This document shows, one piece after another, positions 1 to 64,000 of a stretch of DNA of 64,000 nucleotides. Below the pieces are notes generated by a model that was not told the DNA's origin, did not search any database, and saw only the letters and a program-made list of their open reading frames with translations. Numbering within the stretch: the first letter of the stretch is position 1; each line of letters begins with the position of its first letter. Made by a program: the position numbers and the translations under genes. This DNA is from Streptomyces sp. AV19 (lineage in GTDB: Bacteria > Actinomycetota > Actinomycetes > Streptomycetales > Streptomycetaceae): contig NZ_JAEAMR010000022.1 in assembly GCF_015999245.1 (NCBI RefSeq), positions 337,703 through 401,702 on the forward strand, read 5' to 3'.

Positions 1-154
1 CTTTCACCGTTTCTTCCGGGGCTGCGCCCCTCGGCCCCGCAACGCGGCTGCGCCGAACGCGCGGAGCGCGGTTTCGGGGGTGCGGGGGGCGGAGCGCCCG
101 CGGGGTGGCGCAGGGGCGCAGCCCCTGCGGAAACGGTGAAAGGGCGGGGCGGGG
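1..154. repeat. Palindromic gene-end repeat element, copy 1
   Basis: The window opens inside a GC-rich element whose ends are inverted copies: CTTTCACCGTTTC at 1-13 and GAAACGGTGAAAG at 130-142, followed by GGGCGGGGCGGGG. The interior holds smaller palindromes of the type GGGGCTGCGCCCC. Related elements lie at about 35.34-35.58, 44.33-44.44 and 58.59-58.78 kb. This copy sits about 10 bases beyond the apparent original stop codon (165-167) of the minus-strand GNAT gene. No transposase is encoded. It may be a MITE-like or REP-like sequence that also acts as a terminator; that role is inferred. Confidence 0.7.
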
Positions 155-254
155 CCAAAACCCCTCACACCTCCCGCCGCATGCACACCCTCCCCCACCC
201 CTCCAGCCCTGCCTCCCTCTCCCGCACTGCCCGCAAGCCAGGCCCCAACTCGCC

Positions 255-677
255 CTACCCCAGCCTCCGGAACCCGCACCGCCCCTCGTAGTACGGCGCG
301 TTCCACGGCACATCCACGAACGTCGTCAGCGTCAGCGCAGCAGCACCCATCGCACGCGCCACGCCCGCCGCGTGATCCAGCAGCCCGCGGCCCACGCCGC
401 GCCCCGCCGCGTCCGGGTGGACCGACACCTGCTCGACGTGCAGCGCGTCGTCCACGCGCTCGGCGAGGAGATAGGCGACGGGCCGGTCGGTGCCGTCCTC
501 GGCCACCACCCACGCCAGCCCGGCCTCCTGGAAGGAGGCCAGCGTCTCCAGCGACGGCGGCTCGTCGTCCGCGATCTCCGGCATGCCGACGTCGTGGAAG
601 CCGCGGCCCGCCGCCCTCTCGATGTCCTGGAGCAGGGGGAGTTCGTCCGCCAGGGCCGTACGCACGCGTATTCGCAT
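255..677 (-). CDS. GNAT family N-acetyltransferase, C-terminally truncated by a stop codon
   Basis: A 140-residue GNAT-fold protein with the acetyl-CoA binding segment around residues 85-100 (VHPDAAGRGVGRGLL). Such enzymes move an acetyl group from acetyl-CoA to an amine; the substrate is unknown. The frame ends at a TAG (255-257) straight after GFRRLG. If that codon is read through, the same frame continues for 29 residues (GELGPGLRAVRERE..., ending VCMRREV) to a TGA at 165-167. This tail is what full-length Streptomyces relatives usually have, so the gene looks freshly truncated or has a sequencing error. It lies 9 bases after mgtC and probably shares its transcript. Confidence 0.8.
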   Translation of the reverse strand: MRIRVRTALADELPLLQDIERAAGRGFHDVGMPEIADDEPPSLETLASFQEAGLAWVVAEDGTDRPVAYLLAERVDDALHVEQVSVHPDAAGRGVGRGLLDHAAGVARAMGAAALTLTTFVDVPWNAPYYEGRCGFRRLG

Positions 678-686
678 TGCCTCATG

Positions 687-1475
687 CTACGGGCGGCCCG
701 TGAAGGGATTCCGCGGCCACCGCCGGCGGCCGCGGTCCTCCTCCCGGTCCTCCGCCTCCTCGTCCGGCGCGTGGAGCACCGTCCAGCTGACCGCCGAGAC
801 CGCGGGCTCCAGGGAGAGGCGGCTGACCGCCTCCTCCAGGAGGCTGTCGTCCCGCCGCTCGGTGGTCAGTTCGGCCGTGACGGCGACCTTGCCGGCCGTC
901 TCGACGTCCCGGCTGGTGACCGAGCGCAGCCGGAAGCCGGGCCGGGTGACGGACTGGACGACGAGGGTGCGGACGTGCGCCTCCTCCGGCTCGGTGCACA
1001 CGACCTCGAAGAAGTAGTCGGTGGCGACCTCCGCGCCGCCCCGCAGATCACGGTCCAACTGCCGGGCCAGCGGCCGGAGCAGGACGTTGGCCGCGACCAC
1101 CCCGACCGTGCCGAGCACGGCGATGACGTACAGCCCGGTGCCCGCCAGGGCACCGACCGCGGCCGAACACCACAGCGTCGCCGCGGTGTTCAGCCCCCGC
1201 ACCCGCAACCCGTCCCGCATGATCACACCGGCGCCGAGGAAGCCGATGCCGGAGACGATCTGCGCGGCGACCCGCGAGCCGTCGTAGCCCGTCGTACTGG
1301 TCGCGTCCGCGAAGCCGAAGGTGGAGAGGAGGACGAAGAGCGAGGAGCCCGCCGCTACGAGCGCGTTGGTGCGCAGTCCCGCCTCCCGGGCCCGCCACTG
1401 CCGCTCCAGTCCGATGATCGCGCCCAGCCCCAGGCCGGCCGCGATGTTGGCCGCCATGTGCCACTCGTTGATCAT
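687..1475 (-). CDS. mgtC: MgtC/SapB family membrane protein
   Basis: A 262-residue protein. The first 140 residues form the MgtC membrane domain with about four or five hydrophobic segments and the conserved run GLGAIIGLERQWRAREAGLR, then GFLGAGVI and a later NTAATLW segment. A soluble ACT-like domain follows (about 150-235), then a charged tail. MgtC proteins act at the inner membrane in adaptation to low magnesium, often by modulating ATP synthase or transport. It starts 42 bases after mgtA and has a GGAGGAGG binding site about 10 bases before its ATG, so the two are very likely co-transcribed. Confidence 0.9.
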   Translation of the reverse strand: MINEWHMAANIAAGLGLGAIIGLERQWRAREAGLRTNALVAAGSSLFVLLSTFGFADATSTTGYDGSRVAAQIVSGIGFLGAGVIMRDGLRVRGLNTAATLWCSAAVGALAGTGLYVIAVLGTVGVVAANVLLRPLARQLDRDLRGGAEVATDYFFEVVCTEPEEAHVRTLVVQSVTRPGFRLRSVTSRDVETAGKVAVTAELTTERRDDSLLEEAVSRLSLEPAVSAVSWTVLHAPDEEAEDREEDRGRRRWPRNPFTGRP

Positions 1476-1517
1476 GCCTCTTGGTCCTCCTCCGGTGTCG
1501 TGATCTCTATCGGCCGC

Positions 1518-4277
1518 TCACAGCCAGCTGTTGAACCGGCGGATGTACCAGGTCTTGACCACCTGGGTCAGCAGGCAGTAGGCGAGCAGCGTGCCGGCCA
1601 GCCACGGGAAGTAGCCGAGCGGCAGGGCCTGCATGCCCAGCGCCGTCGCCAGCGGCGAGAACGGCAGGGCGATGCCGACGGCCATCACCAGCGCGGTCAT
1701 CAGCAGCACCGGCGCGGTGGCCCGCGACTGCAGGAACGGGATCTTCCGGGTGCGCAGCATGTGCACGACCAGCGTCTGCGTCAGCAGTCCCTCCACGAAC
1801 CAGCCCGACTGGAACAGCGCCTGATGCCCCTCGCCGTTCGCCCCGAAGACGTGCCACATCAGCAGGAAGGTGGTGATGTCGAAGACCGAGCTGGTCGGGC
1901 CCATCACGAGCATGAACCGGCCGATCCCGCGCGCGTCCCAGGTCCGCGGCCTGCGCAGGTACTCCTTGTCCATCCGGTCCCACGGCGTGGCGAGCTGCGA
2001 GATGTCGTAGGCGAGGTTCTGCACCAGCAACTGCATGGCGAGCATCGGCTGGAAGGGGATGAAGGCGGAGGCCACCAGCACCGAGAAGACGTTCCCGAAG
2101 TTCGAGGAGGCCGTCATCTTGATGTACTTGATGGTGTTGCCGAAGGTCTGCCGCCCCTGGAGCACCCCGCGCTCCAGGACCGTCAGGTCCTTCTCCAGCA
2201 GGATGATGTCGGCCGACTCCTTGGCGATGTCGACCGCGGTGTCCACGGAGATGCCGACGTCCGCGTCGCGCAGCGCGGCGGCGTCGTTGATGCCGTCGCC
2301 GAGGAAGCCGACCGTGTGGCCCTCGGCCTGGAGGGCGCGCACGATGCGGGCCTTCTGCACGGGGTTCGCCTTGGCGAAGACCGTGGTCGTGCGGGCGAGC
2401 TCGCGCAGGGCGGCGTCGTCCAGGGTGTCGATCACCGCGCCGGTGACGACCTCGCCCACGTCGATGCCCACGTCCGCGCAGACCCGGGCGGCGACCAGCT
2501 CGTTGTCGCCGGTGACGACCTTGACGGAGATCCCGTTGTCCGCGAGGGCGCGCAGCGCCTCGGCCGCGTCCTGCTTCGGCGGGTCGAGGAAGGCGAGGAA
2601 GCCGATGAGGGTCAGGCCGTCCTCGTCCGCGACGCCATACGCATCCCGCTCGGCGGTGAACGTGCGGGTCGCCACGGCCAGGACGCGCAGGCCCTGCCGG
2701 TTGTTGTCCTCGGCGGTGCGGGTGACGCGGCGGCGCAGCTCGTCGGTGAGCGCGATCCGCTCGCCGGCCTCGGTCATGTGGGTGCACAGGGCGAGGACCT
2801 CCTCGACCGCGCCCTTGGTGATCAGACAGTGTTGATCAACCGCATGCTCGGTGGGCGGTCCGGTGACGTCGTTGCGGCCCAGGACGACGGACATCCGGCG
2901 GCGCGCGAAGTCGAAGGGGATCTCGTCGATCATCGTGAAGCGCGCGTCGACGACAACCTCCTCGGCCTCGAGCACGCGGTCGATGACGGCCTGGTCCATC
3001 AGGTTGCGCAGCCCGGTCTGGAAGTGGCTGTTGAGGTAGGCGTACTCCAGCACCTCGCCGTCCTCGCGGCCGTGCGCGTCGAGGTAGCGGTCGAGGACGA
3101 TGCGGTCCTCGGTGAGCGTGCCGGTCTTGTCCGTGCAGAGGACGTCCATGGCGCCCAGGTTCTGGATGGCGTTGAGCCGCTTGACGACGACCTTGCGCTT
3201 CGCCATCGCGACGGCGCCGCGCGCCAGGTTGGTGGTGACGACCATGGGCAGCATCTCGGGCGTGAGCCCGACGGCGACGGCGACCGCGAAGGTGAACGCC
3301 TCGGCCCAGTCGCCCTTGGTGAATCCGTTGATCGCGAGGACGACGGGGACCATCACCAGCATGAAGCGGATCAGCAGGAAGCTGACCTTGCGGACGCCGG
3401 TGTCGAAGCTGGTCCGCGGGCGCTCGCCGACGAGGGAGCCGGCCATGGAGCCGAAGTAGGTGTCCGCGCCGGTGGCGACGACCACGCCGGTGGCGGTGCC
3501 GGAGGTGACGGAGGTGCCCATCAGGCAGAGGTTGTCGGCCTCGACGGGGTCGCTGGTGGTGCGCTGTCCGTAGTCGTGGGCACGGGTGTCCGCCTTGGCC
3601 ACCGGGAGGGACTCGCCGGACAGCGCGGCCTGGCCGACCATGAGGTCCTTGGCCGTGAGCAGCCGCAGGTCGGCGGGGACGAGGTCGCCGGCGGCCAGGC
3701 GCACGATGTCGCCCGGGACCACCTGCTCCATCGGGATCTCCACGGTGGCGGGGTCGGCGCCGCGGCCGGCGCGGCGCGTGACCGCCGTCGTGGTGGTGAC
3801 CAGGGCCCGCAGCGCGGCGGCCGAGCGGCCCGAGCGGTACTCCTGCCAGAACCGCAGCACCGCGCTGACCAGCACCATCGTGGCGAGAATGGCGATTCCG
3901 GGGTCGAAGGGCTCTTCGTCGGCGACCTGGAGCCACTGCCAGAGCATGACGGCGTCCAGGACGAGCAGGACCAGGATGAACGGGTTCCAGAACGCCCTGG
4001 CGAACTGGACGAACCAGCGCGGGGCGCGCTCCTGCTCGACGGCGTTGGAGCCGTGGCGCTCCAGGCGCTCGGCGGCCTCGTCCTGCCGCAGCCCCTGGGC
4101 GGTGGACCGGTGGTGCTGCAGCGCCTGGGCGGCCGGCTGGGAGCTGACGGCGGCCAGGCGCTCGGCGACGGTGCGGGTACGGGCCTCCAGTTCGGCGGCC
4201 CTGCGCTCGCGGCGGGTGCCGGGGGTGCGGCCGCCCGGCGGGGCGAGCTTCTGGGGGGTGAGGGTGGTGTTGGTCAT
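1518..4277 (-). CDS. mgtA: Magnesium-translocating P-type ATPase MgtA
   Basis: A 919-residue P3B-type ATPase that imports Mg2+ using ATP. The phosphorylation motif DKTGTLTEDR lies near residue 382, the TGES-like actuator motif (SGESLPV) near 215, the PEMLP ion-pathway segment in a membrane helix near 340, and the hinge GDGINDAAALRDADVGIS near 660. Six C-terminal membrane helices follow. Length matches the family. The ATG is preceded by GGAGAAGGG about 7 bases upstream. The gene leads mgtA-mgtC, and the roughly 540-base upstream leader, with a short ORF and direct repeats, suggests post-initiation control. Confidence 0.96.
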   Translation of the reverse strand: MTNTTLTPQKLAPPGGRTPGTRRERRAAELEARTRTVAERLAAVSSQPAAQALQHHRSTAQGLRQDEAAERLERHGSNAVEQERAPRWFVQFARAFWNPFILVLLVLDAVMLWQWLQVADEEPFDPGIAILATMVLVSAVLRFWQEYRSGRSAAALRALVTTTTAVTRRAGRGADPATVEIPMEQVVPGDIVRLAAGDLVPADLRLLTAKDLMVGQAALSGESLPVAKADTRAHDYGQRTTSDPVEADNLCLMGTSVTSGTATGVVVATGADTYFGSMAGSLVGERPRTSFDTGVRKVSFLLIRFMLVMVPVVLAINGFTKGDWAEAFTFAVAVAVGLTPEMLPMVVTTNLARGAVAMAKRKVVVKRLNAIQNLGAMDVLCTDKTGTLTEDRIVLDRYLDAHGREDGEVLEYAYLNSHFQTGLRNLMDQAVIDRVLEAEEVVVDARFTMIDEIPFDFARRRMSVVLGRNDVTGPPTEHAVDQHCLITKGAVEEVLALCTHMTEAGERIALTDELRRRVTRTAEDNNRQGLRVLAVATRTFTAERDAYGVADEDGLTLIGFLAFLDPPKQDAAEALRALADNGISVKVVTGDNELVAARVCADVGIDVGEVVTGAVIDTLDDAALRELARTTTVFAKANPVQKARIVRALQAEGHTVGFLGDGINDAAALRDADVGISVDTAVDIAKESADIILLEKDLTVLERGVLQGRQTFGNTIKYIKMTASSNFGNVFSVLVASAFIPFQPMLAMQLLVQNLAYDISQLATPWDRMDKEYLRRPRTWDARGIGRFMLVMGPTSSVFDITTFLLMWHVFGANGEGHQALFQSGWFVEGLLTQTLVVHMLRTRKIPFLQSRATAPVLLMTALVMAVGIALPFSPLATALGMQALPLGYFPWLAGTLLAYCLLTQVVKTWYIRRFNSWL

Positions 4278-4579
4278 GGCGGAACCCTTCTCCGGGCACG
4301 ACGGTGCGACGGCATGGCGTCACGGCTGTTACGGCACGCGGGCAGGCCGAGGCGGCATCGTGGCTCGGAACGGTGAGCGGAATCGCGCGATGCGGACGGT
4401 CAAGTCCCGGCATTACGGGAGGAGTTGGACCGGATCGCGAAAAAAATGGGGACGACGGCCCGGGGCGGGGCCGACTGAAGAAGGGGAAATCACGCGACAG
4501 CGCGGAGGGCCGGACGCGTCACAAGGACGTCAACGGCCCGGAATACCGAGTCGGTTCGGCAGGGGCGACGACGAAGACG

Positions 4580-4645
4580 TCAGCCGATCGTGACCGGGAC
4601 GAGCACACTGTGGCGAGGACTTCCCTCGGGACTCCGACTGGTCAT
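4580..4645 (-). CDS. Candidate mgtA leader peptide, 21 residues
   Basis: A short ORF beginning MTSRSPEGSPRHSV and ending in TIG lies in the mgtA leader. Its ATG follows GAGGAGGTGATC, an unusually full match to the 16S rRNA 3' end, at good spacing. It holds three prolines and two arginines. Between its stop and mgtA are about 300 bases without another gene but with a T7 tract (minus strand, opposite 4440-4446). Proline-containing leader peptides control mgtA in enterobacteria; a similar role here is inference. It could also be a free small protein. Confidence 0.5.
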   Translation of the reverse strand: MTSRSPEGSPRHSVLVPVTIG

Positions 4646-4678
4646 CCCGATCACCTCCTCGCTCGAACGAACAGCGTG

Positions 4679-4694
4679 GGTGCCGCACGGCACC
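4679..4694 (-). promoter_or_regulatory. Small hairpin in mgtA leader
   Basis: GGTGCCG and CGGCACC form a perfect 7-base stem with a 2-base loop, about 34 bases upstream of the leader ORF start. It should lie in the 5' untranslated leader of mgtA or close to the transcription start. Function unknown. Confidence 0.35.
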
Positions 4695-4731
4695 TTTCGC
4701 GCCCCAGCTTGCCACACACGCTGGAGAAGCG

Positions 4732-4758
4732 GGTAAATCGGAGGTAAATAGAGGTAAA
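4732..4758 (-). promoter_or_regulatory. Triple TTTACC direct repeat, PhoP-box-like
   Basis: On the minus strand three TTTACC hexamers are spaced 10 and 11 bases apart, one per helix turn, within units resembling GTTTACCTCT. The arrangement is like the Streptomyces PhoP box, which is built of 11-base direct repeats of the type GTTCACC. The array lies 86 bases upstream of the mgtA leader ORF and just after the terminator of the upstream protease gene, a natural operator position for the mgtA transcript. The regulator is inferred and not shown. Confidence 0.4.
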
Positions 4759-4763
4759 CAGAC

Positions 4764-4800
4764 GCGGGGCGGGACCTGGCCGAAGCCGGTCCCGCCCCGC
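4764..4800 (-). terminator. Terminator hairpin after protease gene
   Basis: A perfect 13-base stem (GCGGGGCGGGACC with its complement) and an 11-base loop lie 21 bases beyond the stop of the protease gene at 4822. There is no T tract, which is usual for Streptomyces terminators. Confidence 0.7.
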
Positions 4801-4821
4801 GCCCACCGGGATCCGGGAGGA

Positions 4822-6654
4822 TCAGGGGGAGACCAGCGGCGTCCACGCACCGAGACGGTTCGCGGCCGTCCGGTCGTAGTACGCGGTCTCGCCGTCGCTC
4901 CAGCGGACGACGAGGTCGTCGCGCCGGCCCGCGGGCCCGCCGAAGTCACCGGCGGCCATCAGGGCGGCGCCCCGGTACGAGGCGTTGGCGCCCTGGAGCG
5001 TGTACGCGGCGGCCGGCAGTCCGGCCTTGGTCACGCCCGCGTAGGTCTCCAGGCGGCCGTTGTCCCGGCGGACCAGCAGGTCGGCGTTGCCCTTGCCGGA
5101 CACCTGGGCGGTGGCGAGGGCGAGGACGGAGCCGCCCGCCCACTTCGAGCCCTTGCCGCCCGGCACGAGCTTCTTCTCGCCGCCCAGGCGGGAGGCGGTG
5201 GTGCCGGAGTACAGGTCCACCTCGCCGTCGTCGAAGCGGACGACCAAGTCGTTCGCCTTGCCGGGGGAGTTGTACGCGCCGGCCGTGAAATGCGTGGCGT
5301 GCTTCCAGGTGTTGTTGGCCTTGACGAGCGTGGTCTCCTTGCCGGTGGAGCCGGCGCGGACGTCGCTGAACACGCTGACCTTGCCGTTGTCCCAGCGGAC
5401 GACGAGGTCAGCGGTGCCGCCGCCGTTGAACTCGCCGGCGGCGACGGCCCCGACCTTCGCCCAATAGGGGTTCTGCCCGCGGACCGTGACCTCCCGGCCG
5501 AAGTGGCCCTTGCCGTCGCCCGCGTAGGAGGAGATCTCGCCGTCCCGCCACACGACGAGCAGGTCGTCGCGGCCGTCGCCGGTGAAGTCGCCCGTGACGA
5601 GGTGCCGGGCGTCCTTCCAGTTGGCGACGCGGTAGGGCAGTCCGGCCTTGACCGGGCCCTGGAGGTCGCCGGGTACGGGCTTGCGGTCGGCGACGGCGTC
5701 GGCGTAGAGGCGCTGGATCTCGGGGCCGTACACCGGGGAGTAGCTCACCCAGTCGCTGTTGCCGTCGTCACCGCCGCCGTTGTAGCCGCCGACGTTGCCG
5801 ATGACGTCGCCGGTCTTCTTCTTGGCGTCGTAGTTGGTGATCCACGGGCCGCCGGAGACGCCCGGGTAGTAGCCGGCGCATTCCATCTTCAACTGACGGA
5901 AGTACGGGCCCCGGACGGTCGGGACCGTACAACTCACGGCCTTCTGATCCGGGTTGGCGGACTTCGGATACCCGTACACCGTGACGGTGTTGGCCCAGCG
6001 GGGCGTGCCGGTCAGGCGCAGGCCGCCGCCGACGCGGTCCTGGAGCTTCTTGCCCTTGTCGGCGGGGTCCACGCGGACGAACGCGAAGTCCAGGTCGGAG
6101 TCCGCCGCCTTGGAGTTGCTCCGGTAGCGCTCGTCGACGAAGGTCTTCCTCACCTGGAACGCGCCGAACGGCTGGTGCGCGGCGTCCTTGCCCTTGCGGA
6201 ACTGCGGCACGAAGATCGCCGAACCGTCCGTCTTCATGGGCCTCGCGCAGTGCGCGGCGGTCAGCACCAGGTTGCGCCCGGCGCTCTGTACGACGCCGCC
6301 GCTGCAATAGGTGGCTCCGGAGGGGCCCTTGAGGAAGAACGTTCCCACCACGGGGATGCCGTCCCCGAGGCTGCCCTTCTTGACGTTCTTCGGCGCCGCG
6401 GCGGCCGCGCGCGGCGAACGCGCCACGCCGGAGCGCTGCTTCGCGGCGGACCCGGCGTCGACGGGCCGGGCCCCGGCCATGCGCTCGGCCGTCCAGTAGG
6501 AGAGGTCCGGGGACGCGGAGGCGGACGAAGTGGGCACGGGGGCGGACGGCGTGGGCCCGGGGGCGGCGACCGCCGTCGTCGCGGTGGCCGTCGTGCCGCA
6601 GGCGGCCATGGCCAGGGCTATGGAGAGGGTCCTGGAGTGTCTGGATGAGGTCAA
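4822..6654 (-). CDS. Secreted trypsin-like serine protease with FG-GAP/VCBS repeats
   Basis: A 610-residue exported protein. A signal peptide with hydrophobic core SIALAMAACGTTATATTAV is followed by a Pro/Ala/Ser spacer. The chymotrypsin-fold domain carries the catalytic triad: His in LTAAHC (about 134), Asp in DSDLDFAF (about 190) and Ser in GVSGGPW (about 266). From about 340 there are repeats with DGRDDLLVVWRDGE-like and RWDNGK-like cores, as in FG-GAP/VCBS propellers, probably for binding substrate or surface. The start codon is TTG with a weak upstream AGTGAG; the same start context is kept in the paralogue at 6787-8586. Substrate unknown. Confidence 0.88.
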   Translation of the reverse strand: MTSSRHSRTLSIALAMAACGTTATATTAVAAPGPTPSAPVPTSSASASPDLSYWTAERMAGARPVDAGSAAKQRSGVARSPRAAAAAPKNVKKGSLGDGIPVVGTFFLKGPSGATYCSGGVVQSAGRNLVLTAAHCARPMKTDGSAIFVPQFRKGKDAAHQPFGAFQVRKTFVDERYRSNSKAADSDLDFAFVRVDPADKGKKLQDRVGGGLRLTGTPRWANTVTVYGYPKSANPDQKAVSCTVPTVRGPYFRQLKMECAGYYPGVSGGPWITNYDAKKKTGDVIGNVGGYNGGGDDGNSDWVSYSPVYGPEIQRLYADAVADRKPVPGDLQGPVKAGLPYRVANWKDARHLVTGDFTGDGRDDLLVVWRDGEISSYAGDGKGHFGREVTVRGQNPYWAKVGAVAAGEFNGGGTADLVVRWDNGKVSVFSDVRAGSTGKETTLVKANNTWKHATHFTAGAYNSPGKANDLVVRFDDGEVDLYSGTTASRLGGEKKLVPGGKGSKWAGGSVLALATAQVSGKGNADLLVRRDNGRLETYAGVTKAGLPAAAYTLQGANASYRGAALMAAGDFGGPAGRRDDLVVRWSDGETAYYDRTAANRLGAWTPLVSP

Positions 6655-6738
6655 AGCGACTCACTGAGCTAGGGGATGAGGTCGCACACATGTTCACACA
6701 GCGTGTTCGCGCCCCCACCCCCGGGTCGCCGCCACGAC

Positions 6739-6771
6739 GCGGGGCCGCGGCCCGTAAGGCCACGGCCCCGC
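6739..6771 (-). terminator. Terminator hairpin after second protease gene
   Basis: A 14-base stem with one mismatch (GCGGGGCCGCGGCC against GGCCACGGCCCCGC) and loop CGTAA lies 16 bases beyond the stop of the gene at 6787. It separates the tandem paralogues, so each probably has its own promoter. Confidence 0.7.
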
Positions 6772-6786
6772 GCACGGACACCTGTC

Positions 6787-8586
6787 TCAGGGGGAAACCA
6801 GCGGGCTCCACGCCCCCAGGCGCCCCTCCCCGCTCCCCGCGTAGAGCGCGGTCTCGCCCTTGCCCGCCCAGCGGACCAGCAGGTCGTCCGCCCGCCCGGC
6901 CGGGGCGGTGAAGGCGCCCGCGACCATCGGGGAGTCCCCCCGGTACGCGCGGTTCGCGGACATCAACGTGGCCCGGGACTTCAGGTCCTTCGTGGCGGCG
7001 ACGGTCTGCAGCTGCCCGTCCCCCCAGCGGACCACCAGCCGCGCCGCGCCCCCGGAGAACTGCCCGGTCGTGAGGGCCGCGGCCCCCTTCCAGGTCGGGC
7101 CGCTCGCCGCCAGCCGGCGCTCCTTGCCCGTGCCCGAGCCGCTCGCCCCGGTGTGCAGGGTCACCTCGCCGTCGCGCCAGACGACGGCCACGTCGTTGGC
7201 CCGGCCGGAGGTGTACTTCCCGGCGGTGATCCGGGACGCGTCCTTCCACATCGAGCCGCTCTTGGCGACCACGTGCTCCTTGCCGGGGCCGGACGCGCTC
7301 CCGTCGGCGAAGACGCTCACCTTGCCGGTGGGCTTCCCCTTCGTGTCGGTCCAGACGACCATGAGGTCGGAGCGGCCGTTGCCCGTGAAGTCGCCGGCGG
7401 TGATGGTCTGGATCCGCTCCCAGGCGCTGTGCTTGCGCATCAGCTGCCGCCCCGCGCCGAAGCCGCCCTTCCCGTCGCCCGGGTAGAGGGTGGCCTCGCC
7501 GTCGCGCCAGACCACCACGAGGTCCTCGCGGCCGTCGCCGGTGAACTCGCCGGCGGCCAGGTGCCGGGCGAACGACATCGTGCGGGCGCTCTCGGGCAGC
7601 CGGGGCCCGGACAGCGAGCGCAGCGGGCCGCGCGAGGGCGCCCGGCCGGCGACCGCGTCCGCGTAGAGGGCCTGGATCTCGCGGTCGTAGACCGGGGAGT
7701 AGCTCACCCAGTCGTGGTTCTGGTCGTCGCCGCCGCCGTTGTAGCCGCCGACGTTGCCGATGACGTCGCCGGTCTTCCGCTTCGCGTCGTAGTTGGCGAT
7801 CCACGGACCGCCGGAGACTCCGCCGTAGAAGCCGCCGCACTCCATCTTCAGCTGCCGGAACTTCGGTGCGCGGCTCGTGTCCACGGTGCAGCTGACGGCC
7901 TGCTGGCCGGGGTTCTTCGACTTGGGGTAGCCGTACACGGTGACCGTGCTGGTCCAGCGCGGGGTGTTCGTCAGCCGCAGCCCGCCCGTGCGGCTCTCCA
8001 CCTTCGCGCGCTGCGCGTTGGGGCCCACGCGGACGAACGCGAAGTCCAGGTCGGAGTCCGCCTGCTTGGAGTTGCTGCGGTAGCGGGGGTCCATGAAGAC
8101 CCGCTGCACGGGGAAGACCCCGAACGGCTGGTGCGCCGCGTCCTTGCCCTTGCGGAACTGCGGGACGAAGATCGTCCGCCCGTCCGCCTTCAGGGACTTG
8201 GCGCAGTGGCCCGCGGTCAGCACCAGGTTCTTGCCCGCGCTGCGCACGACGCTCGCGCTGCAGTAGGTGGCCCCGGAGGGCCCGGCGGCGAAGAACGTGC
8301 CGACCGAGGGGATGCCGCCCCCGAGCGTGCCCTGCTTGACGTTGCGCGGCGCGGCGGCGGCCACGCCCGGCGACCGCAGGGCGGCGGCGGGCGGGGCCGT
8401 GCCGCGCCCGGCGTCGACGGGCTGCGCGCCGGCCAGCCGCTCGGCCGTCCAGTACTGCTCGGCGCCGCGCGCGTCGGGCGTCGCGGCCGGAGCGGCGGCA
8501 GCCGGCACGGCGACGGCGGCCGTGCCGCAGGCCGCGAGGCTCAGGGCTATGGAGAGGGTCCGGGACCACGTGGACGTGGAGGTCAA
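6787..8586 (-). CDS. Secreted trypsin-like serine protease with FG-GAP/VCBS repeats, tandem paralogue
   Basis: A 599-residue paralogue of the 4822-6654 product, collinear from the signal peptide (SRTLSIALSLAACGTAAVA) to the last repeat (LGAWSPLVSP). The triad is His in LTAGHC (about 125), Asp in DSDLDFAF (about 179) and Ser in GVSGGPW (about 254). TAGHC replaces the more usual TAAHC. The propeller part has diverged more than the protease part. It also starts with TTG, after a GGTGAG five bases upstream. The conserved block just before the start (a CCCCTA sequence, then GTGAGTCGC) is shared with its neighbour, showing that the duplication included the promoter-proximal region. Confidence 0.88.
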   Translation of the reverse strand: MTSTSTWSRTLSIALSLAACGTAAVAVPAAAAPAATPDARGAEQYWTAERLAGAQPVDAGRGTAPPAAALRSPGVAAAAPRNVKQGTLGGGIPSVGTFFAAGPSGATYCSASVVRSAGKNLVLTAGHCAKSLKADGRTIFVPQFRKGKDAAHQPFGVFPVQRVFMDPRYRSNSKQADSDLDFAFVRVGPNAQRAKVESRTGGLRLTNTPRWTSTVTVYGYPKSKNPGQQAVSCTVDTSRAPKFRQLKMECGGFYGGVSGGPWIANYDAKRKTGDVIGNVGGYNGGGDDQNHDWVSYSPVYDREIQALYADAVAGRAPSRGPLRSLSGPRLPESARTMSFARHLAAGEFTGDGREDLVVVWRDGEATLYPGDGKGGFGAGRQLMRKHSAWERIQTITAGDFTGNGRSDLMVVWTDTKGKPTGKVSVFADGSASGPGKEHVVAKSGSMWKDASRITAGKYTSGRANDVAVVWRDGEVTLHTGASGSGTGKERRLAASGPTWKGAAALTTGQFSGGAARLVVRWGDGQLQTVAATKDLKSRATLMSANRAYRGDSPMVAGAFTAPAGRADDLLVRWAGKGETALYAGSGEGRLGAWSPLVSP

Positions 8587-9006
8587 GGCGACTCACCGAG
8601 ATAGGGGACAAGTGTTCGCCCAAATATTTGCATAGCGAACCAATGCTCTTCACCCCGGGTCCGGGCCGGGCTCGCACCCCTGCACAGGAAGGGCCCAGCG
8701 CCCCTTCCTTCAAGGCGAGTTGACGGTTTGCCAGTGCACGGGACCCTTCTCCGGCTCGCGGCCGCCCTTCGCCGGCTCCGCGGCGCGAGCCTCGGCCATG
8801 CGCGCCGGCAGGCCGATCCGGCCCGGTCCCGCACCCGCCCCTCCGGATGGCCGTCGCGGGGGGCGGCTGCGGCGCCGCCGGCACGTCGTCCGCCGACGCC
8901 ACGGCGGCGGCCGGGGCGAGCGGGGCGACGGGGCGAAGTCGCCCGGTGCGCACGGTGATCCACCGCGCTTGGACGCCTCCCCGACCGGAAGGGGATCCTC
9001 GTCCGC
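8587..9006. other. Intergenic region without a convincing gene
   Basis: These 420 bases separate the divergent protease and exporter genes. An imperfect hairpin (AGGAAGGG, 8-base loop, CCCTTCCT) lies near 8680-8705. A minus-strand frame ending at 8710 closes with KGPVHWQTVNSP and looks protein-like for about 29 residues, but no start with a ribosome binding site is visible, so it may be a gene remnant. Base use in the rest is not coding-like. Confidence 0.5.
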
Positions 9007-10797
9007 ATGAGCTATGTCATCGAAACACAGGGCCTGACCCGCGAGTTCGGCGAACGAAGAGCGGTGGACGGGCTCGACATCCAGGTCGAGGCGGGTGAGG
9101 TCTTCGGTCTCCTCGGGCCGAACGGCGCCGGAAAAACCACCACGATACGGATGCTGACCACGCTGCTGGCCCCGAGCCGCGGCCGGGCCCTGGTGTGCGG
9201 GTACGACGTGCGGCGGGAGGCCGCCCAGGTGCGCCGGCGGATCGGCTACGTGTCCCAGGAGAAGGGCGTGCGCCACCTCCTCACCGCCCGGGAGAGCGTG
9301 GAGATCGAGGCGGACCTCCACCATGTCCCCCGCCGCGAACGGGCCCTGCGGGTGACGGAGGTCCTGGACGTCGTGGGGCTGCTGCCGGACGCGGACCGGC
9401 AGGTGGCGGAGTTCTCCGGCGGCATGCTCAAGCGCCTCGACCTGGCCTGCGGGCTGCTGCAGCGGCCCGAGGTGCTGATCCTCGACGAGCCGACGCTCGG
9501 CCTCGACGTGCAGTCGCGGCACCGCGTCTGGGAGCACGTCGCCCACCTGCGCCGCCAGGGCGTCTCCGTGCTGCTGACGACCAACTACCTCGACGAGGCG
9601 GACCGCCTGTGCGACCGCGTCTCCATCATCGACGCCGGCAAGGAGGTCGTCGGCGGCGCCCCCGACACCCTCAAGCGGGCCGTCGGCGCGGACGTCCTGC
9701 ACGTGGTGACGGACGACGTGGCGGGCCTGCGCGGGATCGTCCACGGCCGGGAACGGTTCCACCGCGTCCTGGAGGCGGGGCCGCGCACCGTCAACCTCCA
9801 TGTCGGCGACGCCCTGGCCGCGTTGGCGGAAGTGGCGGGCGCCGCCCGCGAGCGCGGCATCGTCCTGGAGCACATCGGCCTCCAACGGCCCACGCTCGAC
9901 GACGTGTTCCTGCTGCACACCGGCCGGGGCCCGCGCGGCACGGACGGCGAACGGCTGCCCGTGAAAGCCACCCCGGCACCCGGGCCGGCACCCGCGCGGC
10001 CCGCGCGACGAGGTGCCCTGCGCGGCCGTCCGCAGGAGACGGCCGCGCTGCTGCGCCGCTGGTTCCTCCAGCTGCGCCGTGAGCGCCTCAACCTCGTCTT
10101 CACCCTGCTCCAGCCAGCGATCTGGCTGGTGTTCTTCGGCAGTTCCCTGCGGCGGGCGGTGGACCCCGGCGCGGTCGCCGACGCCGACTACATCTCCTTC
10201 ATGCTGCCGGGCGTGATCGCGTTCAACGCGGTCGGGGCCGGGGTGAGCGGGGCCGTTCCGCTGCTGTGGGACAAGGAGACCGGCTATCTGGGCCGGCTGA
10301 TGAGCATGCCGCTGGCGCGCAGCTCCATCGTCGTCAGCCGGCTCCTCTTCCAGATGGCGCTGGGCGCGGTGCAGGCGGCCCTCATCATGCTCGTGGCCCT
10401 GGCGCTGGGCGCCCGGCCGGCGGCACACGCGGTCGACGCCGTGCTCGTGCTCGTCGCCGTCATGCTGCTCACCGGCACGCTCACCACCGGCTTCATCGCC
10501 CTGGCCTACGGTTCGTCGAGCAACACGACCTTCTTCGCGATCAGCGGATTCGCCTCATTTCCGCTGCTGTTCGCGAGCAACGCGTTCGTCGCGCTGGACG
10601 CCATGCCGGGGTGGCTGGCGGCCATCGCCCGGTTCAACCCGCTGACGTACGCGATCGAGGTGATCCGCGGCCTGGTCCTCGACGGGTGGCGGGCCGGCCT
10701 GGCCGTTCCCCTGTCCGTGCTGGTGCTGTTCACCGCCGGCTGCCTGCTCGCGCTGGGCCGGCTGTCCCCCGCGCGGTCGGGACGGGGCCTGCGCTGA
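9007..10797 (+). CDS. DrrAB-type ABC exporter, ATPase and permease fused
   Basis: A 596-residue single-chain half transporter. The N-terminal ATPase has Walker A GPNGAGKT (37-44), signature FSGGMLKR (about 138-145) and Walker B ILDEPT (about 158-163), followed by TTNYLDEADRL. After a proline/arginine linker near 330, the ABC-2 permease domain contributes about six membrane helices to the C-terminus. DrrA and DrrB are usually separate genes, so this is a fusion. Such exporters pump drugs or natural products out of the cell; the substrate is unknown. The ATG follows GAAGGGGATC. No TetR regulator adjoins it. Confidence 0.92.
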   Translation: MSYVIETQGLTREFGERRAVDGLDIQVEAGEVFGLLGPNGAGKTTTIRMLTTLLAPSRGRALVCGYDVRREAAQVRRRIGYVSQEKGVRHLLTARESVEIEADLHHVPRRERALRVTEVLDVVGLLPDADRQVAEFSGGMLKRLDLACGLLQRPEVLILDEPTLGLDVQSRHRVWEHVAHLRRQGVSVLLTTNYLDEADRLCDRVSIIDAGKEVVGGAPDTLKRAVGADVLHVVTDDVAGLRGIVHGRERFHRVLEAGPRTVNLHVGDALAALAEVAGAARERGIVLEHIGLQRPTLDDVFLLHTGRGPRGTDGERLPVKATPAPGPAPARPARRGALRGRPQETAALLRRWFLQLRRERLNLVFTLLQPAIWLVFFGSSLRRAVDPGAVADADYISFMLPGVIAFNAVGAGVSGAVPLLWDKETGYLGRLMSMPLARSSIVVSRLLFQMALGAVQAALIMLVALALGARPAAHAVDAVLVLVAVMLLTGTLTTGFIALAYGSSSNTTFFAISGFASFPLLFASNAFVALDAMPGWLAAIARFNPLTYAIEVIRGLVLDGWRAGLAVPLSVLVLFTAGCLLALGRLSPARSGRGLR

Positions 10798-11466
10798 CGC
10801 GGCGGTCGTCCGGTCCGGGTGGCGCTCCAGCCAGGACAGGGCCCCGCGCAGCACCGCGGAGTGCACGGTGCGGGCGAGCCGGGCGCCCCAGGGCGAGCGC
10901 GGCCCGCAGAAGCGCTCGCGCGCGGCGCCCGGGGCGTACGGCACGGCCAGGCACACCGCGTCCGAGGCCGTGCCGGTGCAGGCGAAACCCGCCTCCAGCA
11001 ACGCCTGCGTCTTCGCCTCGGTCGCCGTCATCACCGCGTTGACCAGCGCGCCGTCCTCCAGCGGCACCGGCACCACGGCGACAAGGTTCACCGTGCCGGG
11101 CCGGGACACGGGAGCCTGATCGCCGGGAGCCGGGCCGTCGGGGGCGGCGGCCCAGATCGGCACGCTCAACCCGACGGTGGCGACGGCCCGTACGCCCCGC
11201 TCCCCGGCCCGCGCGCGGTGGCGTACCGCGGCGGCGGTGAGCATGCCGACCCCGGGCCCGCGCAGCCGGTGCGCCACCGCGAGCTCCTCCACGTGGACCT
11301 CGGGGTCGGTGCGGGCGTACGACACCGGCACCTGGGCGTTGATCACCCACTCGCGCGGCCCCAGCCCGCCGCCCGCCACGCCGGAGGAGAGCATGCGCCA
11401 CCCCGGACCGGCCCGCCACACCAGCACCCGGGCGCCCGGCGGCCCGCACAACTCGATGTCCATCAT
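10555..11466 (-). CDS. cbiZ: CbiZ-type adenosylcobinamide amidohydrolase
   Basis: The first ~220 residues match the CbiZ family: WRMLSSGVAGGGLGPREWVINAQVP, ATVGLSVPIW, GTVNLVAVVPVPLEDGALVNAVMTATEAKTQAL in shortened order and FCGPRSPWGARL near the end. CbiZ removes the aminopropanol side chain from salvaged adenosylcobinamide to give cobyric acid. Two start codons lie in tandem at 11466 and 11463 after AGGAAGG. The frame has no stop where the domain ends (about 10800); it runs on for about 80 low-complexity residues on the antisense of the exporter gene. The nearby BtuFCD-like operon supports corrinoid salvage. Confidence 0.8.
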   Translation of the reverse strand: MMDIELCGPPGARVLVWRAGPGWRMLSSGVAGGGLGPREWVINAQVPVSYARTDPEVHVEELAVAHRLRGPGVGMLTAAAVRHRARAGERGVRAVATVGLSVPIWAAAPDGPAPGDQAPVSRPGTVNLVAVVPVPLEDGALVNAVMTATEAKTQALLEAGFACTGTASDAVCLAVPYAPGAARERFCGPRSPWGARLARTVHSAVLRGALSWLERHPDRTTAASAQAPSRPRGGQPAQREQAAGGEQHQHGQGNGQAGPPPVEDQAADHLDRVRQRVEPGDGRQPPRHGVQRDERVAREQQRK

Positions 11467-11539
11467 GCCTTCCTGCCCCTCTCCGCACGCTGGTACCGTC
11501 CCGCCTACGGCATATTCAGGTGTCCGGAGGACGAACTCC

Positions 11540-12439
11540 ATGGCGCACACGCACAGTTCCGATGCCACCGCATCCCATGTCACCGCATCCGATGCCACCG
11601 AACGCATGGCGACCGACGGCTTCTGTCTGATCCCCGGCGCCCTGGAACCCGACATGATCGAGCGGCTGCGCGGCCTGTCCGAGCGCAAGCTCCGCTCCGA
11701 GGAGCAGGGCCACTTCCGGCGGTACGCCCACCACGGCAGCCTGATCCCGGTCCACGTCGAGGACGACCCGCACGCCGACCTCCTCACCTCGCCCGCCCTG
11801 CACACCGCCTTCCGCGACCTCGGCTTCACCGATCCCCGCTGGATCAGCGGCTACGTCATCACCAAACCGCCCCGCTCGCCGGGGCTCTGGTGGCACCAGG
11901 ACTGGTGGGCCTGGGACCACGACCTCAGCTTCGCGGCCCGGCCCGCCCAGGTCTTCTGCATGCTCTACCTCCAGCACACCCACGAGGGGAACGGCGCCCT
12001 GCGCGTCATCCCCGGCAGCCACCGCCACCACCACGAGCTGCACGACACCCTGCCGGAGCCGCACACCCCCGACATCGAGAACCAGCCGCAGGACTCGCTC
12101 TCCCACCTCCCCGCCCCCGGCGAGCTGACCATCGAGGCGCACGCGGGCGACCTGGTCATCGGTGACGTCCGGGTGCTGCACGCGACGCACCCCAACCGCA
12201 CCGACCGCCCGCGCACGGCCGTGGACCTGCTCTTCGCCCCGCACTTCCGGGACCTTCCGGAGGAGTTCCGGGCGCACTACGTACGGCAGTTCTGCCTCCC
12301 GGAGGCCGGCTGGTGGCGCGAGCCGGGCCACCCCCTGCGCGGCGCCCCGGTCGGCCGCGTGCTCCCGACGTACGAGGGCCCCGACCACCCGCCCGTCCCC
12401 TACCGCCGACGGCCCCGCCGACGGCCGGCCACTCCCTGA
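11540..12439 (+). CDS. Phytanoyl-CoA dioxygenase (PhyH) family protein
   Basis: A 299-residue non-heme Fe(II)/2-oxoglutarate oxygenase. The metal ligands are visible: the HxD pair in WWHQDWW (about 119-121) and a distal His in VLHATHPN (about 214), with an Arg for 2-oxoglutarate in RPRTAVDL. GNGALRVIPGSHR is the typical family strand. The ATG is 9 bases after GGAGG. The next gene, 65 bases on, is a methyltransferase, and the two may act in one pathway. The substrate is not evident; the tail is arginine/proline-rich. Divergent from cbiZ. Confidence 0.88.
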   Translation: MAHTHSSDATASHVTASDATERMATDGFCLIPGALEPDMIERLRGLSERKLRSEEQGHFRRYAHHGSLIPVHVEDDPHADLLTSPALHTAFRDLGFTDPRWISGYVITKPPRSPGLWWHQDWWAWDHDLSFAARPAQVFCMLYLQHTHEGNGALRVIPGSHRHHHELHDTLPEPHTPDIENQPQDSLSHLPAPGELTIEAHAGDLVIGDVRVLHATHPNRTDRPRTAVDLLFAPHFRDLPEEFRAHYVRQFCLPEAGWWREPGHPLRGAPVGRVLPTYEGPDHPPVPYRRRPRRRPATP

Positions 12440-12504
12440 TACGCGGTCCACGGCTTCGCGTCCAAGCGCCCAAGCGTCCAAGCGCCCAAGGAGAAGTAAC
12501 GTTC

Positions 12505-13464
12505 ATGCATGGTGGCGAACTCTGTGGCGAACAGGCATCGGACACCGCCGTCGACGAGCTCCCCGGCAACTCCCCCGCCGACACCGGTCATTACTCCCTG
12601 GACGTCGTCGGCGGCCGGCGCGGACTGCCCGGGGGCGGCCTCCACATCTACCTCACCGGCGACCTGCTGCATCCCCCGATGGTGCCCGACAGCACGATCT
12701 GGTCGGACGGGAGACGGTGGAAGCAGGGCGCCGCGCTCCACACCCGCCGGATAGCCGAACTCGCCGAACTCACCGCCGGGGAACGCGTCCTGGACGTCGG
12801 CGGCGGGCTCGGCGGCCCCGCCCGCCTGCTGGCGCACGACTACGGCGTGCACGTCACCTCGGTGACCAACTCGGCCGCCCACGCCCGCACGAGCCGCCGG
12901 CTCAACGCGGCCCTGCCCCTCGGTCCGGGAAGCGTCACCGTCGTCCTCGGCGACGGCCAGCAGGCCCTGCCGCGCGGCCCCTTCGCCGCCGCGCTCAGCG
13001 TCAACATGCTGTACCAGGTGCGGGACCACCGCGCCCTGTACGAGCGGGTCTTCCGCGGCCTCGCGCCGGGGGGACGGTTCGTCGTCGACGACTGGATGCT
13101 GACCTCGCACGCCACCGAGGAGGACGTGGCCGGCCTGGTGGCCCACTTCCGGTTCCCGCACTTCGCCCGGACCCACACCGTCGAGGACGACCTGATGGCG
13201 GCGGGCTTCCCGCCCGCCGAGGTCTCACTGGACCTCGGCCACGTGGGGCGCGGGCCCATGGCGGACCACTTCGAGCGCCAGATGTGGGAGTACTTCGCGC
13301 CCCAGGTGATCTCGGACTGGCCGGGCGACCCGGTGGAGTCGCCGGGCAGGCCCGCCTACGGACGGCTGATGATCGAGCAGTTCGTCGAGGCCGTGAACAC
13401 CACCATCCGGCTCTACGCCCGGCGGAGGATGACCTACCACAGAATACTGGTGCGCAAGCCGTGA
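12505..13464 (+). CDS. Class I SAM-dependent methyltransferase
   Basis: A 319-residue enzyme with motif I VLDVGGGLGG near residue 95, an acidic residue after strand 2, and post-I and post-III segments (LGDGQQALP, LAPGGRFVVDDW). The insertion after the Rossmann core and the C-terminal MIEQFVEAVN segment resemble small-molecule C- or N-methyltransferases of the sterol/sarcosine/tocopherol type. An AAGGAG sequence precedes the ATG by about 11 bases. It follows the PhyH gene on the same strand and is probably co-transcribed. Substrate unknown. Confidence 0.85.
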   Translation: MHGGELCGEQASDTAVDELPGNSPADTGHYSLDVVGGRRGLPGGGLHIYLTGDLLHPPMVPDSTIWSDGRRWKQGAALHTRRIAELAELTAGERVLDVGGGLGGPARLLAHDYGVHVTSVTNSAAHARTSRRLNAALPLGPGSVTVVLGDGQQALPRGPFAAALSVNMLYQVRDHRALYERVFRGLAPGGRFVVDDWMLTSHATEEDVAGLVAHFRFPHFARTHTVEDDLMAAGFPPAEVSLDLGHVGRGPMADHFERQMWEYFAPQVISDWPGDPVESPGRPAYGRLMIEQFVEAVNTTIRLYARRRMTYHRILVRKP

Positions 13465-13556
13465 AGTGCCTTGCCACCACGTCCAGTTGACCACTATCCC
13501 GCACTGGCACCGCTCCAGCCCCTTCGTGCACACTGACCGATCAGGAGGTGTCTGCA

Positions 13557-14027
13557 ATGCTGTCCGCACAGGCAGAGTTGGTATGGCAGGGCCGGATCCA
13601 CCTGGGCGACGAGCCCGGGGTCTACGGGGACGCGTCCTACGCGGGCCTGACCGTGGAACTGCCGCTCACCGTCGAGCGCCTGGCCACCACCGGGCCGCTC
13701 ACGACGACCCTGGTACTGGAGACGCAGGACCTGCGGACCTTCCAGGGGTACCCGGGCCATCTCCTGGAGGTCTTCCTCTTCGCCCCGGCCTCCGCTCCCC
13801 AGCGCTTCACCCGGAAGCTCCTGGCGAGCACCCGGCTCACGGGCAGCGGCACCCAGCACTCCCTGGCCGTCGACTTCACCGGGCACCAGGCACCCCACCG
13901 ACTGGGCGTGCGGCTGGGCGTGGACACCGATGTCCCGCCGGGGCTCTACGACGACTTCGTCCTCACCCGGCTGTCGAACCGGGCGACGGACTACGCCTAC
14001 GTGGCCTCGTTCGGCTTCCGGGCATGA
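13557..14027 (+). CDS. Conserved-looking protein of unknown function in corrinoid-uptake operon
   Basis: About 156 residues, no signal peptide and no membrane helix. Alternating hydrophobic strands (LTVELPLTVERL, TTTLVLETQDLRTF, HLLEVFLFAP, HRLGVRLGVDTDVP) suggest an all-beta sandwich. The ATG at 13557 follows AGGAGG by 8 bases; a GTG at 13548 overlaps the binding site and is less likely. Its stop overlaps the start of the lipoprotein gene (ATGA), so the two are translationally coupled, tying this protein to the transporter. I do not recognise the family. Confidence 0.75.
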   Translation: MLSAQAELVWQGRIHLGDEPGVYGDASYAGLTVELPLTVERLATTGPLTTTLVLETQDLRTFQGYPGHLLEVFLFAPASAPQRFTRKLLASTRLTGSGTQHSLAVDFTGHQAPHRLGVRLGVDTDVPPGLYDDFVLTRLSNRATDYAYVASFGFRA

Positions 14028-15241
14028 CCGCACCGCGCAGACGCCACCGCCTCCGCACGGCCGCCCTGCTGCTCGCGGGACTGCTCGTGGCCTCCTGCGG
14101 CGACGGCTCCTCCCCGAAGGACGCGAAGGCCGACGGCGGCGGAAGAGCCGGGTGCGTCACCGACTTCTCCTCGGACAAGGACTACTTCCCGGTCAAGTCC
14201 ACGGTGACGCACGCCGAGAACTTCACCCTCCGGTACGAGAAGAGCTACCAGGTCCTCACCGTCAAGCAGCCCTACCCCAACGCCGGACCCGAGTCGTACA
14301 TCCTCGTCAAGTGCGGTGCGCCGAAGCCCTCCCTGAGCGGCGACCTGGCGAAGGCCCCGCAGCTCACCGTGCCCGTCCGCAGCCTCTACTCGATGTCCAC
14401 GACCCATCTGCCGCTGCTCACCGCGACGGACCGCGCCGACGTCGTCACCGGCGTGGCCGACGCCTCCCTCGTCAACTCCGGCGAGATCCGGGACCGGATC
14501 AAGGCGGGGAAGACGGCCGAGTACGCCAAGGGCGGCACGATCAACACCGAGAAGGTCATCGCCGCGAAACCCGACGTGCTGGTGACCCAGGGCTCGGACG
14601 ACCCGCGCTACCCCAAGCTGCGCTCGGCGGGCATCCCCGTGGTGGCCAACGCCGAGTGGCTGGAGCCCACCCCGCTCGGCCGCGCCGAGTGGGTCAAGGC
14701 GATGGCCGCGCTCACCGGCGCCGAGCAGACCGCAGGCCAGGTGTTCCAGGACGTGGAGAACGCCTACGCGCAGGCCACCGCACGAGCCGCGCGGGCCCGT
14801 AAACCGGTCGACGTCCTCTCCGGGAGCATGTTCCAGGGCACCTGGACCATGGCCGCCGGCGGCAGTTACGTCGGCACCCTGATCAAGGACGCCGGCGGCA
14901 CGTACCCCTGGGCGGGCGACCGGGGAACCGGCAGTCTGCGGCTGGGCTTCGAGGCCGTCTACGCCAAGGCCGGCGGCGCGCGTCTGTGGCTGACCGACCA
15001 GCCGTGGAAGTCGGGCGGCGACATCACCAAGGCGGACAGCCGCTACGGCCGGCTGGCCGCGGTGCGCGACGGCGAGGTGTGGACCAACACCAGAACCGCC
15101 GGCGGGGAGGGCGGCAACGACTTCTACGAGCGCGGCGTGCTGCGGCCCGACCTGATCCTCGACGACATGACGGCGATCCTCCACCCCGAGCTCGCCAAGG
15201 GCCACACCTTCGTCTTCTACGAGAAGGTGCCCACGCGTTGA
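14024..15241 (+). CDS. ABC transporter substrate-binding lipoprotein, corrinoid/siderophore type
   Basis: A 405-residue lipoprotein with an n-region rich in arginine, a hydrophobic core and lipobox LVASC. An extra ~60-residue N-terminal strand region precedes the two-lobed fold (AKPDVLVTQGSDD, RSAGIPVVANAEW, LDDMTAILHPELAKG), as in Fe3+/cobalamin-class III binding proteins. It would capture the ligand outside the membrane and hand it to the permease encoded next. The ATG overlaps the previous stop; its own stop overlaps the next start. cbiZ 2.5 kb away suggests cobinamide or B12 as ligand, but a siderophore cannot be excluded. Confidence 0.85.
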   Translation: MTAPRRRHRLRTAALLLAGLLVASCGDGSSPKDAKADGGGRAGCVTDFSSDKDYFPVKSTVTHAENFTLRYEKSYQVLTVKQPYPNAGPESYILVKCGAPKPSLSGDLAKAPQLTVPVRSLYSMSTTHLPLLTATDRADVVTGVADASLVNSGEIRDRIKAGKTAEYAKGGTINTEKVIAAKPDVLVTQGSDDPRYPKLRSAGIPVVANAEWLEPTPLGRAEWVKAMAALTGAEQTAGQVFQDVENAYAQATARAARARKPVDVLSGSMFQGTWTMAAGGSYVGTLIKDAGGTYPWAGDRGTGSLRLGFEAVYAKAGGARLWLTDQPWKSGGDITKADSRYGRLAAVRDGEVWTNTRTAGGEGGNDFYERGVLRPDLILDDMTAILHPELAKGHTFVFYEKVPTR

Positions 15242-16299
15242 CGCCGACCGCCGCCGACCGCCGCCGGCACCTCGCGGTCCTGACCGGGTTCGCCGTCGCC
15301 ACCGCGGTGCTGTTCCTCCTCACGATCGTGCTGGGCCCCTCCCGGGTCCCGCCGGCGGAGGCGGTGCGGGTGCTCACGGGGCGCGCGGCGGCGGACCCCC
15401 GCTGGAGCGCCATCGTCACGGAGGTGCGGCTCCCGCGCGCGGTGACCGCCACCGCCGTCGGGGCGGCCCTCTCCGTGGCCGGCGTCCAGATGCAGACGCT
15501 GTTCCGCAATCCCCTGGCCGACCCCTTCTCCCTGGGGGTCAGCTCCGGCGCCGGCCTGGGTGTGGCCGCGGCGGTGGCGGGCACGGGCGGCGCGGCCGGG
15601 GCCTTCACCGGCGGCCTGGCCGGCCTGGGCCGGGCCGGTGTCGTCGCCGCGGCGGCGCTCGGCGCGGGGGCCGTGCTGTCGCTGGTGCTGCTGCTGTCGC
15701 GCCGGGTCCGGTCCGTGGCGACCCTCCTGGTCATCGGCGTGATGATCGGTTCCGCGGTGACCGCCGCGGTGAGCGTCATGCTCGTCTACGCCCGCCCGGA
15801 GCAGGCCCAGCAGTTCGTGCTGTGGGGCCTGGGCAGCCTCGACGCCACCACCTGGCCCGACCTGAGGGTCATGCTCCCGGTCACCGGCATCGGGCTGGCC
15901 ACCGCCCTGCTGACCACGAAGCAGCTCAACGCCCTGCTGCTGGGCGAGAGTTACGCCCGCACGATGGGCCTGAACGTCCGGCGCAGCCGCGACCTCGCCC
16001 TGCTGACGACCTCGCTCCTCGCGGGGGCGAGCACCGCCTTCTGCGGCCCGGTCGCGTTCCTCGGGCTGGCCGTGCCCCATCTGGCCCGGGTCGCCCTGCG
16101 CACCTCCGACCAGCGGATCCTGCTGCCCACGGCGGTGTTCGCGGGGGCCGCGGTCGCGCTGGCCTGCGGGCTGGCGACCCAGCCGCCGTCCACGGACGCG
16201 ATGCTGCCGCTGAACGCGGTGACCTCCCTGCTGGGCGCGCCCGTAGTGGTCACCATGCTGATCCGCAGGGGCCGCAGCACACAGGAGGCCGTGTCATAG
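15238..16299 (+). CDS. FecCD/BtuC-family ABC permease
   Basis: A 353-residue integral membrane protein with about ten hydrophobic segments. Typical family sequences are visible: PRAVTATAVGAALSVAGVQMQTLFRNPLADP in part near residues 60-90, GVSSGAGLG, a WGLGSLD segment and GPVAFLGLAVPHLAR, the coupling region that contacts the ATPase. It starts with TTG overlapping the lipoprotein stop (TTGA). It forms the membrane pore of the class II importer. Length is normal for BtuC/FecCD proteins. Confidence 0.9.
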   Translation: MTPTAADRRRHLAVLTGFAVATAVLFLLTIVLGPSRVPPAEAVRVLTGRAAADPRWSAIVTEVRLPRAVTATAVGAALSVAGVQMQTLFRNPLADPFSLGVSSGAGLGVAAAVAGTGGAAGAFTGGLAGLGRAGVVAAAALGAGAVLSLVLLLSRRVRSVATLLVIGVMIGSAVTAAVSVMLVYARPEQAQQFVLWGLGSLDATTWPDLRVMLPVTGIGLATALLTTKQLNALLLGESYARTMGLNVRRSRDLALLTTSLLAGASTAFCGPVAFLGLAVPHLARVALRTSDQRILLPTAVFAGAAVALACGLATQPPSTDAMLPLNAVTSLLGAPVVVTMLIRRGRSTQEAVS

Positions 16300-17327
16300 C
16301 CGGTTCCACCCCGGACACTCTGACCACCGAGGGCCTGTCGGTCGGCCACCGCACGCGCGCCGCGTGGGGACGCGGCGGCCACCGCGTCGTCCTCGGCGAC
16401 CTGTGGCTGACCGCGCGCCCCGCCGAGCTCACCGTCCTGCTCGGCCCCAACGGGTCGGGGAAGTCGACCCTGTTGCGCACCCTGTGCGGCCTGCTGCCGC
16501 CCGTCGCCGGAACGGTACGGATCGCGGGCGAGAACCTCTCCGCGCACTCGCCCGCCTCGCTGGCCCGGCAGCTGGCCGTCGTGCTCACCGACCGGTTCGC
16601 CCCGGGGCTGCTGTCCGCCCGGGAGCTGGTCTCCCTGGGCCGCCACCCGCACACCGGCTTCCTCGGCCGCCTCCGCGCGGCCGACCGCGCGACCGTGGAC
16701 TGGGCCCTGGAGGCGGTGGGCGCGGGCCACTTGGCGGACCGGCCGGCCACCGAACTGTCCGACGGCGAGTGGCAGCGGGTGCTCATCGCCCGCGCCCTCG
16801 CCCAGGAGCCCCGGGTGGTGCTGCTGGACGAACCGACGGCCTTCCTCGACGCGCCGTCCCGGGTGGCGGTCACCGTCCTGCTGCGCGACCTGGCCCGTGG
16901 GCGCGGCCTGACCGTCGTGGCCAGCACGCACGACGTCGAACTCGCGCTGCGCCTGGCCGACGTGGTGTGGCTGACCGACCGCGAGGGCCGCCTGCGCACG
17001 GGCGCGCCCGAGGACCTCATCCGCACCGGGGCCGTCGCGGCCGCCTTCGACACCGAGCACCTGGCCTTCGACCCGGACACGGCGAGCTTCGCCCTGCGCC
17101 GGCCGTCCCGCGGCACCGCGACGCTCGACGCGCCTCCCGCGCTGCGGCCGCTGCTGGAACACACCCTGGCCCGCGAGGGGTTGACCGTCGCGTCCGGCCC
17201 TGCCGACCACCATGTCGCGGTGGCGGACGACGGGTCGCTGCTGCTGCGCCGGGGCGACGGCGAGGCCGTCCGCGTCCCGACCTTCGAGGCCCTGGCGCGG
17301 GCCCTGCGGGGCGGTAGCGCGACCTGA
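16296..17327 (+). CDS. BtuD/FecE-family ABC ATPase with non-canonical start
   Basis: ATPase of the uptake system: Walker A GPNGSGKS (about 50-57), Q-loop region, signature near LSDGEWQRV (LSGGQ variant with D and E), Walker B VVLLDEPT, and STHDVE switch. A ~90-residue C-terminal extension follows. No ATG, GTG or TTG occurs in frame between the end of the permease gene and Walker A. The best candidate is ATA at 16296, seven bases after a perfect AGGAGG and overlapping the permease stop as ATAG. GTC (16293) and CTG (16320) are alternatives. The first codon is therefore uncertain. Confidence 0.85.
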   Translation: MAGSTPDTLTTEGLSVGHRTRAAWGRGGHRVVLGDLWLTARPAELTVLLGPNGSGKSTLLRTLCGLLPPVAGTVRIAGENLSAHSPASLARQLAVVLTDRFAPGLLSARELVSLGRHPHTGFLGRLRAADRATVDWALEAVGAGHLADRPATELSDGEWQRVLIARALAQEPRVVLLDEPTAFLDAPSRVAVTVLLRDLARGRGLTVVASTHDVELALRLADVVWLTDREGRLRTGAPEDLIRTGAVAAAFDTEHLAFDPDTASFALRRPSRGTATLDAPPALRPLLEHTLAREGLTVASGPADHHVAVADDGSLLLRRGDGEAVRVPTFEALARALRGGSAT

Positions 17328-17335
17328 GCGCGCCC

Positions 17336-17367
17336 GGGCCCCGGAGTCCCGCAGGACTCCGGGGCCC
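17336..17367 (+). terminator. Terminator hairpin after uptake operon
   Basis: A perfect 14-base stem (GGGCCCCGGAGTCC and complement) with loop CGCA begins 9 bases after the ATPase stop. It closes the corrinoid-uptake operon. Confidence 0.85.
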
Positions 17368-17389
17368 TCAACTCCCCTCGTTCAACTGG

Positions 17390-17614
17390 TCATTGCAGGG
17401 TCCATGGGAACCAGTGGTACACCCCGAACCCCACCGCCGCACAGAGCGGCGGGGTAGCCCAGCGGAGCAGGCGACGCGAGACACAGAGCCTGACCTCGAA
17501 GCCGGGTTCGAGCGCCAGCCGGAACCGGCGGTGGCCGGTCCGGTCGCACGCGGCTCCTCCGCCGGCATCCGGCGGGTCGCCGTCGACCTGGGAAGGTTGA
17601 ATCGAATGCGGCAT
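17390..17614 (-). CDS. Possible 74-residue small membrane-associated protein
   Basis: The ATG has a GGAG four bases upstream. The product starts MPHSIQPSQVD, has a basic middle and a C-terminal stretch (LRWATPPLCAAVGFGVYHW) that could enter a membrane, ending FPWTLQ. Composition is more protein-like than the overlapping frames. No family is recognised, and the gene may be a remnant in a gene-poor stretch. Confidence 0.4.
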   Translation of the reverse strand: MPHSIQPSQVDGDPPDAGGGAACDRTGHRRFRLALEPGFEVRLCVSRRLLRWATPPLCAAVGFGVYHWFPWTLQ

Positions 17615-17883
17615 AACTCTCCGATCAAACCCGGGCAGTTGTGAACACCGCCCGTTCCGGTGAGAACGATCCGCGTCTGAGCTCCGGCCAGGGACTGACA
17701 CGGATCGCATCGTGTGTGGAGAGAGGGTAGTACGAAGCATGCTCTGCGGTCGCAACGGGCCGCGCATGCCGGTGACATGGGGTCGACAGAGGCGTCCGGG
17801 ACGCGACACGCGTAGACCGTGACCCACTGGCCTGAACATTTGCGGCGGATCCGTCAATAGACGCCGCACGGAGGGGCAAAAAT

Positions 17884-17895
17884 TGGTCTATACCC
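17884..17895. promoter_or_regulatory. DasR-like (dre) palindrome
   Basis: TGGTCTATACCC differs at two positions from the 12-base DasR consensus TGGTCTAGACCA. DasR is the GntR regulator of N-acetylglucosamine and chitin genes. No chitin or GlcNAc gene lies beside it in this window, so the site may be orphaned or accidental. Confidence 0.3.
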
Positions 17896-18094
17896 GCATC
17901 CCTACCCTTAAGTAGCACCCCCTTCAACCACGGCATGAGCCAACGAAAGTGGCACATGTCACACTGGGGTGCGCGGCGTCACCCCGCCCCCGGGGAGGCG
18001 CAAAACCCTTACCTCTTTGCAAATGGCAACAACAGTCCGGGGTTTAATGCATTCTGCTCACCGGGTGAATCCCACGGCCGTCCGACGACGATTA

Positions 18095-18135
18095 GCCGTC
18101 GCCCCATCCCTCTGGCCGGAGCTAGGGGCGACGGC
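18095..18135. other. Long stem-loop in gene-poor gap
   Basis: GCCGTCGCCCC and GGGGCGACGGC form a perfect 11-base stem around a 19-base loop that can pair further (CTC with GAG). It stands more than 350 bases from any firm gene end, which is unusual for a terminator. It could be part of a structured RNA. Confidence 0.4.
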
Positions 18136-18507
18136 GTCTCACCAGATGTGGTTCGACCACGCCTGATCCATCGATGCGACGTCGAGGAGGGGCAGCACAG
18201 GAAAGGACCCGGGCATCCCCCCGTCCTCCCGGTCACGCGCCGAGGATAGCCGTTACCCGTCTTCCACGGGAGGGTCACCCTGCGTATGTCTGTGTTAATT
18301 CAGACACGCGATTCCCTGATTTTCGAAGCCTCTCACCGGGCTTCACCCCGAATAGCCCAGGTTGCGGGCCGCGTTGTCGGATACACGCGGTTCCCGCGCG
18401 GCGACGGCGCCGTACCGCTCCGTTTGCGCACGTCACGCAGCGACGCGCCACCGGCCGCGCGGAGAGCCGGTCAACGCCCCTGTCCGGTGCGGGATTTCGT
18501 CACCTCA

Positions 18508-19626
18508 TCACCTCGTCGACGCGGAAACCGGCAACCCGCCCCCCTCCCCTTGATCCCCCGAACCCCAGGGCCCCGCCTCCCTATGGATCGGCACCCCCGC
18601 CCCCGTCAGCGGCGCCCCCGACCCTCCCCTCAGCACCGCCACGATCTCCGCCGCGATCGACAGCGCCGTCTCCTCCGGCGTCCGCCCGCCCAGGTCCAGC
18701 CCGATCGGCGAGCGCAGCCGGGCCAGTTCGTCCTCCCCCAGGCCCGCCTCCCGCAAGCGCCGCAGCCGGGCCGCGTGCGTGCGGCGCGAGCCCATCGCGC
18801 CCACGTACGCGGCCGGCAGCCGCAGCGCCCGTTCCAGCAGTGGGACGTCGAACTTCTCGTCGTGCGTGAGGACGCACAACACCGTGCGGGAATCGACCCG
18901 TTGACCGTCCAGATAGCGGTGCGGCCAGTCCACCACGACCTCGTCCGCCTCCGGGAAGCGGCGTCGCGTCGCGAAGACCGGGCGGGCGTCGCAGACGGTG
19001 ACGCGGTAGCCGAGGAACTTGCCCGCGCGGACCAGCGCCGCCGCGAAGTCGACCGCGCCGAACACGATCATCCGGGGCGGCGGGGCACTCGACTCCACGA
19101 AGAGGGCGGTGCGTTCACAGCCGGCCTCGACCGTCCCGGTACGGCCGGCGGCGAGGAAGGCGGCCGCCTCGGGCAGTCCGGCCGCCGCTCCCCGGGACGT
19201 GCCGTCCGCGTGCACGACCAGAACGCCCGCCGAGCCGTCCGCCGGCCGGGCCACGGCCGTCGCCTCGCCCCGCACCACGGCCGCGAACGCCGCTTCGTAC
19301 AGGGGGCGTTGAGCGGCGCCCACCGGCGTGACCAGGACGTCCAGGACGCCCCCGCACGTCAGCCCCACCGCGAACGCGTCCTCGTCCGAGTAGCCGAAGC
19401 GCTGTGCCGTGCCCCGCCCGGTCTCCAGGGCTTCCAGACACAGCTCGTGGACCGCTCCTTCCACGCAGCCGCCCGAGACGGAGCCGACGGCCGTGCCGTC
19501 CGCGTCCACGGCGAGGGACGCGCCCGGCTGCCGGGGTGCGCTGCCGTGCACGGCGGTGACGGTGGCGACGGCGAAGTCGCGCCCCTCCGCGCACCAGCGG
19601 TGCAGTTCCTCGGCGAGGTCGAGCAT
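18508..19626 (-). CDS. xdhC: XdhC family protein, xanthine dehydrogenase maturation
   Basis: A 372-residue protein with the N-terminal XdhC/CoxI domain (ATVTAVHGSAPRQPGASLAV, VSGGCVEGAV) and the C-terminal Rossmann domain (MIVFGAVDFAAALVRAGKFLGYRVTVCDAR, YVGAMGSRRTHAARL, GLDLGGRTPEETALSI). XdhC binds molybdenum cofactor, supports its sulfuration and inserts it into xanthine dehydrogenase. The ATG follows GAGGAGGA. It is the last gene of the minus-strand purine operon, 35 bases after the permease. The tail ends in glycine-rich residues. Confidence 0.92.
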   Translation of the reverse strand: MLDLAEELHRWCAEGRDFAVATVTAVHGSAPRQPGASLAVDADGTAVGSVSGGCVEGAVHELCLEALETGRGTAQRFGYSDEDAFAVGLTCGGVLDVLVTPVGAAQRPLYEAAFAAVVRGEATAVARPADGSAGVLVVHADGTSRGAAAGLPEAAAFLAAGRTGTVEAGCERTALFVESSAPPPRMIVFGAVDFAAALVRAGKFLGYRVTVCDARPVFATRRRFPEADEVVVDWPHRYLDGQRVDSRTVLCVLTHDEKFDVPLLERALRLPAAYVGAMGSRRTHAARLRRLREAGLGEDELARLRSPIGLDLGGRTPEETALSIAAEIVAVLRGGSGAPLTGAGVPIHREAGPWGSGDQGEGGGLPVSASTR

Positions 19627-19661
19627 CGGTGCGTCCTCCTCGACTACTTGGACTACTTGGG

Positions 19662-21113
19662 CTACTTGACACCCAGCCAGGATTCGATCGGGTGCAGCGC
19701 GAAGTACACGCTGAACAACACCGTGAGCACCCACATGAAGGGGCCCGGCTCCCGCCACCTGCCCTCGGCCGTCCGGATCGCGGTGCAGGCGATGACGCCC
19801 GCGCCGACGCCGGCGGTGATGGAGTAGGTGAAGGGCATGAGGGCGACGGTGAGGAACGCGGGGACGGCCGCGGCCCGGTCGTTCCAGTCGATGTGCCGCG
19901 CGTTGGCCATCATCATCGCCCCGATGACCACGAGCGCGGCGGCCGCGACCTCGCCGGGGACGATGCGGGTGAGCGGGGTGAGGAACAGGCAGGCGGCGAA
20001 GAGCAGTCCGGTGACGGTGGCCGACAGGCCGGTGCGGGCGCCCTCGCCGACGCCCGTCGCGGACTCGACGAAGACGGTCTGTCCGGACGCCCCGGAGATG
20101 CCGCCGATCGCACCGCCCGCGCCGTCGACGAACAGGGCGCGGCCGAGGCCCGGCATGCGGCCGCGGTCGTCGGCGAGCCCGGCCTCGGTGCCGACGCCGA
20201 TGATGGTCGCCATGGCGTCGAAGAAGCCCGCGAGGACGAGGGTGAAGACGATCACGCCGACGGTCAGGGCGCCGAGGGAGCCCCAGCCCCCGAACGCGAC
20301 GTCGCCGAAGAGGGAGAAGTCGGGCATGGAGACGGCGCCGCCGTGCAGTTCGGGCGGGCCGGCCTGCCAGGCGCCGGGGCCGGGGCGGGCGAGGGCGTTG
20401 ACGGCGAGGGCGAGGAGCGTGCCGGCCACGATGCCGATGAGGATGGCGCCCGGGATCCCGCGGGCCTGGAGCATGAAGACGATCAGCAGCGTGGCGCAGA
20501 AGACCAGGACCGGCCACCCGGCGAGCTCACCGGCGGGACCGAGCGTGACCGGCCCGCCGCCCTTCGCCCCCGCGTGCACGAACCCCGCCTTGACCAGGCC
20601 GATCAGGGCGATGAACATCCCGATGCCCATGGTGATCGCGTGCTTGAGCGCCAACGGCAGGGCGTTCATGACCAGTTCGCGCAGCCCGGTGACGACGAGC
20701 AGGACGATGACGCCGCCGTAGACGACGCACATGCCCATCGCCTGCGGCCAGCTCATGTGCGGGGCGACCTGCCCGGCGAGCACGCCGGAGACGCCGAGCC
20801 CGGCGGCGAGCGCGAGCGGCGCCCGGCCGACGAGGCCCATGAGGAGGGTGGAGACGGCGGCGGCGAGCGCGGTGGCGGTGATGAGCCCGGCGTGGCCGAG
20901 GGTGCGTCCGCCGGCGTCCTTGCCGGACAGGATCAGCGGGTTGAGCAGGAGGATGTAGCTCATCGCCATGAAGGTGGTGATGCCGCCGCGCACCTCCCGG
21001 GCGGGGGTGGAGCCGCGTTCGGTGATGCGGAAGTACCGGTCGGGCCAGGATCTGCGGGGTGGGGGACACGCGTCCCCGGCCGCGATCGCCGGCCCGGCGG
21101 ACGACTGGGTCAT
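19662..21113 (-). CDS. NCS2/AzgA-type purine permease
   Basis: A 483-residue membrane protein with about 12 hydrophobic segments. EVRGGITTFMAMSYILLLNP is the N-terminal signature of the AzgA-like purine transporters, and GVGTEAGLADDRGRMPGLGRALFVDG plus GASGQTVFVESATGVGEGART are the central and substrate-site segments. It should import hypoxanthine, guanine, adenine or xanthine with protons, feeding the xanthine dehydrogenase encoded upstream. An AAGGAG lies 7 bases before the ATG. A large nested inverted repeat separates it from the dehydrogenase genes. Confidence 0.93.
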   Translation of the reverse strand: MTQSSAGPAIAAGDACPPPRRSWPDRYFRITERGSTPAREVRGGITTFMAMSYILLLNPLILSGKDAGGRTLGHAGLITATALAAAVSTLLMGLVGRAPLALAAGLGVSGVLAGQVAPHMSWPQAMGMCVVYGGVIVLLVVTGLRELVMNALPLALKHAITMGIGMFIALIGLVKAGFVHAGAKGGGPVTLGPAGELAGWPVLVFCATLLIVFMLQARGIPGAILIGIVAGTLLALAVNALARPGPGAWQAGPPELHGGAVSMPDFSLFGDVAFGGWGSLGALTVGVIVFTLVLAGFFDAMATIIGVGTEAGLADDRGRMPGLGRALFVDGAGGAIGGISGASGQTVFVESATGVGEGARTGLSATVTGLLFAACLFLTPLTRIVPGEVAAAALVVIGAMMMANARHIDWNDRAAAVPAFLTVALMPFTYSITAGVGAGVIACTAIRTAEGRWREPGPFMWVLTVLFSVYFALHPIESWLGVK

Positions 21114-21269
21114 GGGCCTGCTCCTTGCGGTGCCGATGCCGATGTGTGGGGGGTTCCGGGGCGTGGGCGGCCCAAGGCCGCACTGCCATGGCCCCGGGGG
21201 TGCTGCCGGAGGGGCCGGACCTGTGGGGCCGGTCCGGCCGCCGTACGGAGCGGGCGGCGCGCCCGGTCC

Positions 21270-21352
21270 GTACGGGGTACGGGCCGCGTGCGCCGCCCCC
21301 GCACGGCATGCGGTCCGCACGCCGTGCGCGACGGCCCGCCCGTACCCCGTAC
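21270..21352. repeat. Nested inverted repeat between dehydrogenase and permease genes
   Basis: Outer arms of 15 bases (GTACGGGGTACGGGC at 21270-21284 and its exact complement at 21338-21352) enclose an inner pair of 8 bases (CGCACGGC at 21300-21307, GCCGTGCG at 21321-21328). The transcript could fold into a long branched hairpin between the Mo-subunit stop (21377) and the permease start (21113), possibly uncoupling expression of the two parts of the operon. Confidence 0.6.
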
Positions 21353-21376
21353 ACGGCCGTGCCGTCCGCTGCCGCC

Positions 21377-23752
21377 TCACGTCCCCGTCAGGTGCTCCGG
21401 CCGCAGCGGGACCCGGCGGAGGGCCAGGCCCGTGGCCTGCCGGACGGCCGCGACGACGGCCGGGGTGGCGGAGAGGGTGGGCGCCTCGCCGACGCCGCGC
21501 AGCCCGTACGGGGCGTGGGCGTCGGCGAGTTCGAGGATGTCCACCGGGATGGCGGGGGTGTCGAGGATGGTGGGGATGAGGTAGTCGGTGAAGGAGGGGT
21601 TGCGGACGCGGCCGGTGGCGCGGTCCACGGCGATCTCCTCCATGACGGCCAGCCCGAGCCCCTGGGTGGTGGCCCCCTGGATCTGGCCGATGACGGAGAG
21701 CGGGTTGAGGGCCTTGCCGACGTCCTGGGCGCAGGCCAGCTCGACGACCTTGACCAGGCCCAGTTCGGTGTCCACCTCGACGACGGCGCGGTGCGCGGCG
21801 AAGGAGTACTGGACGTGCCCCTGCCCCTGGCCGGTGCGCGGGTCGAAGGGTTCGGTGGGCCGGTGGCGCCAGACGCGTTCGGCCTCCACCGGCTCCTCGC
21901 CGTCGAGGACCTCGGCGAGGCCGGCCAGCACCTCGCCGCCGTCGGTGACGATCTTGCCGTCCTCCAGGAGGAGTCCGGCCGTGGCCCAGGCGGGATGGTA
22001 CGTCCCGAATTTCGCCCGGCCGGTCTCCAGCACCCGCTCGCGGACGGCCTCGCAGGCGGCCTTGACCGCGCCGCCGGTGACGTACGTCTGGCGGGAGGCG
22101 GACGTCGAACCGGCCGAGCCGATGCGGGTGTCGGCGGGCCGGATGGTGACCCGGGCGACGCCGAGCTCGGTGCGGGCGATCTGGGCGTGCACGGTGACGC
22201 CGCCCTGGCCGACCTCGGCCATCGCGGTGCGCACGGTGGCCACCGCCTCGCCGGCGACGGTCTCCAGGCGCACCCGGGCCGTGGAGTAGTCGTCGAACCC
22301 CTCGGAGAAGCCGACGTTCTTGATGCCGACGGCGTAGCCGACGCCGCGCACGACGCCCTCGCCGTGGGTGGTGTTCGACAGCCCGCCGGGCAGGGCCCGC
22401 AGGTCGGCGGAGCCGCCGGCGCTCTCCCACTGGCGCCCGGGCGGCAGGGGCAGCGCCTTGACGCGGCGCAGCAGTTCGGCGACGGGTGCCGGGGCGTCGA
22501 TGACCTGCCCGGTGGGCATGACCGAGCCCTGCGAGACGGCGTTGCGGCGGCGGAACTCCACCGGGTCGAGGCCGAGTTCGGCGGCGAGCCGGTCCATCTG
22601 GGCCTCGTAGGCGAAGCACGCCTGGACGGCGCCGAAGCCGCGCATGGCGCCGCAGGGCGGGTTGTTGGTGTAGAGGGCGAGGGCCTCGATGTCCACGTTG
22701 TCGCACTCGTAGGGGCCCAGGGCGAGCGACGCGGCGTTGCCGACGACGGACGCCGAGGACGAGGCGTAGGCGCCGCCGTCGAGGACGATGCGGCAGCGGA
22801 CGAAGAGCAGCTTGCCGTCGCGGTCGGCCCCGTGCTCGTAGTGGAGGGTCGCGGGGTGGCGGTGGACGTGCCCGAAGAAGGACTCGAAGCGGTTGTAGAC
22901 CATCTTCACCGGCCGTCCGGTGCGCAGCGCGAGCAGGCAGGCGTGGGCCTGCATCGACAGGTCCTCGCGGCCGCCGAAGGCGCCGCCGACGCCGGAGAGG
23001 GTCATGCGCACCTTGTCCTCGGGCAGGCCGAGGACGGGGGCGATCTGGCGCAGGTCGGCATGGAGCCACTGGGTGGCGATGTAGAGGTCGACGCCGCCGT
23101 CCTCGGCGGGGACGGCGAGCCCGGACTCGGGGCCGAGGAACGCCTGGTCCTGCATGCCCACTTCGTAGTCGCCGCTGACGACGGCATGGGCGCGGGAGCG
23201 CGCGGCCGCGACGTCGCCGCGGACGACGGGCTGGCGGTGGACGATGTTGGGGTGCGGGACGTAGGGGGCGTGCCGGTCGGTGCGGCGGGGGTGGAGCAGG
23301 GGGGCGCCAGGGTCGGTGGCGGTCTTCTCGTCTGTGACGACGGGGAGTTGCTCGTACACCACGTCGATCTTCGCGGCGGCGCGGCGGGCGGTCTCGGGGT
23401 GGTCGGCGGCGACGAGGGCGACCGGTTCGCCGTGGTGGCGCACGACGCCGTCGGCGAGGACGGGCGCGTCCTGGACCTCCAGGCCGTAGCGGGTGGCGGC
23501 GGGGAGGTCGTCGTGCGTCAGCACGGCGTGGACGCCCGGGGTGGCCAGGGCCTCGGCGGTGTCGAGGGAGACGATCCGGGCGTGGGCGTGCGGGCTGCGC
23601 AGGGTGTGGCCCCAGAGCATGTCCTCGTGCCACAGGTCGGAGGCGTAGGCGAACTCGCCGGTGACCTTGAGGCCGCCGTCGGGGCGCAGGGTGGACGCGC
23701 CGATGCCGCCGCGGGCGCTCTGCTGCGTGAGGAGGGTGCGGTCGGGTCGCAT
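21377..23752 (-). CDS. Xanthine dehydrogenase, molybdopterin-binding subunit
   Basis: A 791-residue large subunit of a molybdenum hydroxylase. The N-terminal domain (TGEFAYASDLWHEDMLWG) is followed by the Mo-cofactor domains: GGAFGGRED, GAMRGFGAVQ, EVGQGG, GSAGSTSASRQTYVTGGAV and the C-terminal GVGEAPTLSATPAV, whose Glu fits the catalytic base. It oxidises hypoxanthine or xanthine to urate. It starts 4 bases after the iron-sulfur subunit. The subunit order FAD, 2Fe-2S, Mo is that of the coxMSL/xdh operons; close relatives act on other N-heterocycles, but PucR, the purine permease and XdhC support purines. Confidence 0.93.
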   Translation of the reverse strand: MRPDRTLLTQQSARGGIGASTLRPDGGLKVTGEFAYASDLWHEDMLWGHTLRSPHAHARIVSLDTAEALATPGVHAVLTHDDLPAATRYGLEVQDAPVLADGVVRHHGEPVALVAADHPETARRAAAKIDVVYEQLPVVTDEKTATDPGAPLLHPRRTDRHAPYVPHPNIVHRQPVVRGDVAAARSRAHAVVSGDYEVGMQDQAFLGPESGLAVPAEDGGVDLYIATQWLHADLRQIAPVLGLPEDKVRMTLSGVGGAFGGREDLSMQAHACLLALRTGRPVKMVYNRFESFFGHVHRHPATLHYEHGADRDGKLLFVRCRIVLDGGAYASSSASVVGNAASLALGPYECDNVDIEALALYTNNPPCGAMRGFGAVQACFAYEAQMDRLAAELGLDPVEFRRRNAVSQGSVMPTGQVIDAPAPVAELLRRVKALPLPPGRQWESAGGSADLRALPGGLSNTTHGEGVVRGVGYAVGIKNVGFSEGFDDYSTARVRLETVAGEAVATVRTAMAEVGQGGVTVHAQIARTELGVARVTIRPADTRIGSAGSTSASRQTYVTGGAVKAACEAVRERVLETGRAKFGTYHPAWATAGLLLEDGKIVTDGGEVLAGLAEVLDGEEPVEAERVWRHRPTEPFDPRTGQGQGHVQYSFAAHRAVVEVDTELGLVKVVELACAQDVGKALNPLSVIGQIQGATTQGLGLAVMEEIAVDRATGRVRNPSFTDYLIPTILDTPAIPVDILELADAHAPYGLRGVGEAPTLSATPAVVAAVRQATGLALRRVPLRPEHLTGT

Positions 23753-23756
23753 CGGC

Positions 23757-24251
23757 TCAGTCCCCCTGGGCGGTAGCGGTACGGGCCGCCGCGAGGCGGA
23801 CGGCGTCGAGGATCTTCTCGTAGCCCGTGCAGCGGCAGAGGTTGCCGGAGAGGGCCTCGCGGATGTCGGCGTCGGACGGGTCGGGGTCGCGCTCCAGCAG
23901 GTCGTCGGCGGCGACGAGGAGGCCGGGGGTGCAGAAGCCGCACTGGACGGCTCCGGCGTCGACGAACGCCTGCTGGACGGGCGAGAGTTCGCCCTCTCCG
24001 GCCCCCGCACGGGCGGCGAGGCCCTCGACGGTGACGACGTCGCGGCCGTGCGCCTGGCCGGCGGCGACGAGGCAGGCGCAGACGGGGACGCCGTCGAGGC
24101 GGACGGTGCAGGAGCCGCACTCGCCCTGTTCGCAGGCGTTCTTGGAGCCGGGCAGGCCCAGCCGTTCGCGCAGCAGGTACAGCAGGCTCTCGCCCTCCCA
24201 GACGTCGTCGGCCTGCTGCGGGCGGCCGTTGACCGTGACGTTCACGCGCAC
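23757..24251 (-). CDS. Xanthine dehydrogenase, 2Fe-2S subunit
   Basis: A 164-residue subunit with two [2Fe-2S] clusters. The ferredoxin-like cluster uses C40, C45 and C48 (CEQGECGSC) and a Cys in VCACL; the helical domain cluster uses CGFC (about 108-111) and CRC (about 142-144) in GNLCRCTGYEKI. It passes electrons from the Mo site to FAD. A GTG at 24251, six bases after AGAGGAG, is preferred; a second in-frame GTG is at 24245. The start overlaps the end of the FAD-subunit gene. Confidence 0.94.
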   Translation of the reverse strand: MRVNVTVNGRPQQADDVWEGESLLYLLRERLGLPGSKNACEQGECGSCTVRLDGVPVCACLVAAGQAHGRDVVTVEGLAARAGAGEGELSPVQQAFVDAGAVQCGFCTPGLLVAADDLLERDPDPSDADIREALSGNLCRCTGYEKILDAVRLAAARTATAQGD

Positions 24252-25129
24252 CGTGCGCTCCTCTCCCCCGTGGTGTGCTGCTCCCAGGCCCAGGCGAGCG
24301 TGCGCCGGGCCATGACCCCGACCGCGTGCCGGCGGTAGTCCGCGCTGCCGCGCACGTCGTCGATCGGGCTGCAGGCGGCCGACGCGAGCCGGGCGAACTC
24401 CGCCGCGGCGGCGGGCGGTACGGGCGCGCCGGTGTCCCAGCAACGGGCCTCGGCCAGCGCGGCGTTCAGGAAGTCCTCGGCGGCCCGGGCCCGGACGGGC
24501 GTCGGCGCGGCCGAGCCGACGCCGGTGCGCACGGTGCGGGTGTCCGGGTGGAGGGCGAGGGCGAAGGCGCAGACGGCGATGACCATCGCGTTGCGCGTGC
24601 CGACCTTGGAGAACTGCTGCGGTCCGCCCGCCTTGCGGACGCGCACGGCGCGGATCAGCTCGTCGGGGGCGAGGGCGTTGCGCTTGACGCCGGTGTAGAA
24701 CTCCTCGACGGCGATCAGGCGCGTGCCGCGCACCGACTCCGCCTCGACCTCGGCCCCGGCGGCCAGCAGCGCGGGGTGCGAGTCGCCGGCCGGGGAGGCG
24801 GCGCCGAGGTTGCCGCCGACGCTGCCGCGGTTGCGGATCTGCGGGGAGCCGACGGTGCGGGCGGCCAGCGCGAGGCCGGGCAGCTCGGCGGCCAGGCGGT
24901 CGATGACGCGGGCGTAGGGGACGGCGGCGCCGAGGCGTACGTGGTCGCCGCCGTCCTGCCAGGTGTGCAGCTCGCCGACGCGGTTGAGGTCCAGCAGGTG
25001 CGAGGGGCGGCGGTGGTCGAAGTTGATCTCGACCATCACGTCCGTGCCGCCGGCGACGGGGACCGCCGTGGGATGCTCGGCCTTGGCGGCGAGAGCGTCC
25101 TCCCAGCGGGCGGGGCGCAGGAAGTCCAT
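24242..25129 (-). CDS. Xanthine dehydrogenase, FAD-binding subunit
   Basis: A 295-residue FAD-domain protein of the CoxM/XdhB type. The FAD-binding segments VAGGTDVMVEIN (about 25-36) and TVGSPQIRNRGSVGGNLGAASPAGD (shown in part, about 90-115) are intact, and FSKVGTRNAMVIA is in the CO-dehydrogenase flavoprotein C-terminal domain. It passes electrons to NAD+. It is the first gene of the minus-strand operon; the binding site before its ATG is weak (GAGAAGAG). The 240-base region to pucR holds the divergent promoters. Confidence 0.93.
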   Translation of the reverse strand: MDFLRPARWEDALAAKAEHPTAVPVAGGTDVMVEINFDHRRPSHLLDLNRVGELHTWQDGGDHVRLGAAVPYARVIDRLAAELPGLALAARTVGSPQIRNRGSVGGNLGAASPAGDSHPALLAAGAEVEAESVRGTRLIAVEEFYTGVKRNALAPDELIRAVRVRKAGGPQQFSKVGTRNAMVIAVCAFALALHPDTRTVRTGVGSAAPTPVRARAAEDFLNAALAEARCWDTGAPVPPAAAAEFARLASAACSPIDDVRGSADYRRHAVGVMARRTLAWAWEQHTTGERSARCA

Positions 25130-25367
25130 GGGCGTTCTCTTCTCGGGCTCTTTCCGGACGGTGTCCGGGGGTTCGTCTGCCGTGTGCGCGCCGCGTGCTG
25201 CCAGTACACCGAGGGTCCGGCGGGCGGGAGCAGTCACCGAAAACATGAAGCGGTTGGCTGGTCGCCGGGTGGGTCTTGTAGATTCGAACGAAAGGCGGAG
25301 CCTCGAAACCTCACGGCTTCGCACCGGAAACACACAGAACATCGAGAAAGATCGGCGGCGACCCACG

Positions 25368-27050
25368 ATGCGGCTGCGCGCACTGCTGGAGACCGAGGCA
25401 TTGGGCCTCCGCCTGCTCGGCGGCGAGGACGAGCTGGATCGCACCGTACGTGGCGTGATGACCACCGACCTGCGCGACCCCAGCCGCTATCTGTCGGGCG
25501 GCGAGCTGGTCCTGACCGGCCTGGCCTGGCGGCGCGAGCCGGCGGACTCCGAGCGGTTCGTCCGCATCCTGGCGGCCGCCGGGGTGGCCGGGCTGGCGGC
25601 GGGCGAGGCGGAGATCAGCTCCACCCCGGACGACCTGATCGAGGCGTGCGCCCGGCACCGCCTGCCGCTGTTCTCCGTGGACGAGAAGGTGTCCTTCGCG
25701 TCCATCACCGAGTACGTCGTCCGGCAGGTCTCCGGCGAGCGCGCCGGCGACCTGGCGGCGGTGGTCGACCGGCACCGGCGGCTGATGACCTCGGGCCCCG
25801 CGGGCGGCGGCCCCGAGGTCGTCCTCGACCTGCTCGGCTCCGACCTGGACCTGCGCGCCTGGGTCCTCTCCCCCACCGGCCGCGTGATCGCGGGCTCCTC
25901 GCTCGCGGGCACGGGTCCCGCGCTGCCGGCCGAGGTCGCGGCGACGCTCGCGGGCGAGCAGCTGGCCGTCTCCCGCTCCGGCCGGCCCGGCCCGCACCGA
26001 GTCCTCGCGGGCACGGCCACCTACTCGCTCTTCCCGATCCGCGGCGCCGCGGCGGCCCCCTCCGATGTGCGCGAGACCGTCCTCTCGGACTGGCTGCTGG
26101 CCGTGGAGGCCGACGCCGGCGACTGGCCGGCCGAGCGGCTGGACCTGCTGCACGGGGTCACCCAGCTGATCGCCGTCGAGCGGGAGCGGCGCGACGCGGC
26201 CCGCACGGTGCGGCGCCGGCTCGCCCAGGAGGTGCTGGAGCTCGTCCAGACCAACGCCTCCCCCGCCGAGATCGCCGCCCGGCTGCGGGTCGCCGCGCCG
26301 GTGCTGCTGCCCGGGCTGGCCACCGCCCCGCACTGGCAGATCGTCGTGGCCAAGGTGGAGTGGACGGACGGCGACGGGGACGAGCTCGCCGGCGGGCCGG
26401 TCGCCCAGAGCCTGCTGGAGGAGGTGCTGGTCGCCCCGGAGGCCGCCGGCACCGAGCCGTCCGACCGGATCGCCGTCGCCCACACCGGCGACGAGGCGGT
26501 CGCGCTGGTGCCGCTGCCGGCGACTGTCACCGGATCGGACCAGCCGGACGCGTCCGGCCTCCAGGCCGACGCACTGCTGGCCGTCATCCGCGCTCCCCTC
26601 TCGAAGGGGCTGGACGGCGACGGCCGCCTCACCCTCGGCGTCAGCGCCCCCGTCCTGTCCGCGGAGGGCCTGCGCGGCGCCCTGGAGGAGGCCCGGCACG
26701 CCCGCCGCGTCGCCGCCGCCCGCCCGGGCCGCGTCTGCGCCGCCGGCCACCAGGAGCTGGCCTCGCACGTCCTGCTGCTGCCCTTCGTGCCGGACGACGT
26801 CCGCCGCGCCTTCACCGCCCGCCTCCTGGACCCGCTGCGCGAGTACGACCACCGCCACCGCGCCGAACTCATCCCCACCCTGGAGGCGTTCCTGGACAGC
26901 GACGGCTCCTGGACGCGCTGCGCGACGCGGCTGCACCTGCACGTGAACACGCTGCGGTACCGGGTGGGCCGGATCGAGCAGCTCACCGGGCGCGATCTGT
27001 CGCGGCTGGAGGACAAGCTGGACTTCTTCCTGGCGCTGCGGATGAGCTGA
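25368..27050 (+). CDS. pucR: PucR family transcriptional regulator
   Basis: A 560-residue regulator. The N-terminal PucR domain (RALLETEALGLRLLGGEDELDR, LVLTGLAWR) spans roughly 1-130, a GGDEF-like CdaR region lies near 300-460, and the C-terminal helix-turn-helix (WTRCATRLHLHVNTLRYRVG, about 515-535) binds DNA. In Bacillus PucR controls purine degradation. Here it is divergent from the xanthine dehydrogenase operon and probably regulates it. The ATG has only a weak GGCGGCG upstream. Confidence 0.93.
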   Translation: MRLRALLETEALGLRLLGGEDELDRTVRGVMTTDLRDPSRYLSGGELVLTGLAWRREPADSERFVRILAAAGVAGLAAGEAEISSTPDDLIEACARHRLPLFSVDEKVSFASITEYVVRQVSGERAGDLAAVVDRHRRLMTSGPAGGGPEVVLDLLGSDLDLRAWVLSPTGRVIAGSSLAGTGPALPAEVAATLAGEQLAVSRSGRPGPHRVLAGTATYSLFPIRGAAAAPSDVRETVLSDWLLAVEADAGDWPAERLDLLHGVTQLIAVERERRDAARTVRRRLAQEVLELVQTNASPAEIAARLRVAAPVLLPGLATAPHWQIVVAKVEWTDGDGDELAGGPVAQSLLEEVLVAPEAAGTEPSDRIAVAHTGDEAVALVPLPATVTGSDQPDASGLQADALLAVIRAPLSKGLDGDGRLTLGVSAPVLSAEGLRGALEEARHARRVAAARPGRVCAAGHQELASHVLLLPFVPDDVRRAFTARLLDPLREYDHRHRAELIPTLEAFLDSDGSWTRCATRLHLHVNTLRYRVGRIEQLTGRDLSRLEDKLDFFLALRMS

Positions 27051-27138
27051 CAACCGGCAGTTGATCTTGGCTTGACTCGATCTTGACCGGCTGCGGCGGC
27101 CCGCCGGAGACTCATGTCGTTCTCGGGAGGTTCGGGAG

Positions 27139-28269
27139 GTGACGGACAGGGTGGTGAGCGGGGTGACACTGGGATGCGCCTCGTGCGGACGGCTGCATCC
27201 GCTGGCGGACATGGCCTGGCGCTGCACGGCGTGCGGTGGCCTGCTGGACGTCCACGGCTTTGCACCGTCCCTGCCGAACGCGCTCGAACTCGGCCGCCGC
27301 GCGCCGACGTTGTGGCGCTACGCGGAGGCCCTCCCGGTGCCGGGCCCGCCGCGCATCTCCCTCGGCGAGGGCATGACGCCCCTGGTCTCCGCGCCGGGCC
27401 GGTCGGACGTCCTGCTCAAGGCCGACTTCCTCATGCCCACCGGCTCGTTCAAGGACCGTGGCGCCGTGGTGCTGGCCGCGCTCGCGCTGCGGCTGGGCGC
27501 GGCGCGGCTGGTGGCCGACAGCAGCGGCAACGCGGGGACGGCCGTGGCCGCGTACGCCGCGCGGGCGGGGCTGCCGTGCACCGTGTACGTCCCCGCGTCC
27601 ACCTCCGAGGGCAAACTCGGCCAACTCCGCGCCTACGGAGCCGAGGTGCACCGCGTCGAGGGCCCCCGCGAGGCCGCCGCCGCGGCGGCGGCCCGCGTCG
27701 CCGACGCCCCCGGCGTCTTCTACGCGAGCCACGTCCACCACCCGTTCTTCGTCCACGGCACCAAGACATACGTCTTCGAGCTCTGGGAGCAGCTCGGCGG
27801 CCGCCTGCCCGCCACGCTCGTCCTGCCCGTCGGCAACGGCACATTGGTGCTGGGCGCGTACCTGGGCTGCCGCGAACTCCTGGAACAGCGCCTGATCGAC
27901 CGCATGCCGGTGATCACCGCCGTCCAGGCGGCGGCCTGCGCCCCGCTGGCGTCCGCCGCCTCGGAGCGGATCACCCCGGAGCCCACGGTCGCCGAGGGCA
28001 TCGCCATCGCCCGCCCGGCGCGCGGCGCCCAGATCCTGGCGGCGATAGCCGAGACGGGCGGGACGGTGGTGACGGTCACGGACGACCGGATCCGCGCCGC
28101 GCACCGGGAGTTGGCGCGGTCCGGGCTGTACGTCGAACCGACGTCCGCCGTCTGCTGGGCGGCGCTGGAGGCGGGGCTGGTCCCCGTGCCGCCGGTCGAG
28201 GGCGACCGCCCGTTCGCGGTGGCACCGCTGTGCGGGACGGGGCTGAAGTCGGCGCCGCCGGCGGCGTGA
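27139..28269 (+). CDS. Threonine-synthase-like PLP-dependent enzyme
   Basis: A 376-residue fold-type II PLP enzyme. An N-terminal zinc-ribbon-like part has CASCG and CTACGG. The PLP lysine is in PTGSFKDRG (about residue 104), the phosphate loop is probably VGNGTL, and SSGNAGTAVAAYAARAG matches the family. Threonine synthases convert O-phosphohomoserine to threonine; related enzymes are threonine deaminases or diaminopropionate lyases, so the exact reaction is open. GTG at 27139 is 8 bases after a GGGAGG; a later GTG is possible. The neighbouring purine genes do not settle its role. Confidence 0.85.
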   Translation: MTDRVVSGVTLGCASCGRLHPLADMAWRCTACGGLLDVHGFAPSLPNALELGRRAPTLWRYAEALPVPGPPRISLGEGMTPLVSAPGRSDVLLKADFLMPTGSFKDRGAVVLAALALRLGAARLVADSSGNAGTAVAAYAARAGLPCTVYVPASTSEGKLGQLRAYGAEVHRVEGPREAAAAAAARVADAPGVFYASHVHHPFFVHGTKTYVFELWEQLGGRLPATLVLPVGNGTLVLGAYLGCRELLEQRLIDRMPVITAVQAAACAPLASAASERITPEPTVAEGIAIARPARGAQILAAIAETGGTVVTVTDDRIRAAHRELARSGLYVEPTSAVCWAALEAGLVPVPPVEGDRPFAVAPLCGTGLKSAPPAA

Positions 28270-28348
28270 GGAAAACCCCGGAATCAGAGCCGGTGCGCAC
28301 TACGCTCCGATACGGTAAGCGCCGCGCCGACGACGGAGGAATCTCGCC

Positions 28349-28693
28349 GTGACTGAACAGCCGTGGGACCGCATCGTGACCGAGGCCCGGGAACAGACCG
28401 GCTATACCGGCCCCATCCCGGGCCGCACCGTCGCCGCCATCGAATCCGCGCTCGCCGAGGAACGCCACGCCGCATACCGGGCGGAGCTGTCCCGGCTCGG
28501 CGACGGCCCCGGCTTCGAGGCATTCCTCGACCACTGGTGGGTGCAGGCCATCGCCGACAGCGCCGACGAGGACGTCCGCGAGGTCGCCGTGGACTGCGCG
28601 GACATCGCCATCGCACTGCACGTCAAGGCCCACCCCGGCCCCACCTACACCACCGCCGAGGTGGCGGCGAAGCTCGCCGAGGATGCCGCGTGA
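28349..28693 (+). CDS. Putative antitoxin paired with RelE-type toxin
   Basis: A 114-residue acidic protein starting GTG after GAGGAA. Two helical stretches, an FLDHWWVQAIADSADEDVREVA segment (middle) and a C-terminal YTTAEVAAKLAEDAA tail, are visible; no classical ribbon-helix-helix or HTH motif is seen. Its stop overlaps the toxin start (GTGA), and the order antitoxin-toxin is the common type II arrangement. I do not recognise a named antitoxin family with confidence; the WW motif is reminiscent of uncharacterised actinobacterial proteins upstream of RelE genes. Confidence 0.7.
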   Translation: MTEQPWDRIVTEAREQTGYTGPIPGRTVAAIESALAEERHAAYRAELSRLGDGPGFEAFLDHWWVQAIADSADEDVREVAVDCADIAIALHVKAHPGPTYTTAEVAAKLAEDAA

Positions 28694-28944
28694 CCTACAC
28701 CATCATCTGGGAACTGCGGGCACGGCAGGGCCTGGAGAAGCTGCGCGCTCAAGACACCACCGTGGCAAGCGCCGTGACGCGCGCGGTCAACCAGCTCGCC
28801 CGGGACCCGGAACCGCCGAGCAGCAGCAAGCTCGGCGGCACGGGCTTCCGCCGCCTGCGGATCGGTGAATACCGGGTGACCTACGAGATCGACGGAATCA
28901 ACATCGCGATCAAGGTGCTGATGGTCGGCAAGGTCACGCTCTGA
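28690..28944 (+). CDS. RelE/ParE-family toxin
   Basis: An 84-residue basic protein with the RelE fold pattern: strand YTIIWELRAR, helices with LEKLRAQDTTVASAVTRAV, then SSSKLGGTGFRRLRIGEYRVTYEIDG, where the paired arginines and tyrosine match the mRNA-cleaving or gyrase-binding surface of the family. Translation is coupled to the upstream gene by a GTGA overlap. It may cut mRNA on the ribosome; ParE-type gyrase poisoning is the alternative. Confidence 0.85.
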   Translation: MTYTIIWELRARQGLEKLRAQDTTVASAVTRAVNQLARDPEPPSSSKLGGTGFRRLRIGEYRVTYEIDGINIAIKVLMVGKVTL

Positions 28945-28980
28945 CTGTCCCTTCGGGCGACCCGGCGCCGCTGACGGTCG

Positions 28981-29157
28981 TCATGAGACATGCCGCAACT
29001 CCCGGTGCCGGATGAGCGCGTCGCGAAACAGTTCTCTCGCTTTGCTGTCCCCTCGGTGTCCCGCTTCGACCATCGCGTCATGCAACCGGAGGCAGACCGG
29101 GCAGCGGTCGTCGCGCCGCATGGGCGGCCCCGCGCTGTGCGGCAGGGTCACGAGCAT
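28981..29157 (-). CDS. Tiny CxxC protein (58 residues)
   Basis: Product begins MLVTLPHSAGPPMRRDDRC and contains CPVCLRLHD followed by a helix (AMVEAGHRGDSKARELF) and a His/Arg-rich end. One CxxC plus histidines could make a small metal site. The ATG overlaps the stop of the gene upstream (TGATG), so it is translationally coupled. A later ATG would trim the first 12 residues. Comparable tiny proteins often stand beside XRE/DUF397 genes in Streptomyces. Function unknown. Confidence 0.6.
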   Translation of the reverse strand: MLVTLPHSAGPPMRRDDRCPVCLRLHDAMVEAGHRGDSKARELFRDALIRHRELRHVS

Positions 29158-29300
29158 CACACATGCTCCCCGCGCAGGTGCCTGCCCATGATGGCGATCA
29201 GCCGGTCCACGACGGCGGTACGCCGCGCTGCCGCCGCCCTGGTATGGGCGCTCTTGATCCTGCGGCACTTCGCGCATGGCACCACCACTGTTTCCGTCAT
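29157..29300 (-). CDS. Tiny CxxC protein (47 residues)
   Basis: The ATG has GGAGG 10 bases upstream. The product has PCAKCRRIKSAH near the start (CxxC, then basic residues and His), an alanine/arginine helix, and ends GEHV. It overlaps the next gene by TGATG. It is the first of a two-gene minus-strand unit divergent from the XRE regulator. Too short for confident family assignment. Confidence 0.55.
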   Translation of the reverse strand: MTETVVVPCAKCRRIKSAHTRAAAARRTAVVDRLIAIMGRHLRGEHV

Positions 29301-29397
29301 TGCGTTCGATCCTCCGCGTGTCCCGCCCACGGTGGGCGGGCATCAACCGTGGGGCCCAGACTTGCCGAACCGGCACTCCTGACGACAGGGTTATCGG

Positions 29398-29418
29398 CAT
29401 CACAAAAAACCTGTGATG
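29398..29418 (+). promoter_or_regulatory. Inverted repeat upstream of XRE gene
   Basis: CATCACA and TGTGATG, separated by AAAAACC, end 15 bases before the TTG start of the XRE regulator. Position and symmetry suit an autoregulatory operator; it also lies near the divergent promoter of the tiny CxxC genes. Confidence 0.45.
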
Positions 29419-29433
29419 AGCGGGAGTTGAGCA

Positions 29434-30243
29434 TTGGCCGAGTCGTCCAGCAGTTCGGGTTCCAACTACGGTACTGAGGTACGGGAGTGGCGCCTGATGC
29501 GCGGAATGAGCCAGCGGGAGCTGGGCGAGGGGGCGCGGTACGGGCAGTCGTATGTGGCCATGGTGGAGAGCGGGGACCGGATCGGGTCGCCGAGGTTCGC
29601 GGCGCACTGCGACAAGGTGTTCGGTACACCGGGTACGTTCCTCCGGCTGTGGAAGCGGGCTTCCCGCCGGGGGCATCCCGAGTGGTTCCTGCCGTATCTC
29701 GAACTGGAGGCGCGGGCAACGCAGATTCTCGACTTCAGTTCATACCTGGTCCTCGGGATGCTGCAGACGGAGAGGTACGCTCACGCGCTCTTCCGCGCAT
29801 CGGCACCGCGTGATGACCTCGGCACAACAGCGGAAAAGGTGGCGGCCCGAGTGCGGCGGCGGGACGTGATCGAACGCGAAGCCCCTCCGCTTGTCTGGGT
29901 GATCCTGGACGAATCATGTCTACGCCGCACGGTCGGCCCACCCTTCGTCATGCGCGAACAGCTGGAGCACCTGTTGGGACTCTCCGAGTCACCGCACATC
30001 ACCCTGCAAGTGCTCCCCTTCTCCACCGGGGCACCTCCGGCGGGCGAGAGCTTCACGCTGCTGAAGTTCGAGCAGCAGCCCACAGCCCTTTACACCGAAG
30101 CGCAAGGCATGGGGCGCGTCATCGACTCGGCCACCCACGTGGCAACGGCCGACGAAATCTACGAGCGTTTGCGCGCCGACGCGCTCTCCCCGGAGAATTC
30201 GATCACTGAATTGCGCAAGGCGATGGAGGAGTTGCCGAGATGA
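29434..30243 (+). CDS. XRE-family regulator with DUF5753-type sensor domain
   Basis: A 269-residue protein. The helix-turn-helix lies at about 15-75 (REWRLMRGMSQRELGEGA...YVAMVESGDR). From about 95 to the end is the DUF5753 domain (YLELEARATQILDFSSYLVLGMLQTERYA shortened, WVILDESCLRR, ITLQVLPFSTGA, VIDSATHVATADEIYERLRA). Such genes are abundant in Streptomyces and nearly always sit upstream of a DUF397 gene, as here (ATGA overlap). The pair is thought to control development or antibiotic production. It starts with TTG, 7 bases after GGGAG. Confidence 0.93.
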   Translation: MAESSSSSGSNYGTEVREWRLMRGMSQRELGEGARYGQSYVAMVESGDRIGSPRFAAHCDKVFGTPGTFLRLWKRASRRGHPEWFLPYLELEARATQILDFSSYLVLGMLQTERYAHALFRASAPRDDLGTTAEKVAARVRRRDVIEREAPPLVWVILDESCLRRTVGPPFVMREQLEHLLGLSESPHITLQVLPFSTGAPPAGESFTLLKFEQQPTALYTEAQGMGRVIDSATHVATADEIYERLRADALSPENSITELRKAMEELPR

Positions 30244-30449
30244 GCAACACACAAGAACCCTCGCGTCCGGAGTGGGCGAAGTCCAGCCACAGTAGCGGCC
30301 AAGGCGGCCAGTGCGTCGAATGGGCCCCCGCCAGAACAATGTCGGGCGCCATACCCATACGTGACAGCAAACGCCCCCAGGGGCCGAACCTGACCTTCCC
30401 CTCGGCGTCCTGGCACTCATTCGTCATCGGAATCCAACGCCGCAAGTGA
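30240..30449 (+). CDS. DUF397 protein
   Basis: A 69-residue protein with the DUF397 core WAKSSHSSGQGGQCVEWAPA, IPIRDSKRPQGPNLTFPSASWHSFV. It is the usual partner of XRE/DUF5753 regulators and probably antagonises the upstream protein. The ATG overlaps the stop of that gene. Its TGA directly abuts the stop of the convergent phosphatase gene, forming TGATCA. Confidence 0.93.
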   Translation: MSNTQEPSRPEWAKSSHSSGQGGQCVEWAPARTMSGAIPIRDSKRPQGPNLTFPSASWHSFVIGIQRRK

Positions 30450-30962
30450 TCAGTCGGGAGCCTCCAGGCCGGCGAGAAGACAGGCGACGTCGAGCCCCGC
30501 GGTCAGGTACTCCTCGAAGATCCGGTTGTTGAGGGCCCAGGGCCCGCGCCCCCGCCGCACGGCGTCGATCGCCGCCGGCGCCTCCCCGCCCAGCTCGACG
30601 AGAGCTTGCGCCACGACCAGGCCGGAGCGGTTGTAACCGGCGTTGCAACGGACCAGGGTGACGCGCCCGGCGCGGACGGTACGGGCGACGATTCGCGCCA
30701 GGCGGCGAACGGCACGGAGCTGCCCGGCATCGAGCGGGTCGTCGGGGATCTCGGTGATCAAGTGGCGGACGGCCGGGTCCGGCCCGTGACCGGGGCGCGA
30801 GAACAGGCTGACGACCAGGTCGAACTCGCCGCCCGCGACCGCCGGATGGCGCTCCCCCGAAGCATCGGCCCAGTGGTGACCCCCGATCCACAGCCCCGGA
30901 ACGACCTCGTCCCATGGAGCTTGCGGTTCCGGTTCTCCATGGTTCTTCTGATGCACCCTCAC
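30450..30962 (-). CDS. Dual-specificity/tyrosine protein phosphatase family protein
   Basis: A 170-residue phosphatase. The P-loop CNAGYNRSG (C-x5-R, Cys about 106) matches the tyrosine/dual-specificity family, and a DDPLD segment upstream may carry the general-acid Asp. VVPGLWIGGHHWAD opens the domain. The signature's HC is replaced by RC. The GTG at 30962 is 7 bases after GGAAGG. Substrate may be a phosphoprotein or a small phosphate. It converges with the DUF397 gene with no gap. Confidence 0.85.
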   Translation of the reverse strand: MRVHQKNHGEPEPQAPWDEVVPGLWIGGHHWADASGERHPAVAGGEFDLVVSLFSRPGHGPDPAVRHLITEIPDDPLDAGQLRAVRRLARIVARTVRAGRVTLVRCNAGYNRSGLVVAQALVELGGEAPAAIDAVRRGRGPWALNNRIFEEYLTAGLDVACLLAGLEAPD

Positions 30963-31024
30963 CTGACATCCTTCCGCAGCCGGAGGCCGGTCACACCTCA
31001 ACCTACCCGGACTTGTGAACACGG

Positions 31025-31062
31025 TTGACACGCATCGAGATTGTGAAAGGATGTGAACATCC
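31025..31062 (+). promoter_or_regulatory. Promoter with overlapping palindrome upstream of secreted FG-GAP gene
   Basis: TTGACA (31025-31030), 16 bases, then AAGGAT (31047-31052) fit a housekeeping Streptomyces promoter. The palindrome GGATGT-GA-ACATCC (31049-31062) covers the -10. An inverted copy of GGATGTGAAC lies at 31090-31099 (GTTCACATCC). This looks like a two-site operator. Confidence 0.55.
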
Positions 31063-31134
31063 GAACGGGCATGACCCATCGTCAGGTGGGTTCACATCCG
31101 TGTGTCCGTTCACTGAACCGATCCGGAGAACGAC

Positions 31135-32034
31135 GTGACGCGAATCAGCAGCCGCATCGTCGCCGCGGCCGCGGCCGCCGCGGCCCTGACCGGCACGGCG
31201 GTGGGCACCGCCGCCGCCGACGAGGCACCGGGGAAGGCGGCCGTCGCCGCGCAGAAGCAGCAGGCGCAGGCGAGGGGGACGCTCTCGGGCGACGCTCCGT
31301 ACTTCTCGCTGAAGACGATCGACAAGGCCGGAAAGACCTACTTCTACTCGTGGGACTACAAGGGCAAGCTGGAGAAGCGCATCCCCTGGCTCGACGACGA
31401 GCGGGACACGCGGCTGGCCACGCAGTCCGACCTCGACCAGGACGGGATCCCCGAGGGCGAGACGTACTTCCTCACGGGTGACGGCTCCGTGATACTCGAG
31501 CGGCCCCTGGAGGACGAGACGGAGCGCAAGGTCGCGTCCGGCTTCGGTAAGTACGACATCTTCCTCACTCCCGGCAACCTCGGCGGCGGCAAGGAGTCCG
31601 ACCTGCTGACCCGCGACAAGCAGGGCGTGCTCTGGCTCCATCTGGCGCGGCCCGACGGCTCGTTCACCGGGGCGAAGAAGATCGGCGGCGGCTGGGGGCA
31701 GTACACCCAGATCACCGGCAAGGGCGACCTGACCGGCGACCGCAAGGCGGACATCGTCGCCCGCGACAAGGACGGCGTGCTCTGGCTCTACAAGGGCACG
31801 GGCGACTGGAAGAAGCCCTTCGCGGCCCGCACGAAGATCGGCACCGGCTGGAACCAGTTCAATCTGCTCCACGGCGCGGGCGACACGGACTACGACGGTC
31901 ACACCGACCTCATAGCCCGCGACAAGTCCGGTGCCCTGTGGCGCTACAAGGGCACCGGCAAGGCGTCCGCCCCCTTCAAGGCCAAGGAGAAGATAGGCGC
32001 CTCCGGCTGGAACCAGTACCGGCTCGTCTACTGA
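31135..32034 (+). CDS. Secreted FG-GAP/VCBS repeat protein
   Basis: A 299-residue exported protein. A signal peptide with a long alanine core ends near GTAAADEAPG. The mature part has propeller repeats with the core KADIVARDKDGVLWLYKGTGD and variants (TDLIARDKSGALWRYKGTG). No catalytic domain is seen, unlike the proteases at 4.8-8.6 kb, which have similar repeats. It may bind a cell-wall or extracellular ligand. The GTG follows CCGGAGA. Confidence 0.85.
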   Translation: MTRISSRIVAAAAAAAALTGTAVGTAAADEAPGKAAVAAQKQQAQARGTLSGDAPYFSLKTIDKAGKTYFYSWDYKGKLEKRIPWLDDERDTRLATQSDLDQDGIPEGETYFLTGDGSVILERPLEDETERKVASGFGKYDIFLTPGNLGGGKESDLLTRDKQGVLWLHLARPDGSFTGAKKIGGGWGQYTQITGKGDLTGDRKADIVARDKDGVLWLYKGTGDWKKPFAARTKIGTGWNQFNLLHGAGDTDYDGHTDLIARDKSGALWRYKGTGKASAPFKAKEKIGASGWNQYRLVY

Positions 32035-32050
32035 CGGGAGCTCCTGGACA

Positions 32051-32083
32051 CCGGGGGCTCCTCGGAGGGGAAGGAGCCCCCGG
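32051..32083. terminator. Bidirectional terminator hairpin
   Basis: A perfect 12-base stem (CCGGGGGCTCCT and complement) with a 9-base loop lies between the convergent FG-GAP and Otr(A)-like genes, 16 bases from one stop and 9 from the other. Confidence 0.85.
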
Positions 32084-32091
32084 GGCCGGGC

Positions 32092-34062
32092 TCAGGCGCG
32101 GCCCAGACTCCGCAGGTACTCGGCCCTGTTGAGGGGATCGGCACCCGAGCGCTCGCGGACCTGCGGCGTCCCGGAGAGCGGGCGGTCCGTGGTCGGCGCC
32201 GACCACCAGACCGCCTCGCCCCGGGCCGCTCCGGGAAGCCGCCGTTCCACGGCGGCGACCCGGCGGGCCGGGATCACGCCCCGGATCAGCCAGCCGGCCG
32301 TGGCGGGGACGGTGTCGCCGACGGTCGCCCCCTGCCCGGCGAGCAGGCCCGTCGCGGCGCTCAACGCATCGGCGGGCACCTCCAGTTCGTAGGCGTGGCA
32401 CGGCTCGTACACCGCCGTACCCGCCTCCGCCAGGGCACGCATGAGCACCAGGGGGGTGAGGCGGCGGAAGTCGGTGCCCGTGCTCACGGGGCTGGCGTAG
32501 CCGGAGTGGGTGAGGGTGACGACGATGTCGGTCACCGGCCAGCCGTACAACCCCTGTTGGAGCGTGCGGCGGACCGTCTCTTCAATGGCCCGGTCGAAGC
32601 CCAGGGGCAGGGCACCGAGTTCGGTCTCCCGGCGGTAGACCGTTCCGGAGCCGGGCGTGCCGGGCTCGACGCGCAGCCCGACCGTGGCCCAGAAGGCGGC
32701 GGTCGTGCGGCGGTCGATGCCCTCGTACGCGGCGCCGGTCCCGGCGGGCCGCTCGCGGAAGACCGGGCGGCTCTCCTCGAAGACGGCCTCGACGCCGAAC
32801 TCCTCGGCGAGCGTGGCCGCGAGGACCTCCTTCTGGACCTCGCCGTAGAGCAGGACGGAGGTGCCGGCGCCGTCCGGCAGCGGGCGGGTGGCGATCAGCG
32901 GGTCCTGGTCGGCGAGGGCGGCGAGCGCCGCGTGGAGGCGGGACGCGTCGGCCGGTCGCGACGGGCGGACGACCGACTCCAGGGTCGGCGGCGCGAAGAC
33001 GGCCTCCGGCCGGTCCCCGACCGGGCCGAGCCGGTCGCCGACACGCACGGCGGGCAGACCGCGAACGGCGGCGATGCCGCCCGGTGTCAACCGGTGGTGA
33101 CCTCCGCCGGCGACGTCCAGGCCGGTGACGCGGCCGCCGTGCTCGGCGAGAGTGCCGTCGGGCTCGCGGCGGTGGAGGGTGACGCGGTCGCGCCGGTCGA
33201 GCGTGCCGGAGAAGAGCCGCAGGTAGGCGGTCTTCTCGCCGGAGCCGGACGCGGCGCGTTCGACGGCGAAGACCGTGCCGCGCGGCTCCCCGCTCAACTC
33301 GCCCCGCGCGGGGGGCAGCCAGCGGGCGACGCCGTCGAGGAGGTGGTCGATGCCCTGCCCGGAGAGGGCGGAGCCGAAGTACACGGGGTGCAGCAGGCCG
33401 CGCGCCGTGTGGCCGGCGAGCCCGGCCCGCAGGCGGTCCGCGTCCGGGACGCGGCCGTCGACGAGCTCGGCGAGCACGCCGTCGTCGTCCTCGGCGAGGG
33501 CCTCGGCCACGCGTTCGCGGAAGGCGGGGTCGTCGAAGGAGTGCGGGACCGTCCGGGCGTCCGGGGTGCCGATGTCCCGCACGGTGGCCATGGGGAGGAC
33601 GCGCGGGGTGAGGCGCGCGCGGATCGCGGCGAGCGTCGCGTCCTCGCGGGCCCCGGTGCGGTCGGTCTTGTTGACGAAGACCATCGTGGGCAGGCCGAGC
33701 CGGCGCAGAGTCTTCATCAGCACCCGGGTCCGCGCCTGCACGCCCTCGACGGCGGACAGCACGAGCACGGCCGCGTCGAGCACGCCGAGGGCGCGCTCCA
33801 CCTCGGCGGTGAAGTCGCCGTGTCCGGGCGTGTCGATGAGGTTGACGCGCAGGCCGCCGGTGGTGAAGGAGGCGACGGCGGTGCGGACGGTGATGCCACG
33901 GCGGCGTTCGACGGCGCCGGTGTCGGTGCGGGTGGTGCCGGCGTCGACGCTGCCGAGCCGGCCGATGGCCCCGGTGTCGAAGAGCAGGCGCTCGGTGAGG
34001 CTGGTCTTACCGGCGTCGACGTGGGCCAGAATCCCGATGTTCAGTGTGGGCGGGGTGCGCAT
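32092..34062 (-). CDS. Ribosomal-protection-type GTPase, Otr(A)/TetM-like
   Basis: A 656-residue EF-G-like translational GTPase of the tetracycline ribosomal protection group. G1 AHVDAGKTS is at 13-21, G3 DTPGHGD near 77, G4 NKTD near 130. EF-G-like domains follow, with LYGEVQKEVLAATL and HSGYASPVSTGTDFRRL in the C-terminal part, the latter characteristic of Tet(M)/Otr(A) rather than EF-G. These proteins remove tetracycline from the ribosome using GTP. No tetracycline biosynthesis genes are in the window; an intrinsic resistance role is inferred and some relatives have no proven activity. Confidence 0.88.
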   Translation of the reverse strand: MRTPPTLNIGILAHVDAGKTSLTERLLFDTGAIGRLGSVDAGTTRTDTGAVERRRGITVRTAVASFTTGGLRVNLIDTPGHGDFTAEVERALGVLDAAVLVLSAVEGVQARTRVLMKTLRRLGLPTMVFVNKTDRTGAREDATLAAIRARLTPRVLPMATVRDIGTPDARTVPHSFDDPAFRERVAEALAEDDDGVLAELVDGRVPDADRLRAGLAGHTARGLLHPVYFGSALSGQGIDHLLDGVARWLPPARGELSGEPRGTVFAVERAASGSGEKTAYLRLFSGTLDRRDRVTLHRREPDGTLAEHGGRVTGLDVAGGGHHRLTPGGIAAVRGLPAVRVGDRLGPVGDRPEAVFAPPTLESVVRPSRPADASRLHAALAALADQDPLIATRPLPDGAGTSVLLYGEVQKEVLAATLAEEFGVEAVFEESRPVFRERPAGTGAAYEGIDRRTTAAFWATVGLRVEPGTPGSGTVYRRETELGALPLGFDRAIEETVRRTLQQGLYGWPVTDIVVTLTHSGYASPVSTGTDFRRLTPLVLMRALAEAGTAVYEPCHAYELEVPADALSAATGLLAGQGATVGDTVPATAGWLIRGVIPARRVAAVERRLPGAARGEAVWWSAPTTDRPLSGTPQVRERSGADPLNRAEYLRSLGRA

Positions 34063-34350
34063 GGGCGGAGGAGTCCTCGAAAACGTTCGTCAGGCAGGGA
34101 CGCTGGGGGTTTTCGAGGGCCTGGCGCATCTGCGGGATCTCTCCTCCGTGGGACGACTGCTGCGGAGGCATGCTGTCAGGTACGGACCGGCGGCGCGAGC
34201 GGTTTTCCGACCGGTCGGCGACAGCACGTTCGATTGAACTCCCCGCCGGGCTTTGTGAATTGCTTCACACCTAACCCTTGGCCGGGCCCGCGTCTTCGTG
34301 CTGAGATCGGTGCAGGTTTCCAGCTCGACGGCGCGCTTGGGGAGGGCACT
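34063..34350. other. Divergent promoter region
   Basis: The 288 bases between the Otr(A)-like gene and the helical repeat gene hold no ORF of note. It contains a CRP-type palindrome at 34254-34269. Purine-rich CGAGGA lies before the minus-strand ATG, and GGAGGG before the plus-strand GTG. Confidence 0.5.
34254..34269 (+). promoter_or_regulatory. Perfect CRP-type palindrome
   Basis: TGTGAATTGCTTCACA matches TGTGA-N6-TCACA exactly and is symmetrical over 6 bases each side. Streptomyces encodes a Crp protein with a related GTG/CAC site. It lies 82 bases before the GTG of the helical repeat gene and about 190 before the Otr(A)-like start. Binding is inferred. Confidence 0.5.
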
Positions 34351-35175
34351 GTGGCGGACACCGCCATGCGGAAATCGGGGTTGACGGAGCCATGGGGACC
34401 GAAGGGCCCCAGTCCGCAGGACGGGCCGCTGGAGCGCGCGGTGTGGCGGCTGCGCTCACGCGCCTGCTGGGAGGACGCGGCCGCGCTCATCGCCCCGCGG
34501 GCGGCGGCCGATCCGGGCGCGGCCCGCTGGCGGACGGCCGTCCTGGTCGAACGGTGCGTGTTCACGGGCGAGGGCTGGGGGGCCGCCGAGGACGCGCTGC
34601 GGGCGGCGGAGGCGCTGGCCACGGACGACGAGGAGCGCGGTGCGGCAGCCTGCGAACGGGGCCATCTCGCGTACGCGGCCACCCTTTTGGGGGTACGCGA
34701 CCGGGCGGACGAAGCACGGTCGGCCCTGGGGCGCGCGGCGGCGCTGCTCGCGCCCCGTTCACCCGGACGTCCCCTGCTGGACTTCCGGCGCGGCCTGATC
34801 GCCCAGCACCTCTCCGACAATCCGTCCGACGCCACGGCCGCCTTCCAGCGCGCCCACGCCGGAGCGACGGCGCACGGGCACGGGCTGCTGCTCTCCTTCA
34901 CCTGGCGGCACATAGCCGCGATGGCCGAGCACCACGGCCGCCTGACCGACGCCCGCCACGGCTACACGGAGTCGCTGCGCATCCGGGAGGAACTGGGCTA
35001 CCTGGTGGGCATCGCCCCGGCGCTGGCCTCACTGGCGGCCGTGCTGCCCGACCCGGAGGAAGCGGCCAGACTCCGCGCGGAGGCCGCCCGCCTGGTCCGC
35101 CTGCTGGGCGGAGTCCCGGCGTGGCTGGCGGACCGCCTGGCACCGACACCGGCGACGGACGGGGCGGACGCCTGA
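34351..35175 (+). CDS. TPR-like helical repeat protein
   Basis: A 274-residue protein made of paired alpha helices (AVWRLRSRACWEDAAALIA, AEDALRAAEALATDDEERGAAACERGHLA in part, LLDFRRGLIAQHLSDNPSDATAAF, GRLTDARHGYTESLRIREELG). The last pair is a clear tetratricopeptide-type unit. No signal peptide or catalytic motif. Such proteins act as scaffolds or regulators. GTG at 34351, five bases after GGAGG, is preferred over the ATG 14 codons... downstream in the same region. Specific function unknown. Confidence 0.75.
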   Translation: MADTAMRKSGLTEPWGPKGPSPQDGPLERAVWRLRSRACWEDAAALIAPRAAADPGAARWRTAVLVERCVFTGEGWGAAEDALRAAEALATDDEERGAAACERGHLAYAATLLGVRDRADEARSALGRAAALLAPRSPGRPLLDFRRGLIAQHLSDNPSDATAAFQRAHAGATAHGHGLLLSFTWRHIAAMAEHHGRLTDARHGYTESLRIREELGYLVGIAPALASLAAVLPDPEEAARLRAEAARLVRLLGGVPAWLADRLAPTPATDGADA

Positions 35176-35185
35176 CGGCAGGCGG

Positions 35186-35593
35186 CCCGCGGCCCGCGGC
35201 CCGCGGCCGATGGTCGGTGGTTCGGCCGACCCACGGTCGGTGGTTCGGCCGGCCGCACCCACAGCCGGTGGCCGGCGGGTCGCCCTACGACGGGCAGGGG
35301 CCGTCACCCCTGCGGCCCGGCGCGCCACCGCTGAAGCGGTGCGGGTTCTGATGAGGCGGCCCGGTAGGGGTGCAGGGGCGGAGCCCCCGCCGGGGCGCAG
35401 AGGCGCACCCCCGCCAGGGCACAGGAGGCACAACCCGGCCGGGGCGCAGGGGCGGAGCCCCGCCGGGGCGCAGGGGCGGAGCCCCGCCGGGGCGCAGGGG
35501 CGGAGCCCCGTCCACCGCGCGGAGCGCGGTGTCGGGCCCGGGGCGCAGCCCCGGAGGAAACGGTGAAAGGGCGGGGCGGGGAGAGAACCCCCA
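35186..35593. repeat. Gene-end repeat element copy 2 with tandem 24-base array
   Basis: The convergent gap holds, in order: three CCCGCGG units, a 17-base direct repeat GGTCGGTGGTTCGGCCG (35212-35228 and 35235-35251), then a tandem array of the 24-base unit that begins GGGGCGCAGGGGCGG, three near-perfect copies at 35441-35512 after two or three degenerate ones. It closes with GAAACGGTGAAAGGGCGGGG (35557 onward), the conserved end also seen at 0.1, 44.4 and 58.8 kb, about 10 bases from the stop of the GntR gene. No gene is present. Confidence 0.75.
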
Positions 35594-36379
35594 CTACCAA
35601 CCCACCGCCCCCGCGAAATGCCCCCGCAGCACCGCCTCCGCCGCCCGCAGATCCCGCGCACCGAGCGCCCGCAGCAGCGCGAGATGCTCGGCGGCGTCGG
35701 CGACGAGATCGGCGGCAGGCGACGCCGGACCGTCCGGCGCCGGCCACTGGGCGCGCCGGTGCAACCCGTCGGCGACCGCGACCAGCTGGCGGTTGCCGGC
35801 CAGGCCCAGCAGGGCACGGTGGAAGGCCCGGTCGGCCTCGGCGTAGGCGGCGCGGTCGCCGCGCCGGGCCACCTCGGCGGCGGCCTCGGCCGAGGGCATC
35901 AGGTCCCGCCAGCGGGCCGCGGGGACGGTCCTGGCCAGCCGGAGCACGACGGGCACCTCCAGCAGGGCGCGGACCTCGGCCAGTTCGGCGAGGTCACGGG
36001 CGGAGCGGCTGGTGACCCGGAAGCCCCGGTTGGGCACGGCCTCGACGGCGCCCTCCAGGGCGAGTTGCTGCATGGCCTCGCGGACCGGCGTGGCCGAGAC
36101 GCCGAACCGCTCGGCGAGCACGGGCCCGGAGTAGACCTCGCCGGGTATGAGCTCGCCGCCGAGCAGGGCCTTGCGCAGGGCGTCCAGCACCTGTCCCCGC
36201 ACGGAGTAGCGGGTCGGCATCCGCCGGGCGGGAGCCGGCCCGGAGGCCGGGGCCTCCGCGCACCCGTGGACGTGCTCGCCGCGGGCCGCGGCGCTCCCGG
36301 GGAGCGGCGCGCGGGCGGGTTCGCCGGGGCCGTCGGTCCGCTGGCGCGGCACGGCGGGGTGGGATCTGCCCTGCTCCAT
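35594..36379 (-). CDS. GntR family regulator (FadR/FCD type)
   Basis: A 261-residue regulator. After a proline-rich 55-residue N-terminus, the winged helix (VLDALRKALLGGELIPGEVYSGPVLAERFGVSATPVREAM in part, about 65-110) is followed by an all-helical FCD ligand domain (LAELAEVRALLEVPVVLRLA, AYAEADRAFHRALLGLAGN), where Asp and His may bind metal. The ATG is 6 bases after AGGAGG. It diverges from the FhuF-type gene, and an iron box lies between them. The effector is unknown. Confidence 0.9.
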   Translation of the reverse strand: MEQGRSHPAVPRQRTDGPGEPARAPLPGSAAARGEHVHGCAEAPASGPAPARRMPTRYSVRGQVLDALRKALLGGELIPGEVYSGPVLAERFGVSATPVREAMQQLALEGAVEAVPNRGFRVTSRSARDLAELAEVRALLEVPVVLRLARTVPAARWRDLMPSAEAAAEVARRGDRAAYAEADRAFHRALLGLAGNRQLVAVADGLHRRAQWPAPDGPASPAADLVADAAEHLALLRALGARDLRAAEAVLRGHFAGAVGW

Positions 36380-36452
36380 GGGGGTCCTCCTGATGTGTTC
36401 CTTCGAACCATAGGCGGCATGTCCGGCAGTTCAAACCCCGGCCGACATGGGT

Positions 36453-36471
36453 AAGGTAAGCCTTACCTGCA
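36453..36471. promoter_or_regulatory. DmdR/DtxR-type iron box
   Basis: TAAGGTAAGCCTTACCTGC holds the perfect palindrome AGGTAAG-C-CTTACCT and fits the 19-base DtxR/IdeR/DmdR1 operator (TTAGGTTAGGCTAACCTAA type). It ends 25 bases before the start of the FhuF-type reductase, so iron-dependent repression of that gene is likely. Confidence 0.75.
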
Positions 36472-36496
36472 CCCATTTGCGCCCCGGTGGTCCCGT

Positions 36497-37351
36497 ATGT
36501 CCACTGCCTCGGCCGCACCACCCTCGCGGCCGCCCGCCACCGCCGCCTACGACCGGCTGACGGAGGTCTTCCCGCGGCTCGCCGTCGCGTGCGGACCGCT
36601 CCCCCGCGGGGACGGCTGGATCACCGCGGCGGCGCTCGCCGCCGGCGGCCCCGCCGTCACGGCGTTCTCCGCCTGGGACGCGGAGCGGTCCCGGCGGGAG
36701 TACGGCCGCGTGCCGCGCCCGGACGTGGCGGCGGGTTTTGGACTCTACCGCTACGCGTGGTCGGCCTCCCTGCTGTTGACGCTCCCCTGGTTCCTGCACC
36801 GCCGGGTCCCCGCGGCGCCGCTCGCCGCGGTCGCGGTGCGCCGCGGGCTGCGCACCGAAATCGCCTTCACGACCCGGGAGTTCACCTGCCTCCCGGACGA
36901 CCCGGCCGCCGGCCTGCCGGACGCGTCGGTGGCGGCGGACGAGGAGTCGCTGCGGCAGGTGGTGCGCGAGGGGCTCGCGGGCCATCTCGGGCCGGTACTG
37001 GAGGGGTTCGGCCCCTGGACGCGGCGCGGCTCGCGCGCCCTGTGGGGCCTGATGACGGACGCGACGACCGAGGGCCTGTGGCACCTGGGGAAGCTGCTGG
37101 GCGATGGCGAAGAGGCCCGGGCCCGCGCCGAGTTGGGGCTGCTGCTGCCGCACGGAACACCCCCGTACGCCGCCGGCGGCGCCGCCTTCCGCGCCCTGCG
37201 CGGGCAGCCGGACGACCCGGCACCGCCGCGCACCCGCGACCGGTCGAGCTGCTGCCTCCTCTACACCGTGCGCCCCCGCGCCTGCCTCACCTGCCCCCGC
37301 ACCGGCGACGCGGAGCGCCTCCAACGGCTGACGGCAAGGCGATCGACTTGA
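36497..37351 (+). CDS. FhuF-type ferric siderophore reductase (2Fe-2S)
   Basis: A 284-residue cytoplasmic protein. The C-terminal motif CC-LLYTVRPRA-CLTC (CC near 251, CxxC near 263-266) is the CCx10CxxC signature of FhuF reductases, which hold a [2Fe-2S] cluster and reduce ferric siderophores to release iron. The binding site before the ATG is weak, and the iron box 25 bases upstream suggests a short leader and strong iron repression. No siderophore transporter is adjacent. Confidence 0.88.
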   Translation: MSTASAAPPSRPPATAAYDRLTEVFPRLAVACGPLPRGDGWITAAALAAGGPAVTAFSAWDAERSRREYGRVPRPDVAAGFGLYRYAWSASLLLTLPWFLHRRVPAAPLAAVAVRRGLRTEIAFTTREFTCLPDDPAAGLPDASVAADEESLRQVVREGLAGHLGPVLEGFGPWTRRGSRALWGLMTDATTEGLWHLGKLLGDGEEARARAELGLLLPHGTPPYAAGGAAFRALRGQPDDPAPPRTRDRSSCCLLYTVRPRACLTCPRTGDAERLQRLTARRST

Positions 37352-37353
37352 AC

Positions 37354-37369
37354 CCACTCGAACGAGTGG
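37354..37369. promoter_or_regulatory. Palindrome upstream of DUF2637 gene
   Basis: CCACTCG-AA-CGAGTGG is a perfect 7-base inverted repeat that straddles the space just after the FhuF stop, 172 bases before the DUF2637 ATG. It could be an operator or a small hairpin. Confidence 0.35.
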
Positions 37370-37540
37370 TTTGATGTGAACACAATTCCCTTGCCGCTGA
37401 ATGGCGTTCGAAAGGATACACACCTATCCGTATGCCCTTGGCGTCCATTGGCGGGGAGTTGCTCCGAAACCCCTTGGCTCCCCGGCCGATTCCGTAAGGA
37501 TGGCGCGCGAAAGGCCGTACCGCGACGCAAGGGACGCAAG

Positions 37541-38599
37541 ATGAGAGTGACCGACATACCGCTGAATTGGGTTTTGCCCAGTGCCGTGGCGCTCGCCGGA
37601 GCCGTGGTGGCGGTGACGGTGTACGCCCGGGGCAAGAACGGCCCGGACGACCTGGCGGCCACGGATTCCTGGGAACGCACCGAGGAACGCAGACGGCGCA
37701 AGGAAGCCCTCTACGGCAGCGCCTCCTACGTGCTCCTCTTCTGCTGCGCGGCGGTCGCCGCCGCGCTCTCCTTCCACGGCCTGGTCGGCTTCGGGCGGCA
37801 GAACCTGGGCCTGTGGGGCGGCTGGGAGTACCTGGTGCCCTTCGGGCTCGACGGCGCGGCCATGTTCTGCTCGGTGCTCGCCGTGCGCGAGGCCAGCCAC
37901 GGCGACGCGGCGCTCGGCTCCCGGATGCTGGTGTGGACCTTCGCGGGCGCGGCGGCCTGGTTCAACTGGGTGCACGCGCCCCGCGGGATGGACCACGCGG
38001 GCGCGCCGCAGTTCTTCGCCGGCATGTCGCTGTCGGCGGCGGTCCTCTTCGACCGCGCGCTCAAGCAGACCCGCCGGGCCGCCCTGCGCGAACAGGGCCT
38101 GGTGCCCCGCCCGTTGCCGCAGATCCGCATGGTCCGCTGGCTGCGGGCCCCGCGCGAGACGTTCGGCGCGTGGTCGCTGATGCTCCTGGAGGGCGTGCGC
38201 ACGCTGGACGAGGCGGTCGACGAGGTCCGCGAGGACAAGCGGCAGCGGCAGCAGCACCGGCTGCGCCGCCGCGAGGCGGGCAAGCTGGAGCGCGCCCGGA
38301 TCAAGGCGTACAACCGCCAGCACCGCATCCTGTGGGGGCGGGCGCGCGGCGGACGGCAGGTGGAGGTGACCGCGGTGGCGTCCGCGCCGCAGCCGGCCCA
38401 GATCGGCTCGCAGTCCGGGTCGGAACCTTCCATAACCGACCCGGAGCAGCTCCCCCTGCACAATCATCCCTATCAGGCGGTGAACCGGCCCGGGCCCGGC
38501 CGGCCCATCGACCTGACCGCCGAGGACGACACCCAGCCCATCCAGCGGCTCGACTCGCTGGAGGAGCGGCTGGCGCGCATCGCCAAGCAGATCGGCTGA
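37541..38599 (+). CDS. DUF2637 membrane protein
   Basis: A 352-residue protein. Residues 1-190 hold about five membrane segments (LPSAVALAGAVVAVTVYA, YVLLFCCAAVAAALSFHGLVG, a GWEYLVPFGLDGAAMFCSVL segment, MLVWTFAGAAAWFNWVHA, FFAGMSLSAAVLF) typical of DUF2637. The C-terminal half is cytoplasmic, basic and coiled-coil-like (EDKRQRQQHRLRRREAGKLE), ending LDSLEERLARIAKQIG. DUF2637 proteins are frequent on actinomycete plasmids and integrative elements and are linked to spread or replication functions, but no such element is seen here. ATG follows AAGGGA. Confidence 0.85.
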   Translation: MRVTDIPLNWVLPSAVALAGAVVAVTVYARGKNGPDDLAATDSWERTEERRRRKEALYGSASYVLLFCCAAVAAALSFHGLVGFGRQNLGLWGGWEYLVPFGLDGAAMFCSVLAVREASHGDAALGSRMLVWTFAGAAAWFNWVHAPRGMDHAGAPQFFAGMSLSAAVLFDRALKQTRRAALREQGLVPRPLPQIRMVRWLRAPRETFGAWSLMLLEGVRTLDEAVDEVREDKRQRQQHRLRRREAGKLERARIKAYNRQHRILWGRARGGRQVEVTAVASAPQPAQIGSQSGSEPSITDPEQLPLHNHPYQAVNRPGPGRPIDLTAEDDTQPIQRLDSLEERLARIAKQIG

Positions 38600-38655
38600 C
38601 CCGCTCCCTCCGGGCCCCGCGGCTCGGAGCGGAGCGGTCGGCACGCCCGCGGCCG

Positions 38656-39207
38656 TCAGCGGTCCTCGGCGTCCAGCTCGAACCACACGGCCTTTCCCAC
38701 CCCGTGGGCCCGTACGCCCCAGCAGTCCGCGAGGGAGTCGACGAGCAGCAGGCCGCGCCCGGAGGTCGCGGTCCCGCTCACGTCGGCGGTCCCGCCCCCG
38801 GGGTTCCCCGGGTCCGGCGCCGCCGCGGACGCGCGCAGCGCCGGGCGCCGGGCGCAGAGGTCCCGCACCTCCACGCGCAGCCGCCCCTTGGCGAGGGCGG
38901 CGGGGCCGCCGGTGAGGACGGCGCTCACCACCGCGCCACCGTCCGTGTGCAGCAGGGCGTTGGTGACCAGCTCGCTCGTCAGCAGCTCGGCGGTCTCGGC
39001 CCGGCCGGGCGCTCCCCAGTGCTCCAGGAACCGGCGCAGCCCGGCCCGCGTCTCCGCGACGGCGGCCAGGTCACCGCGCCGGAGCCGTCTTTCCCAGCAC
39101 GGCTCCTGTCCCCCTTTCCTCACCTCTTCCGAAGCCGTGCCGTCCGCGGACCCTTCCCGACCTTCGCGGTTCCCCGCGCCCTCCCAGCGTGCAGTCCGCC
39201 TTTTCAT
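38656..39207 (-). CDS. RsbW-like ATP-binding protein (anti-sigma factor kinase fold)
   Basis: A 183-residue HATPase_c protein. After a 40-residue charged N-terminus it has TRAGLRRFLEHWG, the N-box ELLTSELVTNALLHTD with the Mg-binding Asn, VEVRDLCARRP (G1-like Asp) and GRGLLLVDSLADCWG (G2). These single-domain ATPases act as anti-sigma factors or serine kinases in stress and development switches. The PP2C-like phosphatase encoded just downstream on the same strand could be its partner. Confidence 0.88.
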   Translation of the reverse strand: MKRRTARWEGAGNREGREGSADGTASEEVRKGGQEPCWERRLRRGDLAAVAETRAGLRRFLEHWGAPGRAETAELLTSELVTNALLHTDGGAVVSAVLTGGPAALAKGRLRVEVRDLCARRPALRASAAAPDPGNPGGGTADVSGTATSGRGLLLVDSLADCWGVRAHGVGKAVWFELDAEDR

Positions 39208-39390
39208 TTCCGTCCGCCCCGACCCCTCCCCGGCGCCCCGGCATCGAACAGGCTCACGGCAAGTGCATGCCCCGCGACCGGGGGAACGACTCCTGTTGAG
39301 CCATCAACATCGGTGATGCGCCGGGAATGCGGACACGTCTTGCGCCGGTCGTGAATAGCGGTCTCCCGACGGCCGGTCGGGCACGCGAAA

Positions 39391-39412
39391 GGGCCGGGAA
39401 AGATCCCGGCCC
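39391..39412 (-). terminator. Terminator hairpin after PP2C-like gene
   Basis: GGGCCGGGA-AAGA-TCCCGGCCC forms a perfect 9-base stem about 34 bases beyond the stop of the phosphatase gene. Confidence 0.75.
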
Positions 39413-39445
39413 GCCGCTCCCCGTGTCACGTCTCCCGGACCGGTG

Positions 39446-41422
39446 TCACGCCTCCCAGATCGCGCACGCCGTGCGGTCGTCGGCGTACCCCTTGACGCGC
39501 AGCTGCCCGTCGGCCAGGAATTCGGCCAGCCCCGGCGGCTGCGTCCGCGCGCCCCACCGCTCGGCCAGCGCGTCGGCCAGCGCCGGCTCGCCGCGCAGCG
39601 GCTCCGCCAGGCCCGCGCTGCACAGCAGCAGCGCGTCGCCGGGCCGGGCCACCGAGGCACGGAAGCGGAAGGGTTCGCTCGGCACCTCCTCGGGGTCGAT
39701 GACCGGGGTGGTGCCGGGGGTGGGAATGCCGAGGTCCACGGTGATCCGGTCCTCGCACAGGGCGTCCCGGCCGGTCTCCGGGAGGCCGCCGTCCGCGCGG
39801 GGCTCGGGGTCCAGGTCCTGCCAGGCCCCCTCGCGCAGCCGGAAGAGGCCGCCGCCGCCGACGCCGAAGAAAACCCGGGTGCGGCAGCGGGAGTCGGCGG
39901 GCAGCAGCAGGCAGCGCAGGGCCGCGGTGTACTCGGCGGGCCGCAGCCCCAGTTCGGCGGCGCGGGCGCGCAGCCGGCCGTAGGAGCGGTCGGTCAGCCG
40001 GTGCAGGCCCGTGCGCAGTTCGCCGCGCCGTCCGGCCCGGATGTCCTCGCCGAGCCGGGCGTGGCTGCGGCCGACCGCGCCGCCCAGCCAGGCGCAGATG
40101 TCGCGCGCCGCGCGGTGCGCCCCCTCGGCGGCGCGCGCCCCGCTGGCCACGGCGACCAGCACCACGGCCTCGTCCCCGCCGCCGAACCGGGCGGTGAGCA
40201 GCGCGTCGCGCCGGGGCTCGCCGCGGTAGCGGGCGGAGTCCCCGCGCAGGGACACGGCCCGCAGCGTCATGGCACCGTAGCGCGCCCCGTCGAGGACGGT
40301 GTCGGGGACGAGGTCGTCCAGCCCGCCGGGGTCGGCCTCGGGCCAGGCGGTCGGCTCGGCCTCGTAGGTGGGCGGACCCTGGCCGACGAACTCGGGCGCG
40401 CGGGAGCGGATGCCCTCGGGGACTGACTCCCGGACCTCGCCCCGGCGGCGGGGCCGGGGGACCTGCGGCACGACGGCCGCTTCCAGCGAGGCGGCCGAAT
40501 CGGACGTCTCGGGGGGCACGGACGCCTCGGCCGTCCCCGAGACCTCGGACGCGGCGGACGTCTCCGGCACCGGGCGGCCGTCCGGGATCCCCGGGATCCC
40601 GCAGGGGTCCGGCACGGGCGGGCGGTCCGGCGTCCGGGGCGCGCCCCGGGTGCCCGGCAGGCGGGAGGACCCGGGCGCGGCGGACGTCTCCGGGCCCCGG
40701 GTGACGTCCCTCGCCCCCGGGACCCGGGGAGGCACCGGCGCGGCGGACGCCTCCGACGACGACGGGACGTCCAGCACCCCCGGAATGTGGGGGGACGGTA
40801 CCGGGCCGCGGGGGGACCTCGGCGGGGCGGGTGGCTGCGGGGCCGGGGCGGCCTCTCGTCCCCCCGGGTTCCGGCGGGAGCCGGGGTCGGGCGCCTCGGC
40901 GGCCTCGGACAGGAAGGTGGCGGGGACGGCGGACGCCTCCGGAGCCGGGGTGTCGTCCGACGTCCCCGGAGACCAGGGGGACCCGGGCCCGGCCGGGGCC
41001 GCACGCGGCGGGCGCCGCCTCGGGCCCGCCGGGGGCACGCCCAGCTCCCACTGGGTTTCGGCGGGCGCGGGAGGCGGGGGTGGCACAGGAGGCGGGGGCG
41101 GAGGCGCTTCGAGCGGGCCGGCCAGGTCGGGGAGCGGGGGCAGCCGGGAGGGGTCGGGGAGCGCGCCGCCCAGCGAGAGCGACCAACTGGCGCGGGCGGG
41201 CAGGCCGCTGGGCGGGGGCGGGGTGCGGGAGGGCCGGTCGGGCGGGGCCGCGGAAGGGGGCGGAGGCGGGGGCGACGGGTCGCCGCCCACGACGGCCGCT
41301 GCCGAAGCGAACCGGTCGTCGAGGCTGTCCTCACCGGTGACGGAGGCCGCGCCCTCGGCGGGCGGGCCGTACAACTCCGTCCACCAGGCGTCCTCTTGTC
41401 CCTGATCCCCCAGCTGACTCAT
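39446..41422 (-). CDS. PP2C-like protein phosphatase with long proline-rich N-terminus
   Basis: About 658 residues. Residues 1-390 are low-complexity, with proline runs (PSPPPPPPSAAPPD) and many P/S/T-rich turns, probably disordered. The C-terminal ~260 residues are a PP2C-type domain (RYGAMTLRAVSLRGDSARYRG, ALLTARFGGGDEAVVLVAVASG, GDALLLCSAGLAEPL). The usual DGxG metal motif is replaced or lost, so activity is uncertain. It follows no operon partner directly but precedes the RsbW-like gene, suggesting a kinase-phosphatase switch. ATG at 41422 begins MSQLGDQGQEDAWW; an ATG 9 codons earlier is possible. Confidence 0.75.
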   Translation of the reverse strand: MSQLGDQGQEDAWWTELYGPPAEGAASVTGEDSLDDRFASAAAVVGGDPSPPPPPPSAAPPDRPSRTPPPPSGLPARASWSLSLGGALPDPSRLPPLPDLAGPLEAPPPPPPVPPPPPAPAETQWELGVPPAGPRRRPPRAAPAGPGSPWSPGTSDDTPAPEASAVPATFLSEAAEAPDPGSRRNPGGREAAPAPQPPAPPRSPRGPVPSPHIPGVLDVPSSSEASAAPVPPRVPGARDVTRGPETSAAPGSSRLPGTRGAPRTPDRPPVPDPCGIPGIPDGRPVPETSAASEVSGTAEASVPPETSDSAASLEAAVVPQVPRPRRRGEVRESVPEGIRSRAPEFVGQGPPTYEAEPTAWPEADPGGLDDLVPDTVLDGARYGAMTLRAVSLRGDSARYRGEPRRDALLTARFGGGDEAVVLVAVASGARAAEGAHRAARDICAWLGGAVGRSHARLGEDIRAGRRGELRTGLHRLTDRSYGRLRARAAELGLRPAEYTAALRCLLLPADSRCRTRVFFGVGGGGLFRLREGAWQDLDPEPRADGGLPETGRDALCEDRITVDLGIPTPGTTPVIDPEEVPSEPFRFRASVARPGDALLLCSAGLAEPLRGEPALADALAERWGARTQPPGLAEFLADGQLRVKGYADDRTACAIWEA

Positions 41423-41524
41423 GCCCTTATTGTCCACACTGCGGGGCATACGGGAAGAGTGCACAAGGCCCCTCGCACGGGATGATGGCGGCAGTCGCAA
41501 CACGGTTGTGGGGAGGGGTGTCAC

Positions 41525-42247
41525 ATGCCCGGTGCCATAGGCCCGGCGGTCGTCGGGAACGCGGAACGGGAAAGACGCGCAGGACAGCACGGGCGCGAGT
41601 GGCCGCAGGACGGGCCGCCCGCCACCGGTGCGGGGGTGGAGGTCGTCACCGGGGCACAGGCCGTGACGCACCGGCTGACCCGGCTGCGGCTGGGGGCCGT
41701 CGAAGAAGTGTGCGCACTGGTGAGGAACCGTCCCTGGGTTGACACCGGGGACGCCCGAGGAGTACGTCACCGGACCGTTGTTGACCGCCGGGTGCGCCCG
41801 GCGCCCGTCGACCGCGCGGGGGCGCACCTGGTCCGGATCGCCGAGCGGGTGCCGGCCGAGTTGTTCCTCGCCGACCGCCGGGACGGGCTGCTCGTCCTCA
41901 CCGGGCCCGACGCCGAACCGGCCGCGCTCGCGGTGGGCCCGGGCGAACTGCTCGACTCCCTTGTGCTGTTGTTCGAGGCGCTGTGGCGCGAGGCGCGCCC
42001 GCTGTGGCCGGCCGGGGGGCACGTCACCGCCGCGCTCCCGTCCGCCGGGCCCGACGCCACGGACCTGGCGGTGCTGTCGCTGCTGCTGTCCGGGCTGACC
42101 GACGCGAGCGTCGCCAAGCAACTCGGCCTGGGGCTGCGGACAGTGCAGCGGCGGGTGAAGCGGCTGATGGAGCTGGCGGGGGTGACCACCCGCCTCCAGC
42201 TCGGCTGGATCGCGGCGGAACGGGGGTGGACGGCGGCCCGCCGCTGA
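41525..42247 (+). CDS. LuxR-type helix-turn-helix regulator
   Basis: A 240-residue regulator. The central part (AHLVRIAERVPAELFLADRRDGLLVLTGPD, LFEALWREARPLWP) resembles the phospholipase-D-like sensor region of TrmB/LuxR-type Streptomyces regulators. The C-terminal HTH is LSLLLSGLTDASVAKQLGLGLRTVQRRVKRLM, with the usual variant of the LuxR helix. The ATG follows GGGGAGGGG. It diverges from the phosphatase gene. Target unknown. Confidence 0.82.
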   Translation: MPGAIGPAVVGNAERERRAGQHGREWPQDGPPATGAGVEVVTGAQAVTHRLTRLRLGAVEEVCALVRNRPWVDTGDARGVRHRTVVDRRVRPAPVDRAGAHLVRIAERVPAELFLADRRDGLLVLTGPDAEPAALAVGPGELLDSLVLLFEALWREARPLWPAGGHVTAALPSAGPDATDLAVLSLLLSGLTDASVAKQLGLGLRTVQRRVKRLMELAGVTTRLQLGWIAAERGWTAARR

Positions 42248-42265
42248 GCCCTCGGGCGGGGCCGG

Positions 42266-42754
42266 CTACCCCTCCAGGCCCAGCAGGAAGCGCTTGCGCT
42301 CCAGCCCTCCCGCGTACCCGGTGAGCGACCCGTCCGCGCCGATGACCCGGTGGCAGGGGCGCAATACCAGCAGCGGGTTGGCCCCGACGGCGCCGCCGAC
42401 CGCGCGGACCGCGGCACGGGAGGCGCCGATCCGCCGGGCCAGTTCGCCGTAGGTGGTGGTGGCGCCGTACGGCACGGAGTCGAGGGCGTCCCACACCCGG
42501 CGGCGGAACTCCGTCCCCTCCGCGGCGTACTCCAGGTCGAACTCGCGCAGTTCACCGGTGAAGTACGCCGCGAGCTGCTGCTCCGCCTCGGTGAACGCCC
42601 CGGGCACCCGCCGCCAGTCCGGGGCGGCCGTCGCGCCGCCCTTCTGGCCGGGGACGGACAGCGAGGCGAGCGCGGTCCCGCCGGGTGCGGTGGGCGAGGG
42701 GCGGCCGGCGAGCAGCAGGACGCCGAGGGGGCTGTCGATCTCTGTGTAGAGCAT
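42266..42754 (-). CDS. ogt: Methylated-DNA--protein-cysteine methyltransferase
   Basis: A 162-residue suicide repair protein. The active-site segment is VLRPCHRVIGADG with the acceptor Cys near 132; the HTH-like wing (TTTYGELARRIGASRAAVRAVGGA in part) precedes it and GGLERKRFLLGLE ends it. It takes the methyl from O6-methylguanine. It follows the Ada-AlkA gene by 44 bases, separated by a 9-base tandem repeat, so both belong to an adaptive-type alkylation repair unit. Confidence 0.95.
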   Translation of the reverse strand: MLYTEIDSPLGVLLLAGRPSPTAPGGTALASLSVPGQKGGATAAPDWRRVPGAFTEAEQQLAAYFTGELREFDLEYAAEGTEFRRRVWDALDSVPYGATTTYGELARRIGASRAAVRAVGGAVGANPLLVLRPCHRVIGADGSLTGYAGGLERKRFLLGLEG

Positions 42755-42769
42755 GGTCAGGAGTCCTTG

Positions 42770-42814
42770 TTCCAGGGGTTCCAGGAGTTCCAGGAGTTTC
42801 AGAGGTTCCAGAGG
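42770..42814. repeat. Five tandem 9-base repeats across the alkA stop
   Basis: TTCCAGGGG, TTCCAGGAG, TTCCAGGAG, TTTCAGAGG and TTCCAGAGG are contiguous on the plus strand. The stop codon of the Ada-AlkA gene (42799-42801) lies in the fourth unit, where TGG has become TGA; the rest would read as repeated Trp-Asn codons. Since 9 is a multiple of 3, slippage would keep the frame. Confidence 0.8.
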
Positions 42815-44253
42815 TGGTGCAGGGCGTACGAGCGCCAGGGCCGCCAGGCGTCGGCGTCTTCGGGCTCCGCGCCGAGGGCGGTGAGCGCGCGCCGTGCCCC
42901 GGCGTCGCCGGGGAGGAAGACGTCCGGGTCGCCGAGCGCCCGCATCCGGATGTAGCCGGCGGTCCAGGGGCCCACCCCGCGCAGGGCGAGCAGCCGCTGC
43001 TCGGTGGCGTCGCGGTCGGCTCCCGGGTCGAGGCGCACGGTGCCGTCCGCGAGAGCGCCGGCGACCGTGCGCAGGGTGTCCCGGCGGGCCTCGGGCATGC
43101 CGTCGAACTCGGCGTCGGCCAGGGCCGCGGGCTCCGGGAAGAGGTGGGTGAGCGTGCCGTCGGGCGCCGCGAGGGGGGTGCCGTGCGCGGCGACGAGCCG
43201 GGCCCCGAGGCGGCCGGCCGCCGCGACGGAGACCTGCTGGCCGAGCACGGCCCGCACCGCGAGCTCGTCCGCGTCCGCCGCGCCGGGCGAGCGCAGCCCC
43301 GGCCGGGCGGCGACCAGCGGCCGCAGCGCCGGGTCGGCGCCCAGCCGCTCGGCGACCGCGTCCGGGTCGGCGTCCAGGTCGAACAGGCGCCGTACGCGCT
43401 GGACGGCGGCGGCCAGGTCGCGCAGGTCGGTCAAGTGCAGCCGGCAGGCGAGCCAGCCGGCGTCCGCCCGGTGCGGCTCCTGGACCTCGGCGATCCCGGT
43501 GCCGTACGGGAGCCGCAGGGTGCGGCGGTAGGTCCGGGCGCCCGGGACGCCCGTCATCTCCTCGACCCCCTCGATCGCCCGGCGGCCGAGGAAGTCGAAG
43601 ACCTCGCGGGCGGCGTACGGGCCGCGGTGGGCGAGCCGGAGCGGGACGCCGGACGGCGCGCTGCCCCCGGTGGCCCGGGGCGCGCCCCGCAGGGCGGTGG
43701 GGGTCTGCGCGTAGACGGCGCGGATCGTGTCGTTGAACTGCCGCACGCTCGCGAAGCCGGCCGCGAACGCGGTCTCCGTGACCGGCAGGTCCGTGGTCTG
43801 CAGCAGGACGCGCGCCGTGTGCGCGCGCTGGGCGCGGGCGAGGGCGACGGGGCCGGCGCCGAGCTCCTCGGTGAGCTGCCGGTGCACCTGGCGGGTGCTG
43901 TAGCCGAGCCGGTCCGCGAGGCCCTGGACGCCTTCGCGGTCCACGACGCCGTCGCCGATCAGCCGCATGGCCCGGCCGACGAGGTCGGCCCTGATGTTCC
44001 ACTCCGCCGACCCCGGCACCGCGTCGGGCCGGCACCGCCGGCACGCCCGGAACCCGGCGCCCTGCGCGGCGGCGGCCGACGGGTAGAAGCGGACGTTCCG
44101 CCGCTTGGGGGTGACGGCCGGGCAACTGGGGCGGCAGTAGATGCCGGTGGTCGCGACGGCGAAGAAGAAGGTGCCGTCGAAGCGGGCGTCTCTGCTGCTG
44201 ACGGCTTCGTAGCGGAGGTCGTCGTCGGGGGTTGTGGTGGCCGTGGGGTTCAC
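42799..44253 (-). CDS. Fused Ada methyl acceptor, AraC regulator and AlkA DNA glycosylase
   Basis: A 484-residue fusion. Residues 1-75 form the Ada zinc domain (TTGIYCRPSCPAVTPKRRN, FRACRRC), where the first Cys accepts a methyl from DNA phosphotriesters. An AraC-type HTH follows (LADRLGYSTRQVHRQLTEELG, about 110-180). The AlkA part has the N-terminal fold and the HhH-GPD motif LRGVGPWTAGYIRMRALGD shown in part with the catalytic Asp in DVFLPGD. It senses and excises alkylated bases. This Ada-AlkA arrangement is common in actinomycetes. A repeat element lies just upstream. Confidence 0.95.
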   Translation of the reverse strand: MNPTATTTPDDDLRYEAVSSRDARFDGTFFFAVATTGIYCRPSCPAVTPKRRNVRFYPSAAAAQGAGFRACRRCRPDAVPGSAEWNIRADLVGRAMRLIGDGVVDREGVQGLADRLGYSTRQVHRQLTEELGAGPVALARAQRAHTARVLLQTTDLPVTETAFAAGFASVRQFNDTIRAVYAQTPTALRGAPRATGGSAPSGVPLRLAHRGPYAAREVFDFLGRRAIEGVEEMTGVPGARTYRRTLRLPYGTGIAEVQEPHRADAGWLACRLHLTDLRDLAAAVQRVRRLFDLDADPDAVAERLGADPALRPLVAARPGLRSPGAADADELAVRAVLGQQVSVAAAGRLGARLVAAHGTPLAAPDGTLTHLFPEPAALADAEFDGMPEARRDTLRTVAGALADGTVRLDPGADRDATEQRLLALRGVGPWTAGYIRMRALGDPDVFLPGDAGARRALTALGAEPEDADAWRPWRSYALHHLWNL

Positions 44254-44330
44254 GTTTCCAGTGTGCGGGAGTGGGTGGGGGTGGGCTGGCGGGAATCGGA
44301 CGTGGGGTTTGGACGCGGGTTTGGATGCCC

Positions 44331-44440
44331 CTGGCCCGCCCTTTCACCGTTTCTCGCGCGCTGCGCGCAGATTGTCCTCAAACGCCGGAAGGGCGATCGG
44401 GGTCCGGGGTCTCCCCGGGAAACGGAGAAAGGGCGGGACT
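44331..44440. repeat. Palindromic gene-end repeat element, copy 3
   Basis: CTTTCACCGTTTC (44341-44353) faces GAAACGGAGAAAG (44419-44431), one mismatch. The interior carries TCCTCAAACGCCGG, as in copy 4 at 58.6 kb. It lies about 24 bases after the rsgA stop and about 80 bases upstream of the Ada-AlkA start, so it may terminate rsgA transcription. Confidence 0.75.
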
Positions 44441-44463
44441 GGGGCACCCTCCCCCCAGGGCGC

Positions 44464-45570
44464 CTAGCGGCGCGAGCGCCCCCGCTTGAGCGCGCCCGCC
44501 CGCTCCCCCTCCGCCTGCCGCCGCTTCCACTCCCGCCGCATCTCCGCCCGCAGCCGCGCATCCGTCCGCGCCGCGATCCGCGCGTTCTCCCGCAGCAGCT
44601 TGCGGTAGCTCTCCAGCCGGCGGTGCCCCAGCGCACCCGACGCGACCGCCGCCGCCACCGCGCACCCCGGCTCCCCGTCGTGGCCGCAGTCATGGAAGCG
44701 GCACGACGCCGCCAGCGCCTCGACGTCGGTGAACGTCCGGGCGAGCCCGGACTCCGCGTCCCACAGCCCCACCCCCCGCAGCCCCGGCGTGTCGATGAGG
44801 ACGCCCCCGCCCGGCAGCGGCAACGGCAGCAGATTGCGGGTGGTCGTCGTGTGCCGCCCCTTCCCGTCGCGGTCGCGAATGGCCCGGACGTCCTGCACGT
44901 CCTCGCCGACGAGCGCGTTGGCGAGCGTGGACTTCCCGGCGCCGGACTGGCCGAGGAGCACCCCCGTGCCCCCGGCGAGCAGCGCGGCGAGCTCGCCGAC
45001 GCCCTCGCCCGTGGCCGAGCTGACGGCCAGCACCCGCGCCCCGGGTGCCACCGCCTCCGTATCGGCGAGCAGATGGGAGAGCGTCACCGGGTCGGGCACG
45101 AGGTCCGCCTTGGTGAGGGCGACGACGGGCTCGGCGCCGGACTCCCAGGCCAGCGCGAGGAACCGCTCGACGCGGCCGAGGTCCGGATCGGCGGTGAGCG
45201 CGAACGCGATGACCGCCCGGTCCACGTTGGCGGCCAGGATCTGCCCGTCGGACCGCTTGGAGGAGGTGGAGCGGACGAAGGCCGTCCGGCGCGGGAGCAG
45301 CGCCCGGACGTGGCCGGCGGTCAGGTCGACGGCCGCCCAGTCCCCGGTGCACATGATGCGCAGGGGGTCGCCGGTGGCGACGGGCGCGGCGTCGGCCCGT
45401 ACGGTGCGGACGCCGGCGCCGTCGTCGGAGGCGACGACGACGTCGCAGTGCCCGCGGTCGACGCGGGCGATCCGGCCGGGGACGAGGCCCCGGGCGGCGA
45501 AGGGTGCGTGGCTGTCAGCGAAGCCCTCGTCCCAGCCGTAGGCGGCGAGGGGGTGAGCAGCGGTGGACAC
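44464..45570 (-). CDS. rsgA: Ribosome small subunit GTPase RsgA
   Basis: A 368-residue circularly permuted GTPase. G4 TKAD comes before G1 GQSGAGKSTLAN (about 208) and G3 DTPGLRG; an OB-like N-terminal domain precedes and the zinc domain CRFHDCGHDGEPGC follows. It assists 30S subunit maturation. The C-terminal tail is strongly basic. The GTG start is about 10 bases after AAGGAG. A separate short ORF with a much stronger binding site overlaps the start in another frame. Confidence 0.93.
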   Translation of the reverse strand: MSTAAHPLAAYGWDEGFADSHAPFAARGLVPGRIARVDRGHCDVVVASDDGAGVRTVRADAAPVATGDPLRIMCTGDWAAVDLTAGHVRALLPRRTAFVRSTSSKRSDGQILAANVDRAVIAFALTADPDLGRVERFLALAWESGAEPVVALTKADLVPDPVTLSHLLADTEAVAPGARVLAVSSATGEGVGELAALLAGGTGVLLGQSGAGKSTLANALVGEDVQDVRAIRDRDGKGRHTTTTRNLLPLPLPGGGVLIDTPGLRGVGLWDAESGLARTFTDVEALAASCRFHDCGHDGEPGCAVAAAVASGALGHRRLESYRKLLRENARIAARTDARLRAEMRREWKRRQAEGERAGALKRGRSRR

Positions 45571-45637
45571 GGTGGTGGTGCTCCTTCGGAAGCGGAGAGG
45601 TGGTGTGGTGTGCGGGGATCTCCGTGATGACAGTCAT
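45515..45637 (-). CDS. Candidate upstream ORF overlapping the rsgA start
   Basis: A 40-codon ORF begins ATG 7 bases after CAGGAGGTGAG and ends 55 bases inside rsgA in a different frame. The peptide (MTVITEIPAHHTTSPLPKEH...) is histidine-rich. Ribosomes translating it would pass over the weaker rsgA start, so it could reduce or couple rsgA translation. It could also mark an alternative protein. Confidence 0.4.
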   Translation of the reverse strand: MTVITEIPAHHTTSPLPKEHHHRVHRCSPPRRLRLGRGLR

Positions 45638-45660
45638 CGCGGGCTCACCTCCTGATTCCG

Positions 45661-45696
45661 ATGGATGCCGATGGATGCCGATGGATGCCGATGGAT
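45661..45696. repeat. 10-base tandem repeat upstream of rsgA
   Basis: ATGGATGCCG occurs three times in succession plus a partial fourth unit, immediately after a GATTCCG. The 10-base period places units on the same DNA face. It lies about 95 bases upstream of the rsgA start. Confidence 0.7.
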
Positions 45697-45730
45697 ACGA
45701 ACGTTTCGCGGGGACTCTACGCATGCGAAA

Positions 45731-45773
45731 GGGCGCGGGGCGAAGGGTTTTTTCCACCCTTCGCCCCGCGCCC
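45731..45773 (-). terminator. Strong terminator hairpin after YihY-type gene
   Basis: A perfect 17-base stem (GGGCGCGGGGCGAAGGG and complement) with a T-rich 9-base loop lies 16 bases beyond the stop of the membrane protein gene at 45789. Confidence 0.85.
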
Positions 45774-45788
45774 GCGCCGGCCCGCCCG

Positions 45789-46964
45789 CTACTCCTTGCG
45801 GTGCCTGCCGCCCCGCTCCCCCTTCACATGCTGCAGCCGCGTCCGCACATCCTCCGGCGGCAGGAACTGCGCCCAGCGCTCGGGGAACTCCGAGGGCGGC
45901 ACCCGGTCCTGGCCGGCCACCCCGTCGTCCTCGGCCGGGTCGTCCTCGTACTCGTGGACCATCGCCAGCGCCGCCCGTTCCGCCGCCGCCTGGGCCGCGG
46001 CCGCCGCGCGCTGCCGGTCGACGTCGGCGCGGGCGGCCGCGGTGGCGACCGACGGCCACACCCGGTCCATGGCCGCGTTGACCGCCGCCCCGACGAGCAC
46101 CGCGAAGGCCGAGACGCCGATCCACAGCAGGACGGCGACGGGCGCGGCGAGCGAGCCGTAGATCGTGGGGCCCTCGACGGTGTGCGTGAGGTAGATGCGC
46201 AGCAGGAAGCTGCCCAGCACCCACATCGTCAGGGCCACGAACGCCCCGGGGATGTCCTCCTGCCAGGGCGAGCGGACGGGGACGGACACGTGGTAGAGCG
46301 TGGTGAGGAAGGCGATGGACAGCACCAGGACCACCGGCCAGTACAGGAACCGGACCAGGCCCTCGCTCCAGGGCAGGATGCTCACCATCGTCTCGGGGCC
46401 GATGACCATCAGCGGCAGCACCACCGTCCCGATGAGCAGGGCGACGATGTAGAGCAGGAAGGCGAGCAGCCGGGTGTGGACGATGCCTCGCCGGCCCTCC
46501 AGCCCGTACATGATCGTGATGGTGTCGACGAAGACGTTCACGGCCCGGGAGCCCGACCACAGGGCGATGGCGAAGCCGACGGAGACGATCTCCGGGCGGC
46601 GGCCGCTCTGGTCGACGTCGCGCAGCAGGGGCTTGGTGATCTCGTTGACGCCCCGGTCGGAGAGGACGGCCGCCGAGGCCTTGATGATGTTGTTCTTCAG
46701 GCTCTCGATGGTGTGGGTGCCCGTCCAGTCGTCCAGGTAGCCGAGGAGGCTGATGAGGGCGAGGAGCAGGGGCGGCAGCGAGAGCAGGGTGAAGAAGGCG
46801 GCTTCGGCGGCCAGTCCCGTGACGCGGTACTCCATGCAGGAGTTGACCGTGTCCTTCAGGAGCAGCCAGGCCATCCTGCGTTTCGAAACGTTCCGGTACA
46901 GGGCTCGGGCTCGGTGGAGCCGGCCCTTCCGAGGCCCCGGTGGTTCATTTGTCGCTTCCTGCAC
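45789..46964 (-). CDS. YihY/BrkB-family inner membrane protein
   Basis: A 391-residue membrane protein with about six helices (LAAEAAFFTLLSLPPLLLALISLL, LLAFLLYIVALLIGTVVLPLMVIG in part, YWPVVLVLSIAFLTTLYH, VALTMWVLGSFLLRIYL, VAVLLWIGVSAFAVLVGAAVN). The conserved YRVTGLAAEAAFF and GSRAVNVFVDTI match the YihY/BrkB group, once misnamed RNase BN. The C-terminal 90 residues are cytoplasmic and charged. Function is not established. The GTG start lacks a clear binding site and may be leaderless. Confidence 0.88.
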   Translation of the reverse strand: MQEATNEPPGPRKGRLHRARALYRNVSKRRMAWLLLKDTVNSCMEYRVTGLAAEAAFFTLLSLPPLLLALISLLGYLDDWTGTHTIESLKNNIIKASAAVLSDRGVNEITKPLLRDVDQSGRRPEIVSVGFAIALWSGSRAVNVFVDTITIMYGLEGRRGIVHTRLLAFLLYIVALLIGTVVLPLMVIGPETMVSILPWSEGLVRFLYWPVVLVLSIAFLTTLYHVSVPVRSPWQEDIPGAFVALTMWVLGSFLLRIYLTHTVEGPTIYGSLAAPVAVLLWIGVSAFAVLVGAAVNAAMDRVWPSVATAAARADVDRQRAAAAAQAAAERAALAMVHEYEDDPAEDDGVAGQDRVPPSEFPERWAQFLPPEDVRTRLQHVKGERGGRHRKE

Positions 46965-47057
46965 GCGCTAACGGTATCCGCCTCCGACCGGTGCGTTCAT
47001 CCGCCGGGCAGCCTGCCGAGGGGCCCGGGCGGGGCCCGCGGAGGGGCGTGGTTGAGT

Positions 47058-47741
47058 GTGAGCGTGAACGACGCGACGATCTCCGTGACCACCTGGTCCC
47101 TGCAGATGACCTCACCGGCCGACCTGGTTCCGCCGTCCGCTCCCGCGCCGGGGCCGGAGGTCCGGTTCGTCCGCGCCGAGGTTCCCTCGCCCGAATTCAG
47201 CCGGTACCTCTACACGGCCGTCGGCGGCGACTGGACGTGGACGGACCGCCTGCCGTGGTCGTACGAGCGGTGGCGCGCGTACCTGGAGCGGCCCGGAGTG
47301 GAGACCTGGGTCGCCTACGACCGGGGGACGCCCGCGGGCTATATCGAACTGGAGGCGCAGCCGGAAGGCGCGGTGGAGATCGTCTACTTCGGGCTGCTGC
47401 CCGCCTTCCAGGGCCGGGGCATCGGCGGGCACCTGCTGGCGTTCGGGACCGGGCGGGCCTGGGACCTGGCCGGGCGGTGGCCGGACCGGGAGCCGACGGA
47501 GCGGGTGTGGCTGCACACCTGCACCAAGGACGGCCCGCACGCGCTGGCCAACTACGAGCGGCGCGGCTTCCGGGTGTTCGCGACGGAGACCGCGGAGGAG
47601 CCGGCCGTCGGCGCCCCGGGCCCGTGGCCGGGAGCGCACGACGACACGCACGACGACGCACACGAGGGCGCGCACGAAGGTACGCGGAAGGGCGCGTACG
47701 AGGGCGCATCCGGAGGCGCGCACGAGGGCGCGGCCGCCTGA
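47058..47741 (+). CDS. GNAT family N-acetyltransferase with repetitive His/Glu/Gly tail
   Basis: About 227 residues. The GNAT domain includes GDWTWTDRLPWSYERWRAYL, VEIVYFGLLPAFQGRGIGGHLL (acetyl-CoA loop near 120) and VWLHTCTKDGPHALANYERRGFR. The last ~35 residues are repeats of a four-residue unit like AHEG or THDD, encoded by 12-base repeats. Start is uncertain: in-frame TTG 47052, GTG 47058 and GTG 47064 all follow GGAGGGG. Substrate unknown. Confidence 0.82.
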   Translation: MSVNDATISVTTWSLQMTSPADLVPPSAPAPGPEVRFVRAEVPSPEFSRYLYTAVGGDWTWTDRLPWSYERWRAYLERPGVETWVAYDRGTPAGYIELEAQPEGAVEIVYFGLLPAFQGRGIGGHLLAFGTGRAWDLAGRWPDREPTERVWLHTCTKDGPHALANYERRGFRVFATETAEEPAVGAPGPWPGAHDDTHDDAHEGAHEGTRKGAYEGASGGAHEGAAA

Positions 47742-47760
47742 CCCCCGAACGCGCCCCCTC

Positions 47761-47793
47761 GACACCCCGTCCCACTCCTCGGGACGGGGTGTC
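47761..47793 (+). terminator. Terminator hairpin after GNAT gene
   Basis: GACACCCCGTCCC and its exact complement form a 13-base stem with a 7-base loop, 20 bases after the stop codon. Confidence 0.88.
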
Positions 47794-47871
47794 TCACATT
47801 ATGGCGAATGGTGGACTGCCCGAAGGCCTGCGTGCCACTCTTCCCTCATGTCACGAGGTGGAATTGCCTTG

Positions 47872-47931
47872 GTGAGCCGGCGTCATATCGACCTCGGCCG
47901 CGTGTTCAGCGCCATCTGTCCGGCGGGCTGA
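47872..47931 (+). CDS. Sulfur-operon leader peptide
   Basis: A 19-codon ORF reading (V/M)SRRHIDLGRVFSAICPAG, ending TGA. The pattern xRRHIDLxRVxSAICP recurs upstream of actinomycete sulfur-assimilation and sulfur-transport genes and is annotated there as a putative leader peptide. The Cys codon near the end suggests that cysteine supply controls downstream transcription or translation. AGGTGG lies upstream; TTG at 47869 or ATG at 47848 in the same frame are alternative starts. About 245 non-coding bases follow before the sulfite reductase gene. Confidence 0.75.
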   Translation: MSRRHIDLGRVFSAICPAG

Positions 47932-48176
47932 CAGTCACAGCACCACCGTTCCCACCGCCGTCCCCACTGTCGTGGACGGTTGCGTTTCCTGTTCGCTCCC
48001 CACCGGTCCGTAAGTGCGCGCTCTTCGGCGCCCCTTGGCGAATCCGCAGGTGACAGGCGTGCCCCTCCAGGCCCCTCCGGGCCCCCGGGTGTGCCCCTGT
48101 GCGCCGCCCACCGCCCGATACACCGCCCGGCACCGCCGCAGCAGGACAGCAGCAGCACCCCGAAGGACGGATCGCC
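47932..48176 (+). promoter_or_regulatory. Long untranslated leader of the cys operon
   Basis: The 245 bases from the leader-peptide stop to the reductase ATG contain no further ORF that looks real. Their C-rich composition (runs such as CCCCTCC and CCCCCGGG) could favour Rho loading. No known riboswitch pattern was recognised. Attenuation through the leader peptide is inferred. Confidence 0.4.
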
Positions 48177-49880
48177 ATGCCCGCCACCCCGAAATCCCCC
48201 TCCGCCGCGAACGCGGCGGCCCGCCGGAAGACCGGCCGCCACCGAGGCGAAGGCCAGTGGGCCGTCGGCCACTTCACCCCGCTCAACGGCAACGAGCAGT
48301 TCAAGAAGGACGACGACGGTCTCAACGTACGGACACGAATTGAGACGATCTATTCGAAGACGGGTTTCGACTCGATCGATCCCGCCGACCTGCGCGGCCG
48401 GATGCGCTGGTGGGGGCTCTACACCCAGCGCAGGCCCGGGATCGACGGCGGCAAGACGGCCGTCCTCGAGGACGCCGAGCTCGACGACAAGTACTTCATG
48501 CTGCGGGTGCGCATCGACGGAGGCCGGCTGACCACCGGGCAGTTGCGCGTGATCGGCGAGATCTCCCAGGAATTCGCCCGCGGCACCGCGGACCTCACCG
48601 ACCGGCAGAACATCCAGTACCACTGGATCCGCATCGAGGACGTCCCCGAGATCTGGCGGCGGCTGGAGGCGGTCGGCCTGTCGACCACCGAGGCGTGCGG
48701 CGACACACCCCGGGTGATCCTGGGCTCCCCCGTCGCCGGCATCGCCGAGGACGAGATCGTCGACGGCACCCCGGCGATCGACGAGATCCACCGCCGCTTC
48801 GTGGGCAACCCCGACTTCTCCAACCTGCCGCGGAAGTTCAAGTCGGCCGTCTCCGGCTCCCCGTTGCTCGACGTGGCCCACGAGATCAACGACGTCGCCT
48901 TCGTCGGCGTCCGCCACCCCGAGCACGGCCCGGGCTTCGACGTCTGGGTGGGCGGCGGGCTGTCCACCAACCCCAAGATCGGTGTCCGGCTGGGCGCCTG
49001 GGTGCCCCTGGCCGAGGTGCCGGACGTCTTCGGCGCGGTCATCCGCGTCTTCCGCGACTACGGCTACCGGCGGCTGCGCACCCGCGCCCGGCTGAAGTTC
49101 CTCGTCGCCGACTGGGGAGCGGAACGATTCCGCGAGGTGCTGGAGAAGGAGTACCTCGGCCGCGCGCTCCTCGACGGCCCCGCGCCCGAGGTCCCCGTCG
49201 AGCGCTGGCGCGACCACGTGGGCGTGCACCGCCAGCAGGACGGCCGTTACTACGTCGGCTTCGCCCCGCGCGTCGGCCGCGTCGACGGCAGCACCCTCAC
49301 GAAGATCGCCGAACTGGCCGAGGAGCACGGCTCCGGACGGCTGCGCACCACCGCCGAGCAGAAGATGATCGTGCTCGACGTCGAGGAGGACCGGGTCGCG
49401 TCCCTGACCGCCGGTCTGGAGGCGCTGGACCTGCGCGTGGCGCCCTCCCCCTTCCGGCGCGGCACGATGGCCTGCACCGGCATCGAGTTCTGCAAGATCG
49501 CGATCGTGGAGACCAAGGCGCGCGGCGCGTCCCTCATCGACGAACTGGAGCGCCGCCTCCCGGAGTTCGACGAGCCGCTCACCATCAACCTCAACGGCTG
49601 CCCCAACGCCTGCGCCCGCATCCAGGTCGCGGACATCGGCCTCAAGGGCCAGCTCGTCATGGACGACGAAGGCAACCAGGTCGAGGGCTACCAGGTGCAC
49701 CTGGGCGGCGCGCTGGGCCTCCAGCCGGGCTTCGGCCGCAAGGTCCGCGGCCTGAAGGTCACCTCCGAGGGCCTGCCCGACTACGTCGAGCGGGTGCTGC
49801 GCCGCTACCTCGAACAGCGCGAGGACGGCGAGCGGTTCGCGGCGTGGACCACCCGGGCGTCCGAGGAGGATCTGTCGTGA
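48177..49880 (+). CDS. Ferredoxin-dependent sulfite reductase (SirA/NirA family)
   Basis: A 567-residue siroheme/[4Fe-4S] reductase. Two ferredoxin-like and two siroheme domains are present. The cluster ligands are ACTGIEFC (about 433-440) and NGCPNAC (about 475-481), the latter also next to the siroheme. A Tyr in WWGLYTQRRPG and a Cys in TTEACGDTPR occupy the positions of the Tyr-Cys link of mycobacterial SirA/NirA. It reduces sulfite to sulfide with six electrons. Operon context with cysH, cysD and cysN favours sulfite over nitrite. The ATG follows CGAAGGAC. Confidence 0.93.
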   Translation: MPATPKSPSAANAAARRKTGRHRGEGQWAVGHFTPLNGNEQFKKDDDGLNVRTRIETIYSKTGFDSIDPADLRGRMRWWGLYTQRRPGIDGGKTAVLEDAELDDKYFMLRVRIDGGRLTTGQLRVIGEISQEFARGTADLTDRQNIQYHWIRIEDVPEIWRRLEAVGLSTTEACGDTPRVILGSPVAGIAEDEIVDGTPAIDEIHRRFVGNPDFSNLPRKFKSAVSGSPLLDVAHEINDVAFVGVRHPEHGPGFDVWVGGGLSTNPKIGVRLGAWVPLAEVPDVFGAVIRVFRDYGYRRLRTRARLKFLVADWGAERFREVLEKEYLGRALLDGPAPEVPVERWRDHVGVHRQQDGRYYVGFAPRVGRVDGSTLTKIAELAEEHGSGRLRTTAEQKMIVLDVEEDRVASLTAGLEALDLRVAPSPFRRGTMACTGIEFCKIAIVETKARGASLIDELERRLPEFDEPLTINLNGCPNACARIQVADIGLKGQLVMDDEGNQVEGYQVHLGGALGLQPGFGRKVRGLKVTSEGLPDYVERVLRRYLEQREDGERFAAWTTRASEEDLS

Positions 49881-49900
49881 GCAAGGAGAACCTGTCGTGA
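49877..49900 (+). other. Mini-ORF from a duplicated stop/start junction
   Basis: The reductase stop overlaps a GTG (GTGA) that opens a 7-codon frame ending in TGA, which overlaps the GTG of the zinc-ribbon gene in the same way. CTGTCGTGAGCA occurs at both junctions, 20 bases apart, each after a GGAG-type sequence. This looks like a small tandem duplication of binding site, stop and start. Confidence 0.6.
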
Positions 49901-50076
49901 GCAGCGCCCGCGCCGTCCCCTTCCACTGCCCCTACTGCGCCGACGAGGACCTGCGCCCCCACGAGTCGGGCCACGGCGCCTGGGAGTGCGCGGCCTGCAA
50001 CCGCGCGTTCCAGCTGAAGTTCCTCGGGCTGCTCGCCCGGCGCACCGGTCCGGGAGGTTCCCATGAGCGCTCTTGA
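49897..50076 (+). CDS. Small zinc-ribbon protein of the cys operon
   Basis: A 59-residue protein with two CxxC pairs (HCPYCADED and WECAACNRAF), a probable zinc ribbon, ending GGSHERS. GTG start 8 bases after AAGGAG; its 3' end overlaps cysH by 14 bases. A protein of this kind is commonly found between the sulfite reductase and cysH in Streptomyces; its role is not known, possibly a redox or assembly partner of the iron-sulfur reductases. Confidence 0.8.
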   Translation: MSSARAVPFHCPYCADEDLRPHESGHGAWECAACNRAFQLKFLGLLARRTGPGGSHERS

Positions 50077-50746
50077 GGAGCTCGCCCTGCGCGCGGGGCG
50101 GGAGTTGGAGGACGCCCCGGCGCTGGAGATCGTGCGCTGGGCGGCCGGCACCTTCGGCGACCGCTTCTGTGTCACCTCCTCCATGGAGGACGCCGTCGTC
50201 GCGCACCTCGCCTCCCGGGTCCGGCCCGGCGTGGACGTCGTCTTCCTGGACACCGGCTACCACTTCCCCGAGACCATCGGCACCCGGGACGCCGTCGAGG
50301 CGGTGATGGACGTCCGCGTCCTGACCCTCACCCCCGTCCAGACCGTGGCCGAACAGGACGCCGAGTACGGCCCGGAGCTGCACGACCGCGACCCGGACCT
50401 GTGCTGCGCCCTGCGCAAGATGCGGCCGCTGGAGGCCGGGCTGGCCGGCTACGACGCCTGGGCGACCGGGCTGCGCCGCGACGAGTCCCCGACCCGGGCG
50501 AACACGCCCGTCGTCGGCTGGGACGCCCGCCGCGGCAAGGTCAAGGTGGCACCGATCGCCCGCTGGACCCAGGACGACGTGGACGCCTACGTCGCCGAAC
50601 ACGGCGTCCTCGTCAACCCGTTGCTGACGGACGGCTACGCGTCCGTCGGCTGCGCGCCCTGCACCCGGCGGGTGCGGGCGGGCGAGGACGCCCGGGCCGG
50701 CCGCTGGGCCGGCCTCGCCAAGACCGAGTGCGGACTGCACGGATGA
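50063..50746 (+). CDS. cysH: Phosphoadenylyl/adenylyl-sulfate reductase
   Basis: A 227-residue reductase. The cysteine pattern CC (about 114-115), CAPC (about 197-200) and the catalytic ECGLH near the C-terminus is that of [4Fe-4S] enzymes that reduce APS (or PAPS) with thioredoxin, giving sulfite. The binding segment [11 protein letters not shown] and [11 protein letters not shown] also match. GGGAGG lies 6 bases before the ATG. Because cysC is also present, both APS and PAPS routes are possible. Confidence 0.94.
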
Positions 50747-51315
50747 CCGGAACGGACCCCTGGGGGAACCGCATGACGGGTACGACGGGTTCGACGGTAT
50801 GGCTCACCGGCCTGCCGAGCGCGGGCAAGACGACGATCGCCCGCGCGCTGGCCGGCCGGCTGCGCGACGAGGGCCGCCGGGCAGAGGTGCTGGACGGCGA
50901 CGAGATCCGCGCCTTCCTCTCCGCCGGGCTGGGCTTCTCCCGCGCCGACCGCGACACCAACGTCCAGCGGATCGGCTTCGTCGCCCAGTTGCTCGCCGCG
51001 CACGGCGTCACCGTCCTCGTCCCGGTCATCGCCCCCTACGCCGACTCCCGCGAGGCGGTGCGCAAGCGGCACCTGGAGCGCGGCACCCCCTACGTCGAGG
51101 TGCACGTGGCGACGCCGCTGGAGGTGTGCGCCGAGCGCGACGTGAAGGGCCTGTACGCGCGGCAGGCGAAGGGCGAGATATCCGGGCTGACGGGAGTGGA
51201 CGACCCGTACGAGGCCCCGGACGCCCCGGACCTGCGGCTCGCCGCGCACGGGCGGACGCCCGGGGAGTCGGCCGACGCGGTGCACGCGCTGCTGGCGGGA
51301 AGGGGTCTGCTGTGA
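50743..51315 (+). CDS. cysC: Adenylyl-sulfate kinase
   Basis: A 190-residue P-loop kinase: Walker [10 protein letters not shown] (about 24-32), DGDEIR with the APS-binding region, [20 protein letters not shown] and [16 protein letters not shown]. It phosphorylates APS to PAPS. The ATG overlaps the cysH stop (ATGA); a second ATG ten codons on is possible. The stop overlaps cysD (GTGA). Confidence 0.95.
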
Positions 51316-52220
51316 CCGACAGTCCGTACGCCCTGTCGCACCTGGACGCGCTGGAGTCGGAGGCGGTGCACGTCTTCCGGGAGGTGGCGGGCGAGTTCGA
51401 GCGCCCGGTGCTGCTGTTCTCCGGCGGCAAGGACTCCGTGGTGATGCTGCACGCGGCGCTCAAGGCGTTCGCCCCGGCCCCGCTGCCGTTCGCCCTGCTG
51501 CACGTGGACACCGGGCACAACTTCCCGGAGGTGCTGGCCTACCGCGACCGCACGGTCGCCCGCCACGGGCTGCGCCTGTTCGTCGCGTCCGTCCAGGAGT
51601 TCATCGACGACGGGCGGCTGCGCGAGCGCCCCGACGGCACCCGCAACCCGCTGCAGACCGCCCCGCTGCTCGACGCCATCACCGGGCACCGCTTCGACGC
51701 GGTCTTCGGCGGCGGCCGCCGCGACGAGGAGAAGGCCCGCGCCAAGGAGCGGGTCTTCTCGCTGCGGGACGAGTTCGGCGGCTGGGACCCGCGCCGCCAG
51801 CGCCCCGAACTGTGGCAGCTCTACAACGGCCGGCACTCCCCCGGCGAGCACGTCCGCGTCTTCCCGCTGTCCAACTGGACCGAGCTGGACGTGTGGCAGT
51901 ACATAGCCCGCGAGCGCATCGAACTGCCGGACATCTACTTCGCGCACGAGCGCGAGGTCTTCCGCCGCGACGGCATGTGGCTGACCGCCGGCGACTGGGG
52001 CGGGCCCAAGGACGGCGAGCCGGTCGAAAAGCGCCTGGTGCGCTACCGCACCGTCGGCGACATGTCCTGCACGGGCGCCGTCGATTCGGACGCGACGACG
52101 ACCGACGCCGTGATCGCCGAGATCGCCGCCTCGCGCCTGACCGAGCGCGGCGCCACCCGGGCCGACGACCGGCTCTCGGACACGGCCATGGAGGACCGCA
52201 AGAGAGAGGGCTACTTCTAG
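51312..52220 (+). CDS. cysD: Sulfate adenylyltransferase subunit 2
   Basis: A 302-residue ATP pyrophosphatase-type subunit with the PP-loop [10 protein letters not shown] (about 37-46), [27 protein letters not shown] and [13 protein letters not shown]. With CysN it makes APS from sulfate and ATP. GTG start overlapping cysC. The C-terminal EDRKREGYF matches the family end. Confidence 0.96.
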
Positions 52221-52246
52221 CCCGGCTGCTTCCGGCCCGGCTTCCG

Positions 52247-52275
52247 GCCAGCCCTTCCGGCCCGGAAGGGCTGGC
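52247..52275 (+). other. Hairpin between cysD and cysN
   Basis: GCCAGCCCTTCCG and CGGAAGGGCTGGC form a perfect 13-base stem with a 3-base loop in the 109-base cysD-cysN gap, the longest gap inside the operon. It may stop or stabilise part of the transcript. Confidence 0.65.
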
Positions 52276-52329
52276 GCCGGCCCGCCCCTTCGTCACGCCC
52301 CCGTTCACCCACAGCTCCAGGGACGATCC

Positions 52330-53658
52330 ATGACCACAGCCGAGCACGCCGGGGCCACGACCCTGCTGCGCTTCGCCACCGCGGGATCCGTCGACGACGG
52401 CAAGTCCACCCTCGTCGGGCGGCTGCTGCACGACTCCCGTTCGGTGCTGGCCGACCAGCTGGAGGCCGTCGAGCACGCCTCCCGCAGCCGCGGCCACGAC
52501 GCCCCCGACCTGGCCCTGCTCACCGACGGGCTGCGGGCCGAGCGCGAGCAGGGCATCACCATCGACGTCGCGTACCGCTACTTCGCCACCGCCCGCCGCC
52601 GGTTCGTCCTCGCCGACACCCCCGGCCACGTGCAGTACACCCGCAACATGGTCACCGGGGCCTCCACGGCGGAACTCGCCGTGGTGCTGGTCGACGCCCG
52701 CAACGGCGTCGTCGAACAGACCCGCCGGCACGCCGCGGTGGCCGCCCTGCTGCGCGTCCCGCACGTGGTGCTGGCCGTCAACAAGATGGACCTCGTGGAC
52801 TGGGCGGAGCCCGTCTTCGCCCGCATAGCCGAGGAGTTCGGCGCCTACGCCGCCTCGCTGGGCGTCCCCGAGGTGACGGCGATCCCGATCTCGGCGCTGG
52901 CCGGCGACAACGTGGTGACGCCGTCCGCCCACATGGACTGGTACGGCGGCCCGACCGTGCTGGAGCACCTGGAGACCGTGCCCGTGGTCGCCGACCCCAC
53001 CGCCGACCCGGCCCGCTTCCCCGTGCAGTACGTGATCCGGCCGCGGACCGCCGGGCACCCCGACTACCGCGGCTACGCGGGGCAGATCGCCTCCGGCGTG
53101 CTGCGCGTCGGCGACTCGGTGACCGTGCTGCCCTCCGGCCGCACCAGCACGATCGCCGCCCTCGACGCGCTCGGCACCCCGGCCGACGTCGCCTGGGCCC
53201 CGCAGTCCGTGACCGTCCTCCTCGCCGACGACCTCGACGTCTCCCGCGGCGACCTGATCGCGCCCACCGCCGGGGCGCCCGTGCCGGTGCGCGAGGTGGA
53301 GGCGACCGTGTGCCACGTCGCCGACCGGCCGCTGCGGCCCGGCGACCGGGTGCTGCTCAAGCACACCACGCGCACGGTCAAGGCGATCGTCGAGGACCTC
53401 CCGTCCCGGCTGAACCTCGCCGACCTGTCCCAGCACCCCGCACCCGGCGAGCTGGCGGCCAACGACATCGGCCGGGTGGTGCTGCGCACCGCCGAGCCGC
53501 TGGCGCTCGACGCGTACGCCCTCTCCCGGCGCACCGGTTCGTTCCTGCTGATCGACCCGGCCGACGGCACGACGCTGGCGGCGGGCATGGCGGGCGCGGC
53601 GTTCGGCGCGCCCGACGGGGCGGCGGCGGACGAGGACGACGAGGGCTGGGACTTCTGA
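52330..53658 (+). CDS. cysN: Sulfate adenylyltransferase subunit 1 (GTPase)
   Basis: A 442-residue EF-Tu-like GTPase: G1 GSVDDGKST (about 19-27), G2 region REQGITIDVAYRYF, G3 DTPGHVQYTRN (about 95), G4 NKMD (about 153), then beta-barrel domains. It drives APS synthesis by GTP hydrolysis with CysD. No APS-kinase domain is fused, in line with the separate cysC. The tail DEDDEGWDF is acidic. Confidence 0.96.
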   Translation: MTTAEHAGATTLLRFATAGSVDDGKSTLVGRLLHDSRSVLADQLEAVEHASRSRGHDAPDLALLTDGLRAEREQGITIDVAYRYFATARRRFVLADTPGHVQYTRNMVTGASTAELAVVLVDARNGVVEQTRRHAAVAALLRVPHVVLAVNKMDLVDWAEPVFARIAEEFGAYAASLGVPEVTAIPISALAGDNVVTPSAHMDWYGGPTVLEHLETVPVVADPTADPARFPVQYVIRPRTAGHPDYRGYAGQIASGVLRVGDSVTVLPSGRTSTIAALDALGTPADVAWAPQSVTVLLADDLDVSRGDLIAPTAGAPVPVREVEATVCHVADRPLRPGDRVLLKHTTRTVKAIVEDLPSRLNLADLSQHPAPGELAANDIGRVVLRTAEPLALDAYALSRRTGSFLLIDPADGTTLAAGMAGAAFGAPDGAAADEDDEGWDF

Positions 53659-53659
53659 C

Positions 53660-53764
53660 ATGACACCACGGGACTTCTTCTCCGGCTTCGACAAGAAGGG
53701 CGGCCGCGTGGGCAGCGGCGCCCTCGGCAGCGGACAGGGCGGAGTGGGCCGATGTGCGCGCTGA
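53660..53764 (+). CDS. Possible 34-residue ORF after cysN
   Basis: ATG one base after the cysN stop opens MTPRDFFSGFDKKGGRVGSG and continues as a glycine-rich peptide to TGA. The tight spacing suggests coupling, but the short glycine-rich sequence could be chance. It occupies the 160-base gap before the lipoprotein gene. Confidence 0.35.
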   Translation: MTPRDFFSGFDKKGGRVGSGALGSGQGGVGRCAR

Positions 53765-53822
53765 CGCCCGTATCCCCCTCCCCCGCCCAGGCACGTCCGG
53801 ACCGTCGAGAGGAAGCCCCCTC

Positions 53823-54929
53823 ATGTCCGCCCCCCACCCGGCCCGCCGCGCGCTCGCGGCCCTGGCCGCACTGCCGCTGCTGACCGCCGCGCTCACCTCC
53901 TGCGGCTACGGATCCCGGGCCGAGAGGAACGACGTCGGCTCCACCGCCACGAGCGGGAGGAAACTCTCCGCGGACACCGTGCGGATCGGCTACTTCCCCA
54001 ACATCACCCACGCCACCCCCCTGGTCGGCGAGCAGGAGGGGATCTTCCAGAGGGAACTCGGCGGCACCAGGCTGAAGTCGGCCGCCTTCAACGCCGGGCC
54101 GTCCGCGATCGAGGCGCTCAACGCCGGCTCGATCGACATCGGCTGGATCGGCCCGTCGCCCGCCATCAACGGCTGGGTCAAGTCGAGGGGCAAGAACCTG
54201 CGCATCGTCTCCGGCTCCGCGTCCGGGGGCGTCAGACTCGTCGTCGACCCCAGGAAGATCACCTCGGCCGAGGACGTGAAGGGCAAGCGGATCGCGACGC
54301 CGCAGAAGGGCAACACCCAGGACGTCGCCTTCCTCAGCTGGATCGCCGGCAAGGGCTGGAAGGTCGATCCGCAGAGCGGCAAGGGCGACGTCTCGGTGGT
54401 CCGCACGGACAACAAGGTCGTCCCTGACGCCTTCAGGTCCGGCTCCGTGGACGGCGCGTGGGTGCCCGAGCCCACCGCCTCCAAGCTGGTCTCCGAGGGC
54501 GGCAAGGTGCTGCTGGACGAGTCCTCGCTGTGGCCGGGCGGCAAGTTCGTGATCACCAATGTGATCGTGTCGCAGAAGTTCCTGGCCGCGCACCCGGACG
54601 TGGTCGAGGCCGTGCTGCGCGGCTCGGTGCGGACCAACGCCTGGATCGCCGCCCATCCGGACCGGGCCAAGGCGTCGGCCAACGCCGCGCTCAAGAGGCT
54701 CTCCGGCAAGGCGCTCCCGGCCGGCGTCCTCGACCCGGCGTGGAAGTCCCTCCGGACGCTCGACGACCCGCTCGCCCCGACGCTGCGGGCCGAGGCGGAG
54801 CACGCCGTGGCGGCCGGACTGCTCGACGAGCCCGACCTGTCCGGCATCTACGACCTCACCCTGCTCAACAAGGTGCTGAGGGCCGAGGGCAAACCGGCCG
54901 TCAGTGCGGCGAAGCTCGGCAAGCAGTAG
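53823..54929 (+). CDS. ssuA: Sulfonate/taurine-type ABC substrate-binding lipoprotein
   Basis: A 368-residue lipoprotein (lipobox ALTSC). The fold pattern of SsuA/TauA/NrtA binding proteins is present: VRIGYFPNITHATPLVG, NAGPSAIEALNAGSIDIGWIGPSPAIN in part, GKRIATPQKGNTQDVAF, DGAWVPEPTASKLV. It binds an organosulfonate outside the membrane. It follows cysN and precedes the matching ATPase and permease genes. Nitrate-type ligands cannot be excluded from sequence alone, but the sulfur context is strong. Confidence 0.9.
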   Translation: MSAPHPARRALAALAALPLLTAALTSCGYGSRAERNDVGSTATSGRKLSADTVRIGYFPNITHATPLVGEQEGIFQRELGGTRLKSAAFNAGPSAIEALNAGSIDIGWIGPSPAINGWVKSRGKNLRIVSGSASGGVRLVVDPRKITSAEDVKGKRIATPQKGNTQDVAFLSWIAGKGWKVDPQSGKGDVSVVRTDNKVVPDAFRSGSVDGAWVPEPTASKLVSEGGKVLLDESSLWPGGKFVITNVIVSQKFLAAHPDVVEAVLRGSVRTNAWIAAHPDRAKASANAALKRLSGKALPAGVLDPAWKSLRTLDDPLAPTLRAEAEHAVAAGLLDEPDLSGIYDLTLLNKVLRAEGKPAVSAAKLGKQ

Positions 54930-54962
54930 TGGCAGTGTCCGCCCACGTACCTGGAGGTCCGG

Positions 54963-55766
54963 ATGGCCCCGGCAGCGACCACTGACAGTTCCGGCACGAC
55001 CGCCGTCGCGGAGGACGCTCCGCCGGCCGTCCGGCTCGACCACGTCCACAAGCGGTTCGGCCGGGCGGGCGGGGACCGCGCCGTGCTGGACGACATCACC
55101 CTCGACGTCCGCCCCGGGGAGTTCGTCTGCCTCCTCGGGGCGTCCGGCTGCGGCAAGTCCACCCTGCTCAACCTGGTGGCCGGGCTCGACCGGCCCACCG
55201 CCGGCACCATCGACGTGCCGGGCGGGCGGCCCGCGTTGATGTTCCAGGAACACGCGCTGTTCCCCTGGCTGACCGCCGGCCGGAACATCGAACTCGCCCT
55301 GCGGCTGCGCGGCGTCCCCCGTGCCGGGCGGCGCGCGGAGGCCGAGCGGCTGCTCGACCTCGTCCGCCTCGGCGGCTCGTACGGCAAGCGGGTCCACGAG
55401 CTGTCGGGCGGCATGCGCCAGCGCGTCGCGCTCGCCCGCGCCCTGGCGCAGGACAGCCGGCTGCTGCTGATGGACGAGCCGTTCGCCGCGCTCGACGCGA
55501 TCACCCGGGACGTGCTGCACCACGAACTGACCCGTATCTGGTCGGAGACGGCGCTGTCGGTGCTGTTCGTCACGCACAACGTCCGCGAGGCCGTACGGCT
55601 CGGGGAGCGGGTGGTGCTGCTGTCCTCGCGGCCCGGCCGGGTGGTGCGGGAGTGGACGGTGGACCTGCCGCAGCCGCGCCGCATCGAGGACGGCGCGGTC
55701 GCGGAGCTGTCCGTGGAGATAACCGAGGAACTGCGTGGGGAGATCCGCCGTCATGGCAAGCACTGA
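54963..55766 (+). CDS. ssuB: Sulfonate-type ABC transporter ATPase
   Basis: A 267-residue ATPase: Walker A GASGCGKST (about 59-67), Q-loop MFQEHALFPWLTAG, signature ELSGGMRQRVALARALA, Walker B LLLMDEPFAALDA and the switch His in VTHNVREA. SsuB/TauB-type sequences have this EHALFPW context. It overlaps the permease gene by 14 bases. Confidence 0.93.
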   Translation: MAPAATTDSSGTTAVAEDAPPAVRLDHVHKRFGRAGGDRAVLDDITLDVRPGEFVCLLGASGCGKSTLLNLVAGLDRPTAGTIDVPGGRPALMFQEHALFPWLTAGRNIELALRLRGVPRAGRRAEAERLLDLVRLGGSYGKRVHELSGGMRQRVALARALAQDSRLLLMDEPFAALDAITRDVLHHELTRIWSETALSVLFVTHNVREAVRLGERVVLLSSRPGRVVREWTVDLPQPRRIEDGAVAELSVEITEELRGEIRRHGKH

Positions 55767-56628
55767 CACCGCCGGTCCGGACCTCGCGGGGCTGGAGGCC
55801 GGACTCGACGCGCTGGACGCCGTGCCGGACCGCCGGGTGTCGTGGCGCCAGGTCCTGCTGCGCAAGGTGCTGCCGCCGGTGACCGCCGTGGTGCTGGTGC
55901 TCGCCGTGTGGAAGCTGCTGGTCGTCGCCGGGGTCACCGACGACTACAAGCTCCCCGACCCGTCGGCGGTCTGGGGCAGCCTGCGCGAACTGTGGCTGAA
56001 CGGCACGCTGTTCGACATCATCTGGACCAGCGTCTCGCGCGGCCTGCTCGGCTTCGTGGCCGCCCTCGTCATCGGCACGCCGCTGGGGCTGGTCGTGGCC
56101 CGGGTGCCGTTCGTCCGGGCGGCGCTGGGCCCGGTCCTGTCCGGCCTCCAGTCCCTCCCGTCGGTCGCCTGGGTACCGGCCGCGGTCATCTGGCTCGGCA
56201 TCACCGACGCGGCGATGTACACGGTCATCCTGCTGGGCGCGGTGCCGTCGATCGCCAACGGGCTGGTCTCCGGCATCGACCAGGTCCCTCCGCTCTATCT
56301 GCGGGCCGGGCGGACGCTGGGCGCCACGGGGGCGCGGGGCGCGCGGTTCGTCCTGCTGCCGGCCGCGCTGCCCGGCTACATCGCCGGACTCAAGCAGGGC
56401 TGGGCCTTCTCCTGGCGCTCACTGATGGCCGCCGAACTCATCGCGTCCTCCCCCGACTTGGGGCTGGGGCTGGGCCAGTACCTGGAGAACGCCCGCACCG
56501 ACTCCGACATGCCGGGCGTGCTGCTGGGGATCCTGCTGATCCTCTTCGTCGGCATCGCCATCGACCTCGCCGTCTTCAGCCCGCTGGAGCGGCGGGTGCT
56601 GCGGACGCGCGGGCTGGCGGCGCGGTGA
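55753..56628 (+). CDS. ssuC: Sulfonate-type ABC transporter permease
   Basis: A 291-residue permease with six hydrophobic segments and the coupling motif in LYLRAGRTLGATGARGARFVLLPAALPGYIAGLKQG (in part), LMAAELIASSPDLGLGLGQYL. The ATG at 55753 follows GGGGAG; an upstream in-frame ATG at 55735 is less likely. The stop overlaps the next gene (GTGA). Confidence 0.92.
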   Translation: MASTDTAGPDLAGLEAGLDALDAVPDRRVSWRQVLLRKVLPPVTAVVLVLAVWKLLVVAGVTDDYKLPDPSAVWGSLRELWLNGTLFDIIWTSVSRGLLGFVAALVIGTPLGLVVARVPFVRAALGPVLSGLQSLPSVAWVPAAVIWLGITDAAMYTVILLGAVPSIANGLVSGIDQVPPLYLRAGRTLGATGARGARFVLLPAALPGYIAGLKQGWAFSWRSLMAAELIASSPDLGLGLGQYLENARTDSDMPGVLLGILLILFVGIAIDLAVFSPLERRVLRTRGLAAR

Positions 56629-57554
56629 CCGCCGCCCTGCTGCTGGTCGCCCACGGCAGCCGCGACCCCCGGCACGCGGCGACCGTCGCCGCGCTGCGCG
56701 CCCGGGTCGCGGCCCGGCGGCCGGACGTACGGGTCGAGGCGGGCTTCCTCGACTTCTGCGGGCCGTCCGCGCCGTCGGTCCCGGAGATGCTGGCCCGGCT
56801 GGCGGCGGACGGCGTGCGGTCGGCGGTCGCGGTGCCGCTGCTGCTGACGCGGGCGTTCCACGCGCGGACGGACATCCCGTCCGTCCTCCGTGCCTGCTGC
56901 CCCCCGGAGTTGACGATCCGTCAGTCCGAAGTCCTGGGCCCTTCCCCCCTCCTCGTCACCGCCCTCGAACGGCGCCTCGCGGAGGCGGGCGTGCACGACC
57001 GGTCCACGACGGGGGTGGTGCTGGCGGCCGCGGGTACGTCCGACCCCCGGGGTCTCGCGGTGGTGGAGGGCGTGGCCCGGGAGTGGGCGGAGCGCGCCGG
57101 CTGGCGGGCGGTGCGGTGCGCGTACGCCTCGGCGTCCGGCCCGCGCACGGACTCGGCGGTACGCGCCCTGCGGGCGTCGGGCTGCGACCGGGTCGCCGTG
57201 GCCCGCTACGTCCTGGCCCCGGGCCGCCTGCCCGACCGCATCGCGGCGGGGGCACGGGAGGCGGGCGCGGACGCGGTGACGGATGTGCTGGGGGCGGCGG
57301 GGGAGGTGGTGTCGCTGGTGCTGCGGCGCTACGAGGAGTCGGCGTCAGCCCGCCTGGGGGTCGCCCCCTCCGGAGAGTTCGACGACGCCAGCAGCTCCCG
57401 GAACGCCCGCCCCGGCCCCTCCCCGCGCCTCCCCCAGCCTCCCGACCGCGTCGGCGGCGAGCACGACCAGCGCCCGCCGCTCCGGGCACCAAGATCGGGG
57501 GGCACCAAGATCGGGAGCATAACCGCGGGCGGCCGCCGCGCCCCGTGGGGGTGA
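56625..57554 (+). CDS. Sirohydrochlorin chelatase family protein
   Basis: A 309-residue CbiX/SirB-type protein with two homologous halves: LLLVAHGSRDPRHAATVAAL (metal-binding His) and VVLAAAGTSDPRGLAVVEGV, and VAVPLLLTRAFHARTDIP in between. It would insert Fe2+ into sirohydrochlorin to make the siroheme needed by the sulfite reductase of the same operon. The second half lacks the His. The domain ends near residue 245; the final ~60 residues are low-complexity and include a perfect 16-base tandem duplication, so the natural end may have been lost. Confidence 0.85.
   Translation: MTAALLLVAHGSRDPRHAATVAALRARVAARRPDVRVEAGFLDFCGPSAPSVPEMLARLAADGVRSAVAVPLLLTRAFHARTDIPSVLRACCPPELTIRQSEVLGPSPLLVTALERRLAEAGVHDRSTTGVVLAAAGTSDPRGLAVVEGVAREWAERAGWRAVRCAYASASGPRTDSAVRALRASGCDRVAVARYVLAPGRLPDRIAAGAREAGADAVTDVLGAAGEVVSLVLRRYEESASARLGVAPSGEFDDASSSRNARPGPSPRLPQPPDRVGGEHDQRPPLRAPRSGGTKIGSITAGGRRAPWG
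57484..57515. repeat. Perfect 16-base tandem duplication
   Basis: GGGCACCAAGATCGGG occurs twice in direct succession. Because 16 is not a multiple of 3, the duplication shifts the frame on either strand. Confidence 0.85.
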
Positions 57555-57705
57555 GGCACGGCGGCCGAGGGGACCGTACCAGGCGACGCCCCGGCGCGGC
57601 GCCCGGCCGTCCGCACCCCGGACAGCGCCCGGGCCCCCGGAGGCGGGAGACTTGCGGTGACCTGCCCGGTACGGGCACGGAAATTCGGAAGGCGAAGGTA
57701 CGGCA

Positions 57706-58584
57706 GTGGTGGACGCGGCATTCACGGAAGAGCGGGCTCGCGACGCCCTCGCGGCGGCCGGGGTGACGGCGCCCGCGGCGCGGGAGGCGACGCTGCTCGC
57801 CCTCGGCGAGAACGCGGTCTTCGCCGTGGGCGGGCTGGTGGCCAAGGTGGGGCGGCACGCCTCGCTGCACGACCGGGCGAGCCGTGAACTGCGCGTCGCG
57901 TCCTGGCTCGCGGAGAGCGGCGTCCCCGCGGTGCGGCCGGCCGAGCCGGAGGTGGTGATGGCCGACGGCCATCCCGTGACGCTCTGGCACCGGCTCCCCG
58001 AGCCGGTCCGCCCCGCCGGCCCCGAGGACCTGGCCGCCCTGCTCCGCCTCGTCCACGCCCTGCCCGCACCGGACTTCGGCCTGCCCCCGCGGGAGCTGCT
58101 CGACGGCGTCGAGCGCTGGCTGCGGCTGGCCGGCTCCGCGATCGACCCTGCCGACGCGGACTATCTGCGCGAACGCCGCGACGGCTTCGCGGCGGCGGCC
58201 GCCGCGCTCGTGCCCCAGCTGCCGCCGGGGCCGCTGCACGGCGACGCCCTGCCGCGCAACGTCCACGTCGGCCCGTCCGGCCCGGTCCTGGTCGACCTGG
58301 AGACCTTCTCCGGCGACATGCGCGAACACGACCTGGTGGTCATGGCGCTGAGCCGCGACCGGTACGGCCTGGACCCGCGCGCCTACGACGCGTTCGTCCG
58401 GGCGTACGGGTGGGACGTCCGGGAGTGGGACGGCTGCGCGATCCTGCGCGGGGCGCGGGAGACGGCGAGCTGCGCGTGGGTGGCGCAGCATGCGCCGGGT
58501 AATCCGGCGGCGCGGGCGGAGTTCGGGCGGCGGGTGGCGTCGCTGATGGAGGGGGACGAAACGGTGCGCTGGCACCCGTTCTAG
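57706..58584 (+). CDS. Aminoglycoside phosphotransferase family protein
   Basis: A 292-residue kinase-fold protein. The Brenner-type motif HGDALPRNV (His 178, Asp 180, Asn about 185) and the metal motif VLVDLETFSGD, where DLE replaces the usual DFD/DWE, are present; FAVGGLVAKVGRH is the nucleotide-binding lysine strand. It phosphorylates an unknown small molecule. GTG start; binding site GGAAGGCGAAGG lies 10-20 bases upstream. Its stop is followed at once by the end of a palindromic repeat. Confidence 0.88.
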   Translation: MVDAAFTEERARDALAAAGVTAPAAREATLLALGENAVFAVGGLVAKVGRHASLHDRASRELRVASWLAESGVPAVRPAEPEVVMADGHPVTLWHRLPEPVRPAGPEDLAALLRLVHALPAPDFGLPPRELLDGVERWLRLAGSAIDPADADYLRERRDGFAAAAAALVPQLPPGPLHGDALPRNVHVGPSGPVLVDLETFSGDMREHDLVVMALSRDRYGLDPRAYDAFVRAYGWDVREWDGCAILRGARETASCAWVAQHAPGNPAARAEFGRRVASLMEGDETVRWHPF

Positions 58585-58589
58585 GGTTT

Positions 58590-58775
58590 TCTCCCCGCCC
58601 CGCCCTTTCACCGTTTCTCGCGCGCTCCGCGCGGGGTGCAACGCGGCTGCGCCGCGTTCGTCCTCAAACGCCGGACGGGCTGAAATTCGCGCCCGGGCGC
58701 ATAATCCAGCCCGTCCGGCGTTTGAGGACACCCGCGCGGAGCGCAAGGAAACGGTGAAAGGGCGGGTCGGGGAGA
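58590..58775. repeat. Palindromic gene-end repeat element, copy 4
   Basis: Terminal inverted repeats CTTTCACCGTTTC (58605-58617) and GAAACGGTGAAAG (58748-58760) flank perfect 22-base inner arms (58661-58682 and 58707-58728, core CAAACGCCGGACGGGCTG) with a 24-base spacer, and further GCGC-rich palindromes. It fills the whole gap between two convergent genes, one end 6 bases after a stop, the other within about 5 bases of the opposite stop. It probably acts as a bidirectional terminator. Confidence 0.85.
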
Positions 58776-58777
58776 AC

Positions 58778-59491
58778 TCACCTCACGGGCCACCGCCCGT
58801 CCACCACCGCCCCCGCGTCCCCCCGCCGCCGCAACCACGCCTCGTACCCCTCGGCCCACTCCCCGTACCACCGCACCTGGTCCCGGTGCAGCTCCGCCGG
58901 CCCCGCCTTCGCTATCCGCGGATGGCGCTCGGCGATCGCCCGCGCCACCCGCACCGCGGCCAACGCGTCCGCCCCCGCCTCGTGCGCACCGTCCAGCACC
59001 ACCCCGTACACCCGGCACACGTCCCCCAGCGTCCGCCGCCCCCGGCGGTACCGGTCGACCGCCCGGTCGATCGTCAGCGGATCGATGACCGGCCCCAGGC
59101 CGAGGGGCGGCAGGCCGCGCCCCGGGCCCAGACCGAGAGGCGGCAGACCGTACCGCCGCAACTCCGCCGCCAGCAGGCTCAGATCGAAGGCCGCGTTGTA
59201 GGCGACGACGGGCCGGCCCAGCGCCCAGTGACCCGCCAGCGCCTCCGCTATCTCGGCCACGACCTCCCGCGCGGCCCGCCCCTCAGCCGCCGCCCGCTCG
59301 CCGGTGATGCCGTGCACGGCCGTGGCCTCGGCCGGGACGGGGACGCCGGGATCGGCCAGCCAGCACCGCCGTCCCACCGGCTCTCCGCCGGCCGTCTCCA
59401 CCACCGCCGCCGTGACGATCCGTGCCTCCGCCGGATCCGTGCCCGTCGTCTCCAGGTCGAATCCGATCAGCGGCTCCGCGTGCCAGCCCAT
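58778..59491 (-). CDS. DEDDh 3'-5' exonuclease (DnaQ-like)
   Basis: A 237-residue exonuclease. ExoI GFDLETTG (D12, E14), ExoII VVAYNAAFDLSLL (Asp about 98) and ExoIIIe HEAGADALAAVRV (His and Asp about 172-177) form the DEDDh site. It removes nucleotides from 3' ends, in repair or as a proofreading-like enzyme. ATG 7 bases after AAGGAGG. Between ExoII and ExoIII, the segment GLPPLGLGP occurs twice in tandem, an insertion absent from typical relatives. Confidence 0.92.
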   Translation of the reverse strand: MGWHAEPLIGFDLETTGTDPAEARIVTAAVVETAGGEPVGRRCWLADPGVPVPAEATAVHGITGERAAAEGRAAREVVAEIAEALAGHWALGRPVVAYNAAFDLSLLAAELRRYGLPPLGLGPGRGLPPLGLGPVIDPLTIDRAVDRYRRGRRTLGDVCRVYGVVLDGAHEAGADALAAVRVARAIAERHPRIAKAGPAELHRDQVRWYGEWAEGYEAWLRRRGDAGAVVDGRWPVR

Positions 59492-59581
59492 GACAGGTCC
59501 TCCTTCGTGGTGCTCTCCCCCGTAGGACCAACAGCCTCGCACGGGGCACTGACAACCACGCCGACAGGACGTCAGGAGAGC

Positions 59582-60862
59582 TCAGTTGACGGACCGCGAG
59601 TCCGCCCAGACGCCCTCGAACTCCTCGCGGTACGTGTCGAACAGCCCGTCCTCACCGGACGAACCAGATGAACCGGACGACCCGTACGCCCCGGACGGCG
59701 CCGCCGCCCGCCCCCGCGCACCCCCGCGCAGCACCAGCACCGGCGCCTCCATCCCCCGCGCCTTGCGCAGGTAGGGCTGGACGACGGCCAGCCCGTCGGA
59801 GCCGTCCCCATTCACCAGGTAGGCCGTGAAGCGCGGGGTCTCGTCGAAGACGCGGATCTCGAACGCGGCGGGGGCGGAGAGCCGGTCCCGCACGCGCCGC
59901 ATGTGCATGATGTTCATCTCCACGGACCGGCTCATCTCGCCCTTCTTCAGCCCCAGCTCGCGCTCGCGGCGGCGGACCGCGCTGCTGGCCGGGTTGAGGA
60001 AGAGCAGTCGCGCCCGGCAGCCGTCCTCGGCGAGCCGGACCAGCCGCCGCCCCGAGTAGTTCTGGACGAGGAGGTTGAGCCCTATGCCGACCGCGTCGAG
60101 GCGGCGCGCGCTGCCGAACAGGTCCTCGACGGGCAGCTGCCGCTGGAGCCGGACCCGGTCGGGGTGGACGCCCACGACGTCCGCGTAGCGGTCGCCGACG
60201 AGGTCCTCCACGGCGTCGACGGGCAGCCGGTCCCCGGAAGGAGCGCCGGTGCCGCCGCCGAGGATGTCGAGCAGCCGGGCGGAGGCCCGCTCGGCCTGGG
60301 CGAGCACGGTCTGGGACAGCGCGCGGTTGCGCGAGACGACGTTGCGCGTGACCTCCAGCTCGTCGAGGGCGAGTTCGAGCTCGCGCCGGTCGTCGAGGTA
60401 CGGCTCGAAGCAGGGCCAGTGCTGGACGAGCAGCTCCCGCAGCTGCGGGAGGGTGAGGAAGCTGAGGACGTTGTCGTCGGCCGGGTCCAGCAGATAGCCC
60501 TTGCGCCGGCTGACCTCGCGGACGGCGACGGCCCGCTGCACCCACTCCTGCCCGGCGGGCCCGGCCGCGGCGACGACCCACTCGTCCTCGCCGTGCACCG
60601 GCTCGTAGACCGGCCGCAGCACGGCGGCGACGACGGCCCGCAGCCGCTGCTCCACCAGGTTCAGCCAGATGTAGGCGCGCCCCGCCCGGCGGGCGCGGGT
60701 GCGCACCTCGCCCCAGGCGTCCGCGCCCCAGTCGAGTTCCGCCCCGATCTCCCCGGGGCGGACCAGGGAGACCGCGCCGAGGGGCGTGCCGCCGGGCGCG
60801 TCCTCCCCCGAAGACGCCGGGTCCCCGCCCGCAGGGGGCAGCTCCAGCCCGCCCGAGCTCAC
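59582..60862 (-). CDS. SAV2148-type HEPN domain protein
   Basis: A 426-residue protein of a family known from Streptomyces as SAV2148-like. The N-terminal 180 residues are helical, with RAYIWLNLVEQRLRAVVAAV and LALDELEVTRNVVSRNRALSQ resembling a HEPN core; the canonical R-x4-6-H ribonuclease motif is not evident. The C-terminal half (LVQNYSGRRLVRLAEDGCRARLLFLNP, FEIRVFDETPRFTAYLVNGD) looks like a phosphotransfer or ligand-binding alpha/beta domain related to PLD/DUF5919-type sensors. A serine/glycine repeat precedes the end. GTG start. Role unknown; HEPN proteins often act in defence or stress. Confidence 0.75.
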   Translation of the reverse strand: MSSGGLELPPAGGDPASSGEDAPGGTPLGAVSLVRPGEIGAELDWGADAWGEVRTRARRAGRAYIWLNLVEQRLRAVVAAVLRPVYEPVHGEDEWVVAAAGPAGQEWVQRAVAVREVSRRKGYLLDPADDNVLSFLTLPQLRELLVQHWPCFEPYLDDRRELELALDELEVTRNVVSRNRALSQTVLAQAERASARLLDILGGGTGAPSGDRLPVDAVEDLVGDRYADVVGVHPDRVRLQRQLPVEDLFGSARRLDAVGIGLNLLVQNYSGRRLVRLAEDGCRARLLFLNPASSAVRRRERELGLKKGEMSRSVEMNIMHMRRVRDRLSAPAAFEIRVFDETPRFTAYLVNGDGSDGLAVVQPYLRKARGMEAPVLVLRGGARGRAAAPSGAYGSSGSSGSSGEDGLFDTYREEFEGVWADSRSVN

Positions 60863-61171
60863 CAGTGCACCGCCTTCCGCCCCCGTTCAACGATCAAGGC
60901 AGACTACTGCGCCCGCGGGAGGCGGCGCACACGCGCCCGGTCCGGCCCTGGCTAACTCGCCCGCCGGACGTGGCGGTTGTCCACGCGCCGTACGGAGCAT
61001 GTGATCTGACTCATAGTGGTATTCCGGCCGGGCGTGGGGAACCACGGTCCGTCACCCGTGTGGTCCGGCCCCGCGCGGAGGTGGAGGGCGGCGCATTCGG
61101 GGAAGATCTGGACCTCGACGGCCCGGTGCGCGGTGCCCGGAGGAGGCCGGAGAAGCGGAAGAGTCGAGCCT
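60863..61171. other. Divergent promoter region of HEPN gene and glgX
   Basis: No ORF of interest in these 309 bases. A CATAGT hexamer near 61012 may be a -10 element for glgX; no convincing -35 at normal spacing was found. The sequence just before the glgX ATG is purine-rich (GGAAGAG) and gives a weak binding site. Confidence 0.4.
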
Positions 61172-63298
<2,127 letters not shown>

Positions 63299-63338
63299 TG
63301 CCGCTCCGCGGCCCCTCCGGCTGGGTACGCATGTTCCC

Positions 63339-64000
63339 ATGAAGCGCGACAGCCGCGACGGACCGATTCCGCCGACCGCCACCTACCGTCTCCAGCTCCA
63401 GCCCGGCTTCCCCTTCTCCGCGGCCGAGCGCGCCGTGCCCCCGCTGGCCGCCCTGGGCGTCTCCCACCTGCACCTGTCCCCCGTCCTGGAGGCGGTGCCG
63501 GGCTCCTCGCACGGCTACGACGTCACCGACCACACGGCGGTCCGGGCCGAGCTGGGCGGCGAGGAGGGCCTGCGCGCCCTGGCCCGCACCGCGCACGCCC
63601 ACGGGCTGGGCCTGGTCCTGGACATCGTCCCCAACCACATGGCCGTCCCGGCCCCCGAGCACCTCAACGGCCCGCTGTGGGAGGTGCTGCGCGACGGGCC
63701 CGCCTCCCCGTACGCGCGCTGGTTCGACATCGACTGGGCCGAGCACGGCGGCAAGGTGCTGCTGCCGGTGCTCGCCGGCCGGCTGGGCGAGGAGCTCGGC
63801 GCCTTCGCCGTCCGCGACGGCACCCTGCGCTACCACGACCACGTCCTGCCGCTGCGCCCCGGCACCGAGCGGCTGCCGCTGCCCGAGCTGCTGGACGCCC
63901 AGTGGTACCGGCCCGCCTGGTGGCGGCTGGCCCGCACCGAGCTCAACCGGCGGCGCTTCTTCACCGTCTCCGAGCTGATCGCGGTCCGCGTCGAGGACCC
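63339..64000 (+). CDS. treY: Maltooligosyl trehalose synthase, 5' part
   Basis: The frame runs off the window end, giving about 220 N-terminal residues. PTATYRLQLQPGFPFSAAERAVPPLAALGVSHLHLSPV is the family opening (in part), then GSSHGYDVTDHTAVRAELGGEEGLRAL, VLDIVPNHMAVP with a catalytic-barrel His/Asn, and NRRRFFTVSELIAVRVED. TreY turns the reducing end of maltodextrin into a trehalosyl unit. It starts 40 bases after glgX. Confidence 0.93.
   Translation, partial: MKRDSRDGPIPPTATYRLQLQPGFPFSAAERAVPPLAALGVSHLHLSPVLEAVPGSSHGYDVTDHTAVRAELGGEEGLRALARTAHAHGLGLVLDIVPNHMAVPAPEHLNGPLWEVLRDGPASPYARWFDIDWAEHGGKVLLPVLAGRLGEELGAFAVRDGTLRYHDHVLPLRPGTERLPLPELLDAQWYRPAWWRLARTELNRRRFFTVSELIAVRVED

What the first reader, a model, noticed from the sequence alone, without database searches (positions are those of the whole stretch)
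4580..4660. Possible actinobacterial mgtA leader peptide
A 21-codon ORF with an exceptionally complete ribosome binding site (GGAGGTGATC) lies about 300 bases ahead of mgtA. It has prolines at positions expected to slow translation, and a T7 tract lies between it and mgtA. In Salmonella a proline-rich leader peptide controls mgtA; no such system is known to me in Streptomyces.
Basis: partly seen in the sequence, partly recalled or inferred. Interest (0 to 1): 0.6.

Follow-up and report, generated by a model that had tools for sequence, protein, structure and literature searches.

The report
Conserved magnesium-transporter leader peptide in Streptomyces
A tiny reading frame ahead of a Streptomyces magnesium-pump gene is conserved, is built into an RNA hairpin, and belongs to a wider family of small leader peptides found ahead of several unrelated magnesium-uptake genes in actinobacteria, which suggests a shared but still untested way of switching these genes.

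Summary
The ORF (4645-4580, minus strand, MTSRSPEGSPRHSVLVPVTIG, 11-nt Shine-Dalgarno match) is a conserved leader of mgtA-mgtC. Its core (SD, start, first ~11 codons) is upstream of 44 of 45 Streptomyces-type mgtA loci (the 45th contig is cut short), in 43 with a start codon. All 44 ORFs counted, window included, stop within 10 codons of the core. SD and AUG lie in a conserved hairpin. The T7 tract is not conserved. Related uORFs occur elsewhere: ahead of mgtC alone in one Streptomyces locus; ahead of corA (MD[RP]SRPCST, covarying hairpin, model hit in 116 of 121 Streptomyces genomes); and, behind an M-box riboswitch, ahead of mgtA, corA, mgtE, Nramp and PE/PPE genes in mycobacteria-like and other actinobacteria (mostly MSPxxSP). 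The latter fit the published uORF2/Rv1805A, called mycobacteria-specific. I read the family as a cis-acting, Mg2+-linked, ribosome-dependent leader, with an M-box or, where absent, an SD hairpin as gate. Mg2+ response, direction and Rho dependence are inferred, not shown. The Rfam 15 scans of the window and selected loci gave no family for the uORF itself, and my paper searches found only the mycobacterial uORF2.

The parts
4580..4645 (-). leader uORF, MTSRSPEGSPRHSVLVPVTIG + TGA
   Evidence: conserved in Streptomyces mgtA loci
4649..4659 (-). Shine-Dalgarno AGGAGGTGATC of the uORF
   Evidence: same sequence scored 11 nt in relatives
4613..4662 (-). conserved hairpin holding the SD, the start codon and codons 1-11 (outer stem GCGAGGA/TCCTCGC; inner stem TCGGGA/TCCCGA)
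   Evidence: model R1 hit at these coordinates
4679..4694 (-). small upstream hairpin GGTGCC-GTGC-GGCACC
   Evidence: seen by eye; a comparable hairpin seen by eye in several mgtA leaders, absent from L071
4706..4716 (-). promoter-like TGTGGCAAGCT (TGGCAWGCT in all ten relatives printed)
   Evidence: by eye, no transcription start data
4278..4579 (-). 302-nt C-rich, G-poorer interval between uORF and mgtA (C/G 1.51); possible Rho-dependent control region
   Evidence: Rho use not tested
1518..4277 (-). mgtA, Mg2+ P-type ATPase, 919 aa
690..1475 (-). mgtC (MgtC/SapB family), directly downstream of mgtA

Best explanation
It is a cis-acting leader of the mgtA-mgtC operon. A short uORF with a very strong SD is translated from just behind the promoter, and a hairpin made from its own first codons partly hides the SD. 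Shown: conservation of uORF, frame, stop and hairpin, and its place ahead of Mg2+-uptake genes. Inferred: the extent of translation of the uORF decides how much transcription or translation reaches mgtA. In low Mg2+ the hairpin opens more easily and/or ribosomes pause or drop off in the Ser-Pro/acidic start of the peptide, and expression goes up; in high Mg2+ termination in the C-rich interval, most likely by Rho, keeps it down. In other actinobacteria an M-box is the gate in front of the same kind of uORF; the mgtA and corA leaders of Streptomyces have SD hairpins and, where examined, no M-box.
For: Core in 44 of 45 Streptomyces-type mgtA loci. All 44 ORFs counted (window included, L043 without start codon left out) stop within 10 codons of the core, against 16 and 17 of 44 within 12 codons in the other frames and 15% of shuffles. 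Insertions inside the ORF keep the frame: 9 nt in the window's clade, 12 nt in L036. Hairpin z below -3 in 6 of 7 folded; 98.6% of cells paired, 28-53% when slid. Same kind of uORF ahead of mgtC (L104), corA, mgtE, Nramp and PE/PPE. The corA leader (116 of 121 Streptomyces genomes; CorA downstream in 79 of 79 loci) covaries beyond all 500 shuffles on five measures, and in 53 of 68 rows the strand that hides its SD has a downstream complement of 8 nt or more, 50 of them at one conserved element. Nine of 9 M-boxes found are followed by a strong-SD uORF, 8 of them with SP at residues 6-7; all 6 newly found pattern sites have an M-box upstream.
Against: No expression, Mg2+ or Rho data. In mgtA leaders no conserved alternative pairing between uORF and interval was found (6.49 against 6.44 nt shuffled, 45 loci). 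Covariation of the mgtA hairpin is weak because sequences hardly vary (one pair changed on both sides; 41 of 500 shuffles reach the score), and L036 folds no better than its shuffles. The mgtA uORF SD is only partly paired (unpaired probability 0.38). L043 has ATA for the start codon. The AUG hairpin is not significant in M-box uORFs. 14 of 30 corA loci fetched have no such uORF and 5 of 121 Streptomyces genomes no corA-leader hit. Prolines are not invariant.
Confidence: 0.68

Rival explanations
1. MgtL-type sensor: the nascent peptide itself senses Mg2+. Its early acidic/Pro residues destabilise the ribosome in low Mg2+, and the aborted ribosome shifts the RNA into a read-through fold.
For: Acidic residue near the start next to Pro recurs (MSPDRSP, MSPEGSP, MSPGDSP; MDPSRP in corA of the window's genome). 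Published: Glu2/Asp4 of E. coli MgtL (PMC11282234, passages) and Asp2/Glu5 of MgtQ (PMC8092293, abstract) matter. SP motif kept in M-box loci where the AUG hairpin is not significant.
Against: 13 of 79 corA uORFs have no Pro in the first 10 residues; the window peptide has its only acidic residue at codon 7; no alternative fold found for mgtA.
Confidence: 0.4
2. Pure RNA element: the hairpin binds Mg2+ or a protein; the uORF is incidental or only a read-out.
For: Nucleotides are conserved at wobble positions; the Arg/Cys swap follows a G-C/A-U pair; L043 keeps the hairpin without ATG.
Against: Frame and stop conserved; in-frame insertions; the SP motif is kept in M-box loci without a significant hairpin.
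Confidence: 0.15
3. The peptide is a trans-acting small protein for Mg2+ transport, as proposed for mycobacterial Rv1805A.
For: Proposed in PMC12810186 (sections 9 and 11).
Against: Family members with variable C-termini lie ahead of at least five unrelated gene families; in Streptomyces the coding sequence overlaps the SD pairing.
Confidence: 0.08
4. Amino-acid attenuator (Ser, Pro or Cys supply) on Mg2+ genes.
For: AGT Ser codons and Pro codons recur (that AGT is rare in Streptomyces is recalled).
Against: No run of one codon; Cys, Arg, Gly and Ala, and Pro, Ser and Leu, replace one another; targets are Mg2+ genes.
Confidence: 0.05

Closest known systems
M-box-controlled uORF2/Rv1805A of mycobacteria (PMC12810186, RNA 2026; abstract, passages and sections 9 and 11 read)
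   Same: strong SD, short uORF with conserved N-terminus and Pro at position 7, ahead of Mg2+ genes; loci with M-box and PE/PPE genes here read MSPxDSP
   Different: no M-box in the window; uORF ahead of mgtA/mgtC; SD hairpin made from the uORF's own codons; the paper calls the peptide mycobacteria-specific and suggests a role with PE20-PPE31
MgtL and CorL of E. coli/Salmonella (PMC11282234 passages; PMC11552253 abstract and outline)
   Same: short uORFs in the leaders of mgtA and corA; acidic/Pro early residues in MgtL; Rho control there
   Different: no alternative folds found for mgtA here; sequence homology not tested; Mg2+ response untested here
MgtQ of Salmonella (PMC8092293, abstract and outline)
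   Same: short ORF with early acidic codons controlling a Mg2+ transporter through a stem-loop
   Different: intergenic between mgtC and mgtB, 8 aa, releases the RBS of mgtB
M-box riboswitch RF00380
   Same: controls Mg2+ genes; precedes the related uORFs in other actinobacteria
   Different: not found in the window or in G000

Membership tests
uORF2/Rv1805A-type actinobacterial Mg2+ uORF | strong SD and short uORF with N-terminal SPxxSP | tested here: met
   window SPEGSP, relatives mostly MSP[DE][RG]SP; M-box loci MSPx[DH]SP in 5 of 9, M-S-S-x-x-S-P in 3 of 9
uORF2/Rv1805A-type actinobacterial Mg2+ uORF | Pro at position 7 | tested here: inconclusive
   met in most relatives reading MSPxxSP; in the window's clade a 3-residue insertion moves the Pros to 6 and 10; Leu in 5 of 43
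uORF2/Rv1805A-type actinobacterial Mg2+ uORF | M-box directly upstream | tested here: not met
   no Rfam match at E up to 1 in 4000-5000; no M-box in G000 (stricter filters)
MgtL-type Mg2+ leader peptide | short translated ORF in the mgtA leader | tested here: inconclusive
   ORF, frame and stop conserved; translation itself not observed
MgtL-type Mg2+ leader peptide | early acidic/Pro destabilising motif | tested here: inconclusive
   MSPD/MSPE in many relatives; window Glu7 with Pro6 and Pro10
MgtL-type Mg2+ leader peptide | mutually exclusive RNA folds | tested here: not met
   no excess complementarity in mgtA leaders; seen in the related corA leaders
MgtL-type Mg2+ leader peptide | Rho-dependent termination | not testable with these tools
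   only consistent: C above G in all 44 intervals, mean C/G 1.48 against 1.20 in the first 900 nt of mgtA
MgtL-type Mg2+ leader peptide | sequence homology to MgtL | not tested
   no comparison run
M-box riboswitch | RF00380 aptamer | tested here: not met

The most novel reading that the evidence does not exclude
Actinobacteria have one family of Mg2+ leader peptides (SPxxSP / DxSRPCS) that acts in cis on unrelated uptake genes. The uORF is the common element; the gate before it is exchangeable, an M-box in mycobacteria and relatives, an SD hairpin in Streptomyces mgtA and corA. Rv1805A would then be a leader peptide, not a PE20 effector.
Probability: 0.5. Interest if true: 0.85.

Novelty: new variant of a known kind. 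Interest (0 to 1): 0.75.

Why it matters
Leader-peptide control of Mg2+ uptake is studied in enteric bacteria; in actinobacteria the one case my searches found in print is the mycobacterial M-box uORF2. This gives Streptomyces a candidate Mg2+ control of mgtA-mgtC and of corA in nearly every genome searched, offers another reading of the mycobacterial uORF2 peptide, and suggests that distant bacteria put short uORFs ahead of the same two transporters (mgtA, corA), probably independently.

Tried and rejected
T7 tract as terminator: not conserved. M-box in the window: none. Alternative pairing between uORF and downstream interval in mgtA leaders: no excess. AUG hairpin as a general feature of M-box uORFs: mean stem 4.6 against 3.8 bp over 21 rows, no single row below P 0.05. 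Weak R1 hits in the class search: 32 of 39 rows; 23 of these were fetched and printed. I kept 7 (L109, L111, L113, L114, L117, L118, L119) because a strong-SD uORF of the same type could be read; the other 16 (L110, L112, L115, L116, L120-L131) I judged by eye to be chance; 9 were not fetched and not looked at. First genus pattern: 16 of 295 genomes match, but only G000, G060, G258 and G280 show this leader; the other 12 look like chance from the matched letters. Whole-leader DNA search: 5 of 100 genomes including G000, too insensitive. A looser scan of the 30 corA loci added unrelated short ORFs, for example in L140 and L161, and no further leader. An alignment of four peptides was too gappy to use. 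One search failed (wrong file name); one search ended in an error after its table was printed. PMC11109978 surveys RNA motifs in 50 genomes, with several Streptomyces ones; passages only were seen, its main text has no mention of corA or mgtA, its supplement was not seen.

Full report
What is there. The minus strand carries ATG 4645, 21 codons (MTSRSPEGSPRHSVLVPVTIG), stop 4580; the GGAGG of AGGAGGTGATC ends 8 nt ahead of the ATG. 302 nt downstream begins mgtA (TIGR01524), followed by mgtC at 690-1475 (PF02308). No Rfam family matches 4000-5000 at E up to 1. A promoter-like TGGCAWGCT, shared with all ten relatives printed, lies about 45 nt ahead of the SD; if it is the promoter (by eye only), there is no room for a 169-nt M-box.

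Conservation. A MgtA search of named genomes kept 80 loci. In the 51 of these scanned with the broad core pattern (L022-L072), 44 have the core AGGAGGTGNTCGGG; all 44 are Streptomyces-type loci. The seven without are one Streptomyces contig with only 224 nt upstream (L056), four loci of other phyla (L065, L067-L069) and two Mycolicibacterium (L070, L072). The other 29 loci (L073-L101) were only scanned with a narrower pattern, without a hit. One of the 44, L043, has ATA instead of ATG. The other 43 peptides begin MTSRSPEGSP, MSPEGSP, MSPERSP, MSPDRSP, MSPDRSL (5 of 43) or MSPSPSPDG and are 13-21 residues long. The 9-nt and 12-nt insertions inside the ORF keep the frame, and all 44 ORFs counted (43 loci plus the window) stop within 10 codons of the core, against 16 and 17 of 44 within 12 codons in the other two frames and 15% of shuffles.

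Hairpin. The core folds as GCRAGGA...TCCTYGC outside TCGGGA...TCCCGA, with the AUG at the loop (MFE z -3.2 to -4.4 in 6 of 7; L036 z -0.02). 98.6% of cells pair, against 28-53% for slid structures, but covariation is thin: one pair changes on both sides, and 41 of 500 shuffles reach the score (L036 was left out of this alignment). The one clear case, G-C to A-U, changes Arg to Cys in the peptide. Folding puts the SD at 0.38 mean unpaired probability (45 loci), so the SD is partly, not fully, hidden.

Same leader elsewhere. Model R1 over 394 genomes of the class gave strong hits (59.9 bits or more) in 7 genomes, all of the window's genus: six ahead of mgtA, one (L104) ahead of mgtC alone. Among the weak hits (31.9 bits or less) I read related uORFs ahead of corA (L113, L118, L114) and of a 60-aa predicted membrane protein (L109, L111, L117, L119) (the 60-aa gene was read in L109, L111 and L253, which overlaps L117; in L119 it is assumed from likeness; CorA was confirmed by Pfam for L113 and L114, and read by eye in L118). 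16 other fetched hits I took for chance and 9 were not fetched.

corA. Of the 30 best-matching corA loci fetched, 16 have a strong-SD uORF 253-424 nt upstream of the CorA match and 14 have none. In Streptomyces the peptide is mostly MD[RP]S[RH][PS][CGA]S[TSI]; residue 2 is Asp in 75 of 79 loci. Model R2 hits 116 of 121 Streptomyces genomes, once each. In a class sample of 197 genomes it hits 17: 16 of the genus and, weakly, one of another family; no genome of the genus is among the non-matching ones listed. A CorA homologue follows in 79 of 79 loci examined. On 68 distinct rows 9 pairs change on both sides (2.4 in shuffles; none of 500 shuffles reaches any of the five measures; slid structures 1-3 pairs; this alignment was fitted to the model). 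The corA SD is almost fully paired (0.023, 68 rows). The strand that hides it, GCUCUUCCG, has a downstream complement of the CGGAAGAGC kind: the longest match is 8 nt or more in 53 of 68 rows, in 50 of them at this element, and 6 nt or less in 9; the mean is 8.1 against 6.2 nt for shuffles. Some loci differ on both sides together (for example L146, the window's own genome). This suggests two exclusive folds. The same test on 45 mgtA leaders is negative (6.49 against 6.44). Some mgtA and corA uORFs share GATCGAAGTC...TGCAG, which I take as a sign of common origin; this was not tested statistically.

M-box. RF00380 lies just upstream of the uORF in L070 (Mycolicibacterium mgtA) and L114 (corA). 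A class search found 9 M-boxes in 5 of 148 genomes. All 9 are followed within 105 nt by a strong-SD uORF; 8 of 9 have SP at residues 6-7 (five MSPxxSP, three MSSxxSP), the ninth (L254) does not. The genes behind L250, L251, L254 and L256-L258 were not identified. A pattern for TGAGTCC-N7-AGTCC behind a GAGG-type SD matched 10 of 296 genomes, 13 distinct sites, with no match of the reversed pattern in the rows listed. The pattern was designed from sites already seen, 7 of the 13; six sites were new, and all six have an M-box upstream, as have the five other sites outside Streptomyces. The genes behind the six new sites are PE, PPE, Nramp or MgtE (PE in L260, PPE in L265, Nramp in L262 and L273 and MgtE in L268 by Pfam; L261 read by eye). 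The two Streptomyces sites have no M-box. In L109 the uORF is kept although the M-box of its relatives L111, L117 and L119 is missing.

Literature. D'Halluin et al. (PMC12810186; abstract, passages, sections 9 and 11) describe M-box control of uORF2/Rv1805A with a conserved Pro at position 7, call it mycobacteria-specific and suggest a role with PE20-PPE31. The paper's main text does not mention Streptomyces. That the uORFs read here behind M-boxes are the same as their uORF2 is my inference from place, SD and Pro7; their alignment figure is not held. Nine paper searches (mostly listings seen) brought up no report of this leader in Streptomyces. MgtL, CorL and MgtQ are the functional parallels.

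Mechanism. The common element across M-box and M-box-free loci is a strongly initiated uORF with early Ser-Pro, often with an acidic residue near, ahead of Mg2+ uptake genes. Gate and uORF together most likely form an attenuator. Whether the ribosome is the sensor (MgtL-like) or only the read-out of a gate is open: in M-box members the AUG hairpin is not significant while the peptide motif stays, which favours a role for the peptide; variable prolines (5 of 43 mgtA with Leu; 13 of 79 corA with no early Pro) speak against simple proline stalling. The interval before mgtA is C-rich (C above G in 44 of 44; mean C/G 1.48, 1.20 in the first 900 nt of mgtA, 1.06 further upstream), which fits Rho but does not show it.

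Noticed in passing
L146, -424 from the CorA match (own genome G000, contig C79): The window's genome also carries the corA-type leader (MDPSRPCSTDSSPVPPLRTRAS) with a hairpin and a matching downstream element.
   Followed up: yes
L109 compared with L111, L117, L119: Apparent loss of the M-box with the uORF and the following 60-aa membrane-protein gene retained.
   Followed up: partly
L109, L111, L253; L262, L273: Small predicted proteins (60 and 71 aa) shortly behind the uORF; function unknown, the 71-aa ones precede an Nramp gene.
   Followed up: no
window 4758-4732, minus strand: Three TTTACC repeats spaced 10-11 bases ahead of the mgtA promoter region, possibly an operator; only partly seen in L022.
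   Followed up: no
window 4799-4765, minus strand: Strong GC-rich inverted repeat between the upstream gene and the mgtA leader, probably the end of the upstream transcription unit.
   Followed up: no
window 4822-6654 and 6787-8586, minus strand: Two adjacent, similar ORFs (610 and 599 aa) that look like secreted proteases with C-terminal repeats, a likely tandem duplication (by eye).
   Followed up: no
L043, 240 nt before the MgtA match: Leader hairpin conserved but start codon ATG changed to ATA, with an AGT insertion.
   Followed up: partly
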